DNA of 64,000 nt from Sphingobium sp. JS3065 (GTDB lineage: Bacteria > Pseudomonadota > Alphaproteobacteria > Sphingomonadales > Sphingomonadaceae): the NCBI RefSeq assembly GCF_026427355.1, contig NZ_CP102664.1, positions 2,046,001 through 2,110,000 on the forward strand, given 5' to 3'. The notes under the pieces were generated by a model, which was not told the origin of the DNA, made no database searches, and worked only from the letters and a program-made list of their open reading frames with translations. Position numbers and translations under genes: made by a program. This document shows, piece after piece, positions 1-64,000 of this stretch (position 1 is its first letter; the number at the start of each line of letters is the position of its first letter).

Positions 1-2363
1 ATCCTGGTCATGCCGGACCGATCCGGCAAGGCCGGGACGATGGCGCGGCAGATCTTGGCCGGTCCGGTCAGCAATATGTCCTGCCCTGCCCGGGCATCGG
101 CCAGGAATATTTCGCCGTCATGGCCGGAAACGCCCGACTCGGCCCCCTCGACGATGACGGTCAATCCTTGCTCGACCGGAGCGCCGTCCTTGTCCACCAG
201 CCGCAATGTGACGGGATGGGCCGACGTCCGGGCGAAACGGATCGCGACGGCCTGCCGATAGCCCGGAACGGCAACCTGTTCGGCCGACGTCACGACAGCG
301 TCGATCGGCAGGTCGTCCAGATCGATGGCGATCCGGTTGGCCGCATAGGGTTGCAGGCCCGTGACGACCGCTTGCCTGCCCAGCCCCGCCTTGCGCGCAA
401 CGGGGCGGCTTTCGAAGAAGACCGTCACATCCTGATCCGCGCCGACATCCACCACGGCGAAGGCATAGTCTAGCTGCGGCGTCGCGACGATCTGCCCCCC
501 TGCCCGCACCAGCGCTCCATGGGCCTGAAGGCGCATGCCGCCAGCACCGGCCATGCGCGCCATCGACATATCGACATCCCCCGCCGCCGTGCGCCATGTC
601 GCCCCGGCTTCCCACTGCGACATGTCGCCATCCTGACGCGCGGCCAGGAAGCGATAGCCCCAGCCGCTGTCGGGCGGCGGCGTCTGGCTGACGCTGGCGG
701 CAATGCGACTCCCCTGGGCGAACAGGCCGGCGTTCGACCGGGTGCCGAGGGGCAGGGTGAGCGATCCGAAAAGACTGTTGTTCCGGCTGTCGGAAAAGCG
801 CGTCCGCCGCGCCCCCAATGTGACCCAGGCCGGACCCAGGCTGGCCGCATAGGACAGGGAACCGGTGGCGAAACGATAGCCGCCGTCCCCGTCATTTTCC
901 ACATAGTCGGCATTGATGCTGCCCCGCCTTCCCAGCGTCAGGCTGCCCGCCACGATCAATTCCCGCCGCTTGCCGGGCAACGGGTCTTCAACGCCCACCT
1001 GGACGAAGGCGGCATCCTGCCGCATATAGCTGGCCGTCACGGAATAGCGGGACGTGATCCGCTGAACCTGCGCCCGCCAGAGCAGGCCCGTGCCCCAGCG
1101 GCTTTGGCCCCCCGCCATCGACAGCGTGACCTCCCCCCAGGAGGAGAGAATCGCGCCCAGCCCCAGCCCGGCCATCCGCACATCGCCGCTCGCCTCCGCG
1201 CGCCCGGCGAGCGTCAGCCCGTCGCCCAGCCCATGACGCCAGAATCCGGCCGCGAAGGGCGCGCCATAGGCGAAGCTGCTGCCACCGAAATCCCTGCGCG
1301 GAACGCCCGCCTCCAGCGAGAAATCGTCGATTCCTTCGCGCAGCAGGCGCGGGCTGGTGTAAAAGCTCTGGGTTACGGTGCGCGCCGCGCCGTTCGCGTC
1401 GCGCACCGTCATCGTCACTTCCCCGGCGCCGGTGAAGACCGGCTGATAATCGATGGCGAAATCGCCGGGCTGCACCGCCATGCTCTGACGGCTGCTGACC
1501 GCCGCCAGCTCCACGACCGAAGGCAGGGTGGATGATCCGGAAAGCCGGGGCAGCGGATAGGTGATGTCGTCAGGGGTCAAGGCGAAGTCCGTGCCCAGCC
1601 TGATCCCCGCGAAACGGACCGGTCGGTTCCAGTCGCCGCCCCGCGTCACCGTGTCGCCCAGCGTCAGCCGCAGGCGCCGATCAGGGAAATCGCGGATGAA
1701 ATTGCTGTCCAGCCGGACCGCGCCCGGGCCGTCCATGCCCCTTTGCAGCAAGGCGGTGGTGCCGATCACGCCCCAGTCGCCGGACGCTCCCGCATCCAGA
1801 AGGACGGATGCGGCCCACTTCCCGCTCCACCGCGAGAGAGACAGGTCATAACCCACATATTGGGCGGAAATGGCCTCCATGACAGGAAGGCCATGCCGGG
1901 CCGTGCCGAAATGCGTGGCGGAAAACAGCGAAGGTTCGGCGTCGATCAACAGCGTCGCTCCACCGCCATCCAGCCTTGCCGAAAGGCCGGGCACCCCCTC
2001 CAGCGAAGCATAGTCGGCGCCGTCCACCCGGATGCGCGCCAACCCGTCCGGCAGTCGCAGGCCCCATTGACCCGGCATGTCCCCCCGGACGAACAATTGG
2101 CCCTGGGTCTGCACCACCAGTCCCGTTTCGCTGAGGGAACGGCCGTTGATGACGACCCCGACGGGCATCGCCCATATCCTTGCCGGGACGGACCTGGCGG
2201 GCATCGATGTCGCGACCGCGACCGGAAGATCGGACGCCATGGCGGCACATGATAGCGGGCACAGGGCAATCGCCAGCATGCCCAGGAAAGGGCCGGATCG
2301 CCCCTTGCTTTCCCCGGCCCTACTTTCCCAAGCCCCGCCTTCCCAAGCCATGACGCGCGCCAT
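1..2363 (-). CDS. Csu/FimD-type fimbrial outer-membrane usher (3' end outside window)
   Basis: Outer-membrane usher that receives chaperone-bound pilin subunits and threads them to the surface through a beta-barrel. I translated the open frame by hand; it stays open to base 1, so the C-terminus is missing. About 787 codons are present, close to a full Csu-type usher. Visible features are a hydrophobic leader near residue 29 (MLAIALCPLSCAAMA), many beta-strand-like stretches, and a C-terminal carboxypeptidase-like/plug part (RLVDKDGAPVEQG, TVIVEGAESG). The start at 2363 lies 14 bases past the chaperone stop with GGTGAGGG upstream; ATGs at 2351 and 2279 are alternatives, the last placing the leader at the N-terminus. 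It follows pilin and chaperone genes on the same strand, so it is the third gene of the operon; a tip subunit gene is expected beyond the left edge. Confidence 0.85.
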   Translation of the reverse strand, partial: MARVMAWEGGAWESRAGESKGRSGPFLGMLAIALCPLSCAAMASDLPVAVATSMPARSVPARIWAMPVGVVINGRSLSETGLVVQTQGQLFVRGDMPGQWGLRLPDGLARIRVDGADYASLEGVPGLSARLDGGGATLLIDAEPSLFSATHFGTARHGLPVMEAISAQYVGYDLSLSRWSGKWAASVLLDAGASGDWGVIGTTALLQRGMDGPGAVRLDSNFIRDFPDRRLRLTLGDTVTRGGDWNRPVRFAGIRLGTDFALTPDDITYPLPRLSGSSTLPSVVELAAVSSRQSMAVQPGDFAIDYQPVFTGAGEVTMTVRDANGAARTVTQSFYTSPRLLREGIDDFSLEAGVPRRDFGGSSFAYGAPFAAGFWRHGLGDGLTLAGRAEASGDVRMAGLGLGAILSSWGEVTLSMAGGQSRWGTGLLWRAQVQRITSRYSVTASYMRQDAAFVQVGVEDPLPGKRRELIVAGSLTLGRRGSINADYVENDGDGGYRFATGSLSYAASLGPAWVTLGARRTRFSDSRNNSLFGSLTLPLGTRSNAGLFAQGSRIAASVSQTPPPDSGWGYRFLAARQDGDMSQWEAGATWRTAAGDVDMSMARMAGAGGMRLQAHGALVRAGGQIVATPQLDYAFAVVDVGADQDVTVFFESRPVARKAGLGRQAVVTGLQPYAANRIAIDLDDLPIDAVVTSAEQVAVPGYRQAVAIRFARTSAHPVTLRLVDKDGAPVEQGLTVIVEGAESGVSGHDGEIFLADARAGQDILLTGPAKICRAIVPALPDRSGMTR

Positions 2364-2376
2364 CCGTCGCGCGCCC

Positions 2377-3105
2377 TCACCGCTCGCCGACGGCCCGGGA
2401 CGCCGGGAGCGTTCCCCTGGTTGTTTGCACTTCCACCCTGGCGATGGCAGCTTGCGATGCCAGCGGCAATTCGATGCGGCCACCCGCCAGCAGATAAAAG
2501 CCGCGCTCCAGCTTCACCGCCTTGCCGGAACCGGCGGGATGCAGGATGACCGCCGCGACCTGAACATGCCGGTCGCCCTGATTGGCAAGGGCGATCCGTG
2601 GCTGCCCATCGGCGCCCTTCACCACCGCCCAGTTGAGCATCGGCGCCGCGTTGGCCGGTGCGCGGAAGAGCGGGATGCTGACGCGCAGCAATGTCCGCAA
2701 CATGCCGGGCGCGACCGGGCCGGTGGGCAATTCGTCAATGACCAACCGGTAGCTTTCCTCACGCGCGCCCCCTCCGGCCGGCAGGCTGCACCGGACAAGG
2801 CGCGTTTCCCCGGCCGGGATGCTGACGATGGATGGATTGACCACGAGCCCCGCGTCCGGATCCAACCGGTCATTGCCTTCCCCATCCTTGCGCCAGCCAT
2901 AGCCCCTGATCTGGAGAGTCGTGGAAGCCGCATCGTCATTGGCGATTGTCAGGGCGCAGAATTGTTTTCCGGCAGCCAGTTCGACGCGCACCGGCAGGAC
3001 GCGCAGAGTCGCCGCCTCCGCCCGCATTCCCATCGCGGAAAGCAGCGCGCACAATCCCCCGGCCAGAATCCCGATGGATCTGGCCCCATGCCATTTTTCT
3101 GTCAT
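2377..3105 (-). CDS. Periplasmic pilus assembly chaperone (PapD/CsuC-like)
   Basis: Chaperone of 242 residues that folds and caps pilin subunits in the periplasm by donor-strand complementation before delivery to the usher. The N-terminus is a signal peptide ending near AEA (residues 29-31), followed by LRVLPVRVEL, the first strand of the immunoglobulin-like domain. VVNPSIVSIPAGETRLVR is the conserved central motif of the family, with the Arg that anchors the subunit C-terminus nearby. The start ATG is 11 bases after the pilin stop with GAGG upstream, and the next gene encodes the usher, so the three genes form one operon. The exact chaperone subfamily is inferred from the spore-coat-U type pilin beside it. 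Confidence 0.92.
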   Translation of the reverse strand: MTEKWHGARSIGILAGGLCALLSAMGMRAEAATLRVLPVRVELAAGKQFCALTIANDDAASTTLQIRGYGWRKDGEGNDRLDPDAGLVVNPSIVSIPAGETRLVRCSLPAGGGAREESYRLVIDELPTGPVAPGMLRTLLRVSIPLFRAPANAAPMLNWAVVKGADGQPRIALANQGDRHVQVAAVILHPAGSGKAVKLERGFYLLAGGRIELPLASQAAIARVEVQTTRGTLPASRAVGER

Positions 3106-3117
3106 GACTGGCCTCAG

Positions 3118-3600
3118 TTAATAGCTGACGGTGACGGTGACTGTATCCGTATAGCTGCCCGACACCGCGCTTTGCTGCGCTGGAATTCTGCCATAGACGG
3201 TGAATGACATGGGCGTGATGCCCGACGCCGTCTGCGCAACCGTGTCAGAGCCTGGCGTATTGCCCCAGTTGGCGCTGCGCCCGGCATTAGTGTAGAGCGA
3301 ATAGTCGAGTGGACTGGCGCCATTCAGCATTTGCCGGGTAGTGACGGTCGCCCCACCGGTCGCGCCGGAATTCAATCCGACATTGAAGGACGTTCCCGGC
3401 GTGCATGTCACGCTGATGCTGCTGGTGGCATCGGTTGGAACCGATGATGTCGGATCATAATTGCCGAAGGCCATGTTGGTCGCCGATACCAGGCAAGCGT
3501 TCAAAACCGTCGCCGACACTCCCATGGTCGTCGTCGCATCCGCCGCCCGCGCCGTACCCGGCACCAGGAACAATATGATCAGCGCGCCTATTTTGCGCAT
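3118..3600 (-). CDS. Spore coat U domain pilin (SCPU, CsuA/B-like)
   Basis: Small secreted pilin subunit, 160 residues, of the spore-coat-U family that builds Csu-type archaic chaperone-usher pili used for surface attachment. A signal peptide is visible (MRKIGALIILFLVPGTARA). The mature part has the family pattern: an early Cys in LNACLVSATNMAFGNYDP, SISVTCTPGTSFNVGLNSG in the middle, and an alternating beta-strand end (TDTVTVTVSY) that should serve as subunit core. GGGGAGG precedes the ATG. It is the first gene of the pilin-chaperone-usher operon, so the promoter should lie in 3601-3918. Confidence 0.93.
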   Translation of the reverse strand: MRKIGALIILFLVPGTARAADATTTMGVSATVLNACLVSATNMAFGNYDPTSSVPTDATSSISVTCTPGTSFNVGLNSGATGGATVTTRQMLNGASPLDYSLYTNAGRSANWGNTPGSDTVAQTASGITPMSFTVYGRIPAQQSAVSGSYTDTVTVTVSY

Positions 3601-3918
3601 GACGCCTCCCCAACACGAAGTTGTTACGCCTTAATCTAAATCAGGTTTTGGACCGAAAAGGTTAGGGAAGGGTTAGCGATGCCTTTCCTTCACGCGGCCG
3701 CCCATGGAAATGCGGCGGGGCATAATTCAGGCATGGAAGTAAGTCGGACGAAAAACAGGGAAGCACGCACATCAAACATGCATCCGATCCCGCTGCATCA
3801 AAATGGTTCGGCACGCCACTGGTGACGTCCCGATACAGGTCAGGGGTCGCTTTCTGAAGGCGACCCCTGCTTCGGTTTGACGATGTCCCGGCCGACGCAA
3901 GCAGCGTCAAGCGAACGC
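3601..3918. other. Intergenic region between pilus operon and dipeptidase gene
   Basis: About 318 bases with no gene I can support. It must carry the promoter of the pilus operon (reading left) and the 3' end of the dipeptidase transcript. The part next to the pilin (about 3610-3665) is AT-richer than its surroundings. A strong hairpin lies at 3841-3869. A short open frame over 3662-3910 on the minus strand has no recognisable features and was not called. Confidence 0.6.
3841..3869. terminator. Ten-base-pair hairpin downstream of dipeptidase gene
   Basis: Perfect inverted repeat CAGGGGTCGC / GCGACCCCTG with a nine-base loop, about 50 bases past the dipeptidase stop. There is no clear U-run on the minus strand, so it may be a transcript-end stabilising hairpin rather than a classical intrinsic terminator. 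Confidence 0.45.
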
Positions 3919-5142
3919 CTATGGTCCCTTGGCCGCTTCCGCTGCGGCCAGAACCCTCAGGACATTGCCCGACCAGATCTTCTGGACGTCCGCCTCGCTA
4001 TAGCCCGCTTCCAGCAGGGCAGCGGTGATCCGGGGCAGGCCGACCACATCCTCCAGCCCGACGACGCCGCCGCCACCGTCCCAGTCCAGGCCGATGCCGA
4101 CATGATCCGGCCCCGCCACCTTCAGGGCGTGGAGCATATGCGCCATGAAATCGTCGAAGGTCGCCCGGTCCGTCTCGGGGTAGAGCCGGTCGATCTCCTG
4201 CCGCTTTGCCAGCAATTCCGCCCGCGTCTCCGGCGTCAGCTTGGCATCCTCCCGCAACTGGCCGAAGAGCGCCTTCAACGCTTCCTGCCGCTGCGGATTG
4301 GGTTTGGAGGCGCGCAGATAGGCGCCGAAGGCGTTCATCTGGATCACCCCGCCCTTGGCCGCCAGAGCCTTCAGATGCGCGTCGTCGATGTTGCGAGGAT
4401 GATCATAGACCGCCTTGCAACCCGAATGGGTCAGCAGGACCGGCGTGGTGGATAACGCCAGCAGGTCGTCCAGCACCTGATCGCTGCTGTGCGACGCATC
4501 CGGCACCACGCCCAGCCGGTTCATCTCCTTGAGCAATTCCTTCCCCAACGGGCTGAGGCCGCCAAAGCGCGGCTTCTTCGATGGATCGGTGGAACTGTCG
4601 GCGAACTGATTATGCGCGAAATGCGCGAAGCCAACGACCCGCGCACCCATGTCGTGGAAGGTCTTGAGCAACGAAACATCCTCGCCCAGCGGATAGGCGT
4701 TCTCCATCGACATGAAGACGACCCGCCTGCCCGCAGCCGCGATGGGCGCGGCGTCCTTCGCCTCCAGCGCCAGCGTGAAATTCGCCGGGTCCGCCGCGAC
4801 CATCTGGCGGATCGACACGCCGCGCAGGATCGCGAAATCCCGCGCCTTGCGGAACCCTTCGACGGTCAGCGGCCCCTGCGGCGTATAGATCGCGAAGAAA
4901 CCGCCGTCGAGGCCGCCCTTCTTCATGCGGGGCAGGTCGACTTGGGTATAATCGCTATGGACGCCATGCTCCTCCTCGATCGACCAGCCGGGCAGGTCGA
5001 GCGAAGCGGGCGTGTCGAGATGGCTGTCGAGCGTCAGCAGCCGCTGATGGAGTTGATAGACCTTCTTGGGCACATCCTGCGCATGGGCCCCGAACGGGAG
5101 CAGCGCCATCAGCGCCGCCCCCGCCATCATCCTTTTCATCAT
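3919..5142 (-). CDS. Secreted membrane dipeptidase, peptidase family M19
   Basis: Zinc dipeptidase of the renal dipeptidase family, 407 residues, predicted periplasmic: signal peptide MMKRMMAGAALMALLPFGAHA. Metal-site residues of M19 can be followed: H41-x-D43 (DSHLDTP), E147 (SMENAYPLG), H218 (DASHSSDQV), H239 (LLTHSGCKAV) and D353 (GIGLDWDGGGG). The start was set at 5142 because this ATG overlaps the receptor stop by one base (TGATG) and begins a signal peptide; a longer reading frame reaching 5466 runs into the receptor gene and is rejected. Coupling to the TonB-dependent receptor suggests cleavage of an imported peptide or modified dipeptide; the substrate is unknown. Confidence 0.93.
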   Translation of the reverse strand: MMKRMMAGAALMALLPFGAHAQDVPKKVYQLHQRLLTLDSHLDTPASLDLPGWSIEEEHGVHSDYTQVDLPRMKKGGLDGGFFAIYTPQGPLTVEGFRKARDFAILRGVSIRQMVAADPANFTLALEAKDAAPIAAAGRRVVFMSMENAYPLGEDVSLLKTFHDMGARVVGFAHFAHNQFADSSTDPSKKPRFGGLSPLGKELLKEMNRLGVVPDASHSSDQVLDDLLALSTTPVLLTHSGCKAVYDHPRNIDDAHLKALAAKGGVIQMNAFGAYLRASKPNPQRQEALKALFGQLREDAKLTPETRAELLAKRQEIDRLYPETDRATFDDFMAHMLHALKVAGPDHVGIGLDWDGGGGVVGLEDVVGLPRITAALLEAGYSEADVQKIWSGNVLRVLAAAEAAKGP

Positions 5143-7547
5143 CAAATCTCGCCCGAAATGGTGAACTGGAAAGTGCGGGGAGAAAGCGGCCGGAAGAAGC
5201 CGTCGCCCGATGGCTGGGCAGATATGTAGGAAAGCGTGTCCTTGTCGAAGATATTGTCGATGTTGAGCCGCGCCTTGATTCCCTTGACCGGCCCGAAGCT
5301 GAGGCCGTCCCCAATGTCGACATAGGCGCTGAAGACAGTGTAGCCCGGCACGCTCGACCCCGGCGTATTGACGAAGGTCGACCAGCGCTTGCTGGTATAT
5401 TTGCCGGAGAAGTTGGCGACCAGCCAGCTTGCCGGTTCCACCGTCACGCCACCGCTGACGATCCACTTGGCGCTGTCCGGCAGGAACTTGCCTGCGAGGG
5501 GGATGACGGTCGAGCCGACGATGTTGTCCTTGAACTTCGCGTTGTTGTAGGTGGCGTTCAGGTTGCCGTAAGCGAGGCCGTCCAGGAAGGACGGTTTGTA
5601 GGTGCCGGCGAATTCCACGCCATAGGAACGCACCCGGCCGACATTCTGATAGAAGGTTTCCGTCGACGCGCCACCGCCGGGCACGAAGCTGGTGATCGAC
5701 TGGATGCGATTTTCGAACTTCGTGTAGAAGGCCGCCAACGACGCATAGACTTGCCCCTGGTTGGTCCGGATGCCCAGTTCCATATTCTTCGACCGTTCGG
5801 GCGCGGGCTGCGGTACGAGAGCGGACGTTCCAGGACGCGTCACCGAATAGATATCGTCCATGCCCTTGGGCAGGGCCATATTCTCCGCATAGGAGGCGAA
5901 AACCTGCGTCCGTCCGTCAAATTTGTAGAGCAGGCCCGCCATGGGCAGGAACATGTCCTTGTAATGTGCGGTGTTGGCCTGCGGACCCCAACCCGCGATG
6001 CCCCGCGTGGCTAGGCCCGTTCCGGTGGTGCGGTAATAGTCGTCAAAGTCGCGATAGCCACGCTGGGCATAATCCATCACCAGCCCCTTGAACCCAAGGT
6101 CAAGGATCAGCCGTTCGTCCGCAAGTTTCAGCGTGTCCTTCAGGAACACCTGCAAGATATCGCGCTTCGACCGGTAGTCGCGGCGCAGATAGACCAGTTC
6201 ATTCAGGTTAGGCGCGCTGTCGGGTGCGCCGTCGACCGTATTGTAACGCGCCTGGGTACGGTGATATTTGTCGGTTTCGGCCCAGACTCCTGCTTCCAGA
6301 GCGTTGCTGCCAATTTCCCAATGCAGCTTGCCGGTGATGCCGTAACGATCCCCGCCAACGCCGGACAAGCCATATTGCACGCCCTTGGGCGCGACGACGG
6401 GAAGGCCCGCCTCCGACTGATAAAGATAGCGCAGATAGCTGCCCGGGGTCGCGCCCCGCGTCGTGCTGCCATAGGCGTCGGGCGACACGCCGTAACCGTC
6501 CTTATCCTCATAATAGAGGGTGGATTCCGCCCAAACGCCATCGGCGATGCCTGCGTGGAAGGTCGCGCCATACAGCTTGTCCTTGCGAACGTTGATGGCC
6601 AGATTATACACTGCGGTATAAGCGCTGTTGGAATAATAGATCCCTGGAGCCGTGGGGCCAAAACCCGTCGTCGTATTCGGTACATTTTCGATATAGGCAT
6701 AGTCGCGACCGCACTGGCCCAGCGCATTGCGTGACACGCAATTATATTGCCCACGCGTAATGGTCGGCGAGTCATAGTCGAAGAAGTCGTTCGACACGAA
6801 TTTGAACCGCGCCCAGCTATCGCCGCCCAGATCGGCGTGAATCTGCCCTTCCCAATGTTCACGGTCGACCGATCCGGGGCCGCGCCACAGGTCGCTGTCC
6901 AGCTTCGTGCGGCTGACATAGGCCTTGAACGGTCCGACCTTCCCGGTGCTGACGCGGATAAAGGTGCGCTTCATATCGAAATCGCCGAAGCTCTGCGATA
7001 CGAACAGGCCCATGTCGTCCTGCGGCGCGATACTGTTATATTGCACCACCGGCCCCAGCGTCGAATAGCTGGGCAGGCCCACATCGCCCGCGCCGATGGC
7101 AGCTTCCACCACGCCGAGATTTTCGTTGTCGACATAGCGGAACACCGGGCTGCCACCAAAGGCGTCGCTGCGCCCGGTCGGGATGCCATCGACCACGAAG
7201 CCGATCTGGTCCAGGTTGAAGGCGCGGGTCTGGACGCTGTTGCCGAACTCGTAGAGGCCAAGTGCGCCATCGGTCTGCACGTTGAAGCCGGGCAGTTGCT
7301 CCAGCATCTTCAGGCCCGAAATGCCAGAGGGTGCAGACAGCAATGCTTCGCGCGTGACCGCCACGACATTGCTCACCTTGTCCTCGCCGATGGCCTCCGC
7401 CGATTGGGAGATGCGGCGGCCGGTGACGGTGATCGTGCCGGCATCTTCTTCCGCAACCGGTTCCTGCGCCCAGGCATGGGGCGATACGGTGGCAGCGCAG
7501 CATGACAGCAGCAGGGCGGCACGGCGAACGGACAAGAACTTCTGCAT
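5142..7547 (-). CDS. TonB-dependent outer-membrane receptor
   Basis: Ligand-gated outer-membrane channel of 801 residues energised by TonB-ExbBD. The signal peptide ends near AWA-QEP (about residue 27). A plug domain follows (about 50-170), with VVAVTREALLSAPSGISGLKMLEQLPGFN-type sequence and a VDGIP motif, then a 22-strand-type barrel ending in the usual aromatic C-terminus (RTFQFTISGEI). AAGGGAG precedes the ATG. It is transcribed with the M19 dipeptidase, whose start overlaps its stop. I see no Fur box or riboswitch upstream, so the ligand cannot be named; peptide-like substrates are an inference from the neighbour. Confidence 0.93.
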   Translation of the reverse strand: MQKFLSVRRAALLLSCCAATVSPHAWAQEPVAEEDAGTITVTGRRISQSAEAIGEDKVSNVVAVTREALLSAPSGISGLKMLEQLPGFNVQTDGALGLYEFGNSVQTRAFNLDQIGFVVDGIPTGRSDAFGGSPVFRYVDNENLGVVEAAIGAGDVGLPSYSTLGPVVQYNSIAPQDDMGLFVSQSFGDFDMKRTFIRVSTGKVGPFKAYVSRTKLDSDLWRGPGSVDREHWEGQIHADLGGDSWARFKFVSNDFFDYDSPTITRGQYNCVSRNALGQCGRDYAYIENVPNTTTGFGPTAPGIYYSNSAYTAVYNLAINVRKDKLYGATFHAGIADGVWAESTLYYEDKDGYGVSPDAYGSTTRGATPGSYLRYLYQSEAGLPVVAPKGVQYGLSGVGGDRYGITGKLHWEIGSNALEAGVWAETDKYHRTQARYNTVDGAPDSAPNLNELVYLRRDYRSKRDILQVFLKDTLKLADERLILDLGFKGLVMDYAQRGYRDFDDYYRTTGTGLATRGIAGWGPQANTAHYKDMFLPMAGLLYKFDGRTQVFASYAENMALPKGMDDIYSVTRPGTSALVPQPAPERSKNMELGIRTNQGQVYASLAAFYTKFENRIQSITSFVPGGGASTETFYQNVGRVRSYGVEFAGTYKPSFLDGLAYGNLNATYNNAKFKDNIVGSTVIPLAGKFLPDSAKWIVSGGVTVEPASWLVANFSGKYTSKRWSTFVNTPGSSVPGYTVFSAYVDIGDGLSFGPVKGIKARLNIDNIFDKDTLSYISAQPSGDGFFRPLSPRTFQFTISGEI

Positions 7548-7853
7548 AAATGGCTCCCTTTCGGCCCTTTTCGGGCAGTTATGGGCCGTTCAGGCGTGCG
7601 CCCGTGCATGGCGCGCAGCGCTGCATCTCTCCACATAACAAGCAAGCCGGACGCATCCCTGCCACCAGCCGATTTTCTCGGTTTTCTTGTGAAACGAAAT
7701 GATGGTGGAAATCCGCTACCGGCAAACGAGTAATTCTCAATCCGTAACGAAATTCGCTGGGATGCCGGTCGACCCAAAGCCCACGCTGCAAAAAACGGGC
7801 TACGCCATGATATTCCTATTTCTACATACTTCCATTATCGATACATATGCATC
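7548..7853. other. Divergent promoter region between TonB receptor and chrB
   Basis: About 306 bases separating two divergent transcription units, so both promoters should lie here. The 60 bases before chrB are AT-rich (ATGATATTCCTATTTCTACA, ATTATCGATACATATG), compatible with a promoter. No riboswitch, clear operator or tRNA was recognised. Confidence 0.55.
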
Positions 7854-8804
7854 ATGACCGACACTCCCTTTTGGCTGGCCCTGCTGCACCAGCTTCCCGC
7901 CAAGCCGCCCTATTTGCGGGTCAAGATATGGCGGCGGCTGCAAGGGATCGGCGCGGTCCCGCTCAAGAACGCCGTCCATGTCCTGCCCCATTCGGCGGAG
8001 AGCGCAGCCGCCTTCCGCAACCTCATGGCGGAAATCACCGCCAATGGCGGCGAAGCCACCCTGATCGAGGCGCGTCTGCTGGCCGGTCAATCGGACGGCG
8101 ATGTCCGCGCCCTGTTCGATAGCGCCCGCAACGCCGATTATGAGGAGATCGCGCAGGCCGCCCGCCGCCTCCTGGAAACCGGCCCCGCCAGCGGCCCGGA
8201 CATCGCCCGGCTGCGAAAGCGGATCGAGGATATCGGCAGGCTGGATTTCTTCGGCGCCCATGGACGGCAGGAGGCCGAAGCCGCGCTCGCGGAATTAGAC
8301 CGGCAGCGTTACCTGCATCCGGACGTCAGCCGCGCCGATCCCACGGACGAAACCGAAGCGATCGACCTGACGAACAGGGTCTGGGTGACGCGCAGCGGCG
8401 TCCATGTCGACCGCATCGCCTGCGCCTGGCTGATCCGCCGGTTCATCGATCCCGGCGCCCGCTTCAAATTCGTCGACAGCCGCCATCATGATCCGGCGGC
8501 AGGCGAACTGCGCTTCGACATGGCGGACGCCGAATTCACCCATGAGAGCGACCGTTGCAGCTTTGAGACATTGCTGCTGCGGGCGGGTCTGCTGGACGAC
8601 CCCGCACTGGTCGCGATCGGGGAGATCATCCATGATCTCGACATTGGCGACGGCAAGTTCGCCCGGCCCGAAACGCCCGGCCTGAGCGCCATATTGTCAG
8701 GCGTCTGCGCATCGACCGACGACGACGTCCAGCGCATCGCCATGGCGAGCGACGCGCTCAACCAGTTTCACGCCTTTTTCAGCAACAAAAAGACGGACCG
8801 ATGA
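7854..8804 (+). CDS. chrB: Chromate resistance protein ChrB
   Basis: ChrB family protein, 316 residues, accessory and regulatory partner of the ChrA chromate efflux pump; in other bacteria ChrB represses or senses chromate for the chr operon. The N-terminal third (KPPYLRVKIWRRLQGIGAV) is the ChrB N-terminal domain. The C-terminal part from about residue 180 (VWVTRSGVHVDRIACAWLI, then FVDSRHHDP) is the conserved ChrB domain. The start codon is the second of two nearby ATGs in different frames (7847 and 7854); only 7854 gives this protein. Its stop overlaps the chrA start in an ATGA arrangement, so the two are translationally coupled. Confidence 0.9.
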   Translation: MTDTPFWLALLHQLPAKPPYLRVKIWRRLQGIGAVPLKNAVHVLPHSAESAAAFRNLMAEITANGGEATLIEARLLAGQSDGDVRALFDSARNADYEEIAQAARRLLETGPASGPDIARLRKRIEDIGRLDFFGAHGRQEAEAALAELDRQRYLHPDVSRADPTDETEAIDLTNRVWVTRSGVHVDRIACAWLIRRFIDPGARFKFVDSRHHDPAAGELRFDMADAEFTHESDRCSFETLLLRAGLLDDPALVAIGEIIHDLDIGDGKFARPETPGLSAILSGVCASTDDDVQRIAMASDALNQFHAFFSNKKTDR

Positions 8805-10192
8805 GGGCCAGCGCATCCTCCATCACGCCCGCGCCCCACCCGTCCGATGGCGATCACGGCATTTCTCTCCGCGAAGCGACCCGCGTCTGGGCGCGGATCG
8901 CCGCGCTCAGTTTCGGCGGCCCGGCGGGGCAGATCGCCGTGATGCACCGGCTGCTGGTCGAGGAAAAGCGCTGGATCGGGGAAGAACGATTCCTCCACGC
9001 GCTCAATTATTGCATGCTGCTGCCGGGACCGGAGGCGCAGCAACTGGCCATCTATATCGGTTGGCTGCTGCACAAGACCAGAGGCGGGCTGATCGCGGGC
9101 ATATTGTTCGTGCTGCCCGGCTTCTTCGCTATATTGGGCCTCAGCTATATCTATGTCCTGCTGGGCCATGCGCCACTTATCGAAGGGCTGTTCTTCGGCC
9201 TGAAGGCGGCGGTGCTGGCCATCGTGATTCAGGCGGTGGTCCGGGTTGGATCCCGGGCGCTGAAGAATAATGTCATGCGCGGAATCGCCGTCGCCGCCTT
9301 CGTGGCGATCTTCTTCCTCGGCGCGCCCTTCCCGCTGATCATCCTGACGGCGGGCCTGGGCGGCTTCATCGGCGGGCGCAGCGGCCTTATGGCGTTCCAG
9401 GGCGGCGGAGGCCATGGTCCGGGGAGCGGCAATGTCGTCCATGACCGCGACACCGCATTGGGTGAGCAATTGCCCGAACATGCCCGCCCCCATCCGGGCT
9501 GGTCGTTGCGCATATCGGCGATATTGCTGCTGCTGTGGCTGGGGCCGGTGCTGGCGTTGTTCCTGGCCCTGGGACCGGACAATGTGTTCACCCATATCGC
9601 CGGCTTCTTCAGCCAGATGGCGGTCGTCACCTTCGGCGGCGCCTATGCGGTGCTTGCCTATGTCGCGCAGGAGGCAGTCGGCACCTTCGGCTGGCTGCGG
9701 CCCGGCGAAATGCTCGACGGCCTGGGCATGGCGGAAACGACGCCGGGGCCGCTGATCATGGTGACGCAGTTCGTGGGATTCCTGGCCGCCTTTCGCGATT
9801 CCGGGGTGCTGCACCCGCTGGTCGCCGCGACGCTGGGCGCAATCCTCACCACCTGGGTCACGTTCGTCCCCTGCTTCCTCTGGATCTTCGCGGGCGCGCC
9901 CTTCATCGAGCGGTTGCGCGGCAATCCGGCGCTTTCGGCGGCGCTGACCGCGATCACCGCCGCAGTCGTCGGCGTGATCCTCAATCTCGCAATCTGGTTC
10001 GCTATCCACACCCTGTTCGCGCAGGTCCGGCGGATCGGCGGAGTCGACCTGCCGCTGCTGTCGAGCGTCAATATCCCCGCCCTGCTGCTGTCGACCGGCG
10101 CGATGATCGCCATATTCCGGTTCGGGATCGGCGTGCTGCCGGTGCTGGGCGCGTGCGCAACCCTGGGCGCCGCCTATATCCTGATCGCTTGA
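8801..10192 (+). CDS. chrA: Chromate efflux transporter ChrA (long, two-domain)
   Basis: Inner-membrane chromate/sulfate antiporter of the CHR superfamily, 463 residues. It has the duplicated architecture: a first CHR repeat (LSFGGPAGQIAVMHR, then LNYCMLLPGPEAQQLAIYIG) and a second repeat (VTFGGAYAVLAYVAQEAVG, then GMAETTPGPLIMVTQFVGF). About ten to twelve hydrophobic segments are visible. The central loop (about 190-230) is rich in Gly and His. The gene starts inside the last codons of chrB and ends 73 bases before htpG. The pair forms a compact resistance operon with no transposon sequence beside it. Confidence 0.93.
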   Translation: MRASASSITPAPHPSDGDHGISLREATRVWARIAALSFGGPAGQIAVMHRLLVEEKRWIGEERFLHALNYCMLLPGPEAQQLAIYIGWLLHKTRGGLIAGILFVLPGFFAILGLSYIYVLLGHAPLIEGLFFGLKAAVLAIVIQAVVRVGSRALKNNVMRGIAVAAFVAIFFLGAPFPLIILTAGLGGFIGGRSGLMAFQGGGGHGPGSGNVVHDRDTALGEQLPEHARPHPGWSLRISAILLLLWLGPVLALFLALGPDNVFTHIAGFFSQMAVVTFGGAYAVLAYVAQEAVGTFGWLRPGEMLDGLGMAETTPGPLIMVTQFVGFLAAFRDSGVLHPLVAATLGAILTTWVTFVPCFLWIFAGAPFIERLRGNPALSAALTAITAAVVGVILNLAIWFAIHTLFAQVRRIGGVDLPLLSSVNIPALLLSTGAMIAIFRFGIGVLPVLGACATLGAAYILIA

Positions 10193-10265
10193 GGGGGCTT
10201 GAAAGCCGTCCCCGCTCCCGCCATCTGACGGTTCGTTTTCAATGGGGAGAGTTTTCGTTACCGCC

Positions 10266-12143
10266 ATGACCACCGGCACTGCACCCGAAACCCGTTCCTT
10301 CGAGGCCGACGTCGCCCGGCTGCTGCACATGATGGTGCACTCCGTCTATTCGGATAAGGACGTCTTCCTGCGCGAGTTGATCTCGAACGCAGCCGACGCC
10401 TGCGAGAAGCTGCGCTACGAATTGCTGAGCGATCCCGCGCTCGCGGGCGACGACGGCCAGCCGCGCATCACCGTCACGCTCAACCCCGAGGCCCGCCAGT
10501 TGATCGTCGAGGATAACGGCATCGGCATGAGCGAGGTCGAACTGGCCGAGGCGCTCGGCACCATCGCCCGATCCGGCACCCGCGCCTTCATGGAACGGGT
10601 CACGGCGGCGAAAGAAGGTGAAGGCGCGCAACTGATCGGCCAGTTCGGCGTCGGTTTCTATTCCGCCTTCATGGTCGCGGACAAGGTCGACGTCTTCTCC
10701 CGCCGGGCCGGGGCGGATACCGCCGCGCACTGGGCGTCGGAGGGTCTGGGCAGCTACACCATCCAGCTAGTCGACCCGGCCCAGGCCCCCGCACGCGGCA
10801 CCCGCATCGTCCTGCACCTGAAGGAAGACGCCGCCAGCTATACCGAACAATTCACCACCCAGCGCATCGTCACCGCGCAGTCCGGTCATGTCCCGGTCCC
10901 CATCTTCCTCAAGGAAAAGCCGGATGCGGAGGAAAAGCAGATCGCGGACGGCGCGGCGCTCTGGACCCGCCCGAAATCGGATATCACGGCGGAGGAATAT
11001 ACCGATTTCTATCGCAGCACCGCCGGCCAGTTCGACGAACCCGCGCTGACGCTGCATTATCGCGCCGAGGGGCTGCACGAATATTCGGTCCTCGCCTTCC
11101 TGCCCTCCATGCGCCCGTTCGACCTGTTCGACCCGGATCGCGCAGGCCGGATGAAGCTCTATGTCCGCCGCGTCTTCATCACCGACGAAGCGCAGATATT
11201 GCCGCGCTATCTGCGTTTCGTGCGCGGGCTGGTCGACAGCAACGATCTGCCGCTCAACGTCTCGCGGGAGATGATCCAGGAAAGCCCGGTCCTGGCCGCC
11301 ATTCAGAAGGGCGTCGCCAACCGCATCCTCTCCGAACTCGACAAGCTGGCCGAGAAGGATGGGGATGCCTATCTCAAATTCTGGGACAATTTCGGCGCGG
11401 TGCTGAAGGAAGGCCTGTACGAGGATTTCGCCCGGCGGGAGGCGCTGCTCGGCCTCGCCCGCTTCAAATCCACGGCTGGCGGCGAAGATTGGCGTTCGCT
11501 CAAACAATATGTCGAAGCGATCAAAGACAATCAGACCGCCATCTACTACGCCACCGGCCCCGATCTCGACCGCCTCGCCTCCTCCCCGCAACTGGAGGGG
11601 TTCCGCGCCCGCGGCATCGAAGTGCTGCTGCTCACCGATCAGGTCGACAGCTTCTGGGTCACGGCCGGGGTCGACTATCAGGGCAAGCCGTTCAAGTCGG
11701 TGACGCAGGGTCTGGCCGACCTGAGCCTGATCCCGCTGGCGGAGGGCGAAGCGCCCGCCGCGCAGGCATCGGCGGAGGTCGACGGCTTCATCGCCTATGT
11801 GAAGACTGTGCTGGGCGAGGAAGTGTCCGACGTCCGCGCATCGGAACGGTTGACGGAAAGCGCAGTCTGCCTGGTCGCGCCCGACAATGCGATGGACCGC
11901 CAGCTTGAAAAGCTGCTGGCCGGGGCCGGACGGATCGACAGTGCGGCCAGGCCAGTGCTGGAGATCAATCCCCGCCACGATCTGATCGCAAAACTCGGCG
12001 CGCTGACCGAGGACAGCGACTTGCGCGAGGATGCCGCCCGCCTGCTGCTGGACGAAGCCCGCATCGCGGATGGCGAGCTTCCCGCCGACCCTCGCGCCTT
12101 TTCCGCCCGCCTCGCCCGCATGATCGGTGGCGCAATCCGGTGA
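10266..12143 (+). CDS. htpG: Molecular chaperone HtpG (Hsp90 family)
   Basis: Cytosolic ATP-dependent Hsp90-type chaperone, 625 residues from the chosen start. N-terminal GHKL ATPase motifs are present: RELISNAADACEKLR with the catalytic Glu and Asn, VEDNGIGMS, and GTIARSGTRAFM. The middle domain includes LRFVRGLVDSNDLPLNVSRE with the conserved Arg. The ATG at 10266 is preferred over the in-frame ATG at 10242 because GGGGAGAG lies upstream of it and family members begin with the equivalent of ETRSFEADV. The gene stands alone between chrA and a reductase; no heat-shock promoter was identified. Confidence 0.96.
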   Translation: MTTGTAPETRSFEADVARLLHMMVHSVYSDKDVFLRELISNAADACEKLRYELLSDPALAGDDGQPRITVTLNPEARQLIVEDNGIGMSEVELAEALGTIARSGTRAFMERVTAAKEGEGAQLIGQFGVGFYSAFMVADKVDVFSRRAGADTAAHWASEGLGSYTIQLVDPAQAPARGTRIVLHLKEDAASYTEQFTTQRIVTAQSGHVPVPIFLKEKPDAEEKQIADGAALWTRPKSDITAEEYTDFYRSTAGQFDEPALTLHYRAEGLHEYSVLAFLPSMRPFDLFDPDRAGRMKLYVRRVFITDEAQILPRYLRFVRGLVDSNDLPLNVSREMIQESPVLAAIQKGVANRILSELDKLAEKDGDAYLKFWDNFGAVLKEGLYEDFARREALLGLARFKSTAGGEDWRSLKQYVEAIKDNQTAIYYATGPDLDRLASSPQLEGFRARGIEVLLLTDQVDSFWVTAGVDYQGKPFKSVTQGLADLSLIPLAEGEAPAAQASAEVDGFIAYVKTVLGEEVSDVRASERLTESAVCLVAPDNAMDRQLEKLLAGAGRIDSAARPVLEINPRHDLIAKLGALTEDSDLREDAARLLLDEARIADGELPADPRAFSARLARMIGGAIR

Positions 12144-12225
12144 TGGCGAGCGACAATCCGCTTGCCAGTCCCGCGAAAGCGCGCCAATCACCCGGCAACA
12201 GGAAAAATGAGAGGATAGCGCGTCG

Positions 12226-13452
12226 ATGAGCTATTATGACGTTCTGATCGTGGGCGCCGGACATGCCGGGGCGCAGGCGGGCATTTCGCTGCGCCAGCTC
12301 GGTTTCGAAGGCTCGGTCGCGATGGTGGGCGATGAAAAGGATCCGCCCTATGAACGCCCGCCCCTCTCCAAGGAATATTTCGCGGGCGACAAGAGCTTCG
12401 ACCGCATCCTGATCCGCCCGGCCAGCTTCTGGGAAGAGCGCAAGATCGACATGCTGCTCGGCCTGCGCGTGAAGTCGGTCGACCCGGTGGGCAAATTCGT
12501 GACCGCGGGCGACCGGGAGATCGGCTATGGCAAGCTGATCTGGGCGACCGGCGGTTCCCCGCGCATGCTGACCTGCACCGGCGCCGATGCCTCCGGCGTC
12601 CACGCGGTGCGCCGCCGCGACGATGTCGACGCCATGATCGCGAAGATCGACCGGATCAATCATGTGACGGTCATCGGCGGCGGCTATATCGGGTTGGAAG
12701 CGGCTGCCGTCCTTTCGAAATTCGGCAAGAAGGTCGTGCTTCTGGAAGCGCTGGACCGCGTGCTGGCCCGCGTGGCGGGCGAGGAATTGTCGCGCTTCTA
12801 CGAGGCGGAACATCGCGCCCATGGCGTCGACCTGCGCACCGGCGCGCGCATGGACTGCATCGAAGTGACCGACGGGAAGGCGACCGCCGTGCTGATGCAA
12901 GACGGCGAACGGATCGAAACCGACATGGTGATCGTCGGCATCGGCATCATCCCCGAAACCGGGCCGCTGATCGCGGCAGGCGCGGCGGGCGGCAACGGCG
13001 TGGACGTGGACGAATATTGCCGCACCAGCCTGCCCGACATCTATGCGGTGGGCGATTGCGCCGCCCATGCGAACAGCTTCGCACGCGGCGCGCAGATCCG
13101 TCTGGAGTCCGTGCAGAACGCCAATGACCAGGCGAAGACCGCCGTCAACCACATCATGGGCAAGGAAGAAGCCTATCATGCCGTGCCCTGGTTCTGGTCT
13201 AATCAATATGATCTGAAGCTCCAGACCGTGGGCCTTTCGACCGGCCACGACCAGACGATCCTGCGCGGCGATCCGGCCACTCGCAGCTTTTCCGTCCTGT
13301 ACCTCAAGGGCGGCAAGCTGATCGCGCTCGACTGCGTCAATGCGGTCAAGGATTATGTGCAGGGCCGCGCCCATGTCATTTCCGGCGCAGTACTGGATCA
13401 GGCGCAGTTGGCCGACGCAACCGTCCCCCTCAAGGAAGTCGGCCTCGCCTGA
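12226..13452 (+). CDS. FAD/NAD(P)-dependent ferredoxin (rubredoxin) reductase
   Basis: Flavoprotein of 408 residues of the ferredoxin reductase type that passes electrons from NAD(P)H to a small iron-sulfur protein, typically for oxygenases or cytochrome P450s. The FAD-binding motif [10 protein letters not shown] is at residue 8, the NAD(P)-binding motif [12 protein letters not shown] near 147, and the second FAD motif (YAVGDCA) near 275; a Reductase_C-type domain ends the protein. No ferredoxin or oxygenase gene is adjacent, so the partner is unknown. AGAGGA precedes the ATG. Confidence 0.9.
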
Positions 13453-13469
13453 GAGATGCCTGGACAATG

Positions 13470-13502
13470 GATGAAGGTCAGCCCCGAAAGCTGGCCTTCA
13501 TC
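13470..13502. terminator. Hairpin between convergent reductase and 2H phosphoesterase genes
   Basis: GATGAAGGTCAGC and GCTGGCCTTCATC form a 13-base-pair stem with one mismatch. It overlaps the stop codon of the minus-strand gene and lies 17 bases past the plus-strand gene. No strong U-run; possible shared transcription end. Confidence 0.4.
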
Positions 13503-13996
13503 GCCAATTCCCAGGGACCACCGCGATAATGCCAGGCCGCAAGGCCAGCGATGACAAGCGGCCTTGCACGGAAATCCCGCCGCAATTCGGCCACCAGCAT
13601 CTTCGCCTCTGCTGGCTCGGCTTTGTTCTGCACCGTGATATGGAAGCGTGGGCTCCCCTGATCCTGCGGCGTCAGCAAGCCAGCAAAAGCATCCGCCAGT
13701 TCATCGCGCATCGCCATCAGTTCGGGACTTTCCACCCGATATGCGACCCCTCTTCCCAACGACATCACCTCCGTCAGCCTGGCGCCAGGCGACGGACCCG
13801 CGCAAAGTCCCTTCAATCGCCACGCCACTTCCTCCAGGGCCGAGGGCGGCAGATGATGGAACAGCGTGATATGCGCTGGCACCAGATTGCGCCCGGCCGG
13901 AAAATGCGCGCGGCGCAGGCCGTCGGCCCAGGCGAAATCCGCCGCCCCTATCAAAGCCGTCACGATGATCGGCGCCGCCAAAGCTTCATCCGTCAA
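13478..13996 (-). CDS. 2'-5' RNA ligase family (2H phosphoesterase) protein
   Basis: Two-histidine phosphoesterase superfamily protein. The two H-x-T/S signatures are visible as HITLF (with HHLP after it) and HITVQNK, the hallmark of enzymes acting on 2'-5' or cyclic phosphodiesters in RNA. I chose a TTG start at 13996 because AAGGAG lies ten bases upstream; the reading frame continues to another TTG at 14029 but without a ribosome site. This gives about 172 residues. A second 2H protein (ThpR) lies at 51202-51777. The substrate of this one is unknown. Confidence 0.8.
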   Translation of the reverse strand: MTDEALAAPIIVTALIGAADFAWADGLRRAHFPAGRNLVPAHITLFHHLPPSALEEVAWRLKGLCAGPSPGARLTEVMSLGRGVAYRVESPELMAMRDELADAFAGLLTPQDQGSPRFHITVQNKAEPAEAKMLVAELRRDFRARPLVIAGLAAWHYRGGPWELAMKASFRG

Positions 13997-14086
13997 AAGC
14001 CGACATCTCCTTTCGCAAAATTCCCTCAACCGCTATGATCTACCCCGCGGTCCCGGCAGGCAGGCCGCCGACAGAGGGGAACAGCC

Positions 14087-14506
14087 ATGACCGCTCCACG
14101 ATCCTTTCGAGCCATCGGAATCCTTTTGCTGCTCTGGAACCTGTTGGGGGTGGCCGCTTTCATCATGCAATATAGCGCCGATCTCGACCGATTGGCGAAA
14201 ACCGATCCTTATACCGCCAGGATTTTCGCGGCCATGCCCGGCTGGGTCTGGGCGACCTATGCGGTGGCGGTCGGCGCGGGCGCGCTGGGTGCGATCCTGC
14301 TGCTGCTCCACAAGGCCGCCGCCGCGCCCCTGTTCCTGCTCTCGATCATCGCGGTGATCGTGCAGTTCGGCTACAACTTCCTCTACACCGACCTACTGGC
14401 GGTCAAAGGCCCCACCGCCGCGATCTTCCCGGCCGTGATCCTGATCATCGCCATCTTCCAATGGCGCTATGCGAGCCGCCTGATCGCAAAGGGCATCCTC
14501 CGCTGA
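14087..14506 (+). CDS. Four-helix integral membrane protein, function unknown
   Basis: 139 residues with four hydrophobic segments, about 10-28, 52-74, 80-100 and 110-128; loops are short. Between segments one and two lies a polar stretch (QYSADLDRLAKTDPYTARIF). I do not recognise a catalytic motif; the size and layout recall small DoxX-like or sugar-transporter-like membrane proteins. GAGGGGAAC precedes the ATG. It is monocistronic and followed by a strong bidirectional terminator. Confidence 0.75.
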   Translation: MTAPRSFRAIGILLLLWNLLGVAAFIMQYSADLDRLAKTDPYTARIFAAMPGWVWATYAVAVGAGALGAILLLLHKAAAAPLFLLSIIAVIVQFGYNFLYTDLLAVKGPTAAIFPAVILIIAIFQWRYASRLIAKGILR

Positions 14507-14536
14507 CCCGATCCAATCCAGGCCATAGGCTGGCCC

Positions 14537-14577
14537 AAAAAAAGGGCCGCTGCGACAATCCGCACCGGCCCTTTTTT
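14537..14577. terminator. Bidirectional intrinsic terminator
   Basis: AAAAAAGGGCCG and CGGCCCTTTTTT pair around a 16-base interior. The A and T tracts make it work in both directions, ending the membrane-protein gene from the left and the F0 ATP synthase operon from the right. Confidence 0.85.
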
Positions 14578-14596
14578 CCAAAGCTTCAAACAGGCT

Positions 14597-15211
14597 TCAA
14601 ACGCTGGGTCCAAGCCCCTTGATCGCGTCATCAACCAGCAGCTTGTCGGCCTTCGCATCATGCCCCTGCGCGATCAGCGACGCGGCGGCGCTGGTAGCGG
14701 CGTTCACCGCCCTGGCGCGGATGCCCGCGATCGCGGTGCGCTCCGCAGCGCCGATCTTGTCCTCCGCCATCTTCTGACGGCGCGCGATCAAAGCGGTCGC
14801 ATTGGCCTTCGCATCTTCCAACAGCGTAGCGGCCTCCTGTTCGGCCGATTTGCGCATGGCGTCGGCCTCTCCAGCCGCCGAGGCCAGCTTGACTTCATAT
14901 TCCGCCTTCAGCGCTTCCGCTTCAGCCCGCAGCTTGGAAGCTTCCTCCAACTGCGCCTTGATCTGAGCGATGCGGCTGTCCAGCGCCCCGCCGATCAGGC
15001 CGGGCACCTTCTTGAATATAAGGATCAGGATGAACACCGCCATCGCCAGGCTGACCCAGGCCGTGGCATCCATGCCGACCGCCTTGGGATCGCTGTGCGG
15101 CGCGACGCCTTCATGGGCAACGGTGCCGACCGGCTCCATCCCCTCCGAATGGATCGCCTCGTTCAGATGCGGAACTTCCGCCTCACTATGCTGTGCTGCT
15201 GCCTCAGCCAT
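14597..15211 (-). CDS. atpF: F0F1 ATP synthase subunit b
   Basis: Peripheral-stalk subunit b of the ATP synthase, 204 residues, linking the membrane sector to F1. An unusual N-terminal extension of about 45 residues rich in Glu and His precedes the single membrane span (TAWVSLAMAVFILILIFKK, about 49-67). The rest is a long Ala/Glu/Lys-rich helix that should form the dimeric coiled coil with b'. Its ATG overlaps the end of the b' gene by eight bases. It is the last gene of the atpI-B-E-b'-b operon. Confidence 0.93.
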   Translation of the reverse strand: MAEAAAQHSEAEVPHLNEAIHSEGMEPVGTVAHEGVAPHSDPKAVGMDATAWVSLAMAVFILILIFKKVPGLIGGALDSRIAQIKAQLEEASKLRAEAEALKAEYEVKLASAAGEADAMRKSAEQEAATLLEDAKANATALIARRQKMAEDKIGAAERTAIAGIRARAVNAATSAAASLIAQGHDAKADKLLVDDAIKGLGPSV

Positions 15212-15698
15212 GGGCCAGTGCCGCCTTTACTGCGTTGCGGGCTGCGTCGTCCGACGCATCCACGCCGGAAATACGAACCACCATGTCGCGCGCTGCGTCA
15301 GCGGCAACGGTTTCAATCTCTGCCATGGCTGCGTCGGTGGCAGCCTTGATGCGGGCTTCGGCCGCGCCGATCTGGCCTGCGATCTCCGCGTCTGCGGCCG
15401 CAAGCTTGACTTCGGAGGCCTTGGCCGCTTCCGCCTTCGCCTTTGCCAGCATGGCCTGAGCGGCCCCACGGCTTTCGGCGTCGCGGACCCGATAGTCCGC
15501 CTCCGCTTCATCGGCGCGGGCGAAGGCCGCCTTGGCGGCATCCAGGTCTCCGGTGATCTTCGCGTCGCGCGCGTCGGCCGTCGCCTGAACCTTGGGCACC
15601 ATGCCCAGGCCGACGACGAAGAAAACGAAGCCGAAGGTCAACAGCAGCCAGAAAATCTGCGATGAATAGGTTTCGGCAATTTGCGCGATTTGAGGCAT
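15204..15698 (-). CDS. F0F1 ATP synthase subunit b'
   Basis: Second, divergent peripheral-stalk subunit (b'), typical of alphaproteobacteria and photosynthetic lineages, about 164 residues. The N-terminus (MPQIAQIAETYSSQIFWLLL) enters the membrane and is followed by a long charged alpha-helical region. The ATG at 15698 is preferred; the frame extends to a TTG at 15728 but homologues begin at MPQ. Order between subunits c and b is the standard one. Confidence 0.93.
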   Translation of the reverse strand: MPQIAQIAETYSSQIFWLLLTFGFVFFVVGLGMVPKVQATADARDAKITGDLDAAKAAFARADEAEADYRVRDAESRGAAQAMLAKAKAEAAKASEVKLAAADAEIAGQIGAAEARIKAATDAAMAEIETVAADAARDMVVRISGVDASDDAARNAVKAALAHG

Positions 15699-15784
15699 TT
15701 TCAGGTCCGTCCGATCAGGCGCGGTCAATCATAGGACGGGCATGGGAAGCCGCGAAGCCCCCCTGCCCGTCCCAAAGCGGCTTA

Positions 15785-16012
15785 TCAGGCCACGAACACC
15801 AGGATCATGGCGATAACGAACGCCAGCAGACCCAGAAGTTCCGCCGCAGCGAAACCGATGAACAGGCGGCCCTGCTGACCGTCGGCAGCGCCGGGGTTGC
15901 GCAGCGCGCCTTCCAGGAACGAGCTGAAGACGTTGCCCACACCGAGGGCGGCGATGCCCGCACCGATGGCGGCCAGGCCAGCACCGAGCAGCTTTGCGGC
16001 TTCTGCGTCCAT
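15785..16012 (-). CDS. atpE: F0F1 ATP synthase subunit c
   Basis: Proteolipid of the proton-driven rotor ring, 75 residues from the ATG at 16012, which has AGGGAG eight bases upstream. Two membrane helices flank the polar loop (RNPGAADGQQ). The proton-binding carboxylate is the Glu in FAAAELLGLLAFVIA in helix two. The frame extends to a TTG seven codons earlier, which is unlikely to be used. Confidence 0.96.
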   Translation of the reverse strand: MDAEAAKLLGAGLAAIGAGIAALGVGNVFSSFLEGALRNPGAADGQQGRLFIGFAAAELLGLLAFVIAMILVFVA

Positions 16013-16068
16013 GTCGTAAACTCCCTTTTCCAAACTCTAATCAAACGTGGGTGAAATAACGAAAAATC

Positions 16069-16854
16069 TTAGTGCAGGTTCTCGGCATCGTTGATGTAGA
16101 CCGAGGTCAGCAGCGCGAACACATAGGCCTGGATCACCGCCACCAGCACTTCCAGTGCGCTGATGCCGATCATCAGGATGAAGCTGGCGCTGCCGACGGT
16201 GAGGCCAAAGCCGACCCCGGCGTTCGATGCGTTGATGACGAAGCCCGCCAGCACCTTCAGCAGCACGTGACCGGCGGTCATCGCGACGAACAGTCGCAGG
16301 CCCAGGCTGAACGGACGCACCATGAACGAGATCAGCTCGATCGGGAAAATGACCGGGATCATCGGCAGCGGCGTACCGTGCGGCACGAACAGCGAGAAGA
16401 AGTGCAGGCCATGCTTGTAGAAGCCCACCGCCAGCACGATCGAAAAGCTCATGATCGCGAGCACGCCGGTCGCGGTGAAATGGCTGGTGAAGGTGAAGGG
16501 GTGCAGGCCGACCAGGCCCAGCGGCAGCAGGCCCAGCAGATTCGCCAGCAGGATGAACATGAACAGCGAGAAGACGTAAGGAATATATTTCTTGCCGCCC
16601 TCACCCACATTGGCGACCAGCAGGCTCTTGATGAAGCCGGTCATATATTCGACCGCCATCTGCCAGCGGCCGGGAACCAGTTCCCGCTTCATGCCGCCGA
16701 CGACGAAGATCCACAGCACCACGGCGGCGGCCACCATATAGAGCGCGCTGTTGGTGAAGGCGATGTTGAAGCCACCGATCGACAGATGGTCGGTACCGAA
16801 CAGCGGTTCGATCGCAAACTGGTGCATCGGATCGATTTTGCCGGATTCTGCCAC
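16069..16854 (-). CDS. atpB: F0F1 ATP synthase subunit a
   Basis: Stator channel subunit, 261 residues, carrying the two proton half-channels against the c ring. Several membrane helices are visible, and the essential arginine lies in the conserved helix SLGLRLFVAMTAGHVLLK. The C-terminal helix (VLVAVIQAYVFALLTSVYIND) is also conserved. It begins with GTG at 16854, with AGGGG six bases upstream. It precedes atpE. Confidence 0.95.
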   Translation of the reverse strand: MAESGKIDPMHQFAIEPLFGTDHLSIGGFNIAFTNSALYMVAAAVVLWIFVVGGMKRELVPGRWQMAVEYMTGFIKSLLVANVGEGGKKYIPYVFSLFMFILLANLLGLLPLGLVGLHPFTFTSHFTATGVLAIMSFSIVLAVGFYKHGLHFFSLFVPHGTPLPMIPVIFPIELISFMVRPFSLGLRLFVAMTAGHVLLKVLAGFVINASNAGVGFGLTVGSASFILMIGISALEVLVAVIQAYVFALLTSVYINDAENLH

Positions 16855-16894
16855 GCTGGACCCCTGTAACGCCTAATCTCAAGGACTATGACAA

Positions 16895-16920
16895 AAGCGT
16901 CCCTATTGGTCGGGACGCTT
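16895..16920 (-). promoter_or_regulatory. Hairpin overlapping the atpI stop codon
   Basis: AAGCGTCCC and GGGACGCTT form a nine-base-pair stem with an eight-base loop. On the minus strand it spans the last codons and stop of atpI and is followed by TTTTG, between atpI and atpB. It may attenuate readthrough or stabilise the transcript; this role is inferred. Confidence 0.45.
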
Positions 16921-17226
16921 CGTCGTCGTCAATCTGATGATGTTCCTGAACGCCGCCACGATCCCAAGACCGAGGAATGCCAACAGGAGCCACGGGGATG
17001 TCCGCAGAAAGTAGTCCAGAGTCCCACCAACCACGGCACCGCCAGCAAGACCGCCGATCAGTTCCGCGAGAACCCTGTTGCCCAGGCGGGAACCATCGTC
17101 CGCCTGTTGCACCTGTGTCCCCTGTCTGACCTTTTCGGCGTGTTCGGCCTGCGCGATCCGTTCCTCCAAAGAGGCGATCCGCGCATCTTCCCCCGCCGGG
17201 TCTTGCCCCGGTGCATCCGCCGCCAT
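16903..17226 (-). CDS. atpI: AtpZ/AtpI-family ATP synthase accessory protein
   Basis: Small membrane protein of 107 residues that in other bacteria helps assemble the c ring or magnesium supply of the ATP synthase. A charged N-terminal half (about 1-50) is followed by two hydrophobic helices (ELIGGLAGGAVVGGTLDYFL and WLLLAFLGLGIVAAFR). AAGGAT precedes the ATG. It heads the F0 operon; the F1 genes (delta, alpha, gamma, beta, epsilon) are not in this window, as is usual in alphaproteobacteria where the two operons are separate. Confidence 0.9.
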   Translation of the reverse strand: MAADAPGQDPAGEDARIASLEERIAQAEHAEKVRQGTQVQQADDGSRLGNRVLAELIGGLAGGAVVGGTLDYFLRTSPWLLLAFLGLGIVAAFRNIIRLTTTKRPDQ

Positions 17227-17403
17227 CGACCATCCTTTCCATCAGGGCTTCAAGACCCCACGTCAGGCGGCATGGCGGTTGCGGTTGCACCCGTCAAGGC
17301 GCGGCCCGTTTAGAAAGGGCTTTCGGGAGTGTCAACCGTCGTTGGACAGGAGAATTTCCCGTCCGAACGAAGCGGGGTCGAAAGTCCGCCAGCGCCGGGA
17401 AAA

Positions 17404-17805
17404 TCAGCCCGCCGTCGCGCAATAGCCCGGCAGGGCGATCGGTCCAGCGCCCTTGGTCTGCCATGCGCCAGCGCCGATGCGGTAGACCTGACCCGGCTTC
17501 ACACGGCTGCTGAGCGTCTGGCATCCGGTCGCCGCGGCGACATCCTGCACCGTCACGCCGCGCTTGCCGGCAAGGTCGGTATAGACTGCCCGGCGCTTGA
17601 TATTGATCGATTCGACCTCCTGCCGCACCGTGTCGCTCACCGACCCGGCGATGCCCAGATAGCCGTCAGCCTGCTCTCCAACCGAACCCGATGCCATGGC
17701 GGTGGCCACGGCGCCCGACTGCGCCCGCGCCGGAGAAGTCATGACCATCCCAGTCGTCAACGCAACCGCGGCGGTGGCGGCGATCATCAAAAATTTGCGT
17801 GTCAT
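17404..17805 (-). CDS. ydbL: YdbL-family (DUF1318) periplasmic protein
   Basis: Secreted protein of 133 residues with a clear signal peptide (MTRKFLMIAATAAVALTTGM, cleavage near ARA-QSG). The DUF1318 core is visible: VGEQADGYLGIAG, then RQEVESINIKRRAVYTDLA and VQDVAAATGCQTL. In E. coli YdbL modulates the YdbH-YnbE intermembrane bridge. Its ATG overlaps the ynbE stop (ATGA), and it is the last gene of ydbH-ynbE-ydbL. The C-terminal 30 residues with two Cys-containing loops (GCQTL, GYCATAG) could form a disulfide. Confidence 0.9.
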   Translation of the reverse strand: MTRKFLMIAATAAVALTTGMVMTSPARAQSGAVATAMASGSVGEQADGYLGIAGSVSDTVRQEVESINIKRRAVYTDLAGKRGVTVQDVAAATGCQTLSSRVKPGQVYRIGAGAWQTKGAGPIALPGYCATAG

Positions 17806-17990
17806 TGCGGGAACAACTCCGGGTTATTCTGGATCAGGTCCTGTGCATCGCGCTGCAGGCGGACGACGACTTCCTGCTGTATCTTGACGTTGAGGTTGAT
17901 TTCGATCGGCTTGTCCGGGGCCTTCACCTGGATGCAGCCCCCCAAGGCCAAACCGGCGAAAGCCGCCGTCATGATCGTTCGCTTCTTCAT
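17802..17990 (-). CDS. ynbE: YnbE-family outer-membrane lipoprotein
   Basis: Tiny lipoprotein of 62 residues. The lipobox LALGGC places the lipidated Cys at residue 19. The mature part (IQVKAPDKPIEINLNVKIQQ) is the conserved YnbE core, predicted to form beta-strands. In E. coli YnbE multimers are proposed to stack onto YdbH to complete a bridge for phospholipids to the outer membrane. GGGAGC precedes the ATG. It overlaps ydbH upstream and ydbL downstream by four bases each, so stoichiometry is likely set by translational coupling. Confidence 0.93.
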   Translation of the reverse strand: MKKRTIMTAAFAGLALGGCIQVKAPDKPIEINLNVKIQQEVVVRLQRDAQDLIQNNPELFPQ

Positions 17991-20900
17991 TTCTGCTCCC
18001 CGTTTCGCATAGTCTCGCTTTCGGTGGGCTGAACCGCAACCCCTTCCTGCCCCATTTTCAGGCGCATCTTTTCCTGCATCTGGTCGCCAATGCTGTTTTG
18101 TATGAGCATTGACGGGTCGATGAAGGACTGGGCGGTTCCCAACAGCCCGCGGAAGGGCGCCGCGATCCGCACGTTGAAGATGAAGGGCAGGCCGGTGAAA
18201 TTGCGGGCCAGCCCCGCCGGCGCACCGCCGATCTGCCCGCGATTGACGCCGTTGAAGACGACATTCGTCACCATTTCGCCATCCAGCGCGCCATCCATCA
18301 ATATGGTCAGGCATTTATATTGCAGATTCTTGAGCGCATCGAAGGCCAGTCGACCCATCGCCCCCAGTTGCTCGTTCGATACCGGCCCGACATAGGAAAG
18401 CGTGCCCGACTGGCGCGCAGGGTCGCAGGGAATCACCGGCAGCACCCCTTCGGGCATCATCAGCGGCGGCATGTCCTGTTGCCGCGCGGTCAGCACGCCG
18501 CCCGCCACGCGCCCGCCCTGCGCGTTGAAGATCAGGGGCATGATGCCGTCGAACGTCCCCGTCGCGGAGATATTCTTGAGGTCCATCGCCTGGATGAAGG
18601 CCCCCGCATCCAGCCCGATGACCCGGAAAGTCAGATAACGGTCGACATCGGCGCTGAAATCCATGGTCGTCGGCAAAAGGACAAGCTGACCGCCGGAAAA
18701 GGGCCAGCCGCCGCCCTCGATCCGTACCTTCTGCCCAGCCTCCAGACGATAGCGCGCCAGGCCGTCGCGCACCTCCACGCCCGGATTGACCGACCTGATT
18801 CGCACTTCCTGCCCCGGCGCGCTGACCAGGCCCAGCAGATCGGTGAAGCGCAATTCGCCCGACAATCCCTCGACCGGGCCGAAGGCAGCGGCCAGATTGG
18901 CGTTATCGGTGCGGAACAGGCCATCGCTGGTCACATGAGCGCCGTCCCAACGGATGCGCCCCTCTCCGCTGACCGTCGCCGTCACATTGGCCACCACGCC
19001 CAGCGCCAGCCGGGTCACATCCTCCGGCTGCAAGGCGGGACCGAAGGACAAGCCCGGCACGGCCAGATCGGCTTTGCCCCTGCCACTCCCCAGATCATGC
19101 GAGATCACCACCCGCGCGACCAGACCATCATTGCGCGGCGCTCGCAGAGAGCCGGTCGCCGCGATCCGCCCATCCTTCAGGGTCAGCACGAAATCGGGCG
19201 CCTTCAGCGGCTCGAACCGCCCCGGCGCCTGCGCATCGCGTACCGTCACCCCCGCCGCCAGCTTCAGCGCCCCGCCCGCGAAGCTCCATCGGCCCGCGCC
19301 ATTTTCGACGATCAACGGCACCGCGCCAATCCTGCCGCCCGCGCCCGTCAGGATGCCGTCAAAGCCCTTGCCCGCAACCTTGCCTTCCAAAGTCGCGGCG
19401 GTCAGCCGGACCGGCGAATCTCCCGATCCGATCGCCAGATCGGCGTTGACGATCGCAAAACCTTCCTGCCCGATGGCGACCCGCGCCCTGTCGGCGGCCA
19501 GGCGCATCGGGCTGTCGCCATTCCTGCCCGCCAGCGCCAGATTGCGGATTTCCGCCCCGCCGCGCACGCCCGAAGGCCCGGTGGCGAACAGCGGTCCCTG
19601 CCCAACCGGGCATAGGGTCTGCCGGGTCTGCCCAACCGTGAAGCTGCCATAGCGCGCCTCGATCAGGGAGACCGGCACGCAACGCGGATTGATTGCCATC
19701 CTCCCGTCGGCGCTCCATTGCCCTTCGACCGGCGCCACCAGCCCGCGCAACCCGCCCGCCGGGAGCGGTCCGTCGAGCCGCACCTTTGTCGAGAAGCGCG
19801 TATCTCCCTTCGGCCCGGCAACGAAGCGCACCGGTTCCAGCGACAATCGGGCGTCGCCCGCCGCATAGGGTTCAAGGAACAATTGTCCGCCGAAGCCGCC
19901 GCCCGGCCGCCGCCCCAGCCGCAGCGCCGCCTTGGGCAGTCCGCCGCCCTCCGTCGTCACCGCGCCGTCCAGCGCCCAGTCGATGGCTGCCCCGGCCTTG
20001 CCCGGCCAGCCTATCGTCACGCGCCCTTCTCCGGGAATGGCCGCCCGCGCACCGCTGCGCGCCGAAAAGCGGGTGCCGGTCAACACCAGACTGCCGCCCT
20101 TTTCTCTCTGAACGAAGGCCAGCGTGGTTTGCAGGACATTGTCCGTCTCCGCCCGCCGCACGGCATCGGCCAGCCGCGCGGCCAGCGGTCCCACCGGCGT
20201 CCCAGCGGTCGATTCGCGCATGTCCGCCAAAGGATCACGACCAGCAAGGCGCAACTGCCGGGCTGACAGACGCCCCTGCAACCGCGCTCCATCCTTGCCG
20301 AGATGCCAGGCGCCCTTGAAGTCGGCGGGTCCGGCCAATGCGCCCGCCGCCGAAAGGACCGCCGCCCCGATTCGCGCCCGTCCCGCGGTGGACGCAGCCG
20401 TCCCGTCGAAATCGATCCGGCCCACAGGCCGCGCCAGGACCATGCCGTTGGATTTGAGCGCCTCGCCCGCCAGATCGACATGGCCGCTCCACCGATCCAG
20501 CGCCTTGCCGAACCAGACGTCCACATCGGCCGCCGGCTTCGCCATGGCCGTGCCCGCATCGCGGCAGGCCAGCGCGTCGCCGCGCACCGGGCCGGAGAGA
20601 TGTGGACGCCCATCCCGCATGGCGATATCCAACATCGCCCGCATACCGGCCAGGCCACAGCCCTTGCTTCCCGCATGGGGCATCGCCGCCGCCAGCCTGC
20701 CCCGAAAACCGGACCGCAAATTCCCCTGACCGTCTATCTGCATGCCGACCGGTCCGGCGTCCGTATCCAGCCGCAACCGCGCATCCTTCAACCCCAGCAC
20801 GATGTCCGGCAGGCTGAACGGCGCGGTGGACTTGGGATCGCGAAACTTGTCGATCTCGCCCAGATTCAGCGCGCCATCGCGCAACGAACCGCGCATCCTG

Positions 20901-21223
20901 ACGCCCCCCGCCCGGACCGCCGCCACCTGCGGCGAGAGGCCGGTGAAGGCGATGTCGACCTCCACCCAGCGCGCCGTCAGATCGGGGCGGGCGGGATCAC
21001 CCAGCACGATATTCTCGATCCGCTGGGTGCGCAGGCCGATGTCCGTCAGATCATAGCTGCCTTCCACCCCGCGCCGGTTGAGTTCGCGGCTGATGAAATT
21101 TTCGGCGATGGGCGCGCGCTGCGTCCACAGCGCGGCGAGGACCAGCGCGAGCGATCCCGTCCCCACTCCAAGCCAGCGGAGCCAGCCCCGGCGAATCTCC
21201 TTTTCGCCGTCTTCATCGTCCAT
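17987..21223 (-). CDS. ydbH: YdbH-type AsmA/TamB-like intermembrane lipid-transfer protein
   Basis: Large inner-membrane-anchored periplasmic protein of about 1078 residues, member of the AsmA-like family that forms long hydrophobic grooves for phospholipid movement to the outer membrane. One N-terminal membrane anchor is seen (WLGVGTGSLALVLAALW), then repetitive beta-rich sequence and a conserved C-terminal region (YVGPVSNEQLGAMGRLAFDALKNL, then VVFNGVNRGQIGG). I chose ATG 21223; the frame also has a TTG at 21235. It is the first gene of a three-gene coupled operon with ynbE and ydbL, the arrangement known from enterobacteria. Confidence 0.9.
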   Translation of the reverse strand: MDDEDGEKEIRRGWLRWLGVGTGSLALVLAALWTQRAPIAENFISRELNRRGVEGSYDLTDIGLRTQRIENIVLGDPARPDLTARWVEVDIAFTGLSPQVAAVRAGGVRMRGSLRDGALNLGEIDKFRDPKSTAPFSLPDIVLGLKDARLRLDTDAGPVGMQIDGQGNLRSGFRGRLAAAMPHAGSKGCGLAGMRAMLDIAMRDGRPHLSGPVRGDALACRDAGTAMAKPAADVDVWFGKALDRWSGHVDLAGEALKSNGMVLARPVGRIDFDGTAASTAGRARIGAAVLSAAGALAGPADFKGAWHLGKDGARLQGRLSARQLRLAGRDPLADMRESTAGTPVGPLAARLADAVRRAETDNVLQTTLAFVQREKGGSLVLTGTRFSARSGARAAIPGEGRVTIGWPGKAGAAIDWALDGAVTTEGGGLPKAALRLGRRPGGGFGGQLFLEPYAAGDARLSLEPVRFVAGPKGDTRFSTKVRLDGPLPAGGLRGLVAPVEGQWSADGRMAINPRCVPVSLIEARYGSFTVGQTRQTLCPVGQGPLFATGPSGVRGGAEIRNLALAGRNGDSPMRLAADRARVAIGQEGFAIVNADLAIGSGDSPVRLTAATLEGKVAGKGFDGILTGAGGRIGAVPLIVENGAGRWSFAGGALKLAAGVTVRDAQAPGRFEPLKAPDFVLTLKDGRIAATGSLRAPRNDGLVARVVISHDLGSGRGKADLAVPGLSFGPALQPEDVTRLALGVVANVTATVSGEGRIRWDGAHVTSDGLFRTDNANLAAAFGPVEGLSGELRFTDLLGLVSAPGQEVRIRSVNPGVEVRDGLARYRLEAGQKVRIEGGGWPFSGGQLVLLPTTMDFSADVDRYLTFRVIGLDAGAFIQAMDLKNISATGTFDGIMPLIFNAQGGRVAGGVLTARQQDMPPLMMPEGVLPVIPCDPARQSGTLSYVGPVSNEQLGAMGRLAFDALKNLQYKCLTILMDGALDGEMVTNVVFNGVNRGQIGGAPAGLARNFTGLPFIFNVRIAAPFRGLLGTAQSFIDPSMLIQNSIGDQMQEKMRLKMGQEGVAVQPTESETMRNGEQK

Positions 21224-21321
21224 GCCTATGGTCAACCCCGGCTTTCAACGCGCATGTTCAAATCCGTAACGCCTTCATAACGTCCGACCGCCCTTAAATA
21301 TCCTTGCCCCATAAATGCGCA

Positions 21322-22059
21322 ATGAATAGCGTCCCGCTCCGCGAACGGGGGACCAGGAAAGCATTGTCGGACAAGGATTTGAAGCCTGCCCATGACGGCG
21401 CGGGGCATCGCGCCCGGCTGCGGCGGAAGCTGGCGGACAGCGGCGGCGAGGCGCTGCACGATCATGAACTGATCGAATATCTGCTCGCGCTGGCCATTCC
21501 CCGCCGCGACACCAAGCCGCTGGCCAAGTCGTTATTGCGCGAATTCGGCGGCATAGGCGGGCTGATGGCGGCGGACTGGCATGCCATCGCCCGCGTGCCC
21601 GGCATGGGCGACACCAGCATCGCCGCGATCAAGATCGTCCAGGCGACGATGCTGCGGACGCTGCGGAACGAGGTGGCGGAAAAGCCGGTGCTGGCAAGCT
21701 GGCAGGCGCTGCTCGACTATCTGCGCGCCGACATGGCGTTCCTGACGGTGGAGCGGGTGCGGGTGCTGCACCTCAACAGTCGCAACATGCTGATTCGCGA
21801 CGAACATATGGGCGACGGCTCAATCGACCAGGCGGCGATCTATACGCGGGAGGTGATCCGCCGGGCGATCGATCTGGGTTCGGCCGCGCTGATCCTGGTC
21901 CATAACCATCCCAGCGGATCGCCGGAACCGAGCAGGCAGGATATCGAGATCACCCGCCAGATCGCCGAGGCGGGGAAACGGCTGAACATCGCCGTGCATG
22001 ATCATATCATCATCGGGTCGCAGGGGCATAGCAGCCTGCGCGCGAAGGGGCTGATTTAG
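21322..22059 (+). CDS. radC: RadC family JAB-domain protein
   Basis: RadC/UPF0758 protein, 245 residues. It has an N-terminal helix-hairpin-helix-like part (ELIEYLLALAIPRRDTKPLA, then GVPGMGDTSIAAIK-type sequence) and a C-terminal JAB/MPN metalloprotease-like domain with the motif LVHNHPSGSPEPSRQDIEITRQ. The JAMM motif residues H-x-H plus downstream Ser and Asp are intact. The molecular role is unsettled; a DNA-repair function was once proposed. ATG 21322 is preferred to the TTG at 21304. Confidence 0.92.
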   Translation: MNSVPLRERGTRKALSDKDLKPAHDGAGHRARLRRKLADSGGEALHDHELIEYLLALAIPRRDTKPLAKSLLREFGGIGGLMAADWHAIARVPGMGDTSIAAIKIVQATMLRTLRNEVAEKPVLASWQALLDYLRADMAFLTVERVRVLHLNSRNMLIRDEHMGDGSIDQAAIYTREVIRRAIDLGSAALILVHNHPSGSPEPSRQDIEITRQIAEAGKRLNIAVHDHIIIGSQGHSSLRAKGLI

Positions 22060-22077
22060 GGATCGCCTTCCCCTCTA

Positions 22078-22096
22078 CCGCTCGTTCGGCGAGCGG
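22078..22096. terminator. Hairpin between convergent radC and DUF1465 genes
   Basis: CCGCTCG and CGAGCGG flank a five-base loop in the 50-base gap between convergent genes. No U-run is evident, so it is only a candidate transcription end. Confidence 0.35.
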
Positions 22097-22109
22097 GCAC
22101 GCCTGTCGG

Positions 22110-22580
22110 TCAGAAAGCGGCGTTGAGACGATCCATCAAGGCGCGCGCAGGATTGGGTTCGGCGTGGGCGCGCGGGCGGGCCATGCGGTCCTGCAGGCGG
22201 GCGACACGTTCGTAAATATCCTGGCTTCCCTCTATCAAGGCGCGGGCGGCGAAGGGAAAGGTCGCGCAAAGCGCCGGATCGGTCGTGGCGGCGTGGCCGA
22301 GGCGATATTTCTCGTCCAGCATCTCCGCATCGTCGAGTTCGCCGCGCTGCCAGGCGCGCTGACTGAGCAGCCAGGCGATGATGTGCATCAGCCGGGTCGT
22401 CACCTTGAGCGATTCGCAGGCAAAGGCGACACGGCGCAAGGGATCGCAGGTTTCCGGATCGGATGTTTCGCGAATATCGAAATAGGCACGGGCTTCGTCC
22501 GCCATGACCATGGCTTCGACATAAAGGCCATCGACCAGGCGGCGATGCAGGCCCCGGTCAAGAGAAGCGGCGAGTTTCAT
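22110..22580 (-). CDS. DUF1465 family protein
   Basis: 156-residue predicted cytosolic helical protein of the DUF1465 family, restricted largely to alphaproteobacteria. The conserved core reads VDGLYVEAMVMADEARAYFD, then SLKVTTRLMHIIAWLLSQRAW and EGSQDIYERVARLQDRM. Function is unknown; an operon role with the small YdcH gene upstream on the same strand (stop at 22698) is possible. Upstream at 22625-22680 lie two TTAAC motifs. Confidence 0.85.
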   Translation of the reverse strand: MKLAASLDRGLHRRLVDGLYVEAMVMADEARAYFDIRETSDPETCDPLRRVAFACESLKVTTRLMHIIAWLLSQRAWQRGELDDAEMLDEKYRLGHAATTDPALCATFPFAARALIEGSQDIYERVARLQDRMARPRAHAEPNPARALMDRLNAAF

Positions 22581-22697
22581 GGACGATATCTGCCATAAGG
22601 GTCAGCCTTTGTCAGGTCCGATGGAGGTCGTTAACCCCGAATTGTCTCATCCGGGGGCGGTTTGATACGGCATTAACCACGATCCGCCCAAAAATGG

Positions 22698-22898
22698 TCA
22701 GGCGATGATGTCGGGGACGAGCTGGTCCTCCAGCAACGCCATTTCGTCGCGCAGGCGCAATTTGCGCTTCTTCAGGCGCGCCACCTGCATCTGGTCGCCC
22801 GCGCCGGAATCGACCAGCGCGGCAATGGCGCTATCCAGGTCGCGATGCTCGATTCGCAGTAATTCCAGCCGACGCATGATGTCTTCGCGGCTCACCAT
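22698..22898 (-). CDS. YdcH-family (DUF465) small coiled-coil protein
   Basis: 66 residues, all helical: LLRIEHRDLDSAIAALVDSG, then MQVARLKKRKLRLRDEMALL, which is the DUF465 signature (H-x-x-L-D and LKK-x-KLRLKDE). Start ATG 22898 was chosen because AGGTG lies upstream and homologues begin near it; a longer frame to 22958 is unlikely. Function unknown. A second member starts 170 bases away on the other strand. Confidence 0.85.
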   Translation of the reverse strand: MVSREDIMRRLELLRIEHRDLDSAIAALVDSGAGDQMQVARLKKRKLRLRDEMALLEDQLVPDIIA

Positions 22899-23068
22899 AC
22901 ACCTACTTTCGCACCCATTGCCGTCCCACCCCGCCTTGATAGCCCGGCGGGGCGGCACGAACCATCGTAAATTTACATGCGTCCCGTCGCAAAGCGCGAA
23001 TCACCCGAAGACAAGCCCGGTGAATCATGATTTATTCGATTATCCATCACCCTCGTAAGGAGAATGTC

Positions 23069-23227
23069 ATGGAAAATAGCCACATTTCAGCTCTTTCGGC
23101 CAAGCATGCAGGGCTTGAGGCACGAATCAAGGCGGAGACGAGCCGTCCCATGCCCGATGCCATACTGGTAGCCTCGCTCAAGAAGCAGAAGCTTCGGCTG
23201 AAGGAGGAAATGGAGGCGCAGCACTGA
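23069..23227 (+). CDS. YdcH-family (DUF465) small protein
   Basis: 52 residues: MENSHISALSAKHAGLEARI followed by PDAILVASLKKQKLRLKEEM, the same DUF465 pattern as the divergent neighbour. GTAAGGAG lies directly upstream of the ATG, giving a strong start; the longer frame from 23027 lacks a ribosome site. It is followed by a strong hairpin terminator at 23248, so it is monocistronic. Function unknown. Confidence 0.9.
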   Translation: MENSHISALSAKHAGLEARIKAETSRPMPDAILVASLKKQKLRLKEEMEAQH

Positions 23228-23247
23228 CAGCCGGTGATGCCCGAAGG

Positions 23248-23288
23248 CATGGATCAGCGGTCCCTTGCCGCTGATCCATGCGCCTTTT
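23248..23288 (+). terminator. Intrinsic terminator after YdcH-family gene
   Basis: CATGGATCAGCGG and CCGCTGATCCATG form a perfect 13-base-pair stem with a seven-base loop, followed by CGCCTTTTCC, about 20 bases past the stop codon. Confidence 0.75.
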
Positions 23289-23397
23289 CCAGCGGATGGC
23301 GATGCTCCGGGGCCGGATAAGCCTGCGGAGCTTTTTATTGGGCGGGATGGAAGACGGGCATTTCAACGAGAGATGGGAAGGATTGACTTCCCATCAA

Positions 23398-23763
23398 TCA
23401 GCGGATGAGCCTGCGCTGGCGCAGATAATCGGGCAAGGGTGCTTGCCCGCCCTTCCCCGAGACCGGCCGGCGCGCCAGTTGAGGATCGATTTCCTGATCG
23501 AAGACGATGCCGATGCGGTCGTTGCGGGACCAGACGATCGATCCGTTGACCTGGCCGATACCGCGCAGGTCGAAGCGGATGCGAAGGCCCGCGGGCACGG
23601 CGCGTTCGCAATCGGCCATCAGGCCTGTCGCGGAAAGATTGCGGACCCGCGCGCGGCCCAGCGGCGTACCGTCGGCCGAACTTAAATTGGTGAGCAGGAA
23701 CAAACTGTCTCGCGGACCCGATCGCGCCGGACCCCGATCCACATTTTCCCCATTGCTATCCAT
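23398..23763 (-). CDS. PilZ domain protein
   Basis: PilZ-domain protein of about 121 residues, probably a cyclic-di-GMP receptor. The typical pattern is present: an Arg-rich entry (GRARVRNLSATGLMADCE) with the D/N-x-S-x-x-G motif as NLSATG, then FDLRGIGQVNGSIVWSRNDR and IGIVFDQEID. The start at 23763 is chosen over 23817 on the basis of the domain position. It lies 64 bases downstream of dksA on the same strand and may be cotranscribed. Confidence 0.82.
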   Translation of the reverse strand: MDSNGENVDRGPARSGPRDSLFLLTNLSSADGTPLGRARVRNLSATGLMADCERAVPAGLRIRFDLRGIGQVNGSIVWSRNDRIGIVFDQEIDPQLARRPVSGKGGQAPLPDYLRQRRLIR

Positions 23764-23827
23764 GAACGACGCCCTGCGATCCACCACATTATCGCAGCGA
23801 CATTCCCATGGCCGCATGGACAAAAGG

Positions 23828-24292
23828 TTAATCGTCGCGAGAGACTTTTTCCTGCCGCTCGTGCCGTTCCTGCGCTTCGACCGTCATGGTCGCGATCGGG
23901 CGGGCCTCCAGCCGACCCAGCGAAATGGGTTCGCCGGTCACTTCGCAATAGCCATATTCCCCCTCGTCGATGCGGCGCAGCGCGGCGTCGATCTTGGAGA
24001 TGAGCTTGCGCTGGCGGTCGCGGGTGCGCAGTTCGATCGACCAGTCCGTCTCGCTCGACGCCCGGTCGTTGAGGTCCGGTTCGCGAAGCGGTTCGTTCTG
24101 CAGAACGGCCAACGTCCCTTCGGCTTCGGCCAATATCTGCTTCTTCCAGTCCCATAGTCGCTGCCGGAAATATTCCAGCTGTAGCGGGTTCATGAACTCT
24201 TCGTCCGCGGAAGGACGATAATCGGGTGGGAGTGTTACAGCCGATTTCGGCGGGTTTGGGCCGTCTTTATCGGAATTCAGGACCGATGCCAT
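23828..24292 (-). CDS. dksA: DksA-type RNA polymerase-binding transcription factor
   Basis: 154-residue DksA/TraR family protein that binds the secondary channel of RNA polymerase and, with ppGpp, tunes rRNA and amino-acid promoters. The coiled coil carries the tip motif D73-L-N-D76-R-A78. In the zinc-finger region only the first Cys is kept (C116); the other expected positions are T119, T137 and A140, so it probably does not bind zinc, unlike E. coli DksA. GGAGAG precedes the ATG. Such Cys-poor DksA proteins occur in other bacteria and can still function. Confidence 0.93.
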   Translation of the reverse strand: MASVLNSDKDGPNPPKSAVTLPPDYRPSADEEFMNPLQLEYFRQRLWDWKKQILAEAEGTLAVLQNEPLREPDLNDRASSETDWSIELRTRDRQRKLISKIDAALRRIDEGEYGYCEVTGEPISLGRLEARPIATMTVEAQERHERQEKVSRDD

Positions 24293-24702
24293 CTGGCTCT
24301 CCGACTCGCGGGACCCGCCGGTGCTGAAAATGCCGGGGTGTCCGTGGCTTGTGATTGACGGCGCCTAATAGCCAGCGGTAAGGCCCGATACAAGCAGGCA
24401 ATCGGTGGGCCGGCGCAAGTACCGCGCATCGCGCGCCCTTGCATCACGGAAAACCGCCGATTCCCTGAGATGCGACAATATCAAAGAAAATAGACAAGCC
24501 GCATTATGGAAGCGTCCGGCCGCCGTCTCACTATGGGACGTTAACCATCTTGGTTTATGAATTGTTAGAATTTTCCTCGACTTAACCCCGATATTAAGAG
24601 TTAACGGCATTGAAGTTAACGCTTTGTTTTGCGTTGTTAGCGATTGGGAAGCGGCCTGTTGGCAGGATCACCGGGCCGCGAAGACAAACAAGAGTGGAAC
24701 CT
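24293..24702. other. AT-rich intergenic region with TTAAC cluster
   Basis: About 410 bases between divergent dksA and the Ser/Thr-rich gene. The right half is clearly AT-richer than the genome average. GTTAAC occurs at 24540, 24600 and 24615 and CTTAAC at 24581, that is four TTAAC motifs within 81 bases. TTAAC is a half-site of CtrA boxes, but no ideal TTAA-N7-TTAA pair is found. Promoters for both flanking genes should be here. Confidence 0.5.
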
Positions 24703-25515
24703 ATGTCGGTACGGATGGCATTGGCTAAATTATGCGCTTGCGCCGCTGGCGGTGCGATCATCGGCGGCGGCGCTGTCCATGTCGCCGAGAGCGCGCGTCC
24801 GGCCGGGGTTCAGAGCACCAAGAGCGTGAAGGCGGCGCCGCGCCGGCATGTCGCCGTGCGCAAGGTGCAGCGGGTGGTGAAAACATTGTCCTGCGCACCG
24901 CAGACCGTGACCGTGACGACCCAGGCCACCCCCATTCCCCTGCCCGCTCCGGTCGCGGCGGCGGAAATGCCGGTCATGTCGGGCGGCGGCGGCGCGCCGG
25001 TTGTCCTGGCGGGCGGACCCGGCTTTGGCGGCGGCGGCTTCATCGGCGGGTTCTTCGGGGGCAGCAGCGGCGGTTCGGGCGGCTCGGTGGTGATCTCCTC
25101 CACCAGCAGTTCGACCGGCGGCATCACCAGTTCGACCAGTTCGACGACGGGCGGCGTGTCCACCTCGACCGGAGGCGTGTCGACCTCTACCTCTACCGGC
25201 GGCGTATCGACGTCCACGGGCGGGATTTCGACCTCTTCGGGCAATGTGTCGACATCGTCGGGGAACGTCTCCACCTCCAGCGGCAATGTGACCAGCAGCT
25301 CCTCGACGTCGAGTTCCACGTCCAGTTCGACTTCGACCAGCAGTTCGACGTCATCTTCTTCCTCGTCCTCCTCATCCGGTTCGTCGGGGGGCGACCATCA
25401 TCATCCGCCGCCACCGACCGATGTGCCTGCGCCGCCGATGGTGCTGCTGTTCGGCGCGGGCGCGGCCGCCCTGCTGGCGCGCAAGCGGTTCGCGCGCGCC
25501 AAGGGCGAGGCTTAA
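24703..25515 (+). CDS. Ser/Thr/Gly-rich secreted protein with PEP-CTERM-like tail
   Basis: 270 residues. The N-terminus is an export signal (MALAKLCACAAGGAIIGGG). A Gly-rich block is followed by about 120 residues almost only Ser, Thr and Gly with the recurring unit GGVSTST and SSGNVST. After DHHHPPPP comes a C-terminal signal: VPAPPMVLLFGAGAAALLAR with basic residues after it, the motif-helix-Arg layout of PEP-CTERM sorting signals in variant form. This suggests exosortase-type processing and an extracellular or surface role. No exosortase gene lies here. Start 24703 is preferred to a TTG at 24610. Confidence 0.75.
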   Translation: MSVRMALAKLCACAAGGAIIGGGAVHVAESARPAGVQSTKSVKAAPRRHVAVRKVQRVVKTLSCAPQTVTVTTQATPIPLPAPVAAAEMPVMSGGGGAPVVLAGGPGFGGGGFIGGFFGGSSGGSGGSVVISSTSSSTGGITSSTSSTTGGVSTSTGGVSTSTSTGGVSTSTGGISTSSGNVSTSSGNVSTSSGNVTSSSSTSSSTSSSTSTSSSTSSSSSSSSSGSSGGDHHHPPPPTDVPAPPMVLLFGAGAAALLARKRFARAKGEA

Positions 25516-25570
25516 CCGGGGGGCGATCCGGCCGGCGCATCCGGGGGGAGGCGCCGGCCGGGTATCGCGT

Positions 25571-26011
25571 TCAACTCGTCGCGATGATCCGCTCTATTTC
25601 CAGCACGGGGTGATTGGACAGATCCTTGGCGATCTCCCCCACCAGCCGGCTGCGCACTTCCTTGTGATAATGTTTGCGCATCTCGCCCAGGGCGGCGGGC
25701 GGCGCGACGACGATCAGCTTTTCATAGTCATGGGCCAGGGCGCGGTGCTTGAGCAGTTCGGCAGCCTCGGCGGCGAAGCGGGCCTCCTCCAGATCGTGGA
25801 AATTGGTCTGCTCCACGGAACCCCGGTGGCTGCCGACCGAATTGGGACCGCGGCCCGTCCCGTCGGAGGCCTGCTCGCGATCCGGGGGATTGTCCTGCTG
25901 CTTCACCTCCTCCGTTTCCAGATGAGGAAAGGCCGGGCTGCCCCTGTTGCGGAAGAACAGCATCTTGCGCCCATCGGCCACCAGCACCATCGCGTCATGG
26001 TCTATCCGCAT
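25571..26011 (-). CDS. Host attachment family protein
   Basis: 146-residue protein of the bacterial host-attachment family (Pfam Host_attach), first named for a plant-attachment phenotype. Seen: HDAMVLVADGRKMLFFRNRG near the start, a polar middle (VKQQDNPPDREQASDGTGRG), and the conserved C-terminal half ERFAAEAAELL-type, EKLIVVAPPAALGEMRKHYH and GEIAKDLSNHPV. Two ATGs (26014, 26011) follow AAGGAGC; the second has better spacing. Molecular function unknown; the fold resembles release-factor-like proteins. Confidence 0.82.
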   Translation of the reverse strand: MRIDHDAMVLVADGRKMLFFRNRGSPAFPHLETEEVKQQDNPPDREQASDGTGRGPNSVGSHRGSVEQTNFHDLEEARFAAEAAELLKHRALAHDYEKLIVVAPPAALGEMRKHYHKEVRSRLVGEIAKDLSNHPVLEIERIIATS

Positions 26012-26103
26012 CATCCTGCTCCTTATCTTGACGGTCGCTTCTACCACGAACGGGCGGCGGCGAGCAGGGTTGCGCGGCTCGTCGCGGAACGGCATAGGGC
26101 TGA

Positions 26104-27384
<1,281 letters not shown>

Positions 27385-27401
27385 GCGAAGAAAGGCCGGC
27401 C

Positions 27402-28166
27402 ATGCGCATCCTGCTCACCAATGACGATGGGGTTCATGCTCCGGGCCTGACGGTGCTGGAGGAGATTGCGCGGACGCTGTCCGACGACATCTGGATCGTC
27501 GCCCCCAGCGAGGAGCAGTCCGGCGCGGGCCACAGCCTGACGCTGACACGGCCGCTGCGCGTCCGTCAGCACGGGGAAAAACATTATAGCGTGACCGGGA
27601 CGCCGACCGATGCGGTGATGATGGCGGTCGGCCATCTGATGAAGGATGCCAAGCCCGATCTGGTGCTGTCCGGCGTCAACCGGGGCGCCAATCTGGCGGA
27701 GGACGTGACCTATTCGGGCACCGTAGCCGCCGCGATGGAGGGTGCGATCTCCGGCATCAGGTCGATTGCGCTGAGCCAGGTCTATGCGCGGGAGGGCATG
27801 GGCGACGCCGTGCCCTTCGCCGCGGCGCAGGCCTGGGGCGAACGGGTGTTGCGCCCGCTGATCGCCATGCCGGCCAGTCGGCGATTGCTGTTCAACGTCA
27901 ATTTCCCGGCCATCGATCCGGCGGCGGTGAAGGGCGTGCGCGTGGTGCGGCAGGGGTTTCACGATGTCGACCGGACGAAGATCATCCAGGGCACCGACCC
28001 GCGCGGCTACGACTATTATTGGTTCGGCTTGGGAACGAGCGACTCCGTGCCGGAAGGAAGCGATCTGGCCGCCATTGCCGATGGCTATGTGACGGTGACG
28101 CCGCTGCATTATGACCTGACGCAGGACAGCGCGATGGCGGCGACGGCGGCAGCGTTCGGGGGTTAG
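27402..28166 (+). CDS. surE: 5'/3'-nucleotidase SurE
   Basis: Survival protein SurE, 254 residues, a metal-dependent nucleoside monophosphate phosphatase. The N-terminal active-site sequence MRILLTNDDGVHAPGL carries the paired Asp residues, and LSGVNRGANLAEDVTYSGTV supplies the conserved Asn-Gly loop. The ATG has AAAGG upstream, and the gene follows serS by 17 bases, probably in one transcript. Many alphaproteobacteria keep serS-surE together, often with a protein-repair methyltransferase that is absent here. Confidence 0.95.
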   Translation: MRILLTNDDGVHAPGLTVLEEIARTLSDDIWIVAPSEEQSGAGHSLTLTRPLRVRQHGEKHYSVTGTPTDAVMMAVGHLMKDAKPDLVLSGVNRGANLAEDVTYSGTVAAAMEGAISGIRSIALSQVYAREGMGDAVPFAAAQAWGERVLRPLIAMPASRRLLFNVNFPAIDPAAVKGVRVVRQGFHDVDRTKIIQGTDPRGYDYYWFGLGTSDSVPEGSDLAAIADGYVTVTPLHYDLTQDSAMAATAAAFGG

Positions 28167-28278
28167 GGCACTGGCCTTAACCACCTGAGCCGGTTACACA
28201 ACGGGCAATGTCGCGTTCCTGGCTCTCCACCATCTGCGGCTCCGGCCATGACCGCTGGACCAGGCCCCTGTGAGGATC

Positions 28279-29328
28279 ATGCCCGTCCGGCCCCCGTCCA
28301 GCGCGGCGGGCTTCCTGCGGCGGCGGTCTTCCTTGCCGATCTGGGCCGACCTTGCCTGGCGGGTGGCGCTGGTGTTCGGGTTGATCGGACTGGTGCTGCT
28401 GATCCACTGGATCGGGCGGGACGGGCTGAAGGACAATCTCGACGACCGGATCAGCTTTGTCGACGTGCTCTATTTCACGACGGTGACGGTCACGACGGTC
28501 GGCTATGGCGACATCGTGCCGGTCAGCCCGGAAGCGCGGCTGTTCGAAGCCTTGCTGGTGACGCCGATCCGGCTGTTCGTGTGGCTGATCTTTCTGGGCA
28601 CGGCCTATAATCTCTTTTTTCGCAACATCCTCTACAGGTGGCGCATGGCTCGTATTCAGGCCGATCTGCATAATCATATCGTCGTGACCGGCTTCGGCAC
28701 CAGCGGGGCGGAGGCGGTGCGCGAACTGCTGGCGCGCAATGTCGATCCCCGCGAGATCGTGGTGGTCGATCCGGTCGAGAAGGCGCTGGCGGAGGCCGAA
28801 GCGCTGGGGTGCAACGTGCTGTGCGGCGATTCGACGCGGGACCGGACACTGAACGACGTGGCCATCCACCGGGCACGGACGCTGATCGTGTCGGCGGGGC
28901 GGGACGATACGTCCATCTTGATCACATTGACGGCGCGGCATCTGGCCCCTCGCCTGCCCATCAGCATCGTCGTGCGCAATGAGGATAATGAACTTCCCGC
29001 CCGGCAGGCGGGCGCGACCACCGTGATCAATCCGGTGAGCTTTGCCGGGCTGCTGCTCGCCGGGAGCACCAGCGGCCGACATATTGCCGATTATATGTCG
29101 GACCTTGCGGCTTCTGGCGGGCAGGTCAAACTCAACGAACGCTTCGTGCTGCCGGAAGAAATCGGCAAGCCGCTGACCGCCATTGCGACCGGCCTTGGGG
29201 TGCGCATCCATCGCGACGAACGCGCCATCGGTTTCTGGGAGGAAGGCGCGGCCAGGCTCCAGACCGGCGACCTCATCATTGAAATCGTGCGGGGGGATGC
29301 GGCCGGAAAGGCGCGCGATCCGGCCTGA
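28279..29328 (+). CDS. Potassium channel with RCK (TrkA-N) domain
   Basis: About 349 residues. Two membrane helices (about 28-45 and 88-108) frame the selectivity filter TVGYGD at residues 73-78. The cytoplasmic RCK domain follows ([19 protein letters not shown], then [20 protein letters not shown]), binding nucleotide or ions to gate the pore. This is the Kch/MthK layout. Start 28279 (ATG) or a GTG nine bases upstream are both possible; neither has a strong ribosome site. The gene lies between surE and rimO in the same direction. Confidence 0.88.
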
Positions 29329-29380
29329 TTTTCGCGCCCCCGTGACATTGGGCGCAAAAATCCCTATGTGCGCGCCGATC

Positions 29381-30763
29381 ATGGCAACCAAAATTCCCGA
29401 AGCGCCGAAGGTCGGCATGGTGTCGCTGGGCTGTCCCAAGGCACTGGTCGACAGCGAGCGCATCCTGACCAAGCTTCGTTCCGACGGCTATCAGATGTCC
29501 GCCGACTATGCCGGCGCCGACGTCGTGCTGGTGAATACCTGCGGCTTTCTCGATTCGGCCAAGGAAGAATCGCTGGAGGCCATTGGCGAGGCGATCGCGG
29601 AAAATGGCCGCGTCATCGTCACCGGCTGCATGGGGAATGAGGCGGAACTGATCCGCGCGAAATTCCCGCAAGTGCTGGCCGTCACCGGCGCGCATCAATA
29701 TGAGGCGGTGGTGAATGCGGTGCATGAAGCCTCGCCGCCTATCCCCAACGCCTTTGTCGATCTGGTGCCTGAGGGCGGGCTGAAACTGACGCCGCGCCAC
29801 TACAGCTATCTGAAGATTTCGGAGGGCTGCAACCATCGCTGCTCCTTCTGCATCATTCCTTCATTGCGCGGCGATCTGGTGTCGCGCCGTGTCGATGCGG
29901 TGCTGCGCGAGGCGGAAAAGCTGGTGCATGCCGGGACGAAGGAACTGCTGATCATCAGCCAGGACACGTCGGCTTACGGGGTCGATACAAGGCATGAGAC
30001 GCGCCAGTGGAAGGGGCGCGATGTCCGGGCGCATATGACCGATCTGGCGCGGGAACTGGGGCAGCTCCGCACCGCGGAGGGCACGCCGCCCTGGGTGCGG
30101 CTGCACTATGTCTATCCCTATCCGCATGTGGACCATGTGATCCCGCTGATGGCTGAGGGTTTGCTGACCCCCTATCTCGACATTCCGTTCCAGCATGCCG
30201 CGCCTTCGGTGCTGAAGGCGATGAAGCGGCCCGCCAATGAAGCCAAGGTGCTGGACCGCATCCGCAAGTGGCGGGACATCTGCCCGGACATCGCGATCCG
30301 TTCGTCCTTCGTCGTCGGCTTCCCCGGCGAGACGGAGGCGGATTTCGACTATCTGCTGCAATGGCTGGATGAGGCGCAACTGGACCGCGTCGGCGCTTTC
30401 CGCTTCGAGCCGGTCGAGGGTGCGACCGCCAACGACCTGCCCGGCGCGGTGCCCGAAGAGGTCAAGGAAGAACGCTACCAGCGGATCATGGAGAAGACCG
30501 CCGCGATCTCAGCCGCCAAATTGCAGGCCAAGGTCGGGCGCGTGCTGCCGGTCATCGTCGATGAGGTGGGCGAGGCCGATGAGGACGGATCGGTCGGCGC
30601 CACGGCGCGCAGCCAGGCCGATGCGCCGGAGATCGACGGCAATGTCTTCCTGCGCGACGTGGGCGAAGGATTGGCGCCTGGCAGCATCCTCAACGTGCTG
30701 ATCGAGGATGCGGACGAACATGACCTTTATGGGGTGCCGTCAGGTAACGAACAGATTGAATAA
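29381..30763 (+). CDS. rimO: Ribosomal protein S12 methylthiotransferase RimO
   Basis: Radical-SAM methylthiotransferase, about 460 residues, that modifies Asp of ribosomal protein S12. The N-terminal UPF0004 domain keeps its three cluster-binding cysteines (C18, C54, C83). The radical-SAM motif is C150-x3-C154-x2-C157 (CNHRCSFC). A C-terminal TRAM domain ends the protein ([11 protein letters not shown]). ATG 29381 is preferred to the in-frame ATG at 29366; a longer open frame into the channel gene is ignored. Confidence 0.96.
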
Positions 30764-30768
30764 CCAGG

Positions 30769-30793
30769 TGTTCCTGCGCAGGCAGGAACCCAG
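30769..30793. repeat. Short palindromic repeat, family B
   Basis: GTTCCTGC-GCAG-GCAGGAAC hairpin followed by CCAGT, between rimO and a lipoprotein gene. Near-identical to the element at 60746-60769. Confidence 0.7.
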
Positions 30794-30852
30794 TCCCCGG
30801 CTTTGGACTGTGCTCTTGCCTGCGCCAGAGCATGATACACAGAAAGGCGACG

Positions 30853-31698
30853 TTAAGGCGTCGCCACGAAGGCGTCCTGATACTCCGTCTTGATCGCCTT
30901 GCGCATGGCCCCGTCGACCGGGAGCGCGATCTCATATTTCCCCTCCGCATAGGGACCGGCGCTGTAGGGGCCGATGATCACGGTGACGCCGTCGATCAGC
31001 TTGCCGTCCTTTGACGTGGGCGCCAGCACCTCTTTCATCGGATCGATGCATTTGGTGAAATCGTCATCGTCGCCGCGCTTCACCGGCTCGCCCCGCTTTT
31101 CCGCCCGCGCCTTGTCTAGCGCATCACAGAAGCGGTCGCGAATGGCCGCAGCAAAGGCTGCGGGAGAGGTCATGAGCGCCTCCACCGCCGTTTCGCGCTT
31201 GCGGTCCTTGTCCCACAACAGGGCATCATAGCCAGTCATGCCGTGCGCGCCGCCGGTATAGGCATAGCTTTCCGATGCCAGCGCCAGGAAACGAGGGGTA
31301 TCGGCAGTCACGGTCCATCGGGTTTGAAGCGCATGGGCGTGGAACGGAAAGCCCGCATCCTTGGCCGCCTTCCGGTCCTCACGCGCCATTTTCAGTGCAT
31401 CGGCCCTGGTGACTTTCAACGCATTGCCGAATTTGTCCACCAGCACCGGAATCTGCGCCGCCTGAGCGGGATAGCTGTAGGCAAATTCGAGCAGGTCGGT
31501 CTTTTCCTTTCGCTCGAACGCTTTGGCGGGCGGCGGTGGTTCGGGCTGACCGGCCATGCGGCTGGCGAAGTTGCTGGCCGCGACATCGTTGCCGTGCGCC
31601 ACAGCATTATCCGCATCCTTCGCCGCCGAGCACGCGCCAAGCAACAGCACCGCCGCTAGCAGCGGTCCCGCCTGCCCCCTCCCCTGATCGTTCGGCAT
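30853..31698 (-). CDS. DUF3298-type lipoprotein
   Basis: 281-residue predicted lipoprotein. The leader contains LLAAVLLLGAC, placing a lipidated Cys near residue 23. The mature domain has the DUF4163/DUF3298 pattern (FAYSYPAQAAQIPVL, then ESYAYTGGAHGMTGYDALLW), found also in the RsiV anti-sigma factor and other envelope proteins. The chosen ATG overlaps the stop of the small upstream gene (TGATG), so translation is coupled. Function beyond the envelope location is unknown. Confidence 0.85.
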   Translation of the reverse strand: MPNDQGRGQAGPLLAAVLLLGACSAAKDADNAVAHGNDVAASNFASRMAGQPEPPPPAKAFERKEKTDLLEFAYSYPAQAAQIPVLVDKFGNALKVTRADALKMAREDRKAAKDAGFPFHAHALQTRWTVTADTPRFLALASESYAYTGGAHGMTGYDALLWDKDRKRETAVEALMTSPAAFAAAIRDRFCDALDKARAEKRGEPVKRGDDDDFTKCIDPMKEVLAPTSKDGKLIDGVTVIIGPYSAGPYAEGKYEIALPVDGAMRKAIKTEYQDAFVATP

Positions 31699-31901
31699 CA
31701 GTGGGTCTTCGTCGCCGCCATGCACCGTTCGCTGATCGCCTTGCGCGTATAGCTGCTCTGAAGCGCGGCGCCCGCATTGGGCCATCCTTCCGCGATCAGG
31801 GCCTGTTCCACCGCATGCGCTCCATCGAAGCGTCCGCTTTCCGCCAGCGCATAGGCACGGGCGCGAAGGGCCTGGATCCGGCCGTCATCGGTGTGCATCA
31901 T
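31698..31901 (-). CDS. Small protein of unknown function coupled to DUF3298 lipoprotein
   Basis: 67 residues, helical, no signal peptide: MMHTDDGRIQALRARAYALA then VEQALIAEGWPNAGAALQSS. AAGGAG lies seven bases before the ATG at 31901; the second ATG three bases on is an alternative. I do not recognise a family. Its stop codon overlaps the start of the lipoprotein gene by one base, so the two are expressed together. Confidence 0.75.
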   Translation of the reverse strand: MMHTDDGRIQALRARAYALAESGRFDGAHAVEQALIAEGWPNAGAALQSSYTRKAISERCMAATKTH

Positions 31902-32042
31902 CCTGTCTCTCCTTATTTTAACTGCGTTCAATCTATGCTCGCAAACCGCCCGACGCAAATCTTAGCGCGGTCGAAAGTGGCGCGGAGGCGACGAAAAATT
32001 GCGCTTTCCATCCCCGCCGCCTTTCTTCAAAACAGGTGCGTC

Positions 32043-33440
32043 ATGACTGATTTTTCCGACCTGCTCAAAGCCGACAACAATCAAACCGCCCGTTCGATCC
32101 AGATCATGGATTCACAAGGGCTGGAAGCCTGGCTGACCAGCCAGCCGGAGCGGGTGCGGACGCTGGCCGCGGCGCAGAAATTCAGGGGCAAGCCGTATGA
32201 ACATGCCATATTGCCCGGCGACGATCCGGCGGACTGGTCCGTGGTGGCGGGCGTGGCTTCGCGGGAAAGGCTGGGGCCGTGGTGCCTGGCTAAGCTGGCG
32301 GAGGCTTTGCCGGAAGGGACATACCGGCTGGCGGACGGAACGGCGGGCGCGGCCATGCTGGGATGGCTGACCGCGCAATATCGCTTCGACCGCTATCGCA
32401 AGGAGGAGAGTGGCTCCGGCGCCCGCGTACTGCTGACCGGCGAGGTGGCGCAGATCGAAGCCGCCGTGCGATTGGCCGAAGCGGTGGCGCTGGTGCGCGA
32501 TTTGGTCAACACGCCCGCCGCCGACATGGGACCGGGCGATCTGGAAGCGGCGGCGCGCAAGGTGGCGAAGCGCTTCGACGCCGAGTGCAAGGTGACGAAG
32601 GGCGACGCGCTGGAGCAGGGCTTTCCGATGATCCACGCCGTCGGCAAGGCGGCGGACAAGGGCTTCGCACCGCGCCTGATCGAACTGCGCTGGGGCAATC
32701 CCAAACATCCGAAGATCGCCATCGTCGGCAAGGGCATCTGCTTCGACAGCGGCGGACTCGACATCAAGCCGTCTTCCGCGATGCGGCTGATGAAGAAGGA
32801 TATGGGCGGCGCGGCCCATGCGCTGGCGCTGGCGCAGCTTGTCATGGGGGCGCGGCTGCCGGTGCGGCTGCATCTGTTGATCCCGGCGGCGGAAAATGCG
32901 GTGTCGGGCAATGCCTTCCGGCCCGGCGACATCCTCCAGTCGCGCAAGGGGCTGACGGTGGAGATCGGCAATACCGATGCCGAAGGGCGGCTGGTGCTGG
33001 GCGATGCCCTGACATTGGCGGGCGAGGACAAGCCGGACCTCATCATCGACTATGCCACGCTGACCGGCGCGGCGCGGGTGGCGGTGGGTCCGGACCTGCC
33101 TGCCCTCTTCTCCAACGACGATGCGCTGGCCGGAGAGATGGACGCCGCCGGGAGCGCGGTGGACGATCCCACATGGCGGCTGCCCTTGTGGGACGGCTAT
33201 GCCGACATGCTGAAGTCGGACGTGGCGGACATCAACAATGCGGGCGAAGGCGGCTTTGCCGGGGCGATCACGGCGGCGCTGTTCCTGAAGCGCTTCGTGC
33301 CGGAAAACACCCCCTGGGTGCATCTCGACACCTTCGCCTGGCGGCCCTCATCCCGGCCGGGGCGGCCCAAGGGCGGCGAAGCGTTGGGGCTGCGCGCGGC
33401 ATTTCATATATTGCAGGCCCGCTATAGCCATAAAAAGTAA
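32043..33440 (+). CDS. Leucyl aminopeptidase, peptidase family M17
   Basis: Cytosolic M17 aminopeptidase, about 465 residues, that trims N-terminal residues from peptides using two metal ions. The signature NTDAEGRLVLGDALTLAGED is intact, and KGICFDSGGLDIKPSSAM with KDMGGAAHALALA supplies the other metal and catalytic residues. AGGTG precedes ATG 32043. A longer frame that begins at 31536 on this strand covers the lipoprotein gene and is not real. The gene stands alone between divergent neighbours. Confidence 0.94.
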   Translation: MTDFSDLLKADNNQTARSIQIMDSQGLEAWLTSQPERVRTLAAAQKFRGKPYEHAILPGDDPADWSVVAGVASRERLGPWCLAKLAEALPEGTYRLADGTAGAAMLGWLTAQYRFDRYRKEESGSGARVLLTGEVAQIEAAVRLAEAVALVRDLVNTPAADMGPGDLEAAARKVAKRFDAECKVTKGDALEQGFPMIHAVGKAADKGFAPRLIELRWGNPKHPKIAIVGKGICFDSGGLDIKPSSAMRLMKKDMGGAAHALALAQLVMGARLPVRLHLLIPAAENAVSGNAFRPGDILQSRKGLTVEIGNTDAEGRLVLGDALTLAGEDKPDLIIDYATLTGAARVAVGPDLPALFSNDDALAGEMDAAGSAVDDPTWRLPLWDGYADMLKSDVADINNAGEGGFAGAITAALFLKRFVPENTPWVHLDTFAWRPSSRPGRPKGGEALGLRAAFHILQARYSHKK

Positions 33441-33502
33441 AAAGAAAGCGGTTTTGGCAGGCCGTTACGCAACCGGATTGGCTATTGTGCGTTAGGAGGG
33501 GC

Positions 33503-33910
33503 ATGGATGCTCAGTCTGCACAGAATGAAGCCGCAGAGTTGAACCGGCCCGGGCTGAAACCGCTCGGCCAATGGATGCGCACTCTGGTCGATTATGTGCG
33601 GTCAGGAAAACCCGATCTCACCAACCGGCAAATGGCCCTGATGCTGACCGTCTATATCGGCGCGGGGCCGCATACGGTGCGGGGACTCGCGGAGGCGCTG
33701 AACGTGTCGAAGCCGGTCATCACCCGCGCTCTCAACAAATTATCGGCGCTCGGCTATCTGCGGCGGGAACGGGACTCCACCGACCGGCGCAATATTTTCA
33801 TCACCCGGACCCCAAAAGGGGCGGAATTTCTTGACGCCTTTCACCATTTCATCGCAGGAACCGGCCGCGATGAACGCCACCATTTCTCTTCCGCAGGCCA
33901 ATCTGCCTGA
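33503..33910 (+). CDS. MarR-family transcriptional regulator
   Basis: 135-residue winged-helix regulator. The helix-turn-helix is in TVRGLAEALNVSKPVITRAL, and the wing follows in YLRRERDSTDRRNIFITRTP with the conserved D-x-R-x-x-x-I/L pattern. AGGAGG lies directly before the ATG at 33503. The end overlaps the next gene by 41 bases. It may regulate its own transcript; the ligand is unknown. Confidence 0.88.
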   Translation: MDAQSAQNEAAELNRPGLKPLGQWMRTLVDYVRSGKPDLTNRQMALMLTVYIGAGPHTVRGLAEALNVSKPVITRALNKLSALGYLRRERDSTDRRNIFITRTPKGAEFLDAFHHFIAGTGRDERHHFSSAGQSA

Positions 33911-34778
33911 ACGCATCCGATTCAAGCTGGACGGCCGGTCGGTCAAGCTCGACACGCGGGTCCATGCCGCGCGCGGCGACCTGGCCGACCTGGCGCTCGC
34001 CGGGGTGCTGTTTTCCGCCCATTATGCCCGCGCTGTCGAACTGACCTGCGTGGCGGCGGGTGCGCCGGTGCTGGCGGCCGACACGCCCAAGGCGCAGGCG
34101 GTCAGCGAATTGCTGCGCGGCGAAAGTTTCCATGCGCTGGACGTGACGGCGGACTGGGCCTGGGGCTTTTGCGGACATGACGGCTATGTCGGCTATGTCC
34201 GGCGGGAGGCGCTGGATGCGCGGGAAGTCGTGAACAGCCGGATCATCACCGGCACCGCCCCGCTGTTCAGCACGGCCGACATCAAATCGCCCATCGCGGA
34301 TTACTGGCCCCGCGGCGCGCAGTTCGCCGCCGAGGCGGAGGGCGATTTCTTCGCCTGCGCCGACGGCTATGTGCACAAGCGCCATGTCGCTGCCATCGAC
34401 GCGCTGGAAAGCGATTGGGTTGCGGCGGCGGAACGCTATCTGGGCCAGCCCTACGTCTGGGGCGGGCGCGGCCATCGCGGCGTCGACTGTTCGGGGCTGG
34501 TGCAGGTCGCCCTTGGCCAGTGCGGGATCAAGGCACCCCGCGACACCGATCTGCAGCGTGAGGGGATCGGTTCCCCGATCGCGCCGGACGCGCCGCTCCG
34601 ACGAGGGGACTTCATCTTCTTTCCGGGCCATGTCGGCATCATGACTGACGGCGACAATCTACTGCATGCCAACGCCCATTGGATGAGCGTGGTGATCGAA
34701 CCACTGGCCGACGTCGTCGGACGGTTGGCGGCGGATCACGCGGAACCCATATCGGCGCGGCGGAGAATCGGCACATGA
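33870..34778 (+). CDS. NlpC/P60 peptidase with SH3-type domain
   Basis: 302-residue cysteine peptidase acting on peptidoglycan stem peptides, of the gamma-D-glutamyl-diamino-acid endopeptidase group. Two SH3-like segments occupy about 50-170, and the catalytic domain follows with C207 (GVDCSGLVQV), H254 (FPGHVGIM) and a third polar residue near H266. No signal peptide is visible, so it may act on imported muropeptides. Its ATG lies inside the marR gene, and its stop overlaps the argC start (ATGA). Confidence 0.88.
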   Translation: MNATISLPQANLPERIRFKLDGRSVKLDTRVHAARGDLADLALAGVLFSAHYARAVELTCVAAGAPVLAADTPKAQAVSELLRGESFHALDVTADWAWGFCGHDGYVGYVRREALDAREVVNSRIITGTAPLFSTADIKSPIADYWPRGAQFAAEAEGDFFACADGYVHKRHVAAIDALESDWVAAAERYLGQPYVWGGRGHRGVDCSGLVQVALGQCGIKAPRDTDLQREGIGSPIAPDAPLRRGDFIFFPGHVGIMTDGDNLLHANAHWMSVVIEPLADVVGRLAADHAEPISARRRIGT

Positions 34779-35716
34779 CGCAAATTTTCATCGACGGCGG
34801 CGTCGGGACCACGGGACTGGAAATCAACGAGCGGCTGGCTGGCCGCCCGGAATTGTCTATCATCACCCTGGATGGGGACAAGCGCAAGGATGCGGCGGCG
34901 CGCCGTGATGCGTTGAACGCGGCGGATATCGTCATCCTCTGCCTGCCGGACGATGCCGCGCGGGAAGCGGTGGCGCTGATTGACAATGACCGGACACGGG
35001 TGATCGACGCATCGACCGCCCATCGCGTGGCCGATGGCTGGACCTATGGCTTCGCCGAACTGGAGCCGGGCCATCGGGAAAAGCTCGCCAATGCGCGCTT
35101 CGTCGCCAATCCGGGCTGCTGGCCCACCGGCTTCCTGGCGCTGGTGCGGCCGCTGGTGCTGGCGGGGCTGCTGCCTGCCGACTGGCCGGTGACGGTGTCG
35201 GGCGCATCGGGCTATTCGGGCGGCGGCAAGGCGATGATCGCGGAATATGAGGGCGCGGACGGCGCGCCGAGTGCGTTCCGGCCCTATGGACTGGGGCTGG
35301 CGCACAAGCATGGGCCGGAAATGCTGCGCTATTCCGGTTTGCGGCACCCGCCCCTGTTCGCGCCAGCCGTGGCCGATACCTATCGCGGGATGATCGTGGA
35401 AGTGCCGTTGCAGTTGCGCGCCATGCCCGGCGCACCATCGGTGGCCGATGTGCATGGGGCGCTGGCGGCGGCCTACGCCGGATCCCCGATCGTCAGCGTG
35501 GAAAGGCTGGAAGACAGCGCCGCGATGACGCAGGTCCGGCTGGAGCATGTCGGCGCGACCGACCGGCTGGCGCTGTTCGTCTTCGGCAATGAGGCGACGG
35601 GCCAGGCGCGGCTGGTGGCGGCGCTCGACAATCTGGGCAAGGGCGCGGCCGGGGCTGCGGTGCAGAACCTCAATATATTGGCGGGCTTGCCGGAAACTTC
35701 GGGCTTGCGGCTTTAA
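34775..35716 (+). CDS. argC: N-acetyl-gamma-glutamyl-phosphate reductase, type 2
   Basis: ArgC of the shorter type-2 class, 313 residues, third step of arginine biosynthesis. The NAD(P)-binding start (FIDGGVGTTGLEINERL) and the active-site Cys in ANPGCWPTGFLALVRPL are intact; SGASGYSGGGKAMI is also conserved. It starts within the NlpC/P60 stop codon. No other arg gene is next to it, so the coupling to a cell-wall peptidase is unusual. Confidence 0.94.
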   Translation: MTQIFIDGGVGTTGLEINERLAGRPELSIITLDGDKRKDAAARRDALNAADIVILCLPDDAAREAVALIDNDRTRVIDASTAHRVADGWTYGFAELEPGHREKLANARFVANPGCWPTGFLALVRPLVLAGLLPADWPVTVSGASGYSGGGKAMIAEYEGADGAPSAFRPYGLGLAHKHGPEMLRYSGLRHPPLFAPAVADTYRGMIVEVPLQLRAMPGAPSVADVHGALAAAYAGSPIVSVERLEDSAAMTQVRLEHVGATDRLALFVFGNEATGQARLVAALDNLGKGAAGAAVQNLNILAGLPETSGLRL

Positions 35717-35776
35717 GAGGCGCGCCCAACCTGCCCCATTCATGACGGGCCAGGGTCGGGCGAGCGAACCTTCGGA

Positions 35777-35986
35777 TCAATGAATCGTGCCAAGCGGCCT
35801 TTCATGGGTTAGCAGCACGATCAACCGCTCGATCTGCCGCCAATGGCAAAAGCGGATATGGTTGCCCACGTCCCGGCTCCGGTCGGCGCGCGCCGCGGCT
35901 TCATAACCCGCATTGTCGCCGAACAACGCCATCAACTCGGCAGCGTCGTCATAGCTCTTGCGATTCGCAAGATACGGCATATTCAT
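35777..35986 (-). CDS. Small conserved-looking protein, function unknown
   Basis: About 69 residues: MNMPYLANRKSYDDAAELMA, then GYEAAARADRSRDVGNHIRF and QIERLIVLLTHERPLGTIH. Composition is that of a globular cytosolic protein with several charged residues, and the frame is not an antisense shadow of another gene. I do not recognise a domain. ATG at 35986 or 35980 can serve. It is convergent with argC. Confidence 0.7.
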   Translation of the reverse strand: MNMPYLANRKSYDDAAELMALFGDNAGYEAAARADRSRDVGNHIRFCHWRQIERLIVLLTHERPLGTIH

Positions 35987-36130
35987 GTTCAAGGCCCCCA
36001 AAGTCCCCACCCTGACGGTAGGGATATATATTCAATCCCCATGCCAGTTTCACCCATTGACGGACGGATGCGCTCTGCGAGGGTGAACGGCCTGTTAGCC
36101 ACGTCCCGTCCTGGCACAGCCATCCCATGC

Positions 36131-36148
36131 CGGGACAGGCCTGTCCCG
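36131..36148. promoter_or_regulatory. Perfect 18-base palindrome
   Basis: CGGGACAGGCCTGTCCCG, an uninterrupted 18-base inverted repeat 60 bases upstream of the small membrane protein gene at 36208. Its size fits a dimeric repressor operator; no regulator is identified. Confidence 0.4.
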
Positions 36149-36207
36149 AAACGGCGCAGCCCGGAAAACTCTGGCCATGCATCCCGGCCCGTGGCAAGGA
36201 ACGGCCG

Positions 36208-36381
36208 ATGACCAAGGCCAGAAAAGAACCGACCGGCGCAGGCGCCATTTTGGCGCTCACCATTTTGGGCGGCACGATCGTCGGCGGCCTGATGGGCCAG
36301 CCCAGCGCGGGCCTGTTGGCGGGCACAGCGCTGGGCATCGTGATCGCCCTGCTGCTGTGGCTGCGCGATTGGAGAAAATAG
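36208..36381 (+). CDS. Small two-helix membrane protein
   Basis: 57 residues with a Lys/Arg-rich N-terminus, then two hydrophobic segments (GAILALTILGGTIVGGLMG and AGLLAGTALGIVIALLLWL) separated by QPS, ending in RDWRK. AAGGAA precedes the ATG at 36208. Function unknown; Gly-rich helices suggest close helix packing. It lies just before the sugar dehydrogenase gene in the same direction. Confidence 0.75.
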   Translation: MTKARKEPTGAGAILALTILGGTIVGGLMGQPSAGLLAGTALGIVIALLLWLRDWRK

Positions 36382-36441
36382 CTTCGCTCCCGACGGTTGC
36401 GCGCCTTGCCAGCTTGGGAGGGCCAGCATAAACGGGGGACC

Positions 36442-37770
36442 ATGAAGAAGCATCTGATCGCTCTCACCCTCCTCACGCTGGTCATTCTTGGCGGCCTGTT
36501 CTTCTATTTCGCGCGCGGGGACAAGGCGCAGCTTCCCGCCGGTGCCGATGTCGGCAAGGAACCCGTCTTCACCAGCCCGCGCAGCGAGATGATCCCGACG
36601 ATGAACGTCGCGAAAGCGGCGCCCTGGCAGGGCGGCGAAAAGCCGGTTCCGGCAAAGGGGCTGACCGTGGATCGCTTCGCCGATGGGCTGGACCATCCCC
36701 GGTCGCTGCTGCGCCTGCCCAATGGCGATGTGCTGGTGGCGGAAACCGGCAGCCCGACGCGGCCGACCGGCGGCATCGCCAACCGGGTGATGAACTATCT
36801 GCTGAACAAGGCCGGGGCTGGCGCGCCTTCCGCCAACCGCATCACCCTGCTGCGCGACGCCGATGGCGACGGGCGGGCGGAGACGAAGACCGTTTTCCTG
36901 ACCGGCCTCAATTCGCCCTATGGCATGGCGCTGGTCGAAAACACGTTCTACGTCGCCAACACCGACGCGCTGATGGCCTTTCCCTATAAGGAAGGCGAGA
37001 CGAAGATCGCCGCCAAGGGGCGCAAGATACTGAGCCTGCCGGCGCAGGTGCCCAATATGCACTGGACGCGCAGCCTGGCCGCCAGTCCGCAGGGGCTGCT
37101 CTATGTGGGCGTCGGCTCCAACAGCAATATCGGGGAAAATGATCTGGAGGCGGAGGCCAATCGCGCCGCCGTGCTGGAGATCAATCCCAAAACCGGCGCC
37201 TATCGCATCTATGCTTCGGGACTGCGGAACCCGGTGGGGCTGGCTTTCGAACCCAAAAGCGGCGCGCTGTGGGGCGTGGTGAATGAGCGCGACATGCTGG
37301 GCAGCGATCTGGTGCCCGATTATCTGACGCGGGTCGAATTCGGCGCCTTCTATGGCTGGCCGTGGAATTATTGGGGCGGCTATGAGGATCGACGGGTCCA
37401 GCCGCAAAGGCCTGAAGTCCGCGAATATACCAAGCGGCCGGACTATGCGCTGGGCAATCATGTCGCGCCGCTAGGGCTGAGCTTTGCGGACAAGGTGACT
37501 CTGGGCGCGTCCTATGGCAACGGCGCCTTCGTCGGGCTGCACGGCAGTTGGAACCGGAAGCCCTTATCAGGCTACAAGGTCGTGTTCGTGCCCTTTGGCG
37601 ACAATGGCGAGACGGGCAAGGCCAAGCCGGTCGATGTGCTGACCGGCTTTCTGAGCAGCAAGGGCGAGGCGCGTGGCCGGCCGGTCGACGTGACGGCGGA
37701 CGCCAAGGGCGCGTTGCTGGTCAGCGACGATGTGGGCGGGGTCGTTTGGCGGGTGACGGCGGCCAAATGA
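36442..37770 (+). CDS. PQQ-dependent sugar dehydrogenase-like (sorbosone dehydrogenase family)
   Basis: Six-bladed beta-propeller oxidoreductase family, 442 residues. An N-terminal hydrophobic segment (LIALTLLTLVILGGLFFYFA) anchors or exports it. Family signatures are DHPRSLLRLPNGDVLVAE, YASGLRNPVGLAFEPKSG and FVGLHGSWNRKPLSGYKVVF. Substrate is not known; related proteins oxidise aldoses or sorbosone with PQQ. GGGGGAC precedes the ATG. It shares direction with the small membrane protein upstream. Confidence 0.88.
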   Translation: MKKHLIALTLLTLVILGGLFFYFARGDKAQLPAGADVGKEPVFTSPRSEMIPTMNVAKAAPWQGGEKPVPAKGLTVDRFADGLDHPRSLLRLPNGDVLVAETGSPTRPTGGIANRVMNYLLNKAGAGAPSANRITLLRDADGDGRAETKTVFLTGLNSPYGMALVENTFYVANTDALMAFPYKEGETKIAAKGRKILSLPAQVPNMHWTRSLAASPQGLLYVGVGSNSNIGENDLEAEANRAAVLEINPKTGAYRIYASGLRNPVGLAFEPKSGALWGVVNERDMLGSDLVPDYLTRVEFGAFYGWPWNYWGGYEDRRVQPQRPEVREYTKRPDYALGNHVAPLGLSFADKVTLGASYGNGAFVGLHGSWNRKPLSGYKVVFVPFGDNGETGKAKPVDVLTGFLSSKGEARGRPVDVTADAKGALLVSDDVGGVVWRVTAAK

Positions 37771-37808
37771 GGTGATGCGATCAAAAATAAGGGCCATTTC
37801 AAGGCGCC

Positions 37809-38627
37809 CTATATATTGATCCCATTCCGCCCGGCCAGCTCCACCACATATTGCCAGGCCACGCGCCCGGAGCGGCTGCCGCGCTGAGTGGCCCACTGGA
37901 TCGCGTCCAGCGGCTCGAAGCTGAGGCCCAGGCTGGCCGCATAGCCGCCGACGATGGCGACATAGGCGTCCTGATCGATTGCGTGGAAGCCAAGGCTGAG
38001 GCCGAAGCGGTCGGACAGCGCCATCTTGTCGTCCACCACGTCACGCGGATTGACCGGATCGTCCTGCTCGGACAGGTGGCGCGGCACGATATGGCGACGG
38101 TTGGACGTCACATAGAGCCGGACATTGGCCGGGCGCGCCGCGGTGCCGCCCTGCAATAGCGAGCGCAGCGCGCGGGCGTCGCCCACGCCATTTTCATCGA
38201 AACCCAGATCGTCGAGGAACAGGATGAAGGGCCGCCGCGTGTCGCGCAGGATCGTGAAAAGCCGCGGCAGGCTGGCCAGTTCATCGATCGCGCATTGCAG
38301 CAGGCCTATGTCCTGCCCCTCGGCCTGGAGCTTGCCGACGACGGCGGCGACCACGGCGGACTTGCCGGTTCCGCGCGCACCCCAGAGCAGCACGTCATGC
38401 GCGGCATGGCCCGCGGCATGGCGGCGGCTGTTTTCGAGCAGCGCCTCCTTTTGCGCGTCGATGCCGGTCAGCAGGGCATAGTCCACAGGCGCGAAAGCCT
38501 CCACCGGACGGATCGCCGCCCCATTCCACACATAGGCGGGCGCGGCGGCCAGATCGGCGGAAGAAGCGGGCGGCGGCGCGATCCGTTCCAGCGCTTCGGC
38601 AATGCGGGTCAGCAGGGCGTCGTTCAT
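37809..38627 (-). CDS. DUF815 AAA-type ATPase
   Basis: 272-residue P-loop ATPase of the DUF815 family. Walker A is GARGTGKSA (about residue 83), Walker B is ILFLDDLGFD (about 135), and a sensor-like VRLYVTSNRRHI follows. It has no transmembrane segment. Function unknown; the family is common in alphaproteobacteria. GAGG precedes the ATG. It is transcribed divergently from the Sua5 gene. Confidence 0.88.
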   Translation of the reverse strand: MNDALLTRIAEALERIAPPPASSADLAAAPAYVWNGAAIRPVEAFAPVDYALLTGIDAQKEALLENSRRHAAGHAAHDVLLWGARGTGKSAVVAAVVGKLQAEGQDIGLLQCAIDELASLPRLFTILRDTRRPFILFLDDLGFDENGVGDARALRSLLQGGTAARPANVRLYVTSNRRHIVPRHLSEQDDPVNPRDVVDDKMALSDRFGLSLGFHAIDQDAYVAIVGGYAASLGLSFEPLDAIQWATQRGSRSGRVAWQYVVELAGRNGINI

Positions 38628-38738
38628 GGCGTCCTCGCTTAACCCTCCACCGCTTGAGGGGCAAGCGCGGCGCCGATGTCATCCTTCTGTAGCAATGGCC
38701 TTTTACTGCCCGAAAATGGGGCTTATATCGCTGGGGTC

Positions 38739-39695
38739 GTGACCATCCCAAATCCAGTCTTTTCCACCCGAATAAGCCGCTATGGCAGCGAAGCGCTGCG
38801 CGAGGCGGCGTTGCTGATCCGCGCGGGCGAGCCAGTCGCCGTGCCGACAGAGACGGTCTATGGCCTGGCGGCGGACGCCACGGATTCCAACGCGGTCGCC
38901 GCCATCTACACCGCGAAGGGACGGCCCAGCTTCAATCCGCTGATCGTGCACGTCGCTGACCGGGAGATGGCCGGGCGTCTGGCTGATTTTTCGCCTGTGG
39001 CCGACAAGCTGGCGGAGCGGTTCTGGCCCGGCGCGCTGACCATGGTTCTGCCGGTCCGGCCCGACAGTGGTCTGTCGCCGCTGGTGATGGCGGGGCTGCC
39101 GACAGTGGCGCTGCGCCTGCCCGCGCATCCGGCGATGCGGGCGCTGATCCGGGAAAGCGGGCGTCCGCTCGCCGCGCCCTCAGCCAATCGCAGCGGGGCG
39201 ATCAGCCCGACGCGGGCCGAACATGTGCTGGCCAGCCTGAACGGCAAGATCCGCTTGATCCTGGACGAAGGACCGACCAGCGAAGGGCTGGAATCGACCA
39301 TCGTCGCGCCGGAAAGCGACTGCATCCGGCTGCTGCGGCCCGGCCCGGTCACGGCGGCGATGCTGAAGGAAGCGGCCCGGCTGCCGGTGGTGACGGGCGC
39401 GGACAATGCGAAGATCGAGGCGCCGGGGCAGTTGGAAAGCCATTATGCGCCGTCCAAGCCGGTGCGGCTGAACGCCCTGAATGCCGAGAAGGACGAATAT
39501 CTGATCGGCTTCGGGCTGATGCCCTGCCATGTGAACCTAAGCCCCGATGCCGATATGCGGGAGGCCGCGGCCCATCTTTTCGCGGCGCTTCACATCGCGG
39601 ACGCCAGCGCGGCGGAACGGATCGCGGTGGCGCCAATCCCGAATGAGGGGATCGGGGCGGCGATCAACGACCGGCTCAAGCGCGCGGCGGCTTAA
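38739..39695 (+). CDS. L-threonylcarbamoyladenylate synthase (Sua5/YrdC type)
   Basis: Makes threonylcarbamoyl-AMP for the universal t6A37 modification of ANN-decoding tRNAs. A YrdC domain (IRAGEPVAVPTETVYGLAAD, then KGRPSFNPLIVH and LAAPSANRSGAISPT) is followed by a C-terminal Sua5 domain, so this is the long two-domain form. I prefer a GTG start at 38739; an ATG at 38676 in frame would add 21 residues that do not look like the family N-terminus. Confidence 0.9.
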   Translation: MTIPNPVFSTRISRYGSEALREAALLIRAGEPVAVPTETVYGLAADATDSNAVAAIYTAKGRPSFNPLIVHVADREMAGRLADFSPVADKLAERFWPGALTMVLPVRPDSGLSPLVMAGLPTVALRLPAHPAMRALIRESGRPLAAPSANRSGAISPTRAEHVLASLNGKIRLILDEGPTSEGLESTIVAPESDCIRLLRPGPVTAAMLKEAARLPVVTGADNAKIEAPGQLESHYAPSKPVRLNALNAEKDEYLIGFGLMPCHVNLSPDADMREAAAHLFAALHIADASAAERIAVAPIPNEGIGAAINDRLKRAAA

Positions 39696-39759
39696 AAAGC
39701 GCAGGTCGTGCGGACAAATTCGGGATACCAGGGAACGGCCAATGGCGGACATTAGATAT

Positions 39760-39910
39760 CCGTTCGCCCTGAGCGAAGTCGAAGGACTCTGCTGAGCGGA
39801 GGCGAAGCATGGAAGCCTCGCTCCGCTCGGCTGAAGGCTTCGACTTGCCGAAGGCAAGTTTATCCTGAGCGCCTGCCCTGGCAGGCAGTCGAAGGGCTCA
39901 GCCCGAACGG
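39760..39910. repeat. Composite palindromic repeat (REP/BIME-like), family A
   Basis: A 150-base intergenic element bounded by CCGTTCGCCCTGAGCGAAGT and, inverted, AGTCGAAGGGCTCAGCCCGA, with inner hairpins GCCTGCC-CTGGCAGGC and CTTGCCGAAGGCAAG. It fills the gap 39696-39982, in which I see no gene. Confidence 0.75.
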
Positions 39911-39982
39911 AAAACTGAACGTCCGCTCTCCACCCAAAATCAGCTAGTCCGACAAGCCCTGAAATTATCCCCGTCCACCCAC

Positions 39983-40249
39983 TCACCTGCAATTATCATA
40001 ACCTGCATCGCGGCATTCGCGGCGGCGGCGTTCTTCCTCTTTCTTGCGCTCGCGGGCTTCACGCGCTTCCTGCTTGCGCATATTGCGGCCGTAATTGCGG
40101 TCGGCCTCTTCCTGGCTGGTGGTGCTCCAGTCGACGACCTGGCTGCCCGCGCGCACCGGCGCCGTCACGATCTTCGCCGCCGTGCGCGCGATGCAGCCCG
40201 GCAGAAACAGCAGCAAAGCCGGCGCGGCCATCAATAGGATCTTGTTCAT
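39983..40249 (-). CDS. Small lipoprotein with charged C-terminus
   Basis: 88 residues. A leader with lipobox LFLPGC sets the lipidated Cys at residue 19. The middle (AAKIVTAPVRAGSQVVDWST) is followed by an Arg/Glu-rich tail (EAREARERKKEEERRRRECR) likely to be helical and to face the periplasm. No known family is recognised. It is convergent with the Sua5 gene and separated by the repeat element. Confidence 0.75.
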   Translation of the reverse strand: MNKILLMAAPALLLFLPGCIARTAAKIVTAPVRAGSQVVDWSTTSQEEADRNYGRNMRKQEAREARERKKEEERRRRECRDAGYDNCR

Positions 40250-40314
40250 ATATCTTCCTTTTCCGCCAGCTTAGAGACGATGGCGGCAGGAGCAAGCCGT
40301 AGGCGACGAACGGT

Positions 40315-40848
40315 TCAGGCTTCGATGCGCTCCCCAAAGCCCTTGCGCAATTTCGCCAGCTTGGGCGGGATCACCGCCATGCAATAGGGGTTCCGGTCCC
40401 CTACCCTCTCCCAATATTTCTGGTGATAATCCTCCGCCGGATACCAGGGGGCGTCCGGTTCGATCGTGGTGACGATCGGGTCAGCCCGATCCGTCTGGGC
40501 GCGCTCGATGCCCGCCTTCGCCGCCGCCGCCTGTTCGGGCGAATGGGGAAAGATGGCCGACCGATATTGCGTGCCGATGTCGTTGCCCTGACGGTTGAGC
40601 GTCGTCGGGTCATGGGTCGCGAAGAATATGTCCAGCAGGTCGCCATAGCCGATCACCGCCGGATCATAGGTGATGCGGATCGCCTCGGCATGGCCGGTCG
40701 CGCCTGAACAGACCTGTTCATAGCTCGGATCGGGCAGCGTACCGCCGATATACCCGCTTTCCACGACCTTCACGCCCTTCAGATTCTGATACACCGCCTC
40801 CGTGCACCAGAAGCAGCCGCCAGCCAGGGTTGCGATCTCTTCGGCCAT
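40315..40848 (-). CDS. msrA: Peptide-methionine (S)-S-oxide reductase MsrA
   Basis: Repairs methionine-S-sulfoxide in proteins, 177 residues. The active-site motif GGCFWCTEAVYQNLKGV has the catalytic C12. YIGG, HAEAIRITYDP and the C-terminal AEDYHQKYW are also conserved. AAGGA is eight bases before the ATG at 40848; the open frame continues upstream but the extension lies over the 3' end of the acyl-CoA ligase gene. The next gene upstream on the strand, the ligase, ends at 40890. Confidence 0.95.
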   Translation of the reverse strand: MAEEIATLAGGCFWCTEAVYQNLKGVKVVESGYIGGTLPDPSYEQVCSGATGHAEAIRITYDPAVIGYGDLLDIFFATHDPTTLNRQGNDIGTQYRSAIFPHSPEQAAAAKAGIERAQTDRADPIVTTIEPDAPWYPAEDYHQKYWERVGDRNPYCMAVIPPKLAKLRKGFGERIEA

Positions 40849-40889
40849 ATGCGCGTCCTTATCCATATTGTCCGCACAGATAGGGAGGA

Positions 40890-42596
40890 TCAGCCCGCGG
40901 TTCCAGTCTGCGGCGTCGCCGCCTCCGCCTTGGCGCGCTCTTCGGCGACCAATTCCTTGCGGGACAGCTTGCCCACCAGCGTCTTGGGCAGGTTGAGGCG
41001 CACTTCCACCTCGCACACTTTCTCATGCTTCCCCAATTGCGGATTCAGCCAGTCCTTGAGCGCGGCGCCGTCTATGTCGGAACCCTCCTGCAAGGTGACG
41101 AAGGCCTTCGGACACTCGCCGCGATAATGGTCGGGAATGCCGATCACCAGCGCCTCCTTGACCGCCGGATGGTGGTAGAGGACTTTCTCGACCTCGCTGG
41201 GAAAGACCTTGAACCCGCCCACGGCGATCATGTCCTTCAACCTGTCGACGATCTTCACATAGCCGTCCGCGTCGATCACCCCGACATCGCCGGTGCGCAG
41301 CCAGCCGTCGACGAACACCTCCTTGTCGGCGTCGGGCCGCTGCCAATAGCCCTTCATGATCTGCGGCCCGGCAAAGACCAGCTCGCCCGGTTCGCCTTCG
41401 GGCGGCGGCCGGGTCGGGTCTTCCCGGTCGACCAGCTTGACGCGCGTGCCGGGGACCGGCTGGCCCACCGTGCCGGACTTGTTGATGCCCTCATAGGGGT
41501 TGGAGCAGACGACCGGGCTGCTTTCGGTCAGGCCATATCCCTCGACCAGCTTGGCGCCGGTCATGGCCTCGAACCGCTGCTTGACCTCCAGCGGCAGCGG
41601 CGCGCCGCCGGAAATGCACAGGCGCAGGGAGGAGAAGTCGATATTCGGCGTGGCGGGATGGTCCAGCAGCGCCTGGTACATGGTGGGCACGCCGGGCAGC
41701 GACGTCGCCCTGGTCCGCTGGATCGCGGCAAGAACCTGGGTGCCGTCGAAACGCGGCAGCATCACCATCTCCCCGCCGTTCAGCACCGTGCGGTTGAGGA
41801 CGCAGGTGTTGGCGAACACATGGAAGAAGGGCAGCACCGCCAATATGCGGTCGGGCGCTTCGGGATGGGGATCGATCAGGCGCACCTGCCGCGCATTGGC
41901 GGTCAGATTCTGATGGGTCAGCATCGCGCCCTTGGGCCGCCCGGTGGTGCCGCCGGTATATTGCAGCAGGGCGATGTCCTGCTCCGGATCGATGGCGACC
42001 GGCGCGGGATCATCGCCATGGCGCAGCAGGTCGGCATAATGGGTGATGCGCGGATCGTGTGGGACCGTGGCGGTCTCCTTCCGCTTGAACAGGCGGAACA
42101 GCACCGATTTGGCGGGCGGCAGGACTTCCGCGACGCAGCCGACGACCAGCCGCTCCAGGCTGCTATTGTCCAGCACTTCCAGCGCCGTGGGCAGCAACGC
42201 CGAAGCCGACAGGGTGAAGAGGATCTTCGTGCCGCTATCCTCGACCTGATGTTCCAGTTCGGCGGCGGTGTAGAGGGGCGAGTAGTTGACGACCGTGGCC
42301 CCGGCCATCATCGCCCCATAATAGGCCGCGACATAATGAGGGACGTTGGGAAGGTAGAGGCCGACCCGGTCGCCCTTCCGGACGCCCATATCCTGCAAAC
42401 CCCTGGCGACCCGCCGGATCGCGCGCAGCATTTCGTCATAGGTCGTCTTGCGACCCATGAAATCGATCATCACCGCCTGTGGATTGGCCGTGGCGCTGTT
42501 CGCCACCATGTCCACCATCGACAAGGGCGGGAATGTCTGCTCCCAGGGGGAGGGGTGATTATAGCGGGTTTTCCAGATATTTTCTCTGCTCTCCAT
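40890..42596 (-). CDS. Long-chain fatty-acid--CoA ligase (AMP-binding)
   Basis: Acyl-activating enzyme of 568 residues that converts a fatty acid, ATP and CoA to acyl-CoA. The AMP-binding motif LLQYTGGTTGRPKGAMLTHQN and the second motif VEGYGLTESSPVVCSNP are intact, as is GWLRTGDVGVIDADGYVKIVDRLKD. The C-terminal Lys (LVGKLSRKELV) should be catalytic. Chain length is inferred from similarity to FadD. It is monocistronic apart from msrA downstream. Confidence 0.92.
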   Translation of the reverse strand: MESRENIWKTRYNHPSPWEQTFPPLSMVDMVANSATANPQAVMIDFMGRKTTYDEMLRAIRRVARGLQDMGVRKGDRVGLYLPNVPHYVAAYYGAMMAGATVVNYSPLYTAAELEHQVEDSGTKILFTLSASALLPTALEVLDNSSLERLVVGCVAEVLPPAKSVLFRLFKRKETATVPHDPRITHYADLLRHGDDPAPVAIDPEQDIALLQYTGGTTGRPKGAMLTHQNLTANARQVRLIDPHPEAPDRILAVLPFFHVFANTCVLNRTVLNGGEMVMLPRFDGTQVLAAIQRTRATSLPGVPTMYQALLDHPATPNIDFSSLRLCISGGAPLPLEVKQRFEAMTGAKLVEGYGLTESSPVVCSNPYEGINKSGTVGQPVPGTRVKLVDREDPTRPPPEGEPGELVFAGPQIMKGYWQRPDADKEVFVDGWLRTGDVGVIDADGYVKIVDRLKDMIAVGGFKVFPSEVEKVLYHHPAVKEALVIGIPDHYRGECPKAFVTLQEGSDIDGAALKDWLNPQLGKHEKVCEVEVRLNLPKTLVGKLSRKELVAEERAKAEAATPQTGTAG

Positions 42597-42646
42597 TTGT
42601 ACAGGTGTAAGTTACGCCTTCCCTTTACGCAAGCGTCAAGCATGAC

Positions 42647-42686
42647 AAAAAGGGCCGCGCCTCCCGGTCGAGGCGCGGCCCTTTTT
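42647..42686. terminator. Bidirectional intrinsic terminator
   Basis: AAAAAGGGCCGCGCCTC and GAGGCGCGGCCCTTTTT form a 17-base perfect stem around a six-base loop. It ends the trcR transcript and insulates the upstream side of the acyl-CoA ligase gene. Confidence 0.9.
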
Positions 42687-42735
42687 GCACAGCATCCGAC
42701 CGTCACTCCGCCCCCGGCGGAATGACGTTACGGCA

Positions 42736-43434
42736 TCAAACGTGACCCTTATTGTCGCTGAACGGGTCCAGGATTTTCGCAGCGCCCGAAATCAGGTCGG
42801 CCTCGCTCTTCAGCGCTTCTTCGGCGCGGCGGGTGGCGTCCTCGCGCTCGCGGCGCAGTTCGTTGATCAGCGCCTCGCGGTCGCCATCCAGGCGCGAATC
42901 GGTGGGGGCTTCGATGCCCGCCTTCTTCGCCGCCTTCGTCACCAGCGCGTCCAGTTCCCGCTGCGAACAGAGGCCCAGCGTCACCGGATCCTTGGGCACG
43001 ATGTTGGAGATGTTCCAGTGCGTGCGGTCGCGGATCGCGGCGATGGTGGTGCGGGTGGTGCCGATCAGCTTGCCGATGGCGCCGTCCGAAATCTCCGGAT
43101 GGTTGCGCAATATCCAGGCGATGCCGTCCGGCTTGTCCTGACGCTTGCTGACCGGCGTGTAGCGCGGCCCCTTGGTCCGGCGGACCGGCTCCGGACCCTT
43201 CAGCATCTTCAGGCGGTAATCCGGGTTGCTTTCGCCCTTGTGGATTTCCTCCATCGTGATTTCATGGGCGCGAACCGGGTCGCGGCCGGTATATTTGGTG
43301 CCTGCGGTATCGTCGGCAATCGCCTGCACTTCCAGAATATGCAGCCCGCAAAACTCCGCGATCTGGTCGAAGCTCAGCGCGGTATTGTCGACCAGCCAAC
43401 TGGCTGTCGCATGGGGCATGAGAGGCTGGGACAC
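42736..43434 (-). CDS. trcR: Cell-cycle regulator TrcR (DUF1013)
   Basis: DUF1013 family regulator, 232 residues, described in alphaproteobacteria as a cell-cycle transcription factor that travels with RNA polymerase. The start is GTG 43434, giving the typical MSQPLMPHATASWLVDNT, with GGAG six bases upstream. Conserved blocks are LSFDQIAEFCGLHILEVQAI, PDGIAWILRNHPEISDGAIG and KLIGTTRTTIAAIRDRTHW, the last resembling a helix-turn-helix. The C-terminal 60 residues form a coiled coil. It lies downstream of the glycosyltransferase gene. Confidence 0.92.
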   Translation of the reverse strand: MSQPLMPHATASWLVDNTALSFDQIAEFCGLHILEVQAIADDTAGTKYTGRDPVRAHEITMEEIHKGESNPDYRLKMLKGPEPVRRTKGPRYTPVSKRQDKPDGIAWILRNHPEISDGAIGKLIGTTRTTIAAIRDRTHWNISNIVPKDPVTLGLCSQRELDALVTKAAKKAGIEAPTDSRLDGDREALINELRREREDATRRAEEALKSEADLISGAAKILDPFSDNKGHV

Positions 43435-43474
43435 GGGAATTCTCCGGCATAAAAACGGCGCTAAAAACGACAAG

Positions 43475-43495
43475 GGCCGCCCAAGCAGGGCGGCC
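43475..43495 (-). terminator. Candidate terminator hairpin after glycosyltransferase gene
   Basis: GGCCGCCC and GGGCGGCC flank a five-base loop between the glycosyltransferase stop and the trcR start; the minus strand continues CTTGTCGTTTTTAG, a weak T-rich tail. Confidence 0.5.
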
Positions 43496-43544
43496 ACGCC
43501 CGACCTGAGATAGTGCATCCTGCACCGCCGGGCAAGGAAAAGCG

Positions 43545-44588
43545 TCAGGCCGCGCTGTCGAGCGCCTGGGGGTCGATATTGTGCAGGCCGGTCAGGAATT
43601 CCCGTGCGCTGCGGTCCCAGCTAAAGCTCCGGGCATAGGCGGCGCAGATTTCGCGGTCGCAGAGCAGTGCGGCGGCGATGGCGTCCTCCAGCCGGTCGGA
43701 CAAGGCGCCGGTTTCCGGAGTGACGATGTCGATGGGGCCTGTGACCGGATAGGCCGCCACCGGGGCGCCGCAGGCCAGCGCCTCGATCATCACAAGCCCG
43801 AACGTGTCGGTACGGCTGGGAAAGACGAACACATCGGCCCCGGCATAGGCCCCCGCCAGATCGGTTCCGAACATCGGCCCCAGGAAATGCGCCTGCGGAT
43901 AAGCCTTTTCCAGCATGGCGCGGGCCGGGCCGTCGCCGACCACGACCTTGGTGCCGGGATGGCGGCTGGCAAGGAAGGCCTCCAGATTCTTCTCGATCGC
44001 GACGCGCCCGACATAGAGCTGGATCGGGCGCGGCAGGTCGGCAAAGATGGCGGGCGGCGGCGCGGCGGGCGTGAAGGCGGCCAGGTCCACGCCCCGGCCC
44101 CAGGCGCGCACCTGCGCCAGGCCATGGGCGCGCAGCTGTTGCCTGACCGATCCGGTCGACACCAGCACCGCTTCGGCGGGGCCATGGAACCAGCGGATAT
44201 ATCGCCAGAACCAGGCTGCGGGCAGGCCGGTGCGCTGCGCTACATAGTCCGGGAAATGCGTGTGATAGGCGGTGGTGAAGCGGATGCCGCTGCGCAGGCA
44301 CCAGCGCCGCGCCGCAAGGCAGAGCGGGCCTTCGGTCGCCAGATGGATCGCGTCGGGGCGGAAAGCCGCGATCATCTGCCCCACTACGGTCGACCGGGCG
44401 AAGGCCAGCCGGATTTCCGGATAGGTCGGGCAAGGGATGGAACCGAACAGATCGGGCGAGATCACCTTCACCGCATGCCCCATCTTCTCCAGTTCCGCCT
44501 GCATGGTCTGGAGGGTACGGACCACGCCGTTCACCTGCGGCCTCCAGGCGTCGGTGACGATGATTATGCGCATGGACGGTGGGCGCAT
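43545..44588 (-). CDS. Glycosyltransferase family 4
   Basis: 347-residue GT-B glycosyltransferase. The N-terminal loop DAWRPQVNGVVRTLQTM and the C-terminal nucleotide-sugar site (YVGRVAIEKNLEAFL, then FVFPSRTDTFGLVMIEALAC, with the E-x7-E pattern) are clear. It is related to mannosyl/glucosyltransferases acting on lipids. GGAGGAGAG precedes the ATG. It starts 14 bases after the LpxH-like phosphoesterase, a pair seen in many alphaproteobacteria, so an envelope glycolipid role is likely. Confidence 0.88.
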   Translation of the reverse strand: MRPPSMRIIIVTDAWRPQVNGVVRTLQTMQAELEKMGHAVKVISPDLFGSIPCPTYPEIRLAFARSTVVGQMIAAFRPDAIHLATEGPLCLAARRWCLRSGIRFTTAYHTHFPDYVAQRTGLPAAWFWRYIRWFHGPAEAVLVSTGSVRQQLRAHGLAQVRAWGRGVDLAAFTPAAPPPAIFADLPRPIQLYVGRVAIEKNLEAFLASRHPGTKVVVGDGPARAMLEKAYPQAHFLGPMFGTDLAGAYAGADVFVFPSRTDTFGLVMIEALACGAPVAAYPVTGPIDIVTPETGALSDRLEDAIAAALLCDREICAAYARSFSWDRSAREFLTGLHNIDPQALDSAA

Positions 44589-44602
44589 CGGCTCTCCTCC
44601 CG

Positions 44603-45457
44603 TCAGGCCGCGATCCGCGAGGGTTCTTCGGCGGTGCGCCTGGCGATCTCGTCCGCCCAGTGCAGCACTTCCATCCGGCCGTCGACATGCTCGACCAGAG
44701 CGGTGCAGCCTTCCACCCAGTCGCCGTCATTATAATATTCGACGCCTGCGATTTCGCGGATTTCGGCATTGTGGATATGGCCGCAGACCACCCCGTCGAC
44801 GCCGCGCGATCCGGCCTCATGCGCCACCACTTCCTCGAAGCGGGAGATGAACTCGACAGCGTTCTTGACCTTGTGCTTGGCCATCTTGCTGAGCGACCAA
44901 TAGGGCAGGCCCATGCGCTGGCGCACCGCGTTCACGACGACATTGACGCGCATCAACATGCTGTAGGCGGCGTCCCCGATGAAGGCGAGCCAGCGGTGCG
45001 CCAGCATGATCGTGTCGAACTCGTCGCCGTGCAGCACCAGCAGCTTGCGGCCATCGGCGGTCTCATGGATCGCCTTGCGCCGGATTTCGACGCCGCCGAA
45101 GCTGAGGCCGGTGAACTGGCGGAACATCTCGTCATGATTGCCGGGGATGTAGACGACGCGAGTGCCGCGCTTGGCCCGCTTCATCACCCGCCACACCACG
45201 TCGTTATGCGCGGCGGGCCAGTAGAAGCGGCGCTTCAGGCGCCAGCCGTCGATGATGTCGCCCACCAGATACATGGTGTCGCTGTCGACGCTGTCGAGGA
45301 AGTCGATCAGCATCGTCGCATTGCAGCCGCGCGTGCCCAGGTGAATGTCCGAAATCCAGATCGTGCGATAACGGCGACGCTTCCCCTCCCGCTCGGGAAT
45401 GGCGAACCTGTCGTCGGCACCATCGTCCATAAAAGGCAGGCGCGTGATGGCGTTCAT
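44603..45457 (-). CDS. LpxH-like metallophosphoesterase
   Basis: Calcineurin-like phosphoesterase, 284 residues, annotated in relatives as UDP-2,3-diacylglucosamine diphosphatase. Metal-binding motifs are ISDIHLGTRGCN (D-x-H), YLVGDIIDGW (GD-x-x-D), IPGNHDEMF (GNHD), VLHGDEFDTI and VCGHIHNAEI (GH-x-H). Total length is greater than E. coli LpxH (240). Whether it acts on lipid A precursors or another nucleotide-lipid is not certain. It forms an operon with the downstream glycosyltransferase. Confidence 0.88.
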   Translation of the reverse strand: MNAITRLPFMDDGADDRFAIPEREGKRRRYRTIWISDIHLGTRGCNATMLIDFLDSVDSDTMYLVGDIIDGWRLKRRFYWPAAHNDVVWRVMKRAKRGTRVVYIPGNHDEMFRQFTGLSFGGVEIRRKAIHETADGRKLLVLHGDEFDTIMLAHRWLAFIGDAAYSMLMRVNVVVNAVRQRMGLPYWSLSKMAKHKVKNAVEFISRFEEVVAHEAGSRGVDGVVCGHIHNAEIREIAGVEYYNDGDWVEGCTALVEHVDGRMEVLHWADEIARRTAEEPSRIAA

Positions 45458-45569
45458 GATGCGGCCTCTGAGTTGTTTCCCTCAGAAGCGAATCCCTAGC
45501 CGCACTATGTTACAACTCCGCAGCGAATATGACGGAAATGCTACGGCTTCGGCCATGAGATCACCAAAT

Positions 45570-45700
45570 CCTCCCTACGCGAAGCGTGGGGAGGGGGACC
45601 GCTCGCGTAGCGAGTGGTGGAGGGGAAATTTCGGAGCTCGTGCCCCTTCCCCTCCACCACGCTTCGCATGGTCCCCCTCGCCATCTACCGAAGGGGAGGA
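45570..45700. repeat. Inverted-repeat element (MITE/BIME-like), family C
   Basis: A 130-base element in the gap 45458-45721. Left arm GAGGGGGACCGCTCGCGTAG...GTGGTGGAGGGGA and right arm TCCCCTCCACCACGCTTCGC...GGTCCCCCTC are near-complementary over about 33 bases. No gene is seen in this gap. Confidence 0.75.
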
Positions 45701-45721
45701 ATAGGATAGCTCCGCTATCCC

Positions 45722-46726
45722 TCAAACCGTCAGCACGATCTTCCCGAAATGATCGCCCGCATCCATGCGCGCATGGGCCTTTGCGGCGTCCGCCAGCGGG
45801 AAACGGCTGTCTACCGCAGGCCGCAGCTTGCCCTGCTCGACAAAGGTCCACACCACCCGCATCAGTTCGTCCGCCACCAGGCTCTTGAACGCCACGGATC
45901 GGGGCCGCAGCGTCGATCCGGTCAGGGTCAGCCGCCTGCTCATGATCGTGGGAATGAAGACTTCCGCGTTCGCTCCGCCCATCACCGCGATGGAGACATG
46001 GCGGCCATCTTCCGCCAGGCACTGGATGTTGCGCGGAACATAATCGCCGCCGACCATGTCGAGCACCGCCTGCACCCCCTGCCCGCCGGTGATCCGCCTG
46101 ACCTCCTCGACATAGTCCTGCTTGCGGTAGTTGATCGCATGATCCGCGCCCCAGGCCTTGGCCTGCTCACACTTCTCGTCGCTGCCGCAGGTCACGATGA
46201 TGGCGATGTCGAACAGCTTGCAGAGCGAGATCGCCATGGTGCCGATGCCGCTGGTGCCGCCATGGACCAGCACCGTGTCGCCCTCCACCACATAGGCGCG
46301 CTCGAACAGGTTGCTCCACACGGTGAACAACGTTTCCGGCAGGGCCGCCGCCTCGACCAGATCATAATCGTCCGGCACGGGCAGGCACTGCCCAGCGGGC
46401 GCGACGGCATATTCGGCATAGCCGCCGCCCGCCACCAGGGCGCAGACCCGCTGCCCGACCAGCAACTCGGCGCTCCCGCCGGCGGCGACGATCACGCCCG
46501 AAACCTCCAGCCCCGGAATGTCCGAAGCCCCCGGCGGCGGCGGATATTTCCCCTGCCGCTGCATCACGTCGGGGCGATTGATCCCCGCGGCCGCCACCTT
46601 GATCAGCACCTCGTCGGGACCGGGCACAGGCACCGGCCGCCATTGGGGCGCCAGCGCCTCCGGACCGCCCGGCGTCCCTATGCCGATGGCCATCATTTCG
46701 CCAGGAATTGCCCTATCGCCCGCCAT
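45722..46726 (-). CDS. NAD(P)H-quinone oxidoreductase (PIG3/QOR family)
   Basis: Zinc-free medium-chain dehydrogenase/reductase, 334 residues. The catalytic domain starts with VLIKVAAAGINRPDVMQRQG and KYPPPPGASDIPGLEVSG; the NADPH motif is VHGGTSGIGTMAIS. No zinc-binding Cys cluster is present, as expected for quinone reductases. GGGGCGG precedes the ATG. It diverges from the DUF1192 gene. Confidence 0.9.
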   Translation of the reverse strand: MAGDRAIPGEMMAIGIGTPGGPEALAPQWRPVPVPGPDEVLIKVAAAGINRPDVMQRQGKYPPPPGASDIPGLEVSGVIVAAGGSAELLVGQRVCALVAGGGYAEYAVAPAGQCLPVPDDYDLVEAAALPETLFTVWSNLFERAYVVEGDTVLVHGGTSGIGTMAISLCKLFDIAIIVTCGSDEKCEQAKAWGADHAINYRKQDYVEEVRRITGGQGVQAVLDMVGGDYVPRNIQCLAEDGRHVSIAVMGGANAEVFIPTIMSRRLTLTGSTLRPRSVAFKSLVADELMRVVWTFVEQGKLRPAVDSRFPLADAAKAHARMDAGDHFGKIVLTV

Positions 46727-46821
46727 GTCCGCCCCGCCAGAGAATGTTCACCGCACCAATATCGACGGGCGGAATGAAGGCCTTATTGACAGACTGGTCA
46801 TCAGGGTCAACATTGCACGTC

Positions 46822-47019
46822 ATGGACATGGATGACGATCTGCCCAGAAAGGCCGATGATCCGCTGAGCCTGCTGCTCCGACAGGATCTGGCGCCGCTTT
46901 CCGTGGCCGATCTCAATGCGCGCATCACCGCGCTGGAGGGCGAAATCGCCCGCACCCGATCGAAGATTGAAAGCGCCTTTAACCATAAGGCAAGCGCCGA
47001 GGCGTTATTCAAGCGATGA
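46822..47019 (+). CDS. DUF1192 family small protein
   Basis: 65 residues: DDDLPRKADDPLSLLLRQDL followed by ADLNARITALEGEIARTRSK and HKASAEALFKR, the DUF1192 pattern, predicted to be a short coiled coil. ATGs at 46822 and 46828 are alternatives. Family is typical of alphaproteobacteria; function unknown. Confidence 0.85.
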   Translation: MDMDDDLPRKADDPLSLLLRQDLAPLSVADLNARITALEGEIARTRSKIESAFNHKASAEALFKR

Positions 47020-47176
47020 ACCCGCGCCCTTCCCCCCGCGACTCCCAGAAGAGTCTCACCGGGCATGGGCAGTCTGGCAATTCCGGCGGTCGAGATGCCC
47101 ATCTTGATCCGGCGTCGAGCAATGCCGACATATGGTTCAAGTACAACCCCTCCTTGGGGTCAGGAGTATAAAAGAC

Positions 47177-49498
47177 ATGCCATCTTTCGCACCCGCCCTT
47201 GAAACCACCCTGCACAATGCGCTGACCCACGCATCGGAGCGTCGCCACGAATATGCGACGCTGGAACATCTGCTGCTCGCGCTGATCGACGACGAACATG
47301 CGTCGAAGGTGATGCAGGCCTGCGGCGTGGAGCTTGGCGAACTGTCCGACGCGGTAACGCAATATCTGGACGCCGAACTCGACAGCCTGAAGGTGGAAGG
47401 GTCCAGCGACCCCTCTCCCACCAGCGGCTTCCAGCGCGTGGTCCAGCGGGCCATATTGCACGTCCAATCCTCCGGAAAAGATGAAGTGACAGGCGCCAAC
47501 GTCCTCGTCGCCCTCTTTTCCGAGCGGGAGAGTTATGCCGTCTATTTCCTCCAGCAGCAGGATATGAGCCGCCTGGACGCCGTCAGCTATATCAGCCACG
47601 GCGTCGGCAAGGGCACGGCCACCCCTGAGCAGCAGCGCGAGACGAAGGGCGCCGCCGAAGAGGAAAAGAAGGCGCAGGACAGCAAGGGCAAAAAGGACAG
47701 TGCCTTGGAGCAGTTCACCGTCAACCTCAACGAGAAGGCGGCGCGGGGCAAGGTTGACCCGCTGATCGGCCGCGCTTCCGAAGTCGACCGGACCATCCAG
47801 ATCCTGTGCCGCCGGTCGAAGAACAACCCGCTCTATGTGGGCGATCCTGGCGTGGGCAAGACCGCCATTGCAGAAGGCCTGGCGCGCAAGATCGTCGAGG
47901 GCGAGGTTCCCGATGTCCTCAAGGAAGCGGTGATCTACTCGCTCGACATGGGCGCGCTGCTGGCGGGCACCCGCTATCGCGGCGATTTCGAGGAACGTCT
48001 GAAAGCCGTCGTCACCGAGTTGGAGAAGATGCCGCACGCGGTCCTCTTCATCGATGAGATCCACACCGTCATCGGCGCTGGCGCGACCAGCGGCGGCGCG
48101 ATGGATGCGTCCAACCTGCTGAAGCCCGCCCTGTCGGGCGGCACGATCCGCTGCATCGGCTCCACCACCTACAAGGAATTCCGCAACCATTTCGAAAAGG
48201 ACCGCGCCCTGCTGCGCCGGTTCCAGAAGATCGACGTCAACGAACCCACCGTCGAGGACACGATCAAGATTCTCGCCGGTCTGCGCAGCGCTTTCGAGGA
48301 GCATCACAACGTCAAATATACCCCCGACGCTATCAAGGCGGCGGTGGAGCTTTCGGCGCGCTACATCAACGACCGCAAGCTGCCGGACAAGGCGATCGAC
48401 GTGATCGATGAGGTCGGCGCGATGCAGATGCTGGTGGTGCCGTCGAAGCGCAAGAAGACGATCACCCCCAGGGAGATCGAGCAGGTCATCGCCACCATGG
48501 CCCGCATCCCTCCCAAGACCGTGTCCGCGGACGACAAGTCGGTGCTGGGTTCGCTCGACACGGACCTCAAGCGCGTCGTCTTCGGTCAGGATCGGGCAAT
48601 CGAGGTTCTGTCCTCCGCGATCAAGCTGTCGCGGGCGGGCCTGCGCGATCCCGACAAGCCGATCGGCAACTATCTCTTCTCCGGCCCCACCGGCGTCGGC
48701 AAGACGGAGGTTGCGCGCCAGCTCGCCACGCTGCTCGGCATCCCACTCCAGCGTTTCGACATGTCGGAATATATGGAACGCCACTCGGTCAGCCGCCTGA
48801 TCGGCGCCCCTCCGGGCTATGTCGGCTATGACCAGGGCGGCCTGCTGACCGATGCGGTCGACCAGAATCCGCACAGCGTCCTGCTGCTGGACGAGATCGA
48901 AAAGGCCCATCCCGACCTGTTCAACATCCTGTTGCAGGTCATGGACAATGGCCGCCTGACCGATCACCACGGCAAGACGGTGGATTTCCGCAACACCATC
49001 CTCATCATGACCACCAATGCCGGTGCGTCGGACATGGCGAAGGAAAGCATCGGCTTTGGCGAACTGACCCGTGAGGATGCGCAGGAAGACGCGGTGAAGA
49101 AACTCTTCACGCCGGAATTCCGCAACCGCCTCGACGCCATCGTTCCGTTCAGCTATCTGCCGCCGGAAATCGTGGCGCGGGTCATCGACAAGTTCGTGCT
49201 CCAGCTCGAACTGCAACTGGCCGACCGCGACGTCCACATCACGCTGGATGACGATGCCAAGGCATGGCTGACCAAGAAGGGCTATGACAAGCTCTACGGC
49301 GCCCGCCCGATGGGCCGCCTGATGCAGGAGAAGATCAAGCAACCGCTGGCCGAGGAGCTGCTGTTCGGCAAGCTGGTCCACGGCGGAGAGGTCCATGTCC
49401 GGCTGAAGGATGAGGCTCTCGCCTTCGAAATCACCCCCGCCGCCCCCAAGAAGGGCAAGAAGGGTGGCAAGGCGAAACCCGCCGAATCCGCGAAATAA
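47177..49498 (+). CDS. clpA: ATP-dependent Clp protease ATP-binding subunit ClpA
   Basis: AAA+ unfoldase of 773 residues that feeds substrates to ClpP. An N-domain (about 1-145) is followed by a charged linker (KGAAEEEKKAQDSKGKKD) and two AAA modules with Walker A GDPGVGKT and GPTGVGKT and Walker B VLFIDEIH and LLLDEIEKAH. The ClpP-binding IGF-like loop may be within SIGFGELTRE. Start 47177 has AGGAG upstream; a longer frame starts at 47132. The clpS adaptor gene, often adjacent, is not present. A Lys-rich tail ends the protein. Confidence 0.96.
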   Translation: MPSFAPALETTLHNALTHASERRHEYATLEHLLLALIDDEHASKVMQACGVELGELSDAVTQYLDAELDSLKVEGSSDPSPTSGFQRVVQRAILHVQSSGKDEVTGANVLVALFSERESYAVYFLQQQDMSRLDAVSYISHGVGKGTATPEQQRETKGAAEEEKKAQDSKGKKDSALEQFTVNLNEKAARGKVDPLIGRASEVDRTIQILCRRSKNNPLYVGDPGVGKTAIAEGLARKIVEGEVPDVLKEAVIYSLDMGALLAGTRYRGDFEERLKAVVTELEKMPHAVLFIDEIHTVIGAGATSGGAMDASNLLKPALSGGTIRCIGSTTYKEFRNHFEKDRALLRRFQKIDVNEPTVEDTIKILAGLRSAFEEHHNVKYTPDAIKAAVELSARYINDRKLPDKAIDVIDEVGAMQMLVVPSKRKKTITPREIEQVIATMARIPPKTVSADDKSVLGSLDTDLKRVVFGQDRAIEVLSSAIKLSRAGLRDPDKPIGNYLFSGPTGVGKTEVARQLATLLGIPLQRFDMSEYMERHSVSRLIGAPPGYVGYDQGGLLTDAVDQNPHSVLLLDEIEKAHPDLFNILLQVMDNGRLTDHHGKTVDFRNTILIMTTNAGASDMAKESIGFGELTREDAQEDAVKKLFTPEFRNRLDAIVPFSYLPPEIVARVIDKFVLQLELQLADRDVHITLDDDAKAWLTKKGYDKLYGARPMGRLMQEKIKQPLAEELLFGKLVHGGEVHVRLKDEALAFEITPAAPKKGKKGGKAKPAESAK

Positions 49499-49520
49499 TT
49501 TCGCCCGATCCGGTGAAAGA

Positions 49521-49552
49521 AAAAAAGGGCGGCCCATTTGGCCGCCCTTTTT
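49521..49552. terminator. Intrinsic terminator after clpA
   Basis: GGGCGGCC and GGCCGCCC with a five-base loop, flanked by A6 and T5 tracts, beginning 23 bases after the clpA stop. Confidence 0.9.
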
Positions 49553-49654
49553 CAATGCTGGACGCGCACCCATCCTCCCGCAACAACAGCGCCCCCGTCA
49601 CAAGACGCTCTCACACTGCTACACTCCTGCGCGAGTCAGGACGGGAGAGTTACC

Positions 49655-50287
49655 ATGCCCAACGCCATCACCCTCTACACCAACCCCATGTCGCGCGGAC
49701 AGATCGCCCGCTGGATGCTGGAGGAAGTCGGCCAACCTTATGAGACGATCGTGCTGGACTATGGCGAAGGCGGCATGAAGTCCGCCGATTATCTGGCGAT
49801 CAACCCCATGGGCAAGGTCCCCACCATCGTCCATGCCGGCAAGACGGTGACGGAATGCGCGGCGATCTGCGCTTATCTGGCGGATGCTTTCCCCGCCGCG
49901 AACCTCGCGCCGCCTACGGACGCTCGCGCCGATTATTATCGCTGGCTCTTCTTCGCCGCCGGTCCAGTCGAAGCCGCCGTCACCAACAAGGCGCTCGGCT
50001 TCGTCGTTCCCGCCAATCGCGAGCAATCGGCGGGCTATGGCACATTCGACCATATGGTCGATGCACTGGAACATGCCGTCTCCGGCCCCGCCTGGATTTG
50101 CGGCGAGCAGTTCACCGCCGCGGACGTCTATGTCGGCGCGCAGATCGACTGGGGCCTCAGCTTCGGCACCATCCCCAGCCGCCCCACTTTCGAAAGCTAT
50201 GCCGCCCGCCTGCGCGAACGCCCGGCCTATCGGCGCCAGAAGGAACAGGACAACGCCCTGATCGCCCGGATGCAGAAGCCGTCATAA
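49655..50287 (+). CDS. Glutathione S-transferase family protein
   Basis: 210-residue cytosolic GST. The thioredoxin-like N-terminal domain shows TLYTNPMSRGQIARWMLEEV and INPMGKVPTIVHAGKTVTEC, with the cis-Pro and glutathione-binding Glu-Cys position. The helical C-terminal domain starts near residue 90. Ser in NPMSRGQ is the likely catalytic position. GGGAGA precedes the ATG. Substrate unknown. Confidence 0.92.
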   Translation: MPNAITLYTNPMSRGQIARWMLEEVGQPYETIVLDYGEGGMKSADYLAINPMGKVPTIVHAGKTVTECAAICAYLADAFPAANLAPPTDARADYYRWLFFAAGPVEAAVTNKALGFVVPANREQSAGYGTFDHMVDALEHAVSGPAWICGEQFTAADVYVGAQIDWGLSFGTIPSRPTFESYAARLRERPAYRRQKEQDNALIARMQKPS

Positions 50288-50291
50288 AATA

Positions 50292-50323
50292 AAAGGCCCA
50301 GCGAATTTCTCCGCCGGGCCTTT
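50292..50323. terminator. Bidirectional terminator between gst and Bax-inhibitor gene
   Basis: AAAGGCCC and GGGCCTTT flank a 16-base interior in the 56-base gap between convergent genes. Confidence 0.8.
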
Positions 50324-50343
50324 CCCTATCTTGAACAGCGTCC

Positions 50344-51081
50344 TCAGTTCCGCTGGCTGCCCATGAAGCGCAGCAGGAACAGGAACATGTTGATAAAGTC
50401 GAGATAGAGGTTCAGCGCCCCCATCACCACCGACTTGCCCATCATGTCCGTACCCGCGACATGGGCGTAGATGCTCTTGATCTTCTGCGTGTCATAGGCG
50501 GTCAGACCCGCGAACAGCAGCACGCCGATGAAGCTGATCACCATGCTCATCGCGCTCGACCGGAAGAAGAGGTTGATGAGGCTGGCCACCAGCAACCCGA
50601 CCACGCCCATGATCAGGAAAGTGCCGAAAGCCGACAGGTCGCGCTTCGTCGTGTAGCCCCACAGGCTCAGCCCCACGAAAGCCGCCGCCGTCGCGAAAAA
50701 TGTCTGCGCGACCGACGTCCCCGTATAGACGAGCAATATGGACGACAATGACAGGCCCATCACCGCGGCATAGGCCCAGAACATCGCCTGCATCGCAAAG
50801 GTCGACAGCCGATTGACGCCAAAGCTCATGACCATCACGAACAGCAAAGGCGCGAACATGATGACATATTTCAATATGCCCGGCCCAGCCAGTATCTGAT
50901 AGGCAAGGCCGCTCGACGCGAACAGCATGGCGACCAAACCAGTCAGCAACACGCCGCTCGCCATATAATTATAGACCGACAACATATAGCTGCGCAGGCC
51001 AGCGTCGAACGCCTCCCCGCGCGCGGCGGTCGTGCCGCCAAAACCCGCAATGTCGGAACGCGGATCGGACCAATTGGCCAT
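50344..51081 (-). CDS. Bax inhibitor-1/YccA family membrane protein
   Basis: 245 residues with seven hydrophobic segments from about residue 35 onward. The family pattern of a soluble N-terminus, then VYNYMASGVLLTGLVAML, and a C-terminal LNLYLDFINMFLFLLRF is clear. Bacterial members are calcium-leak channels or modulators of membrane proteases. AAGGAG is present before the ATG. The gene is monocistronic. Confidence 0.92.
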   Translation of the reverse strand: MANWSDPRSDIAGFGGTTAARGEAFDAGLRSYMLSVYNYMASGVLLTGLVAMLFASSGLAYQILAGPGILKYVIMFAPLLFVMVMSFGVNRLSTFAMQAMFWAYAAVMGLSLSSILLVYTGTSVAQTFFATAAAFVGLSLWGYTTKRDLSAFGTFLIMGVVGLLVASLINLFFRSSAMSMVISFIGVLLFAGLTAYDTQKIKSIYAHVAGTDMMGKSVVMGALNLYLDFINMFLFLLRFMGSQRN

Positions 51082-51201
51082 GAGATAATCTCCTTCACCG
51101 GCATGATAGCAGCCGGTTTTCCTATTATCGGCTTATCGCGCCACATATTCAAGCGCAGAGCGCAACCTGACTTGTCGCGGCGGAACCGCTATAGCAGGAT
51201 C

Positions 51202-51777
51202 ATGCATCGGCTTTTCGTCGCCATCCGTCCCCCCGCCAATATCCGCGCGGAACTGCTCAACCTGATGCACGGCATCATGGGCGCGCGCTGGCAGGACGAT
51301 GAGCAACTGCATCTCACCTTGCGCTTCGTGGGTGAAATCGACCGCCCCCAGGCCAACGACCTGGCCGACGCGCTAGGCAATATCCGCTTTTCACCGTTTC
51401 AGCTCGCCCTTTCCGGCGTCGGCTGTTTCGACCGCAAGGGCCAGGTCCATACACTCTGGGCGGGCGTACAGCCACGCGATCCTCTCGCCCAGCTCCATCG
51501 AAAGGTCGACCGCGCCTGCATCCGAACCGGCCTCTCGCCGGACAATCGAAGCTATTTCCCCCATGTCACCCTGGCCCGCTTCAGCCGCACAGCCGGTCCG
51601 ATGGAGCCGTTCATGAACCTCCACGCCGCCTTGGCGAGCGCGCCCTTCACAGTCGACGAGTTCGCCCTTTATGAAAGCCACCTCGGCCAGACGGGATCGG
51701 CCTATCACAGGATCGAACGCTATCGGGCCGATCTGCCAGCACCCAGGTCCAAAACGACCTTCACCCCGCCATTTTGA
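51202..51777 (+). CDS. thpR: RNA 2',3'-cyclic phosphodiesterase ThpR
   Basis: 191-residue 2H phosphoesterase of the ThpR/LigT type. The two signature motifs are LHLTLRFVGEI and PHVTLARFSR, each H-x-T. FVAIRPPANIRAELL begins the family fold. ThpR opens 2',3'-cyclic phosphates and can join tRNA halves with 2'-5' bonds in vitro; its cellular role is unclear. CAGGA precedes the ATG at 51202. Confidence 0.93.
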   Translation: MHRLFVAIRPPANIRAELLNLMHGIMGARWQDDEQLHLTLRFVGEIDRPQANDLADALGNIRFSPFQLALSGVGCFDRKGQVHTLWAGVQPRDPLAQLHRKVDRACIRTGLSPDNRSYFPHVTLARFSRTAGPMEPFMNLHAALASAPFTVDEFALYESHLGQTGSAYHRIERYRADLPAPRSKTTFTPPF

Positions 51778-51783
51778 TCCTCT

Positions 51784-51809
51784 CCCGTTCGGGCTGAGCC
51801 CGTCGAAGC
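51784..51809. repeat. Palindromic repeat unit, family A
   Basis: CCGTTCGGGCTGAGCCCGTC with GAAGCC after it, matching the right arm of the element at 39760-39910 read on the other strand. Confidence 0.7.
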
Positions 51810-51875
51810 CCTTCCCTTCTTGAAGAGAAGAAACGCCCCCTTCCGACAGACCCAAGCCCATCGCCTCTCGAAACC

Positions 51876-52427
51876 CTATCCCGCCGACAAGACGCCACAG
51901 GCCACGCGCCCACCGGCATTGCCCGCCGGATCGGTCTTGTTGTCATCGGCCTGCGCATGAATGACGACCGCAGCGCCATCGCCGTCCAGCAGGGGCGTCG
52001 CGCCCGCGCTGACGGTTCCGCCCGCAATTACATATTCCATCTCGCCCGCACCATCGGCGCCAGCGATCATGTTGGGCATGTCGCCCATATGCTTGCCGTC
52101 CGGATTGTCCCTGCCATGCTTATGCCCGGTCGGATTCCAATGTCCGCCCGCGCTGGCGAAGTCGGGCGGCGTGCAGGTTCCGGCGGTATGGACATGCACG
52201 GCATGCATCCCCGGCGTCAGCCCCCGCGCGCGCACGACGACATGCAGGCCGTCTCCCGCCTGTGTCACCGTCGCCTCGCCCCGCGAAGAGCCATCCCCCG
52301 CCAACAGCTTGGCATGGGCCACCGGCGCCGGGGCGTCCGCAACAGGCGCGTCGGCGGACGAACCGGTCACACAGCCCGACGCCATGAAAGCCATGGGCAG
52401 CGCCATGATGATGGCGGCAATTTTCAT
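51876..52427 (-). CDS. sodC: Superoxide dismutase [Cu-Zn] lipoprotein
   Basis: Periplasmic copper-zinc superoxide dismutase, 183 residues. The leader ends in a lipobox (AFMASGC, Cys at residue 19), so it is likely a lipoprotein. Metal ligands are visible: HAVHVHTAGTC (copper), GGHWNPTGHKHG, and the C-terminal VIHAQADDNKTDPAGNAGGR, with an intramolecular disulfide Cys pair (TCTPPDF and ACGVL). Gln replaces the usual Asn in HAQADD. ATG 52427 follows GGGGAG. Confidence 0.94.
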   Translation of the reverse strand: MKIAAIIMALPMAFMASGCVTGSSADAPVADAPAPVAHAKLLAGDGSSRGEATVTQAGDGLHVVVRARGLTPGMHAVHVHTAGTCTPPDFASAGGHWNPTGHKHGRDNPDGKHMGDMPNMIAGADGAGEMEYVIAGGTVSAGATPLLDGDGAAVVIHAQADDNKTDPAGNAGGRVACGVLSAG

Positions 52428-52582
52428 GATGAACAAACTCCCCAGAAGGACGCTGCCTGGCGAACGCTCCATGGCGGCTTTTTGTTGCCTAGGCGATTTG
52501 AAATGTCATCCGATTTTCGCCGGTCGCGCCATGCAGCCACGGCCAGCCATCCGTCCGAACCATCGACCGCACCAACCATATG

Positions 52583-52612
52583 AAAAAAGGGGCCGGTCTT
52601 CCGACCAGCCCC
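52583..52612 (-). terminator. Intrinsic terminator after OmpA-family gene
   Basis: On the minus strand GGGGCTGGTC-GGAA-GACCGGCCCC followed by six T, 34 bases past the stop codon; one G-U pair in the stem. Confidence 0.9.
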
Positions 52613-52645
52613 TCGATCCTCTTCCATCCCAAGGGATGGAATATC

Positions 52646-53722
52646 TTACTGACCCGAACCCGGACCGTAGGTGATTTCCACGCGACGGTTCTGCAGTTCG
52701 CGGACGCCGTCGGCGGTTTCGACGCGGGGGTTCGATTCACCGAACGCCTGGGTCGTGATCACGCCGTCGGGGATGCCCTTCGAAGCGACATAGGCCTTGA
52801 CCGCGTCAGCACGACGCTGCGACAGACCGACGTTGTACGAGGCCGAACCCGAACGGTCCGCATAGCCCGCCAGCATGACCTGGGCGCTGCCGCAGTTGCT
52901 GTAGGCCGAAACCGCGTTGTCCAAAATGGTGGCGGCGTCAGGCGTGATGTCCGACTTGTCCCATTCGAAGAACACGATGTACGGCCCAGGGCTGCACTCG
53001 GCCACCGGCGGCGGAGGCGGCGGGGGCGGGGGCGGCGGGGGAGGCGGCGGGGGCGGAGGCGGCGGCGGAGCAGCCGGTTCGCCACCGAAGTTGTAGGTCA
53101 GACCCAGCAGCAGGCTGTGGGTGCGCAGCTTGGTTTCGACCGACGAACCGGCGGGGCCACCGATGGTGGTGTAGGCCGGGATCAGCTTGATATCGTCCTG
53201 ATTGAAGAAGCGATACTTCAGCGAGACGTCGACATGGTTGGTCAGCGGATAGCGAACGCCCGCGATCGCCTGCCAGGCGAAGCCGGTGTCCGAATCATTG
53301 ACCAGATCGTTGGCCAGCTTGCCGCGCGAAACGCCGACACCGCCGCCGACGAAGCCCTGCAGGCCGTCATCGGGACCGAAGTCCAGCAAACCGTTCAGCA
53401 TGAAGGACAGGGCCGAAGCCGCACCGCCGAAGAGGCTCTTGTCCAGGTCGACCTCGGCGCGCTTGTAGGCCGCCTCGGCTTCCAGGCGGAAACCGCCGAA
53501 ATCATAACCGATATTGGCGTCGCCATCGAAGCCCTTGTGGTAGTCCACATTGGAAATGGTGTTGCTGGCTGCACCGGCATTGCCGGGGGTGAAGGTGATG
53601 TCCTGATCTTCGACGAGAACAACGCCGGAGTCGATGCCGACATACCAGCTATTGTCACGCGCCAAGGCCGGAGTGGCCAGGGCGCTTGTGGCAAGCACGG
53701 CCGCGAGGGCAAGCTTCCGCAT
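52646..53722 (-). CDS. OmpA-family outer-membrane protein with poly-proline linker
   Basis: 358 residues. A signal peptide (cleaved near ALA-RDN) leads to an eight-strand-type barrel (about 25-220), then a linker of 21 consecutive Pro, then an OmpA C-terminal peptidoglycan-binding domain (FFEWDKSDITPDAATILDNA, then GYADRSGSASYNVGLSQRRA and NRRVEI). GGGGA lies six bases before the ATG at 53722; the frame extends further upstream without support. This is likely an abundant porin-like anchor between outer membrane and cell wall. Confidence 0.94.
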   Translation of the reverse strand: MRKLALAAVLATSALATPALARDNSWYVGIDSGVVLVEDQDITFTPGNAGAASNTISNVDYHKGFDGDANIGYDFGGFRLEAEAAYKRAEVDLDKSLFGGAASALSFMLNGLLDFGPDDGLQGFVGGGVGVSRGKLANDLVNDSDTGFAWQAIAGVRYPLTNHVDVSLKYRFFNQDDIKLIPAYTTIGGPAGSSVETKLRTHSLLLGLTYNFGGEPAAPPPPPPPPPPPPPPPPPPPPPVAECSPGPYIVFFEWDKSDITPDAATILDNAVSAYSNCGSAQVMLAGYADRSGSASYNVGLSQRRADAVKAYVASKGIPDGVITTQAFGESNPRVETADGVRELQNRRVEITYGPGSGQ

Positions 53723-53911
53723 CTGTATTCCCCTTTCAAAAGTGTCACGAAGGACTGCTGAAACCCTGTATCCGCTAGAAAGTTTCATGGCAAGTCCACA
53801 ATTGGCAAAACTGTTGCAAAAATAACGCAGTAGACCTGTCCACCCGCCCGCGAAGACTAATCAGCGGACGCCTTCTTGTAAAAAGCGGACATCCCCCAAG
53901 TCACGGCCCGG

Positions 53912-54415
53912 TCAGGCCGCAATCAAGCCATGCGCCCGCAACGCGCCCAATATGGCCACCAGTGCGGAACGGGCCTCCGCGTCCACGGTCGCGCCGCCCG
54001 ACGGATCGGCGATGGCGGCCGCCCGCGCTCCGACGACACGCGCGCCGCCGACATGGAATCCGTCGCTCCCCGCGCCGCAATCCCGCCAGCCCGTCCCGTC
54101 ATGCAACATGGCATGCCCCCTGTCCGCGACCCATAGCGAAAGCCCCGCGCGCGGAGCGGCAAAGCGCCATCCCCCCTCGGTCCAGCAGGCCAGGGCATCC
54201 TCCTGCCCCTCCCACGCGCCCGATGCGCCCGCCGCCACGATCCAGCAGGCGCCGACCGGGGGCGAAGGCGGCGGCGCATGCTCATCGGCGCTTTCCACCG
54301 CGCCATGCAGCAGCATGTCGATCCGGGCCAGCGCCTCATTGTGGAAAATTTCCTTCTGCGCCTGCCCCGCGAAAAGCTGCGGCAAGGCCCAACGGAAAGT
54401 CGAGTCCATCGTCAT
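53912..54415 (-). CDS. DUF2793 protein at end of GTA cluster
   Basis: 167 residues of the DUF2793 family. The conserved beginning DSTFRWALPQLFAGQAQKEI and HNEALARIDMLLHGAV leads to WIVAAGASGAWEGQEDALAC, then GGWRFAAPRAGLSLWVADRG, a domain found in phage tail and GTA-related loci. It is the last gene of the cluster, 39 bases after the hub gene, so a tail-tip or receptor-binding role is plausible. ATG 54415 is used. Confidence 0.88.
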   Translation of the reverse strand: MTMDSTFRWALPQLFAGQAQKEIFHNEALARIDMLLHGAVESADEHAPPPSPPVGACWIVAAGASGAWEGQEDALACWTEGGWRFAAPRAGLSLWVADRGHAMLHDGTGWRDCGAGSDGFHVGGARVVGARAAAIADPSGGATVDAEARSALVAILGALRAHGLIAA

Positions 54416-54454
54416 GATGCGATTATCCTTTTTCGTTACTGGAGAAATTCCCGA

Positions 54455-56656
54455 TCAGCCCACCAAAACAATGCGCGCAGCCCGCCCCAGCGCATGGGAA
54501 CCTATCTGCCGCACCTCTACCGCCACTTCGCCCCCGCTCCCCATATCCTCGGCCACCGCCGCCGCGTCATAGGTCCAGACGGGTTGATCGGTGACGATCC
54601 GGCGCACCGCATCCGCCCCCGCCCACAGGGTCAGTTCATAAGCTTCCCGATCCTCGCCCAGCGGCACGTCGGTTCCGCTGGTCCAGCGCCACCCGTTCCT
54701 GCTCCGCCTCGTCCAGCCGACGGTCCAGCCACCCCCGCCGTCCGGCCGCGCCGTCACATGAACCGGGGAAGGCGGCGCCACGGCCTCCCCCGACACCGTC
54801 AACAGCGCCTCGCTCGGCTCGCTGTCCCCGACGCCGATCGCCGCGACCCGGACGCCTCCGCCCATCTCCGAAACCCCGCCATAGGCGGCAAACGGCTCGA
54901 TCAGCCGATCCTCCTCCAACAACAGGAAATGCTCGCCCGCCTCATGGAACGCCATCGCCCATTCGGTTCCGAACAGCCCCCGCCGCAACCCCTCCAGCCG
55001 GAAGCTCGCCTCGCCGGTCTGCACCGCATGGCTGAACTGGATCAGTTCCCGCCCGACCAGACACAGGTTGCGCCCCAGCGCCAGCGCCGCCTCATCCGCC
55101 CCGTGCAATTCCATATCCGCCGCCAGCAAAGTGACCTGAACGGCATGGACAGCATCGATCAACGTCGCGCTCCCCGCTGGCAATGGAGCGTCCACCCGCC
55201 CCATCACCGCCCGGCCCGCCGTCCGCCCGACAGGCGAAGCCTCCCCCGTCGCGCCGATGGCGAAAAGCGCCGCGCCGCGCCACCCTTCGCCACCGCTCGC
55301 CGCCGCCACGACGACCGGCGCCGTCGCCAGCCCGTCCCTGATCAGCGGCAAATCCGCCAGCATCAGCGTCGTCGGCCCATGCGGCCTGTCCGTCTGCCGC
55401 ACCACCGCGCCCGAAGACGCCCCCGCCGGTATCGCCGTCCCAGCCCCCGGCACGCGCCGAAGGGCCAGCCGCACGGCCATGGCCTCCCATTCCCGTTCCT
55501 CGATCCGCCAAAGCCCCGGCACGCCTTCGACCGTCACGACATCCCCCGGCCCGTGGCGCAGGGCGTCCCACCCGCACCGCAGCGTCATCGTCGCGCGCCC
55601 GGTCCAGGCCATCGCCATCTTCCGCGCCGCCAGCGCCCGCGCATCCTGACCCGACAGCACGACGGGCAGGTCCACCCCCTGCTCCAGCCGCCCCGGTCCC
55701 GGCCTGCCGATGCGCTGCACGCCCGCCTGATAATCACGCGCCGCATCATAATAGCGCACCGACAAAGCCACCGGCACGCCATCGGCGGCACCGCCCGACT
55801 GCTCGAACCCGTCCAAAGCCCGCCCATTCACCGCGCGGCACAGCCCAGCAGCCCCGACAACCGCTCCGCCTTCCGCCCCGGAAGCCCGCAGACGCAACCC
55901 GCCCTCTTCGGCCACGAAGGCAAGGTCGAACGCCTCCGCCAACGGCGCCAGCGCATCGCCCACATCCCTGCCGCTCGCCGCCATGCCGTCGACCCAACCC
56001 AGGCCGTCGCCCGTCAGCATCCCGCCGCTCAACTCGGCAACCATCCCGCCAACCGGAACCGCGCCCTCATCCGCCTCGATCTCGAAAGTCAGCGATGGAA
56101 TGCGATTGCCATAATCCGCCAGCGCCAGATCCTCGAACACCGCATAGGCGATCCCCCGATGCCCCGGCGTCAGCCCCAGCCCCTCCGCCGCAGCGATCAG
56201 CGGATCGACCGCCTGGTCCTCTCCCCCCATATGCAGCCGGAAAGCCCCCAGTTCCGTCTTGAAGTCCCCCGCCGCCCCGCGCAACAGGTTCCCGTCCGCC
56301 CAGACGCGCCGCACCGCCCGCACCGCCCGCGCCGACAGGGCCACCGCAAAACTCGCCGAATAGCTGTAGCTGGTGACGCTCGGCCGCCCCTTGCCCCCGC
56401 CGCTCCTGTGCCTGGTCTCCTTCAGGTCCGTCGCCCAGATCACCGTCCCCGCCACCCGCATCGTCCCGAACAGCCTGGGTATCTGCGACCCATAAGTGGA
56501 TGTCTGGACCTGCACCTCGGTCAACCGCCGCCCTTCGACCCCCTTGGGCTTGAACAGCACCGCATGATCGAAGGCATTGCCGATCAGCCCCCCGATGGCG
56601 CCACCCAGCGGCCCGCCAATGGCCGTGCCAAGGGCGGTCAACATAATCGTCGCCAT
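54455..56656 (-). CDS. GTA gp15-like phage tail hub protein
   Basis: 733-residue tail protein in the gp15 (megatron) position. A Gly/Ala-rich hydrophobic start (MLTALGTAIGGPLGGAIGGLIG) is followed by VQVQTSTYGSQIPRLFGTMR, the conserved phage tail protein beginning, then a long beta-rich body. RcGTA gp15 is around 1300 residues and carries a TIM-barrel domain; this one is much shorter and shows no such domain. TAGGAG precedes the ATG, eight bases after gp14. Confidence 0.88.
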   Translation of the reverse strand: MATIMLTALGTAIGGPLGGAIGGLIGNAFDHAVLFKPKGVEGRRLTEVQVQTSTYGSQIPRLFGTMRVAGTVIWATDLKETRHRSGGGKGRPSVTSYSYSASFAVALSARAVRAVRRVWADGNLLRGAAGDFKTELGAFRLHMGGEDQAVDPLIAAAEGLGLTPGHRGIAYAVFEDLALADYGNRIPSLTFEIEADEGAVPVGGMVAELSGGMLTGDGLGWVDGMAASGRDVGDALAPLAEAFDLAFVAEEGGLRLRASGAEGGAVVGAAGLCRAVNGRALDGFEQSGGAADGVPVALSVRYYDAARDYQAGVQRIGRPGPGRLEQGVDLPVVLSGQDARALAARKMAMAWTGRATMTLRCGWDALRHGPGDVVTVEGVPGLWRIEEREWEAMAVRLALRRVPGAGTAIPAGASSGAVVRQTDRPHGPTTLMLADLPLIRDGLATAPVVVAAASGGEGWRGAALFAIGATGEASPVGRTAGRAVMGRVDAPLPAGSATLIDAVHAVQVTLLAADMELHGADEAALALGRNLCLVGRELIQFSHAVQTGEASFRLEGLRRGLFGTEWAMAFHEAGEHFLLLEEDRLIEPFAAYGGVSEMGGGVRVAAIGVGDSEPSEALLTVSGEAVAPPSPVHVTARPDGGGGWTVGWTRRSRNGWRWTSGTDVPLGEDREAYELTLWAGADAVRRIVTDQPVWTYDAAAVAEDMGSGGEVAVEVRQIGSHALGRAARIVLVG

Positions 56657-56664
56657 ATCTTCTC

Positions 56665-57036
56665 CTATTTTGGCCGCCAGTAGCCCAGCACCGGCCAGGG
56701 CGAATCCCCCGGCATCTCCACCACGCGCCCCACGCCCGCATGGGCATGGACATGCCCGCCCGGCACAACGATCATCAGATGCAGTTGCAAAGGCCCCGGC
56801 CGCACCAACGCCAGATCGCCGTCACGCGCCGCCTTGACCCGCCGCAACCCCGCCGCCCGCAACCACTCCGCCGCCAGCCCCTCATCCCCCGACCGTAGCC
56901 CATAACCCTCCGGCGCGCGCCGCCCCAGCACCAGCGCCGCCAGCCCCACGCAGTCCAGCCCCCGCTCGACCGACCGCCCATGCAAGCGAAAGCGCGCGCC
57001 CACCAACGCCCGCGCCGCCGCCACGGCCGCGCTCAA
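56665..57036 (-). CDS. GTA gp14-like NlpC/P60 peptidase
   Basis: 123-residue cysteine peptidase expected to cut peptidoglycan during tail penetration. C29 (GLDCVGLAAL) and H86 (LQLHLMIV) with HVHAHA after it are the catalytic-site residues. It starts with TTG overlapping the stop of the DUF2163 gene (TTGA); a GTG four codons later is an alternative. Position after gp13 matches RcGTA. Confidence 0.88.
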   Translation of the reverse strand: MSAAVAAARALVGARFRLHGRSVERGLDCVGLAALVLGRRAPEGYGLRSGDEGLAAEWLRAAGLRRVKAARDGDLALVRPGPLQLHLMIVVPGGHVHAHAGVGRVVEMPGDSPWPVLGYWRPK

Positions 57037-57851
57037 GCCGCCCCCGGATAGCGCGTCAACAAATCCGTCCCCGGCAGATAAGGCTCCCCCCGAAAATTCA
57101 CGACATTGCCGAACCGCCCGGCGCAGGTCGCCAACTGCCGGTCACACCCCTCGGTCAGCAAGGCCAAGGCCCCCGCCTCCACCGCAAAAGGCGGCGGATC
57201 GGCCAGGCTCACGCCCTCCGCGTCATTATCCACCACCCCCTGCACGATCCCGCCATTGGCCCCGGTCAACCAGCGCAAAGTGCCGAACGCATAGGCCCCC
57301 GCCGCCAACCCGGAAACAGCCGCGACGACATCCTCCACGGCCTCGACAGCAACCACCCGCCGCCGCCCGGCCAGATCGACCCGGCACTGCCGGTCCCCCA
57401 ACGCCGCCCGGCAATCCGGCGAAGTCGAAGGCGCGACCGGCGCTTTCAAAGCCGCCATCGCTCCCACCAGCTCCGCCGTGAAGGCCCCCGCCCTGCGCGC
57501 CACCGCCCCCAACTCCCCGTGAGCCAGCAACAACCACAAATCCCCCGGAGCCTCCCACTCCGTCAGCCGCAATTCCAGCGCAGCCCCATCCCAGCGCCCC
57601 GCCATCAAATCCGCCTCACTGATCGCATCGGACACCAGAGCGCCCTCCACATCGGCGTCGCTCCCCTCGACCCCGATCCCGCTCCGCACGGCGGAGGGCG
57701 TCATCCCCGGCGCCGCCCGATACAGCAGATGCCCAACGGCCAAGTCCCGATCATGGCTGGTCAGCCCCATCGTCACCCCATCCCGCCGCTCGATCCGCCA
57801 GCAAAAGGCCAATGTCGCCAGCGGCCTGTCCAAAGCCTCCAGCCCGCTCAT
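57033..57851 (-). CDS. GTA gp13-like DUF2163 protein
   Basis: 272-residue DUF2163 family tail protein. The N-terminal WRIERRDGVTMGLTSHDRDL and the C-terminal TEGCDRQLATCAGRFGNVVN with FRGEPYLPGTDLL are family hallmarks; four Cys in the C-terminal part (SPDCRAALGDRQC and GCDRQLATC) bind an iron-sulfur cluster or metal in RcGTA baseplate hubs. The ATG at 57851 overlaps the preceding stop. The open frame extends further up to 58214 but only the part from 57851 fits. Confidence 0.92.
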   Translation of the reverse strand: MSGLEALDRPLATLAFCWRIERRDGVTMGLTSHDRDLAVGHLLYRAAPGMTPSAVRSGIGVEGSDADVEGALVSDAISEADLMAGRWDGAALELRLTEWEAPGDLWLLLAHGELGAVARRAGAFTAELVGAMAALKAPVAPSTSPDCRAALGDRQCRVDLAGRRRVVAVEAVEDVVAAVSGLAAGAYAFGTLRWLTGANGGIVQGVVDNDAEGVSLADPPPFAVEAGALALLTEGCDRQLATCAGRFGNVVNFRGEPYLPGTDLLTRYPGAA

Positions 57852-60175
57852 TCGCGTATCTCCACCAAGGGCACCGAAGGCGCTTCCCCCGCCGCGAATG
57901 TCGCCCGGTTGATATCCAGCCGATCCTCGGCAAAGCGCACCGGCACATCGAACCGGAACCCCGCCGTCAGTACCGCGCCCTCCGCCGGAGCCACATCGAA
58001 AGCGATCACCCCCAGGCCGGAATGGCTCCAGCCCCCGACCATCTCGGTCCCATCCACGGCGACCCGGATAGTTCCCGCCACCGGCCGCGTGATCCGCCGC
58101 GCCTGCGCCTCCTCGCCCAGCCCATAAAAGCGCTGCAACGGAAACTCTGCCCGCACCCCGTCGCCCAGCCCCAGCCGCTGGTCCAAAGGCCCCGGCACAC
58201 CGCCCACGCCGCAACTCCGGTCATCATAAGGATCGGTGAACCGAAACCCCCGCGCCGCCCCCCGCCGCGCCCGGAAAAAGGCGATCAGCACCGCCATATC
58301 CGCCTCCGACCGCACCCCCGGCCCCGCGTCGAAGGACAGGCGCGCATCCGCCCAGTCGCTGCTCCGCCGCTCATGCCCGGAAACGCTCTCCACGATCTGC
58401 GTCGAGAAAGCGGGTGAAACGCTCGCCTCCCGCCCTACGCCCAAAGGAAAAGCGACATCGTCAAAGGCCTGCACATCATCCTCCCCATCCAGCCGGAAGC
58501 AGGTGAAGCCGTCCCGCGCCACCTGCGGCAACGCCCAGACAAAGACCGCCGCCGTCCCCCGCTTCACCGCAGCATCCGCCGCCGCCGCAATCTCCCGCCA
58601 CTGCCCGGCATCCTCGCCCCGCAGCACGAAGCCCGAAAAATAATGCTGCTCATGAACCGGATAGCCCAGCCGCCCGACCGCCAGTTCGATCCCCAGCGCG
58701 GTCAGCCGCTCCCGCCCCTCCGTCACCCAGTCATAATCCTCCAACTGCAAAACGTCGAAAGCCGGCGAAGCCCATCCCAATGGCATGTTCGCCCGCTTCG
58801 CCTCCGGCGCCAGCGGATCGAGCACGGTCGGCAGATAGGCCAGCAAATGCGTCACCGCCCCCGGCGCCACCCCTTTCACCCAGCCGCAAAGCGCCGCCGT
58901 CGAAGCCGCCAGCACCTCCCCCGCCCGATCCAGCAAAGCCTTCTGGGCCGCACTCAAAACCCCCCGAACATCCGGGATGGAAACCAGCAAGCCGCCAAAG
59001 GCCGCCCGCGCCGCATCGTCATACAGGCAGATGCGCCCATCTCCCGGCATCACCCACCACCACGGCTCCCCCACCTGAAACTTGATCGAAATCCCAGCCG
59101 CCAAGCCAATGGAAACAAAGGCCCCCGCAACCACCCGCAAATAGCTCATCGCCCCATCATGCGCGGGCGAGAGCAAAGTCGAAGGCGGCGACCACCCCGT
59201 CAGCGCGGGCGACCCGTCCTCGGCCCGCTGCTTCCAGTCGTTCCAGCAATGCGCATCGAACAATTCATAGGAAAGCGACCAGATCACCCCCAGCCCCAGC
59301 GCCCTGGCCCTCTGCGCGAAATCCGCATGCCAGGCCGCGCAAGCCGCATTCAGCACCCCGCCCGCCAGGCTGACGTAAAATCCGCCCCCCACCGGTTCCA
59401 GCCGGAAATAATGGCTCATCCCGACATAATGGTTGATGTCCCCGCGATAGCCCAGCGCATGGATCGAAGCGACGATCCGCTCCGGCGTCTGGTTGAAGCA
59501 ATCGTCATAGCCCGTCGCCATCGACAGCCCATGCTCCGGCAACACCACGTCGCCCACGCGCAGGACGGAGCCTGCCCCGTCGCAACTTATCCCGGACAGT
59601 TCACACCAACCCTCAACCCCGGCGGCAAAGGGCGTGCTCCCCGCATCATAATCGGGCGCGGCCAGCGAGATGAACATCCGGTCGACATCCCCCGCCCAGA
59701 CCGCCTCGCCCTCGCTCAGCAGAAAGCCGCTCCTCACATCGGCAAAATCCAATGTGACGACAGCATCTTCTGCCCCACCGCTCGCATAGTTCCACAAGCG
59801 CACATACCAGGACCGCGGCACGCCCTCCGCATCCCGCCCCTCGATGGTCAGCGTCGGCCCATGCGTCTCGTCCAGCCGCCGCAGCCCGCCGCTCCGCCAC
59901 CGAAAGCGCAGCACGCAATCGCGAAAATCCCGATCCGCCTCATAGGCCAGCAGGGCATGGCTCCACTTGTCCTCCGCCTCCCAGATCAGCCCCGCCAGAT
60001 CGCCCGACCCATAGAAAACGGCATCCACCCGCAAGGCATCCGGCGCGCTGGTGACGACACTCGCCATCATCGGGCGGGGGAAATTGACGGTCCAATGGGT
60101 CGGCGCGAACCGCTTCATGAACCGCGCTTCCTGCCCCCGCCGTGCATCCGCCAGCCAATAGCTCAAAGCACTCAT
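57848..60175 (-). CDS. Fusion of TIM-barrel-like domain and GTA gp12 (DUF2460)
   Basis: 775 residues. The last 210 are a DUF2460 domain (SPAFSTQIVESVSGHERRSS, then FFRARRGAARGFRFTDPYDD), which alone makes RcGTA gp12, the distal tail protein. The first about 560 residues are extra: an N-terminal beta-rich part (to about 200) and a Trp-rich, TIM-barrel-like part (SIHALGYRGDINHYVGMSHY, WSLSYELFDAHCWNDWKQRA and DVLQLEDYDWVTEG). The latter recalls the TIM barrel of non-contractile tail sheath proteins or RcGTA gp15. Its ATG overlaps the tape-measure stop. Confidence 0.88.
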   Translation of the reverse strand: MSALSYWLADARRGQEARFMKRFAPTHWTVNFPRPMMASVVTSAPDALRVDAVFYGSGDLAGLIWEAEDKWSHALLAYEADRDFRDCVLRFRWRSGGLRRLDETHGPTLTIEGRDAEGVPRSWYVRLWNYASGGAEDAVVTLDFADVRSGFLLSEGEAVWAGDVDRMFISLAAPDYDAGSTPFAAGVEGWCELSGISCDGAGSVLRVGDVVLPEHGLSMATGYDDCFNQTPERIVASIHALGYRGDINHYVGMSHYFRLEPVGGGFYVSLAGGVLNAACAAWHADFAQRARALGLGVIWSLSYELFDAHCWNDWKQRAEDGSPALTGWSPPSTLLSPAHDGAMSYLRVVAGAFVSIGLAAGISIKFQVGEPWWWVMPGDGRICLYDDAARAAFGGLLVSIPDVRGVLSAAQKALLDRAGEVLAASTAALCGWVKGVAPGAVTHLLAYLPTVLDPLAPEAKRANMPLGWASPAFDVLQLEDYDWVTEGRERLTALGIELAVGRLGYPVHEQHYFSGFVLRGEDAGQWREIAAAADAAVKRGTAAVFVWALPQVARDGFTCFRLDGEDDVQAFDDVAFPLGVGREASVSPAFSTQIVESVSGHERRSSDWADARLSFDAGPGVRSEADMAVLIAFFRARRGAARGFRFTDPYDDRSCGVGGVPGPLDQRLGLGDGVRAEFPLQRFYGLGEEAQARRITRPVAGTIRVAVDGTEMVGGWSHSGLGVIAFDVAPAEGAVLTAGFRFDVPVRFAEDRLDINRATFAAGEAPSVPLVEIRE

Positions 60176-60711
60176 CCGCTGATCGCCCCCCTCACGGCCC
60201 TCGCCACCTGCCGCGCACTGCGCGAAAGCAGTCGGGCGCTATCCGCCCCCTGCCCCTGCACCGCGATGCTCACCCGCACATCCCGCACCCCGCCGCCGCC
60301 GTTGGGCACGACCTGCCCGCTCGCCGTCGGCACGAAGACCTCCGGCCCCCGCTCCCCCACGACATAGGCCCGCCCCGGCGCCACCGGCCCGCCAGTCGCC
60401 CGCCCCGGCAGGCCCAGCACGGACGCCGCCAACCCGACCAGCCCACCGCCGCCGACACTGTCCATCCCCACCCGCAACGCATTGGCAGCGATGTCATCCA
60501 GCACCCGCAGAGCGACAGCCTTCAGTTCCTCGAACCCGAACTTCCCGGACCGGGCGGCCCGCAGCAACTCCCGCTCGATCCGCCGCCCGGCCCGCTCCGC
60601 ACCGTTCGCGAGAGTCCCTTCCAATTCCTCCCGCATGACGCCCACATCCTGGGCCAATCCCCGCGTATCCGCCCGCACCCGCACGACCAGATTGTCGATT
60701 TCCTCGTCCAT
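60172..60711 (-). CDS. GTA gp11-like tail tape measure protein
   Basis: 179 residues, a very short tape measure. A helical N-terminal half (NLVVRVRADTRGLAQDVGVM) is followed by a Gly-rich stretch (GGGGLVGLAASVLGLPGRAT) and the conserved tail end GPVAPGRAYVVGERGPEVFV. GTA particles have short tails, so the length fits. GGGGGCGGG lies before the ATG at 60711. Confidence 0.88.
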   Translation of the reverse strand: MDEEIDNLVVRVRADTRGLAQDVGVMREELEGTLANGAERAGRRIERELLRAARSGKFGFEELKAVALRVLDDIAANALRVGMDSVGGGGLVGLAASVLGLPGRATGGPVAPGRAYVVGERGPEVFVPTASGQVVPNGGGGVRDVRVSIAVQGQGADSARLLSRSARQVARAVRGAISG

Positions 60712-60745
60712 CCCGCCCCCCAAAGCTCATTTTGAAGCACAACAT

Positions 60746-60769
60746 GCTCCTGCGAAGGCAGGAGCCCAG
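60746..60769. repeat. Short palindromic repeat, family B
   Basis: GCTCCTGC-GAAG-GCAGGAGC hairpin followed by CCAG, in the gap 60712-60855 inside the GTA cluster; matches 30769-30793. Confidence 0.7.
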
Positions 60770-60810
60770 AGCTTGGAACTGACTTCCCGCCCCGACCCCA
60801 CACCCCCACC

Positions 60811-60840
60811 CCGTTCGTTTCGAGCGAAGTCGAGAAACGG
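60811..60840. repeat. Palindromic repeat unit, family A
   Basis: CCGTTCGTTTCGAGCGAAGT ending in CGAGAAACGG, an inverted repeat sharing CCGTTCG and GAGCGAAGTCGA with the element at 39760, just downstream of the gp10.1 gene. Confidence 0.7.
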
Positions 60841-60855
60841 AGTCACCCCCAAGCC

Positions 60856-61053
60856 TCAATCCGGCATCCCGGCCCGCAACCTCTCCAACTCCCCCCGATC
60901 CATCCCCACCCACGCTTCCTCCTCATCCCCGCGAGCCGCCCGCAAAACGCTCTCCAGTTCCGCCGGGGTCGACCGCCAGAATTCCTCCGGCCGCCACCCC
61001 AGCAACCACCCCGCGACCCCGGCCAGCCGCGCCGCCGCCTTGAAAAAGCTCAT
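60856..61053 (-). CDS. GTA gp10.1-like tail assembly chaperone
   Basis: 65 residues: MSFFKAAARLAGVAGWLLGW, RPEEFWRSTPAELESVLRAA then WVGMDRGELERLRAGMPD. This matches small phage tail assembly chaperones found between gp10 and the tape measure. The ATG overlaps the gp10 stop (ATGA). The W-R-P-x-E-F-W motif is characteristic. Confidence 0.85.
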   Translation of the reverse strand: MSFFKAAARLAGVAGWLLGWRPEEFWRSTPAELESVLRAARGDEEEAWVGMDRGELERLRAGMPD

Positions 61054-61361
61054 CGTCCCCCCAGAATCTGCCCCAATATCCCGCGCAACACCGGCGTCAG
61101 CTTCGCCAGGCCAACCGCCACAATCGCTTCGCCCAACGCCTCCCGCGTCAGCCCTGCGGGCGGCTCCGCCAGACAATGCCAGAGCAGCCCCGCCATCTCG
61201 GCCAGCGACAGCTTCCCGTCCGCCGCCCGCTCCACCAGCGAGAACAACGGTCCCAACTCTTCCTCAGCCGCCACCAAAGCCGCAAAACTGGGCCGCAGCA
61301 CGAACCGCTCACCCCCCAGTTCCAGCGCCGCCTCCCCCCTGGCCCCGTTAGCCCCGCTCAC
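61050..61361 (-). CDS. GTA gp10 family protein
   Basis: 103 residues of the gene transfer agent gp10 family. Seen: LELGGERFVLRPSFAALVAA with EEELGPLFSLVERA, then AEMAGLLWHCLAEPPAGLTR, GEAIVAVGLAKLTPVLRGIL. It starts with GTG overlapping the gp9 stop (GTGA). The family is found almost only in GTA clusters, which supports the GTA reading of this region. Confidence 0.9.
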   Translation of the reverse strand: MSGANGARGEAALELGGERFVLRPSFAALVAAEEELGPLFSLVERAADGKLSLAEMAGLLWHCLAEPPAGLTREALGEAIVAVGLAKLTPVLRGILGQILGGR

Positions 61362-61765
61362 AGCGACACCACCGGGCCGGAGCTTTCCAGGCTCAGCGCA
61401 TAATTGCGCTCCCCATTATAATCCCCGGCATAGTCCAGCCGCGTCACCAGGAACCGCCCGCGCATCTTCTCGCCGCTTTCGAAGCTCAGCTCATAATCGC
61501 CGATGGTCCCCGCCAGCGCATGGTTGCGCAGCCGCACCTCCGCCGCCGATCCGGTGAAAATCCCAGCCGCCGACACGCTGACCGACCGCACCCCCGCACC
61601 CGACAGCAATTCGCGCCAACCGCCCGAATCCTTGCTGGTGACATTCACCGCCTCGCCATTGACGGACAATTGCGTCGTGCGCATCCCCGCCACCGTGGCG
61701 TAGGCGACCGGCGCCTCGCCATCCCCGATCTTCAACAGAAACGCGCTTCCTTTTTCCACGCCCAT
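61358..61765 (-). CDS. GTA gp9-like phage major tail protein
   Basis: 135-residue tail tube protein (TP901-1 type). MGVEKGSAFLLKIGDGEAPV opens the fold, AGMRTTQLSVNGEAVNVTSK and SGGWRELLSGAGVRSVSVSA follow, and the C-terminal half ends in YALSLESSGPVVSL. GGAGGAG lies before the ATG at 61765; the frame upstream to 61891 is not supported. It begins the second transcriptional block of the cluster, next to the opposite-strand gene at 61824. Confidence 0.9.
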   Translation of the reverse strand: MGVEKGSAFLLKIGDGEAPVAYATVAGMRTTQLSVNGEAVNVTSKDSGGWRELLSGAGVRSVSVSAAGIFTGSAAEVRLRNHALAGTIGDYELSFESGEKMRGRFLVTRLDYAGDYNGERNYALSLESSGPVVSL

Positions 61766-61823
61766 GGCGCATTCTCCTCCAAGATAAACCGTGCAAGAAT
61801 CGGGATTTAGAGAGAGGCCTGAA

Positions 61824-62147
61824 ATGTTCGTGACCGCCCCCCTGATGCTGCTGCTCGCCGCCGCCCCGCAAAGCGGCGACGCCGTCGGCAATGGCCGAAA
61901 GGCCTATTCGGAATGCCTGTCGAAACAGGTTCAGCCCGCCATCGACAAGAAACTGACGCTCGGCGATTTCCAGTCCACGCTAAAGGCCCAGTGCGGCGAC
62001 AAGGAAGCCGCCTTCCGCGCCGCCATCGTCGCGGACGACAAGTCCAGCGGCATGTCGGAAAAGGATGCCCAATCCGACGCCGACGACCAGATCAGCGAAT
62101 ATAGGGACAAGATCGTCGGAGAATATGAAGACTATTCGAAGTCCTGA
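61824..62147 (+). CDS. Secreted small protein nested in the GTA cluster, opposite strand
   Basis: 107 residues: signal peptide MFVTAPLMLLLAAAPQSGDA, then a helical mature part (NGRKAYSECLSKQVQPAIDK, LGDFQSTLKAQCGDKEAAFR) with two Cys, and an acidic end (QSDADDQISEYRDKIVGEYE). AGAGAGG precedes the ATG. No family is recognised. It is the only plus-strand gene between 53912 and 64000 and separates gp9 from the DUF3168 gene, so its promoter may lie in the 58 bases before it. Confidence 0.8.
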   Translation: MFVTAPLMLLLAAAPQSGDAVGNGRKAYSECLSKQVQPAIDKKLTLGDFQSTLKAQCGDKEAAFRAAIVADDKSSGMSEKDAQSDADDQISEYRDKIVGEYEDYSKS

Positions 62148-62160
62148 CACCCCCACATTC

Positions 62161-62210
62161 CCCTCCCTTCCAGGGAGGGGTCAGGGGTGGGTGCGAGCGT
62201 AGCGAGCTTC
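62161..62210. repeat. Repeat element, family C fragment
   Basis: CCCTCCCTTCCAGGGAGGGG followed by a GGGTGCGAGCGTAGCGAGC stretch, in the gap 62148-62289 inside the GTA cluster. It shares the GCGAGCGTAGCGAG core with the element at 45570-45700. Confidence 0.6.
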
Positions 62211-62289
62211 AGGCCTGGCCGCTAAAATCGCCGCCGATGCCGCGCCAATCCCTCGCCCCCTATCCCCACACGTCTTGATCGGGACACCC

Positions 62290-62685
62290 CTAAACCCGCA
62301 CCACCCGCATCCGATAATCCGCCAAAGCCTGCCACGCGTCCCGCGCGCCCGTCCGCGCCACCCGCGACCGCGCCAGCCGCGCCCCGACGACCCGCCAGCC
62401 CCCGCCAGGCTCCAACACCCGCAAAACCGCATCGACCCGCCCCAGCAAAGCGGCCAGCCGCGCAGGCGCTTCCCCCGCGTCGTACAGGCTGACGGTCACC
62501 ACCAGTTCCCGCCCATCGACATCCTTCGCCCCCCATTCCAGCGCCACGCAGTCCCCCACCACGCCATAGGGCGCGCTAGCCCGCCCCGGCGCGCCGTCGA
62601 ACAGCCCGTTCAACCCCGCCATCAATTCCGCATCCCCGCGCAGGGCCGCCACGACCGCCCCGCGCACCGCCACCTCCGCGCTCAT
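62290..62685 (-). CDS. GTA gp8-like DUF3168 protein
   Basis: 131-residue DUF3168 family tail completion protein. MSAEVAVRGAVVAALRGDAE then FDGAPGRASAPYGVVGDCV and KDVDGRELVVTVSLYDAGEA are typical, with a C-terminal WQALADYRMRVVRV. ATG 62685 overlaps the preceding stop (ATGA); a GTG two codons earlier is possible. Confidence 0.9.
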   Translation of the reverse strand: MSAEVAVRGAVVAALRGDAELMAGLNGLFDGAPGRASAPYGVVGDCVALEWGAKDVDGRELVVTVSLYDAGEAPARLAALLGRVDAVLRVLEPGGGWRVVGARLARSRVARTGARDAWQALADYRMRVVRV

Positions 62686-62888
62686 CGCCACGCCCTTCCG
62701 TTATTCCGGCCCGCTTCCCGCAGCGCCAGATCGCCCATCCACCGCCGCTTGAGGCCAGCCCCGGACAGGCGCACCACCTCACCCTCGACCAAAGCCTCCT
62801 CGACCCCGGCCTCCAAAGCCGCCGCCGCGATCCCCCGCCGCCGCGCCTCGACGCGCTCCTCCACCAGCGCCATCAACCGCGCCATCAT
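62682..62888 (-). CDS. Small GTA cluster protein in gp7 position
   Basis: 68 residues from the ATG at 62888, which overlaps the stop of the connector gene; another ATG at 62909 would add seven. MMARLMALVEERVEARRRGI, EEALVEGEVVRLSGAGLKRR and WMGDLALREAGRN show a helical N-terminus and a beta-like end. RcGTA gp7 (head closure) is longer; similarity is not evident, so function is inferred from position only. Confidence 0.7.
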   Translation of the reverse strand: MMARLMALVEERVEARRRGIAAAALEAGVEEALVEGEVVRLSGAGLKRRWMGDLALREAGRNNGRAWR

Positions 62889-63370
62889 GCCAGCCGCATC
62901 CGCCGCCATGGCCGCCACAGCGCGCTCACCACGGCGGGCGGCGTCGCCACTTCGCCGTCCCGCGCCACGAAATGCTCCGCCGCCAGCCTGACGATCCCCT
63001 GCCGGATCGCGTCGGGCAGCCCCTCGACATCCGCCGCCAGACCCGCCCGGTATCGCACCGTCACCTTGCCCGGCCCGTCCACCAGCCGCGCCCGCACCCA
63101 GCCATCCCCCGAAGCGTCGATATCGACCGCATAGGCCCCGGGCGCCAACGCCACACCCTCCACCTCCACCCCCAATATCGCGACCACCGGCCGCGCCGTC
63201 AGCCGCCGCCAGCTCCCATCCGCTACGATGGTCTCGGCCGCCTCCCGCACCACCAGCCACTGCCCGATAAACTGCTCGCAAAGCCCCGAAGCGCTTCCCA
63301 GCAACCGCTCCAGCACGCCATCCTCATCGTCCGACCCGATCCGCAACCAGGCCTTGAGATCCGCCAACAT
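62885..63370 (-). CDS. GTA gp6-like head-tail connector protein
   Basis: 161-residue connector of the phage gp6/phiE125 gp8 type. MLADLKAWLRIGSDDEDGVL and LERLLGSASGLCEQFIGQWL start the family, and GVALAPGAYAVDIDASGDGW with VTVRYRAGLAADVEGLPDAI follows. GGAGGGG precedes the ATG. It sits next to the major capsid gene, as in RcGTA. Confidence 0.9.
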   Translation of the reverse strand: MLADLKAWLRIGSDDEDGVLERLLGSASGLCEQFIGQWLVVREAAETIVADGSWRRLTARPVVAILGVEVEGVALAPGAYAVDIDASGDGWVRARLVDGPGKVTVRYRAGLAADVEGLPDAIRQGIVRLAAEHFVARDGEVATPPAVVSALWRPWRRMRLA

Positions 63371-63384
63371 GGCCCCTCCCCAAC

Positions 63385-63418
63385 AAAAAGGGGGACGCCC
63401 ACAGGACGCCCCCAAAAA
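63385..63418 (-). terminator. Candidate terminator between capsid and connector genes
   Basis: On the minus strand GGGGGCG and CGTCCCCC pair with one bulge, followed by five T, 15 bases before the connector start. Could reduce readthrough from the capsid gene. Confidence 0.5.
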
Positions 63419-63492
63419 CCTTCTCCCCTGGGGGGAGAAGGATACGCAGCCTTACCGGCTCTGCCGGTTAGGCGAAGTTGGAAGAGGGGGAG
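63419..63492. repeat. Palindromic repeat element, family D
   Basis: CCTTCTCCCC and GGGGAGAAGG face each other around three bases, followed by the small hairpin ACCGG-CTCTG-CCGGT, filling the gap between the capsid and connector genes. Confidence 0.65.
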
Positions 63493-63493
63493 A

Positions 63494-64000
63494 TCACGAC
63501 GCCGCGAACTTCATCAGCTTGATCGCCTCCGAATTCGCCACGGCCCCGCCTATCCGCTTCACCGCGTAAAAGTGAACGAACGGCTTGTTGCTGAACGGAT
63601 CGCGCAGGATGCTCGTCTCGCTCCGCTCCGAGACCACATAGCCCGCCTGAAAATTGCCGAAGGCGATCGACAAAGACCCCGCCGAAATATCCGGCATATC
63701 CTCCGCCTCCACGACCGGATAGCCCAGCAAGGTCGCCGGCTGCCCCGCGATCAGCGAAGGCTGCCAGATAAACGCCCCGTCACTGGTCTTCATCTTGCGA
63801 ATGACCGCCAGCGTGGCCGAATTCATCACGAAACAGGCCCCCTGCCGATAGGGCGCGCGCAGGCTCTGCACCAGATCGATCAGCTTGTCCTGACCCGCCG
63901 CCGCAAAAGCGCCCGAAGCCCCCGAAGCCACATATTGCAACGAGCCGAAGGCGCGCACGCCGTCCACTTCATTGGTGGCCGTATAGGTCAGGAACCCCTT
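63494..64000 (-). CDS. GTA gp5-like HK97 major capsid protein (5' end outside window)
   Basis: C-terminal 168 residues of an HK97-fold capsid protein; the frame is open to the right edge. AGQDKLIDLVQSLRAPYRQG, then ACFVMNSATLAVIRKMKTSD, GYPVVEAEDMPDISAGSLSI and AFGNFQAGYVVSERSETSIL are diagnostic. The usual capsid is near 400 residues, so about 230 are missing to the right. This fixes the direction and left-to-right order of the cluster. Confidence 0.94.
   Translation of the reverse strand, partial: KGFLTYTATNEVDGVRAFGSLQYVASGASGAFAAAGQDKLIDLVQSLRAPYRQGACFVMNSATLAVIRKMKTSDGAFIWQPSLIAGQPATLLGYPVVEAEDMPDISAGSLSIAFGNFQAGYVVSERSETSILRDPFSNKPFVHFYAVKRIGGAVANSEAIKLMKFAAS

Follow-up and report, generated by a model that had tools for sequence, protein, structure and literature searches.

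An RcGTA-like gene cluster in Sphingobium with a predicted phage N4-type tail-sheath module joined to its distal tail protein

Does the run of phage-like structural genes in a Sphingobium chromosome belong to a maintained gene transfer agent (GTA), to a prophage or to a relic, and what kind of tail would it specify? We analyzed a 64,000-nt stretch of the chromosome of Sphingobium sp. JS3065 (the window), together with its right flank. A sequence-only reading of positions 53912-64000 had proposed thirteen structural genes in the order of RcGTA within a sphingomonad-like chromosome. ORF and family calls recovered all thirteen on the minus strand in that order, and the nearest named relatives place the chromosome in Sphingobium. 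RcGTA-like GTAs are already known in Sphingomonadales, and the cluster is very probably the same element as the conserved "prophage" or RcGTA-like clusters of this order (Viswanathan 2017; Kogay 2019). Excerpts of PMC6821227 give the prediction that the conserved "prophage" of Viswanathan 2017 is RcGTA-like.

Gene content of the cluster

From left to right, the minus-strand genes encode a DUF2793 protein, g15, g14, g13, g12, g11, a tail assembly chaperone (TAC), g10, g9, g8, a g7-like ORF, g6 and g5, the last cut at its 5′ end. We take RcGTA to have the same order across g2-g15. The 3′ part of the major capsid gene g5 lies at 63494..64000, and the whole gene (L009:13494-14606, 370 aa; PF05065, 2.5e-84 on the full gene) is open. 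Terminase, portal and protease had been expected to the right. Beyond the capsid gene we found a protease (141 aa), a DUF6127 ORF, a portal (375 aa) and terL (438 aa), all open, and no frameshift interrupts these head genes or the rest of the capsid gene. No TerS was recognised among the genes called beside terL. Gene order and open frames together support an RcGTA-like (type I) head-tail cluster.

The head-tail adaptor gene g6 (62885..63370, 161 aa) matched PF05135 (2e-6) and phrog_442 (4.7e-23) when scanned from an upstream start. The putative occupant of the head-completion slot is a 75-aa g7-like ORF (62682..62909), assigned by its place, length and ATGA overlap with g8; a longer ORF spanning it had no Pfam match. 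This short ORF distinguishes the Sphingobium cluster from RcGTA, and passages of PMC9765227 describe short proteins at the g7 locus of some Sphingomonadales. The tail terminator gene g8 (62290..62685; PF11367 3.8e-11, phrog_176 4.6e-10) has an ATG start. The tight ATGA overlaps put forward earlier as a mark of the cluster occur at six junctions, each of 4 bases (g9/g10, g10/TAC, g11/g12, g12/g13, g13/g14 and g7-like/g8, the last counted from the g7-like/g8 ATG), whereas the head half is not compact, with spacers of ~96-354 bases carrying repeat-borne hairpins. Between g5 and g6, a dispersed repeat holds a pair of neighbouring terminator-like hairpins with T runs (63391..63441, minus strand), and this stretch has 25 matches across the genome, itself included; similar hairpins were found 5′ of g5 and 5′ of the portal gene. 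Between g8 and g9, a 107-aa ORF with a hydrophobic N-terminus is encoded on the plus strand (61824..62147; phrog_29720, 1.9e-51). It is present in 37 of 76 named loci of sufficient length and has dN/dS of 0.19-0.36 in 10 of 11 loci, the remaining locus holding a 9-codon fragment. A genome search found this ORF in single copy, with no paralogue.

The tail genes, all on the minus strand, begin with the tail tube gene g9 (61358..61765; PF06199 6.5e-41) and g10 (61050..61361), whose match to PF11836 (7.2e-21) bears out its assignment to the GTA-gp10 family. They are followed by the TAC gene (60856..61053; PF09550 1.3e-9), the short tape measure gene g11 (60172..60711; phrog_30701 4.7e-77 and tape-measure PHROGs) and, beyond g12, the baseplate hub gene g13 (57033..57851, 272 aa; PF09931 9.6e-48, PF09356 4.7e-24), with four Cys in the second half of its product. 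The next gene, g14 (56665..57036), has the place and length of a tail peptidase gene, an assignment suggested by order and by phrog_329 (4.6e-6), with no Pfam match. The cluster ends with g15 and with a 167-aa DUF2793 tail-fibre-type protein (53912..54415; PF10983 3.4e-32) that resembles R4C chain 8gtc_S (1.9e-14), a chain labelled "Ribonuclease III" in that entry. This protein is encoded directly after g15, whereas in RcGTA it is encoded elsewhere.

The megatron encoded by g15 (54455..56656, 733 aa; PF13550, PF23666) is shorter than that of RcGTA by ~550 residues, GTA_TIM among them. Its alignment covers residues 1-209 and 763-1301 of Rcc01698, in which GTA_TIM spans 445-739. The sequence-only reading had overlooked this absence. 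A megatron with GTA_TIM characterizes the Rhodogtaviriformidae, and g15 does not encode one; that family is at present restricted to Rhodobacterales, according to the part of PMC9662315 consulted.

An ordinary temperate prophage, or what is left of one, would account for a head-tail cluster of this kind, and many such clusters are listed in IMG/VR as viral contigs. Within the cluster, no integrase, replication or lysis gene was recognised, as had been claimed, and no repressor gene either (ORFs and families, with part of the small ORFs scanned). Beyond the right edge, where an integrase would have counted against the GTA reading, a tyrosine integrase gene lies 7.8 kb from terL. This gene is truncated, its match covering part of the catalytic domain only, and it lies behind host genes (GNAT, VTT-domain, metK and trmB-like genes and two ORFs with no Pfam match). 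A tRNA scan found none in the window or right flank. The tape measure protein has 179 aa, compared with a 765-aa ORF in the corresponding place of L087, a Sphingobium genomic region resembling a prophage, and ~1,160 aa in Acinetobacter phage Loki. With neither the phage gene set nor a tape measure of phage length in the cluster, we consider it highly improbable that the locus is an ordinary prophage or a remnant of one.

Regulation was assessed by looking for a GafA or GafY/GafZ regulator elsewhere in the genome. A GafZ-type DUF6456 gene was found, and no GafY/DnaA-like partner was recognised beside it. GafA relatives carry the DUF6456 annotation, according to passages of PMC9638019. Besides gene order, the likeness to RcGTA comprises homologues of the distal tail protein and megatron (PDB matches), the hub family and a DUF6456-type regulator gene.

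A chimeric gp12

The g12 gene (57848..60175, minus strand) encodes a 775-aa chimera of NCTSP_N, TIM-barrel_NCTSP and DUF2460, the last being the distal tail protein. Residues 20-208 (59552..60118) match the N-terminal domain of non-contractile tail sheaths (PF23844, 4.8e-90), and profile positions 7-90 of this domain match N4 gp65. Residues 213-557 (58505..59539) are predicted to form a TIM barrel, in which Glu304, Glu370 and Glu479 end strands 3, 4 and 6. Residues 572-774 (57854..58462) are homologous to the RcGTA distal tail protein Rcc01695 (PF09343 4.1e-76; 6tba_6B 1.5e-43). The RcGTA protein has 210 aa in 6tba, and Sphingobium gp12 adds a 560-residue N-terminal sheath module. Domain order (NCTSP_N, then TIM barrel; PF23844/PF23845) and predicted fold identify residues 1-560 as a tail-sheath module of N4 type, its barrel resembling glycosidases, and the C-terminal third as the RcGTA-type distal tail protein. 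This union of a distal tail protein with an N4-type sheath module had been missed in the sequence-only reading. The fusion is named nowhere in the portion of the literature searched, although an earlier mention is possible, Viswanathan 2017 lying outside that portion. Likewise, the parts covered of the literature on Sphingomonadales RcGTA-like clusters (the Kogay 2019 line) contain no mention of the sheath fusion, the missing GTA_TIM or the spike slot.

The same two domains occur in N4 gp64/gp65, where they form a separate two-subunit sheath of a short-tailed phage, whereas in Sphingobium they are joined to a distal tail protein of siphovirus type. LOKI_17 of phage Loki and L087 also carry NCTSP_N and a TIM barrel at the tail tip. 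The presence of the module in L087 would favor a prophage, but in both cases it resides on the hub (the gp13 homologue), and the distal tail protein has a gene of its own. In both, the distal tail protein comes first and the barrel-hub fusion second, which speaks against plain joining of neighbours as the origin of the Sphingobium fusion, since joining alone does not yield a barrel attached to the distal tail protein.

Whether the barrel is an enzyme was assessed from its predicted fold and conserved residues. The predicted fold places carboxylates at the C-terminal ends of strands, as in TIM-barrel glycoside hydrolases, and a fold search with the whole 775-residue model, whose matches were dominated by residues 214-565, returned glycosidases, including PgaB, as the nearest folds after N4. 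The Glu trio at the barrel mouth is invariant in 43/43 aligned proteins (from GTAs, a prophage-like region and another family) and aligns with Glu in N4 gp64; Glu occupies these positions in all 243 proteins of a wider set, a count partly built into the search. Clan GH-A enzymes have two catalytic Glu, on strands 4 and 7. The invariant residues on strands 3, 4 and 6 do not fit this clan, the sole one compared, exactly, and catalysis by gp12 is therefore unproven. The module may instead be structural or receptor-binding, retaining the fold without catalysis, as the N4 gp64/gp65 sheath and receptor-binding subunits are described in excerpts of PMC12633501. The invariant trio and the glycosidase neighbours argue against this alternative, to which we give a serious chance, a little short of even. 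The gp12 barrel was also compared with GTA_TIM of gp15, and homology gained no support, at 0.4% probability (profile A2 against one GTA_TIM sequence, a weak test because one partner was a lone sequence).

Inheritance, constraint and spread

The cluster is inherited vertically at a fixed chromosomal place. An ompA-like host gene (52646..53788, minus strand; identified by reading of the sequence) flanks it, and such a gene lies directly downstream in all 78 named loci having both (80 fetched; this flank only). Among the structural genes, 209 of 210 dN/dS values fall between 0.03 and 0.61, as expected under purifying selection. The constant neighbour and the low dN/dS both speak against a prophage, and with the open frames they uphold the earlier view that the genes are selected for function rather than decaying.

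The barrel was found in 158 of 249 family genomes and was absent from the other 91; the fusion was absent from all 52 sampled genomes outside the family. In a sampled tree, the gp12 fusion sequences group on one side of one branch, and their neighbour is L269, which by reading of the locus adjoins podovirus-like tail genes. Since L269 is a single long branch and the tree was midpoint-rooted, it is uncertain where the module came from.

Some relatives have lost or damaged parts of the cluster. Nine of 61 Sphingobium genomes lack gp12; two matches are interrupted by a TAG codon, and another stops at residue 607. Among 20 comparator loci, no g5-g11 were found in L057 and L062, L057 nevertheless retaining an open gp12; in L046 the genes before the capsid gene are absent from the stretch taken, and in L063 and L064 gp12 is interrupted (L062-L064 having been chosen for short frames). 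These damaged or missing genes in L046, L057 and L062-L064 indicate that loss is still going on. They would also suit a relic without function, retained by chance or because single proteins serve some other use, and the portion of the literature searched contains no report of a functional sphingomonad GTA (particles or transfer). However, every gene of the Sphingobium cluster is open and constrained, the barrel is kept in 154 of 236 good-quality family genomes, and selection for translation of GTA genes is reportedly strongest in Sphingomonadales, according to passages of PMC9765227. A relic is thus unlikely.

Proposed role of the gp12 module

We favor, with a probability of about 0.7, an open, vertically inherited RcGTA-like GTA of Sphingobium under GafZ-type control, with a six-copy gp12 collar. 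The cluster would produce a short-tailed particle packaging host DNA, switched on by the GafZ-type anti-terminator encoded elsewhere. The distal tail protein is a hexamer in RcGTA, from which we infer six gp12 copies forming a collar around the distal tail. This collar would attach to polysaccharide of the surface or capsule, and possibly cleave it, ahead of the opening of the hub and megatron, and may replace the megatron TIM domain of RcGTA and perhaps also the RcGTA tailspike TspA. In role and place the proposed collar would resemble TspA, acting on glycans from a position around the distal tail and baseplate, but TspA is a separate, detachable and loosely bound trimer, whereas the gp12 module is fused. 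Other megatron-bearing alphaproteobacteria lack TspA, according to excerpts of the preprint PMC13420450.

How GTAs choose and gain access to recipients is poorly known outside Rhodobacter, and the gp12 module, one protein across much of one family, is amenable to purification, assay and mutation. Attachment of the barrel to the distal tail protein rather than to the hub is suggested as a marker separating sphingomonad GTAs from phages, such clusters being listed as viruses in IMG/VR. More tentatively, and with the odds against it, the Sphingomonadaceae GTAs may form a distinct class with an enzymatic six-copy collar, in which an N4-like module, acquired perhaps from a short-tailed phage, displaced, with no homology between the two, the megatron TIM barrel found in other alphaproteobacterial GTAs; such a collar would cut host exopolysaccharide and deliver DNA to kin through the capsule.

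Gene content of the cluster and its right flank

The minus-strand cluster at 53912-64000 of the window (bases 2046001-2110000 of contig C1, in a genome of 5.1 Mb) encodes, from the right, the capsid protein (cut by the window edge), g6, a g7-like ORF, g8, g9, g10, TAC, g11, g12, g13, g14, g15 and a DUF2793 protein. The sequence-only reading had proposed thirteen structural genes with tight ATGA overlaps; the count holds when the short g7-like ORF, which has no family match, is included, and a 4-base overlap was found at six junctions. We examined the next 20 kb past the window edge (stretch L010; stretch L009 spans this edge). This flank contains the remaining part of the capsid gene, the protease gene, a DUF6127 ORF, the portal gene, a glycine-zipper ORF and terL. 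The terminase, portal and protease genes sought there are all present, and every frame is open. The glycine-zipper ORF (L009:16681-17019, minus strand, between terL and portal) has a signal-like N-terminus and Pfam matches under the cut-off, and is present in 16 of the 71 named loci that are long enough. An opposite-strand ORF between g8 and g9 (window 61824-62147, plus strand), whose product has two Cys residues and a hydrophobic N-terminus, occurs in 37 of 76 such loci and is under constraint as judged by dN/dS.

An integrase past the right edge had been named as evidence against a GTA. A tyrosine integrase gene is indeed located there (L010:12537-13550), but it lies 7.8 kb past the start of terL and its catalytic-domain match is partial, covering profile positions 26-77 of 172 below the curated cut-off; the arm-binding domain match is over the cut-off. 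As read from its sequence, the active site of the protein appears to lack its second half. The interval between terL and the integrase contains GNAT, VTT-domain (just below the cut-off), metK and trmB-like genes and two ORFs without a Pfam match, and the integrase is not counted as part of the GTA cluster. A tRNA scan found no tRNA genes in the window or L010.

The gap between the capsid gene and g6 is shorter than 600 bases in 46 of the 70 named loci with both neighbours, the window being of this type. The 24 longer slots contain an ORF related to two spike-like ORFs that have S74 endosialidase-chaperone domains (19 loci), a relative of an 88-aa protein matching the RcGTA head spike base Rcc01079 at 1e-8 (four loci), or another insert (one locus). 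Examples in compared loci are L048:6523-8250, L060:6641-8528 and L058:6515-8898; the ORF after the head-spike-base-like protein is of the GDSL type in L060 and gives a weak SASA match in L058. The slot of the window has no S74-type spike or head-spike-base-like gene. Spacers forming near-perfect hairpins with T runs (window 63371-63493, L009:14607-14702 and L009:16572-16680) flank the capsid gene and precede the portal gene, and the stretch at the window end matches 25 places in the genome, one of them being its own. Among the terminator-like hairpins, those richest in G-C pairs are on the coding strand, before portal, before capsid and after capsid; the number of terminator-like sites (15 observed versus 11.2 expected, sd 2.8) is not significant by itself. 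In Caulobacter, polymerase passes terminators in the GTA cluster by means of GafZ (PMC11150451), and a comparable need for read-through is possible in the cluster of the window.

Conservation, selection and decay

We compared 80 named loci with gp12, which are the best 80 of 144 and are biased toward near relatives having gp12. Among these, the DUF2793 gene was found in all 78 long-enough loci, and in all 78 loci in which both genes were found its immediate downstream neighbour, on the same strand, is an ompA-like gene. The records among them include ones named Sphingobium, Sphingomonas, Sphingopyxis, Qipengyuania, Citromicrobium and Erythrobacter; the nearest named relatives of gp12 are nearly all Sphingobium.

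Selection for function, suggested earlier from the intact frames, was assessed by pairwise Nei-Gojobori dN/dS for 18 genes against 12 same-genus loci, some with truncated copies. The results agree with the suggestion: 209 of the 210 values fall between 0.03 and 0.61 (0.09-0.20 for gp12), and the remaining value, 1.71, comes from a 9-codon fragment. Elsewhere in the genome, a DUF6456 gene with the GafZ-type domain is located at C1:2496465-2496851, and no GafY-like gene was recognised adjoining it.

Some relatives have incomplete or damaged clusters. Among 20 comparator loci, of which L062-L064 were chosen for short frames, g5-g11 were not found in L057 and L062 (L057 still has an open gp12), the genes before the capsid are missing from the stretch taken for L046, and gp12 is interrupted in L063 and L064. 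Within the genus, a protein search detected gp12 in 52 of 61 genomes, the window's own counted; it is missing from the other nine, two matches have an internal TAG and one stops at residue 607.

Distribution of the fused and alternative tail modules

The sheath-type barrel family is present in 158 of 249 Sphingomonadaceae genomes (78 of 96 genera) and missing from 91. In an even sample of 385 alphaproteobacterial genomes it occurs in five, four of them in this family. DUF2460 was found in 56 genomes of the same sample (one below the cut-off), in frames of 788-872 aa in the four family members and of at most 404 aa in the 52 others. Within the family, DUF2460 occurs in 166 of 249 genomes, and among the rows listed all frames exceed 750 aa except seven, those of genomes G385 (226 aa), G493 (second copy, 231 aa), G474 (370 aa), G424 (390 aa), G520 (419 aa), G426 (442 aa) and G457 (574 aa). 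A second tail module in the genome of the window, in a prophage-like region (L089, C1:338248-358247), has its own distal tail protein gene, an unfused DUF2460 gene at C1:348256-348870. One record with a gp12 of the sphingomonad type (L159, 62% identity) is titled Arthrobacter sp. TPD3018, possibly in error.

GTA_TIM from another GTA aligns with residues 445-739 of the g15 protein of RcGTA (Rcc01698). The g15 protein of the window aligns with residues 1-209 and 763-1301 of the 1304 and lacks the GTA_TIM segment. GTA_TIM is present in 36 of the 385 sampled genomes, in none of the five family members among them, and in no genome of this sample together with the sheath barrel. Over the cut-off it was found in none of the 249 family genomes, with one weak match below it (G411). 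One comparison of the two barrels gave no sequence relation.

In contrast to gp12 of the window, where the module is on the distal tail protein, Acinetobacter phage Loki has it on the hub with a separate distal tail protein, as do L087, a prophage-like region of another Sphingobium genome, and L065 (genome G159, another family). L065 has just one 167-aa ORF near the tape-measure place and may itself be GTA-like, in which case a hub fusion would not prove a phage. A set of 161 barrel ORFs was taken from Loki and from IMG/VR contigs (two lists, each capped at 80), with some contigs, Loki among them, present twice; 141 of the ORFs are distal-tail-fused, 14 hub-fused, six neither and none both. 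Seven contigs in this set exceed 26 kb: five are hub-fused, L283 is neither, and L282 (28 kb) is distal-tail-fused. In a 60-row tree rooted at the midpoint, a branch (98/91) has all 38 distal-tail fusions on the same side, with the interrupted copy L196 among them, and the hub fusions are placed in two other groups. Only one of 50,697 phage records, of 5.4 kb, covers at least 80% of gp12. IMG/VR holds many such GTA clusters as viral contigs, mostly of 5-25 kb (L170-L249, L251-L330).

Classification and predicted role of gp12

RcGTA-like clusters of Sphingomonadales have been described (PMC6821227, PMC9765227, PMC9662315). The gp12 fusion is not mentioned in the available parts of these three or of the other GTA literature searched, including PMC9836097, PMC9638019, PMC13236601, PMC10218006, PMC10883770 and PMC8601537 (Viswanathan 2017 not among them). 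On these grounds, the element is filed as an already known sort of GTA with a variant tail.

The distal tail protein of RcGTA is a hexamer, and its N-terminal residue touches the baseplate (PMC7296036). TspA, a biofilm-degrading spike, is seated on the distal tail protein, tail tube and megatron; a preprint reports it to be missing from other alphaproteobacteria (PMC13420450). The sheath of phage N4 has six-fold symmetry and is built of gp64 and gp65, the latter being the subunit that binds the receptor (PMC12633501). From the RcGTA hexamer, the position of TspA and the six-fold receptor-binding sheath of N4, we infer that six copies of the sheath module of gp12 would surround the distal tail as a collar, which would bind, and perhaps cut, a surface glycan.
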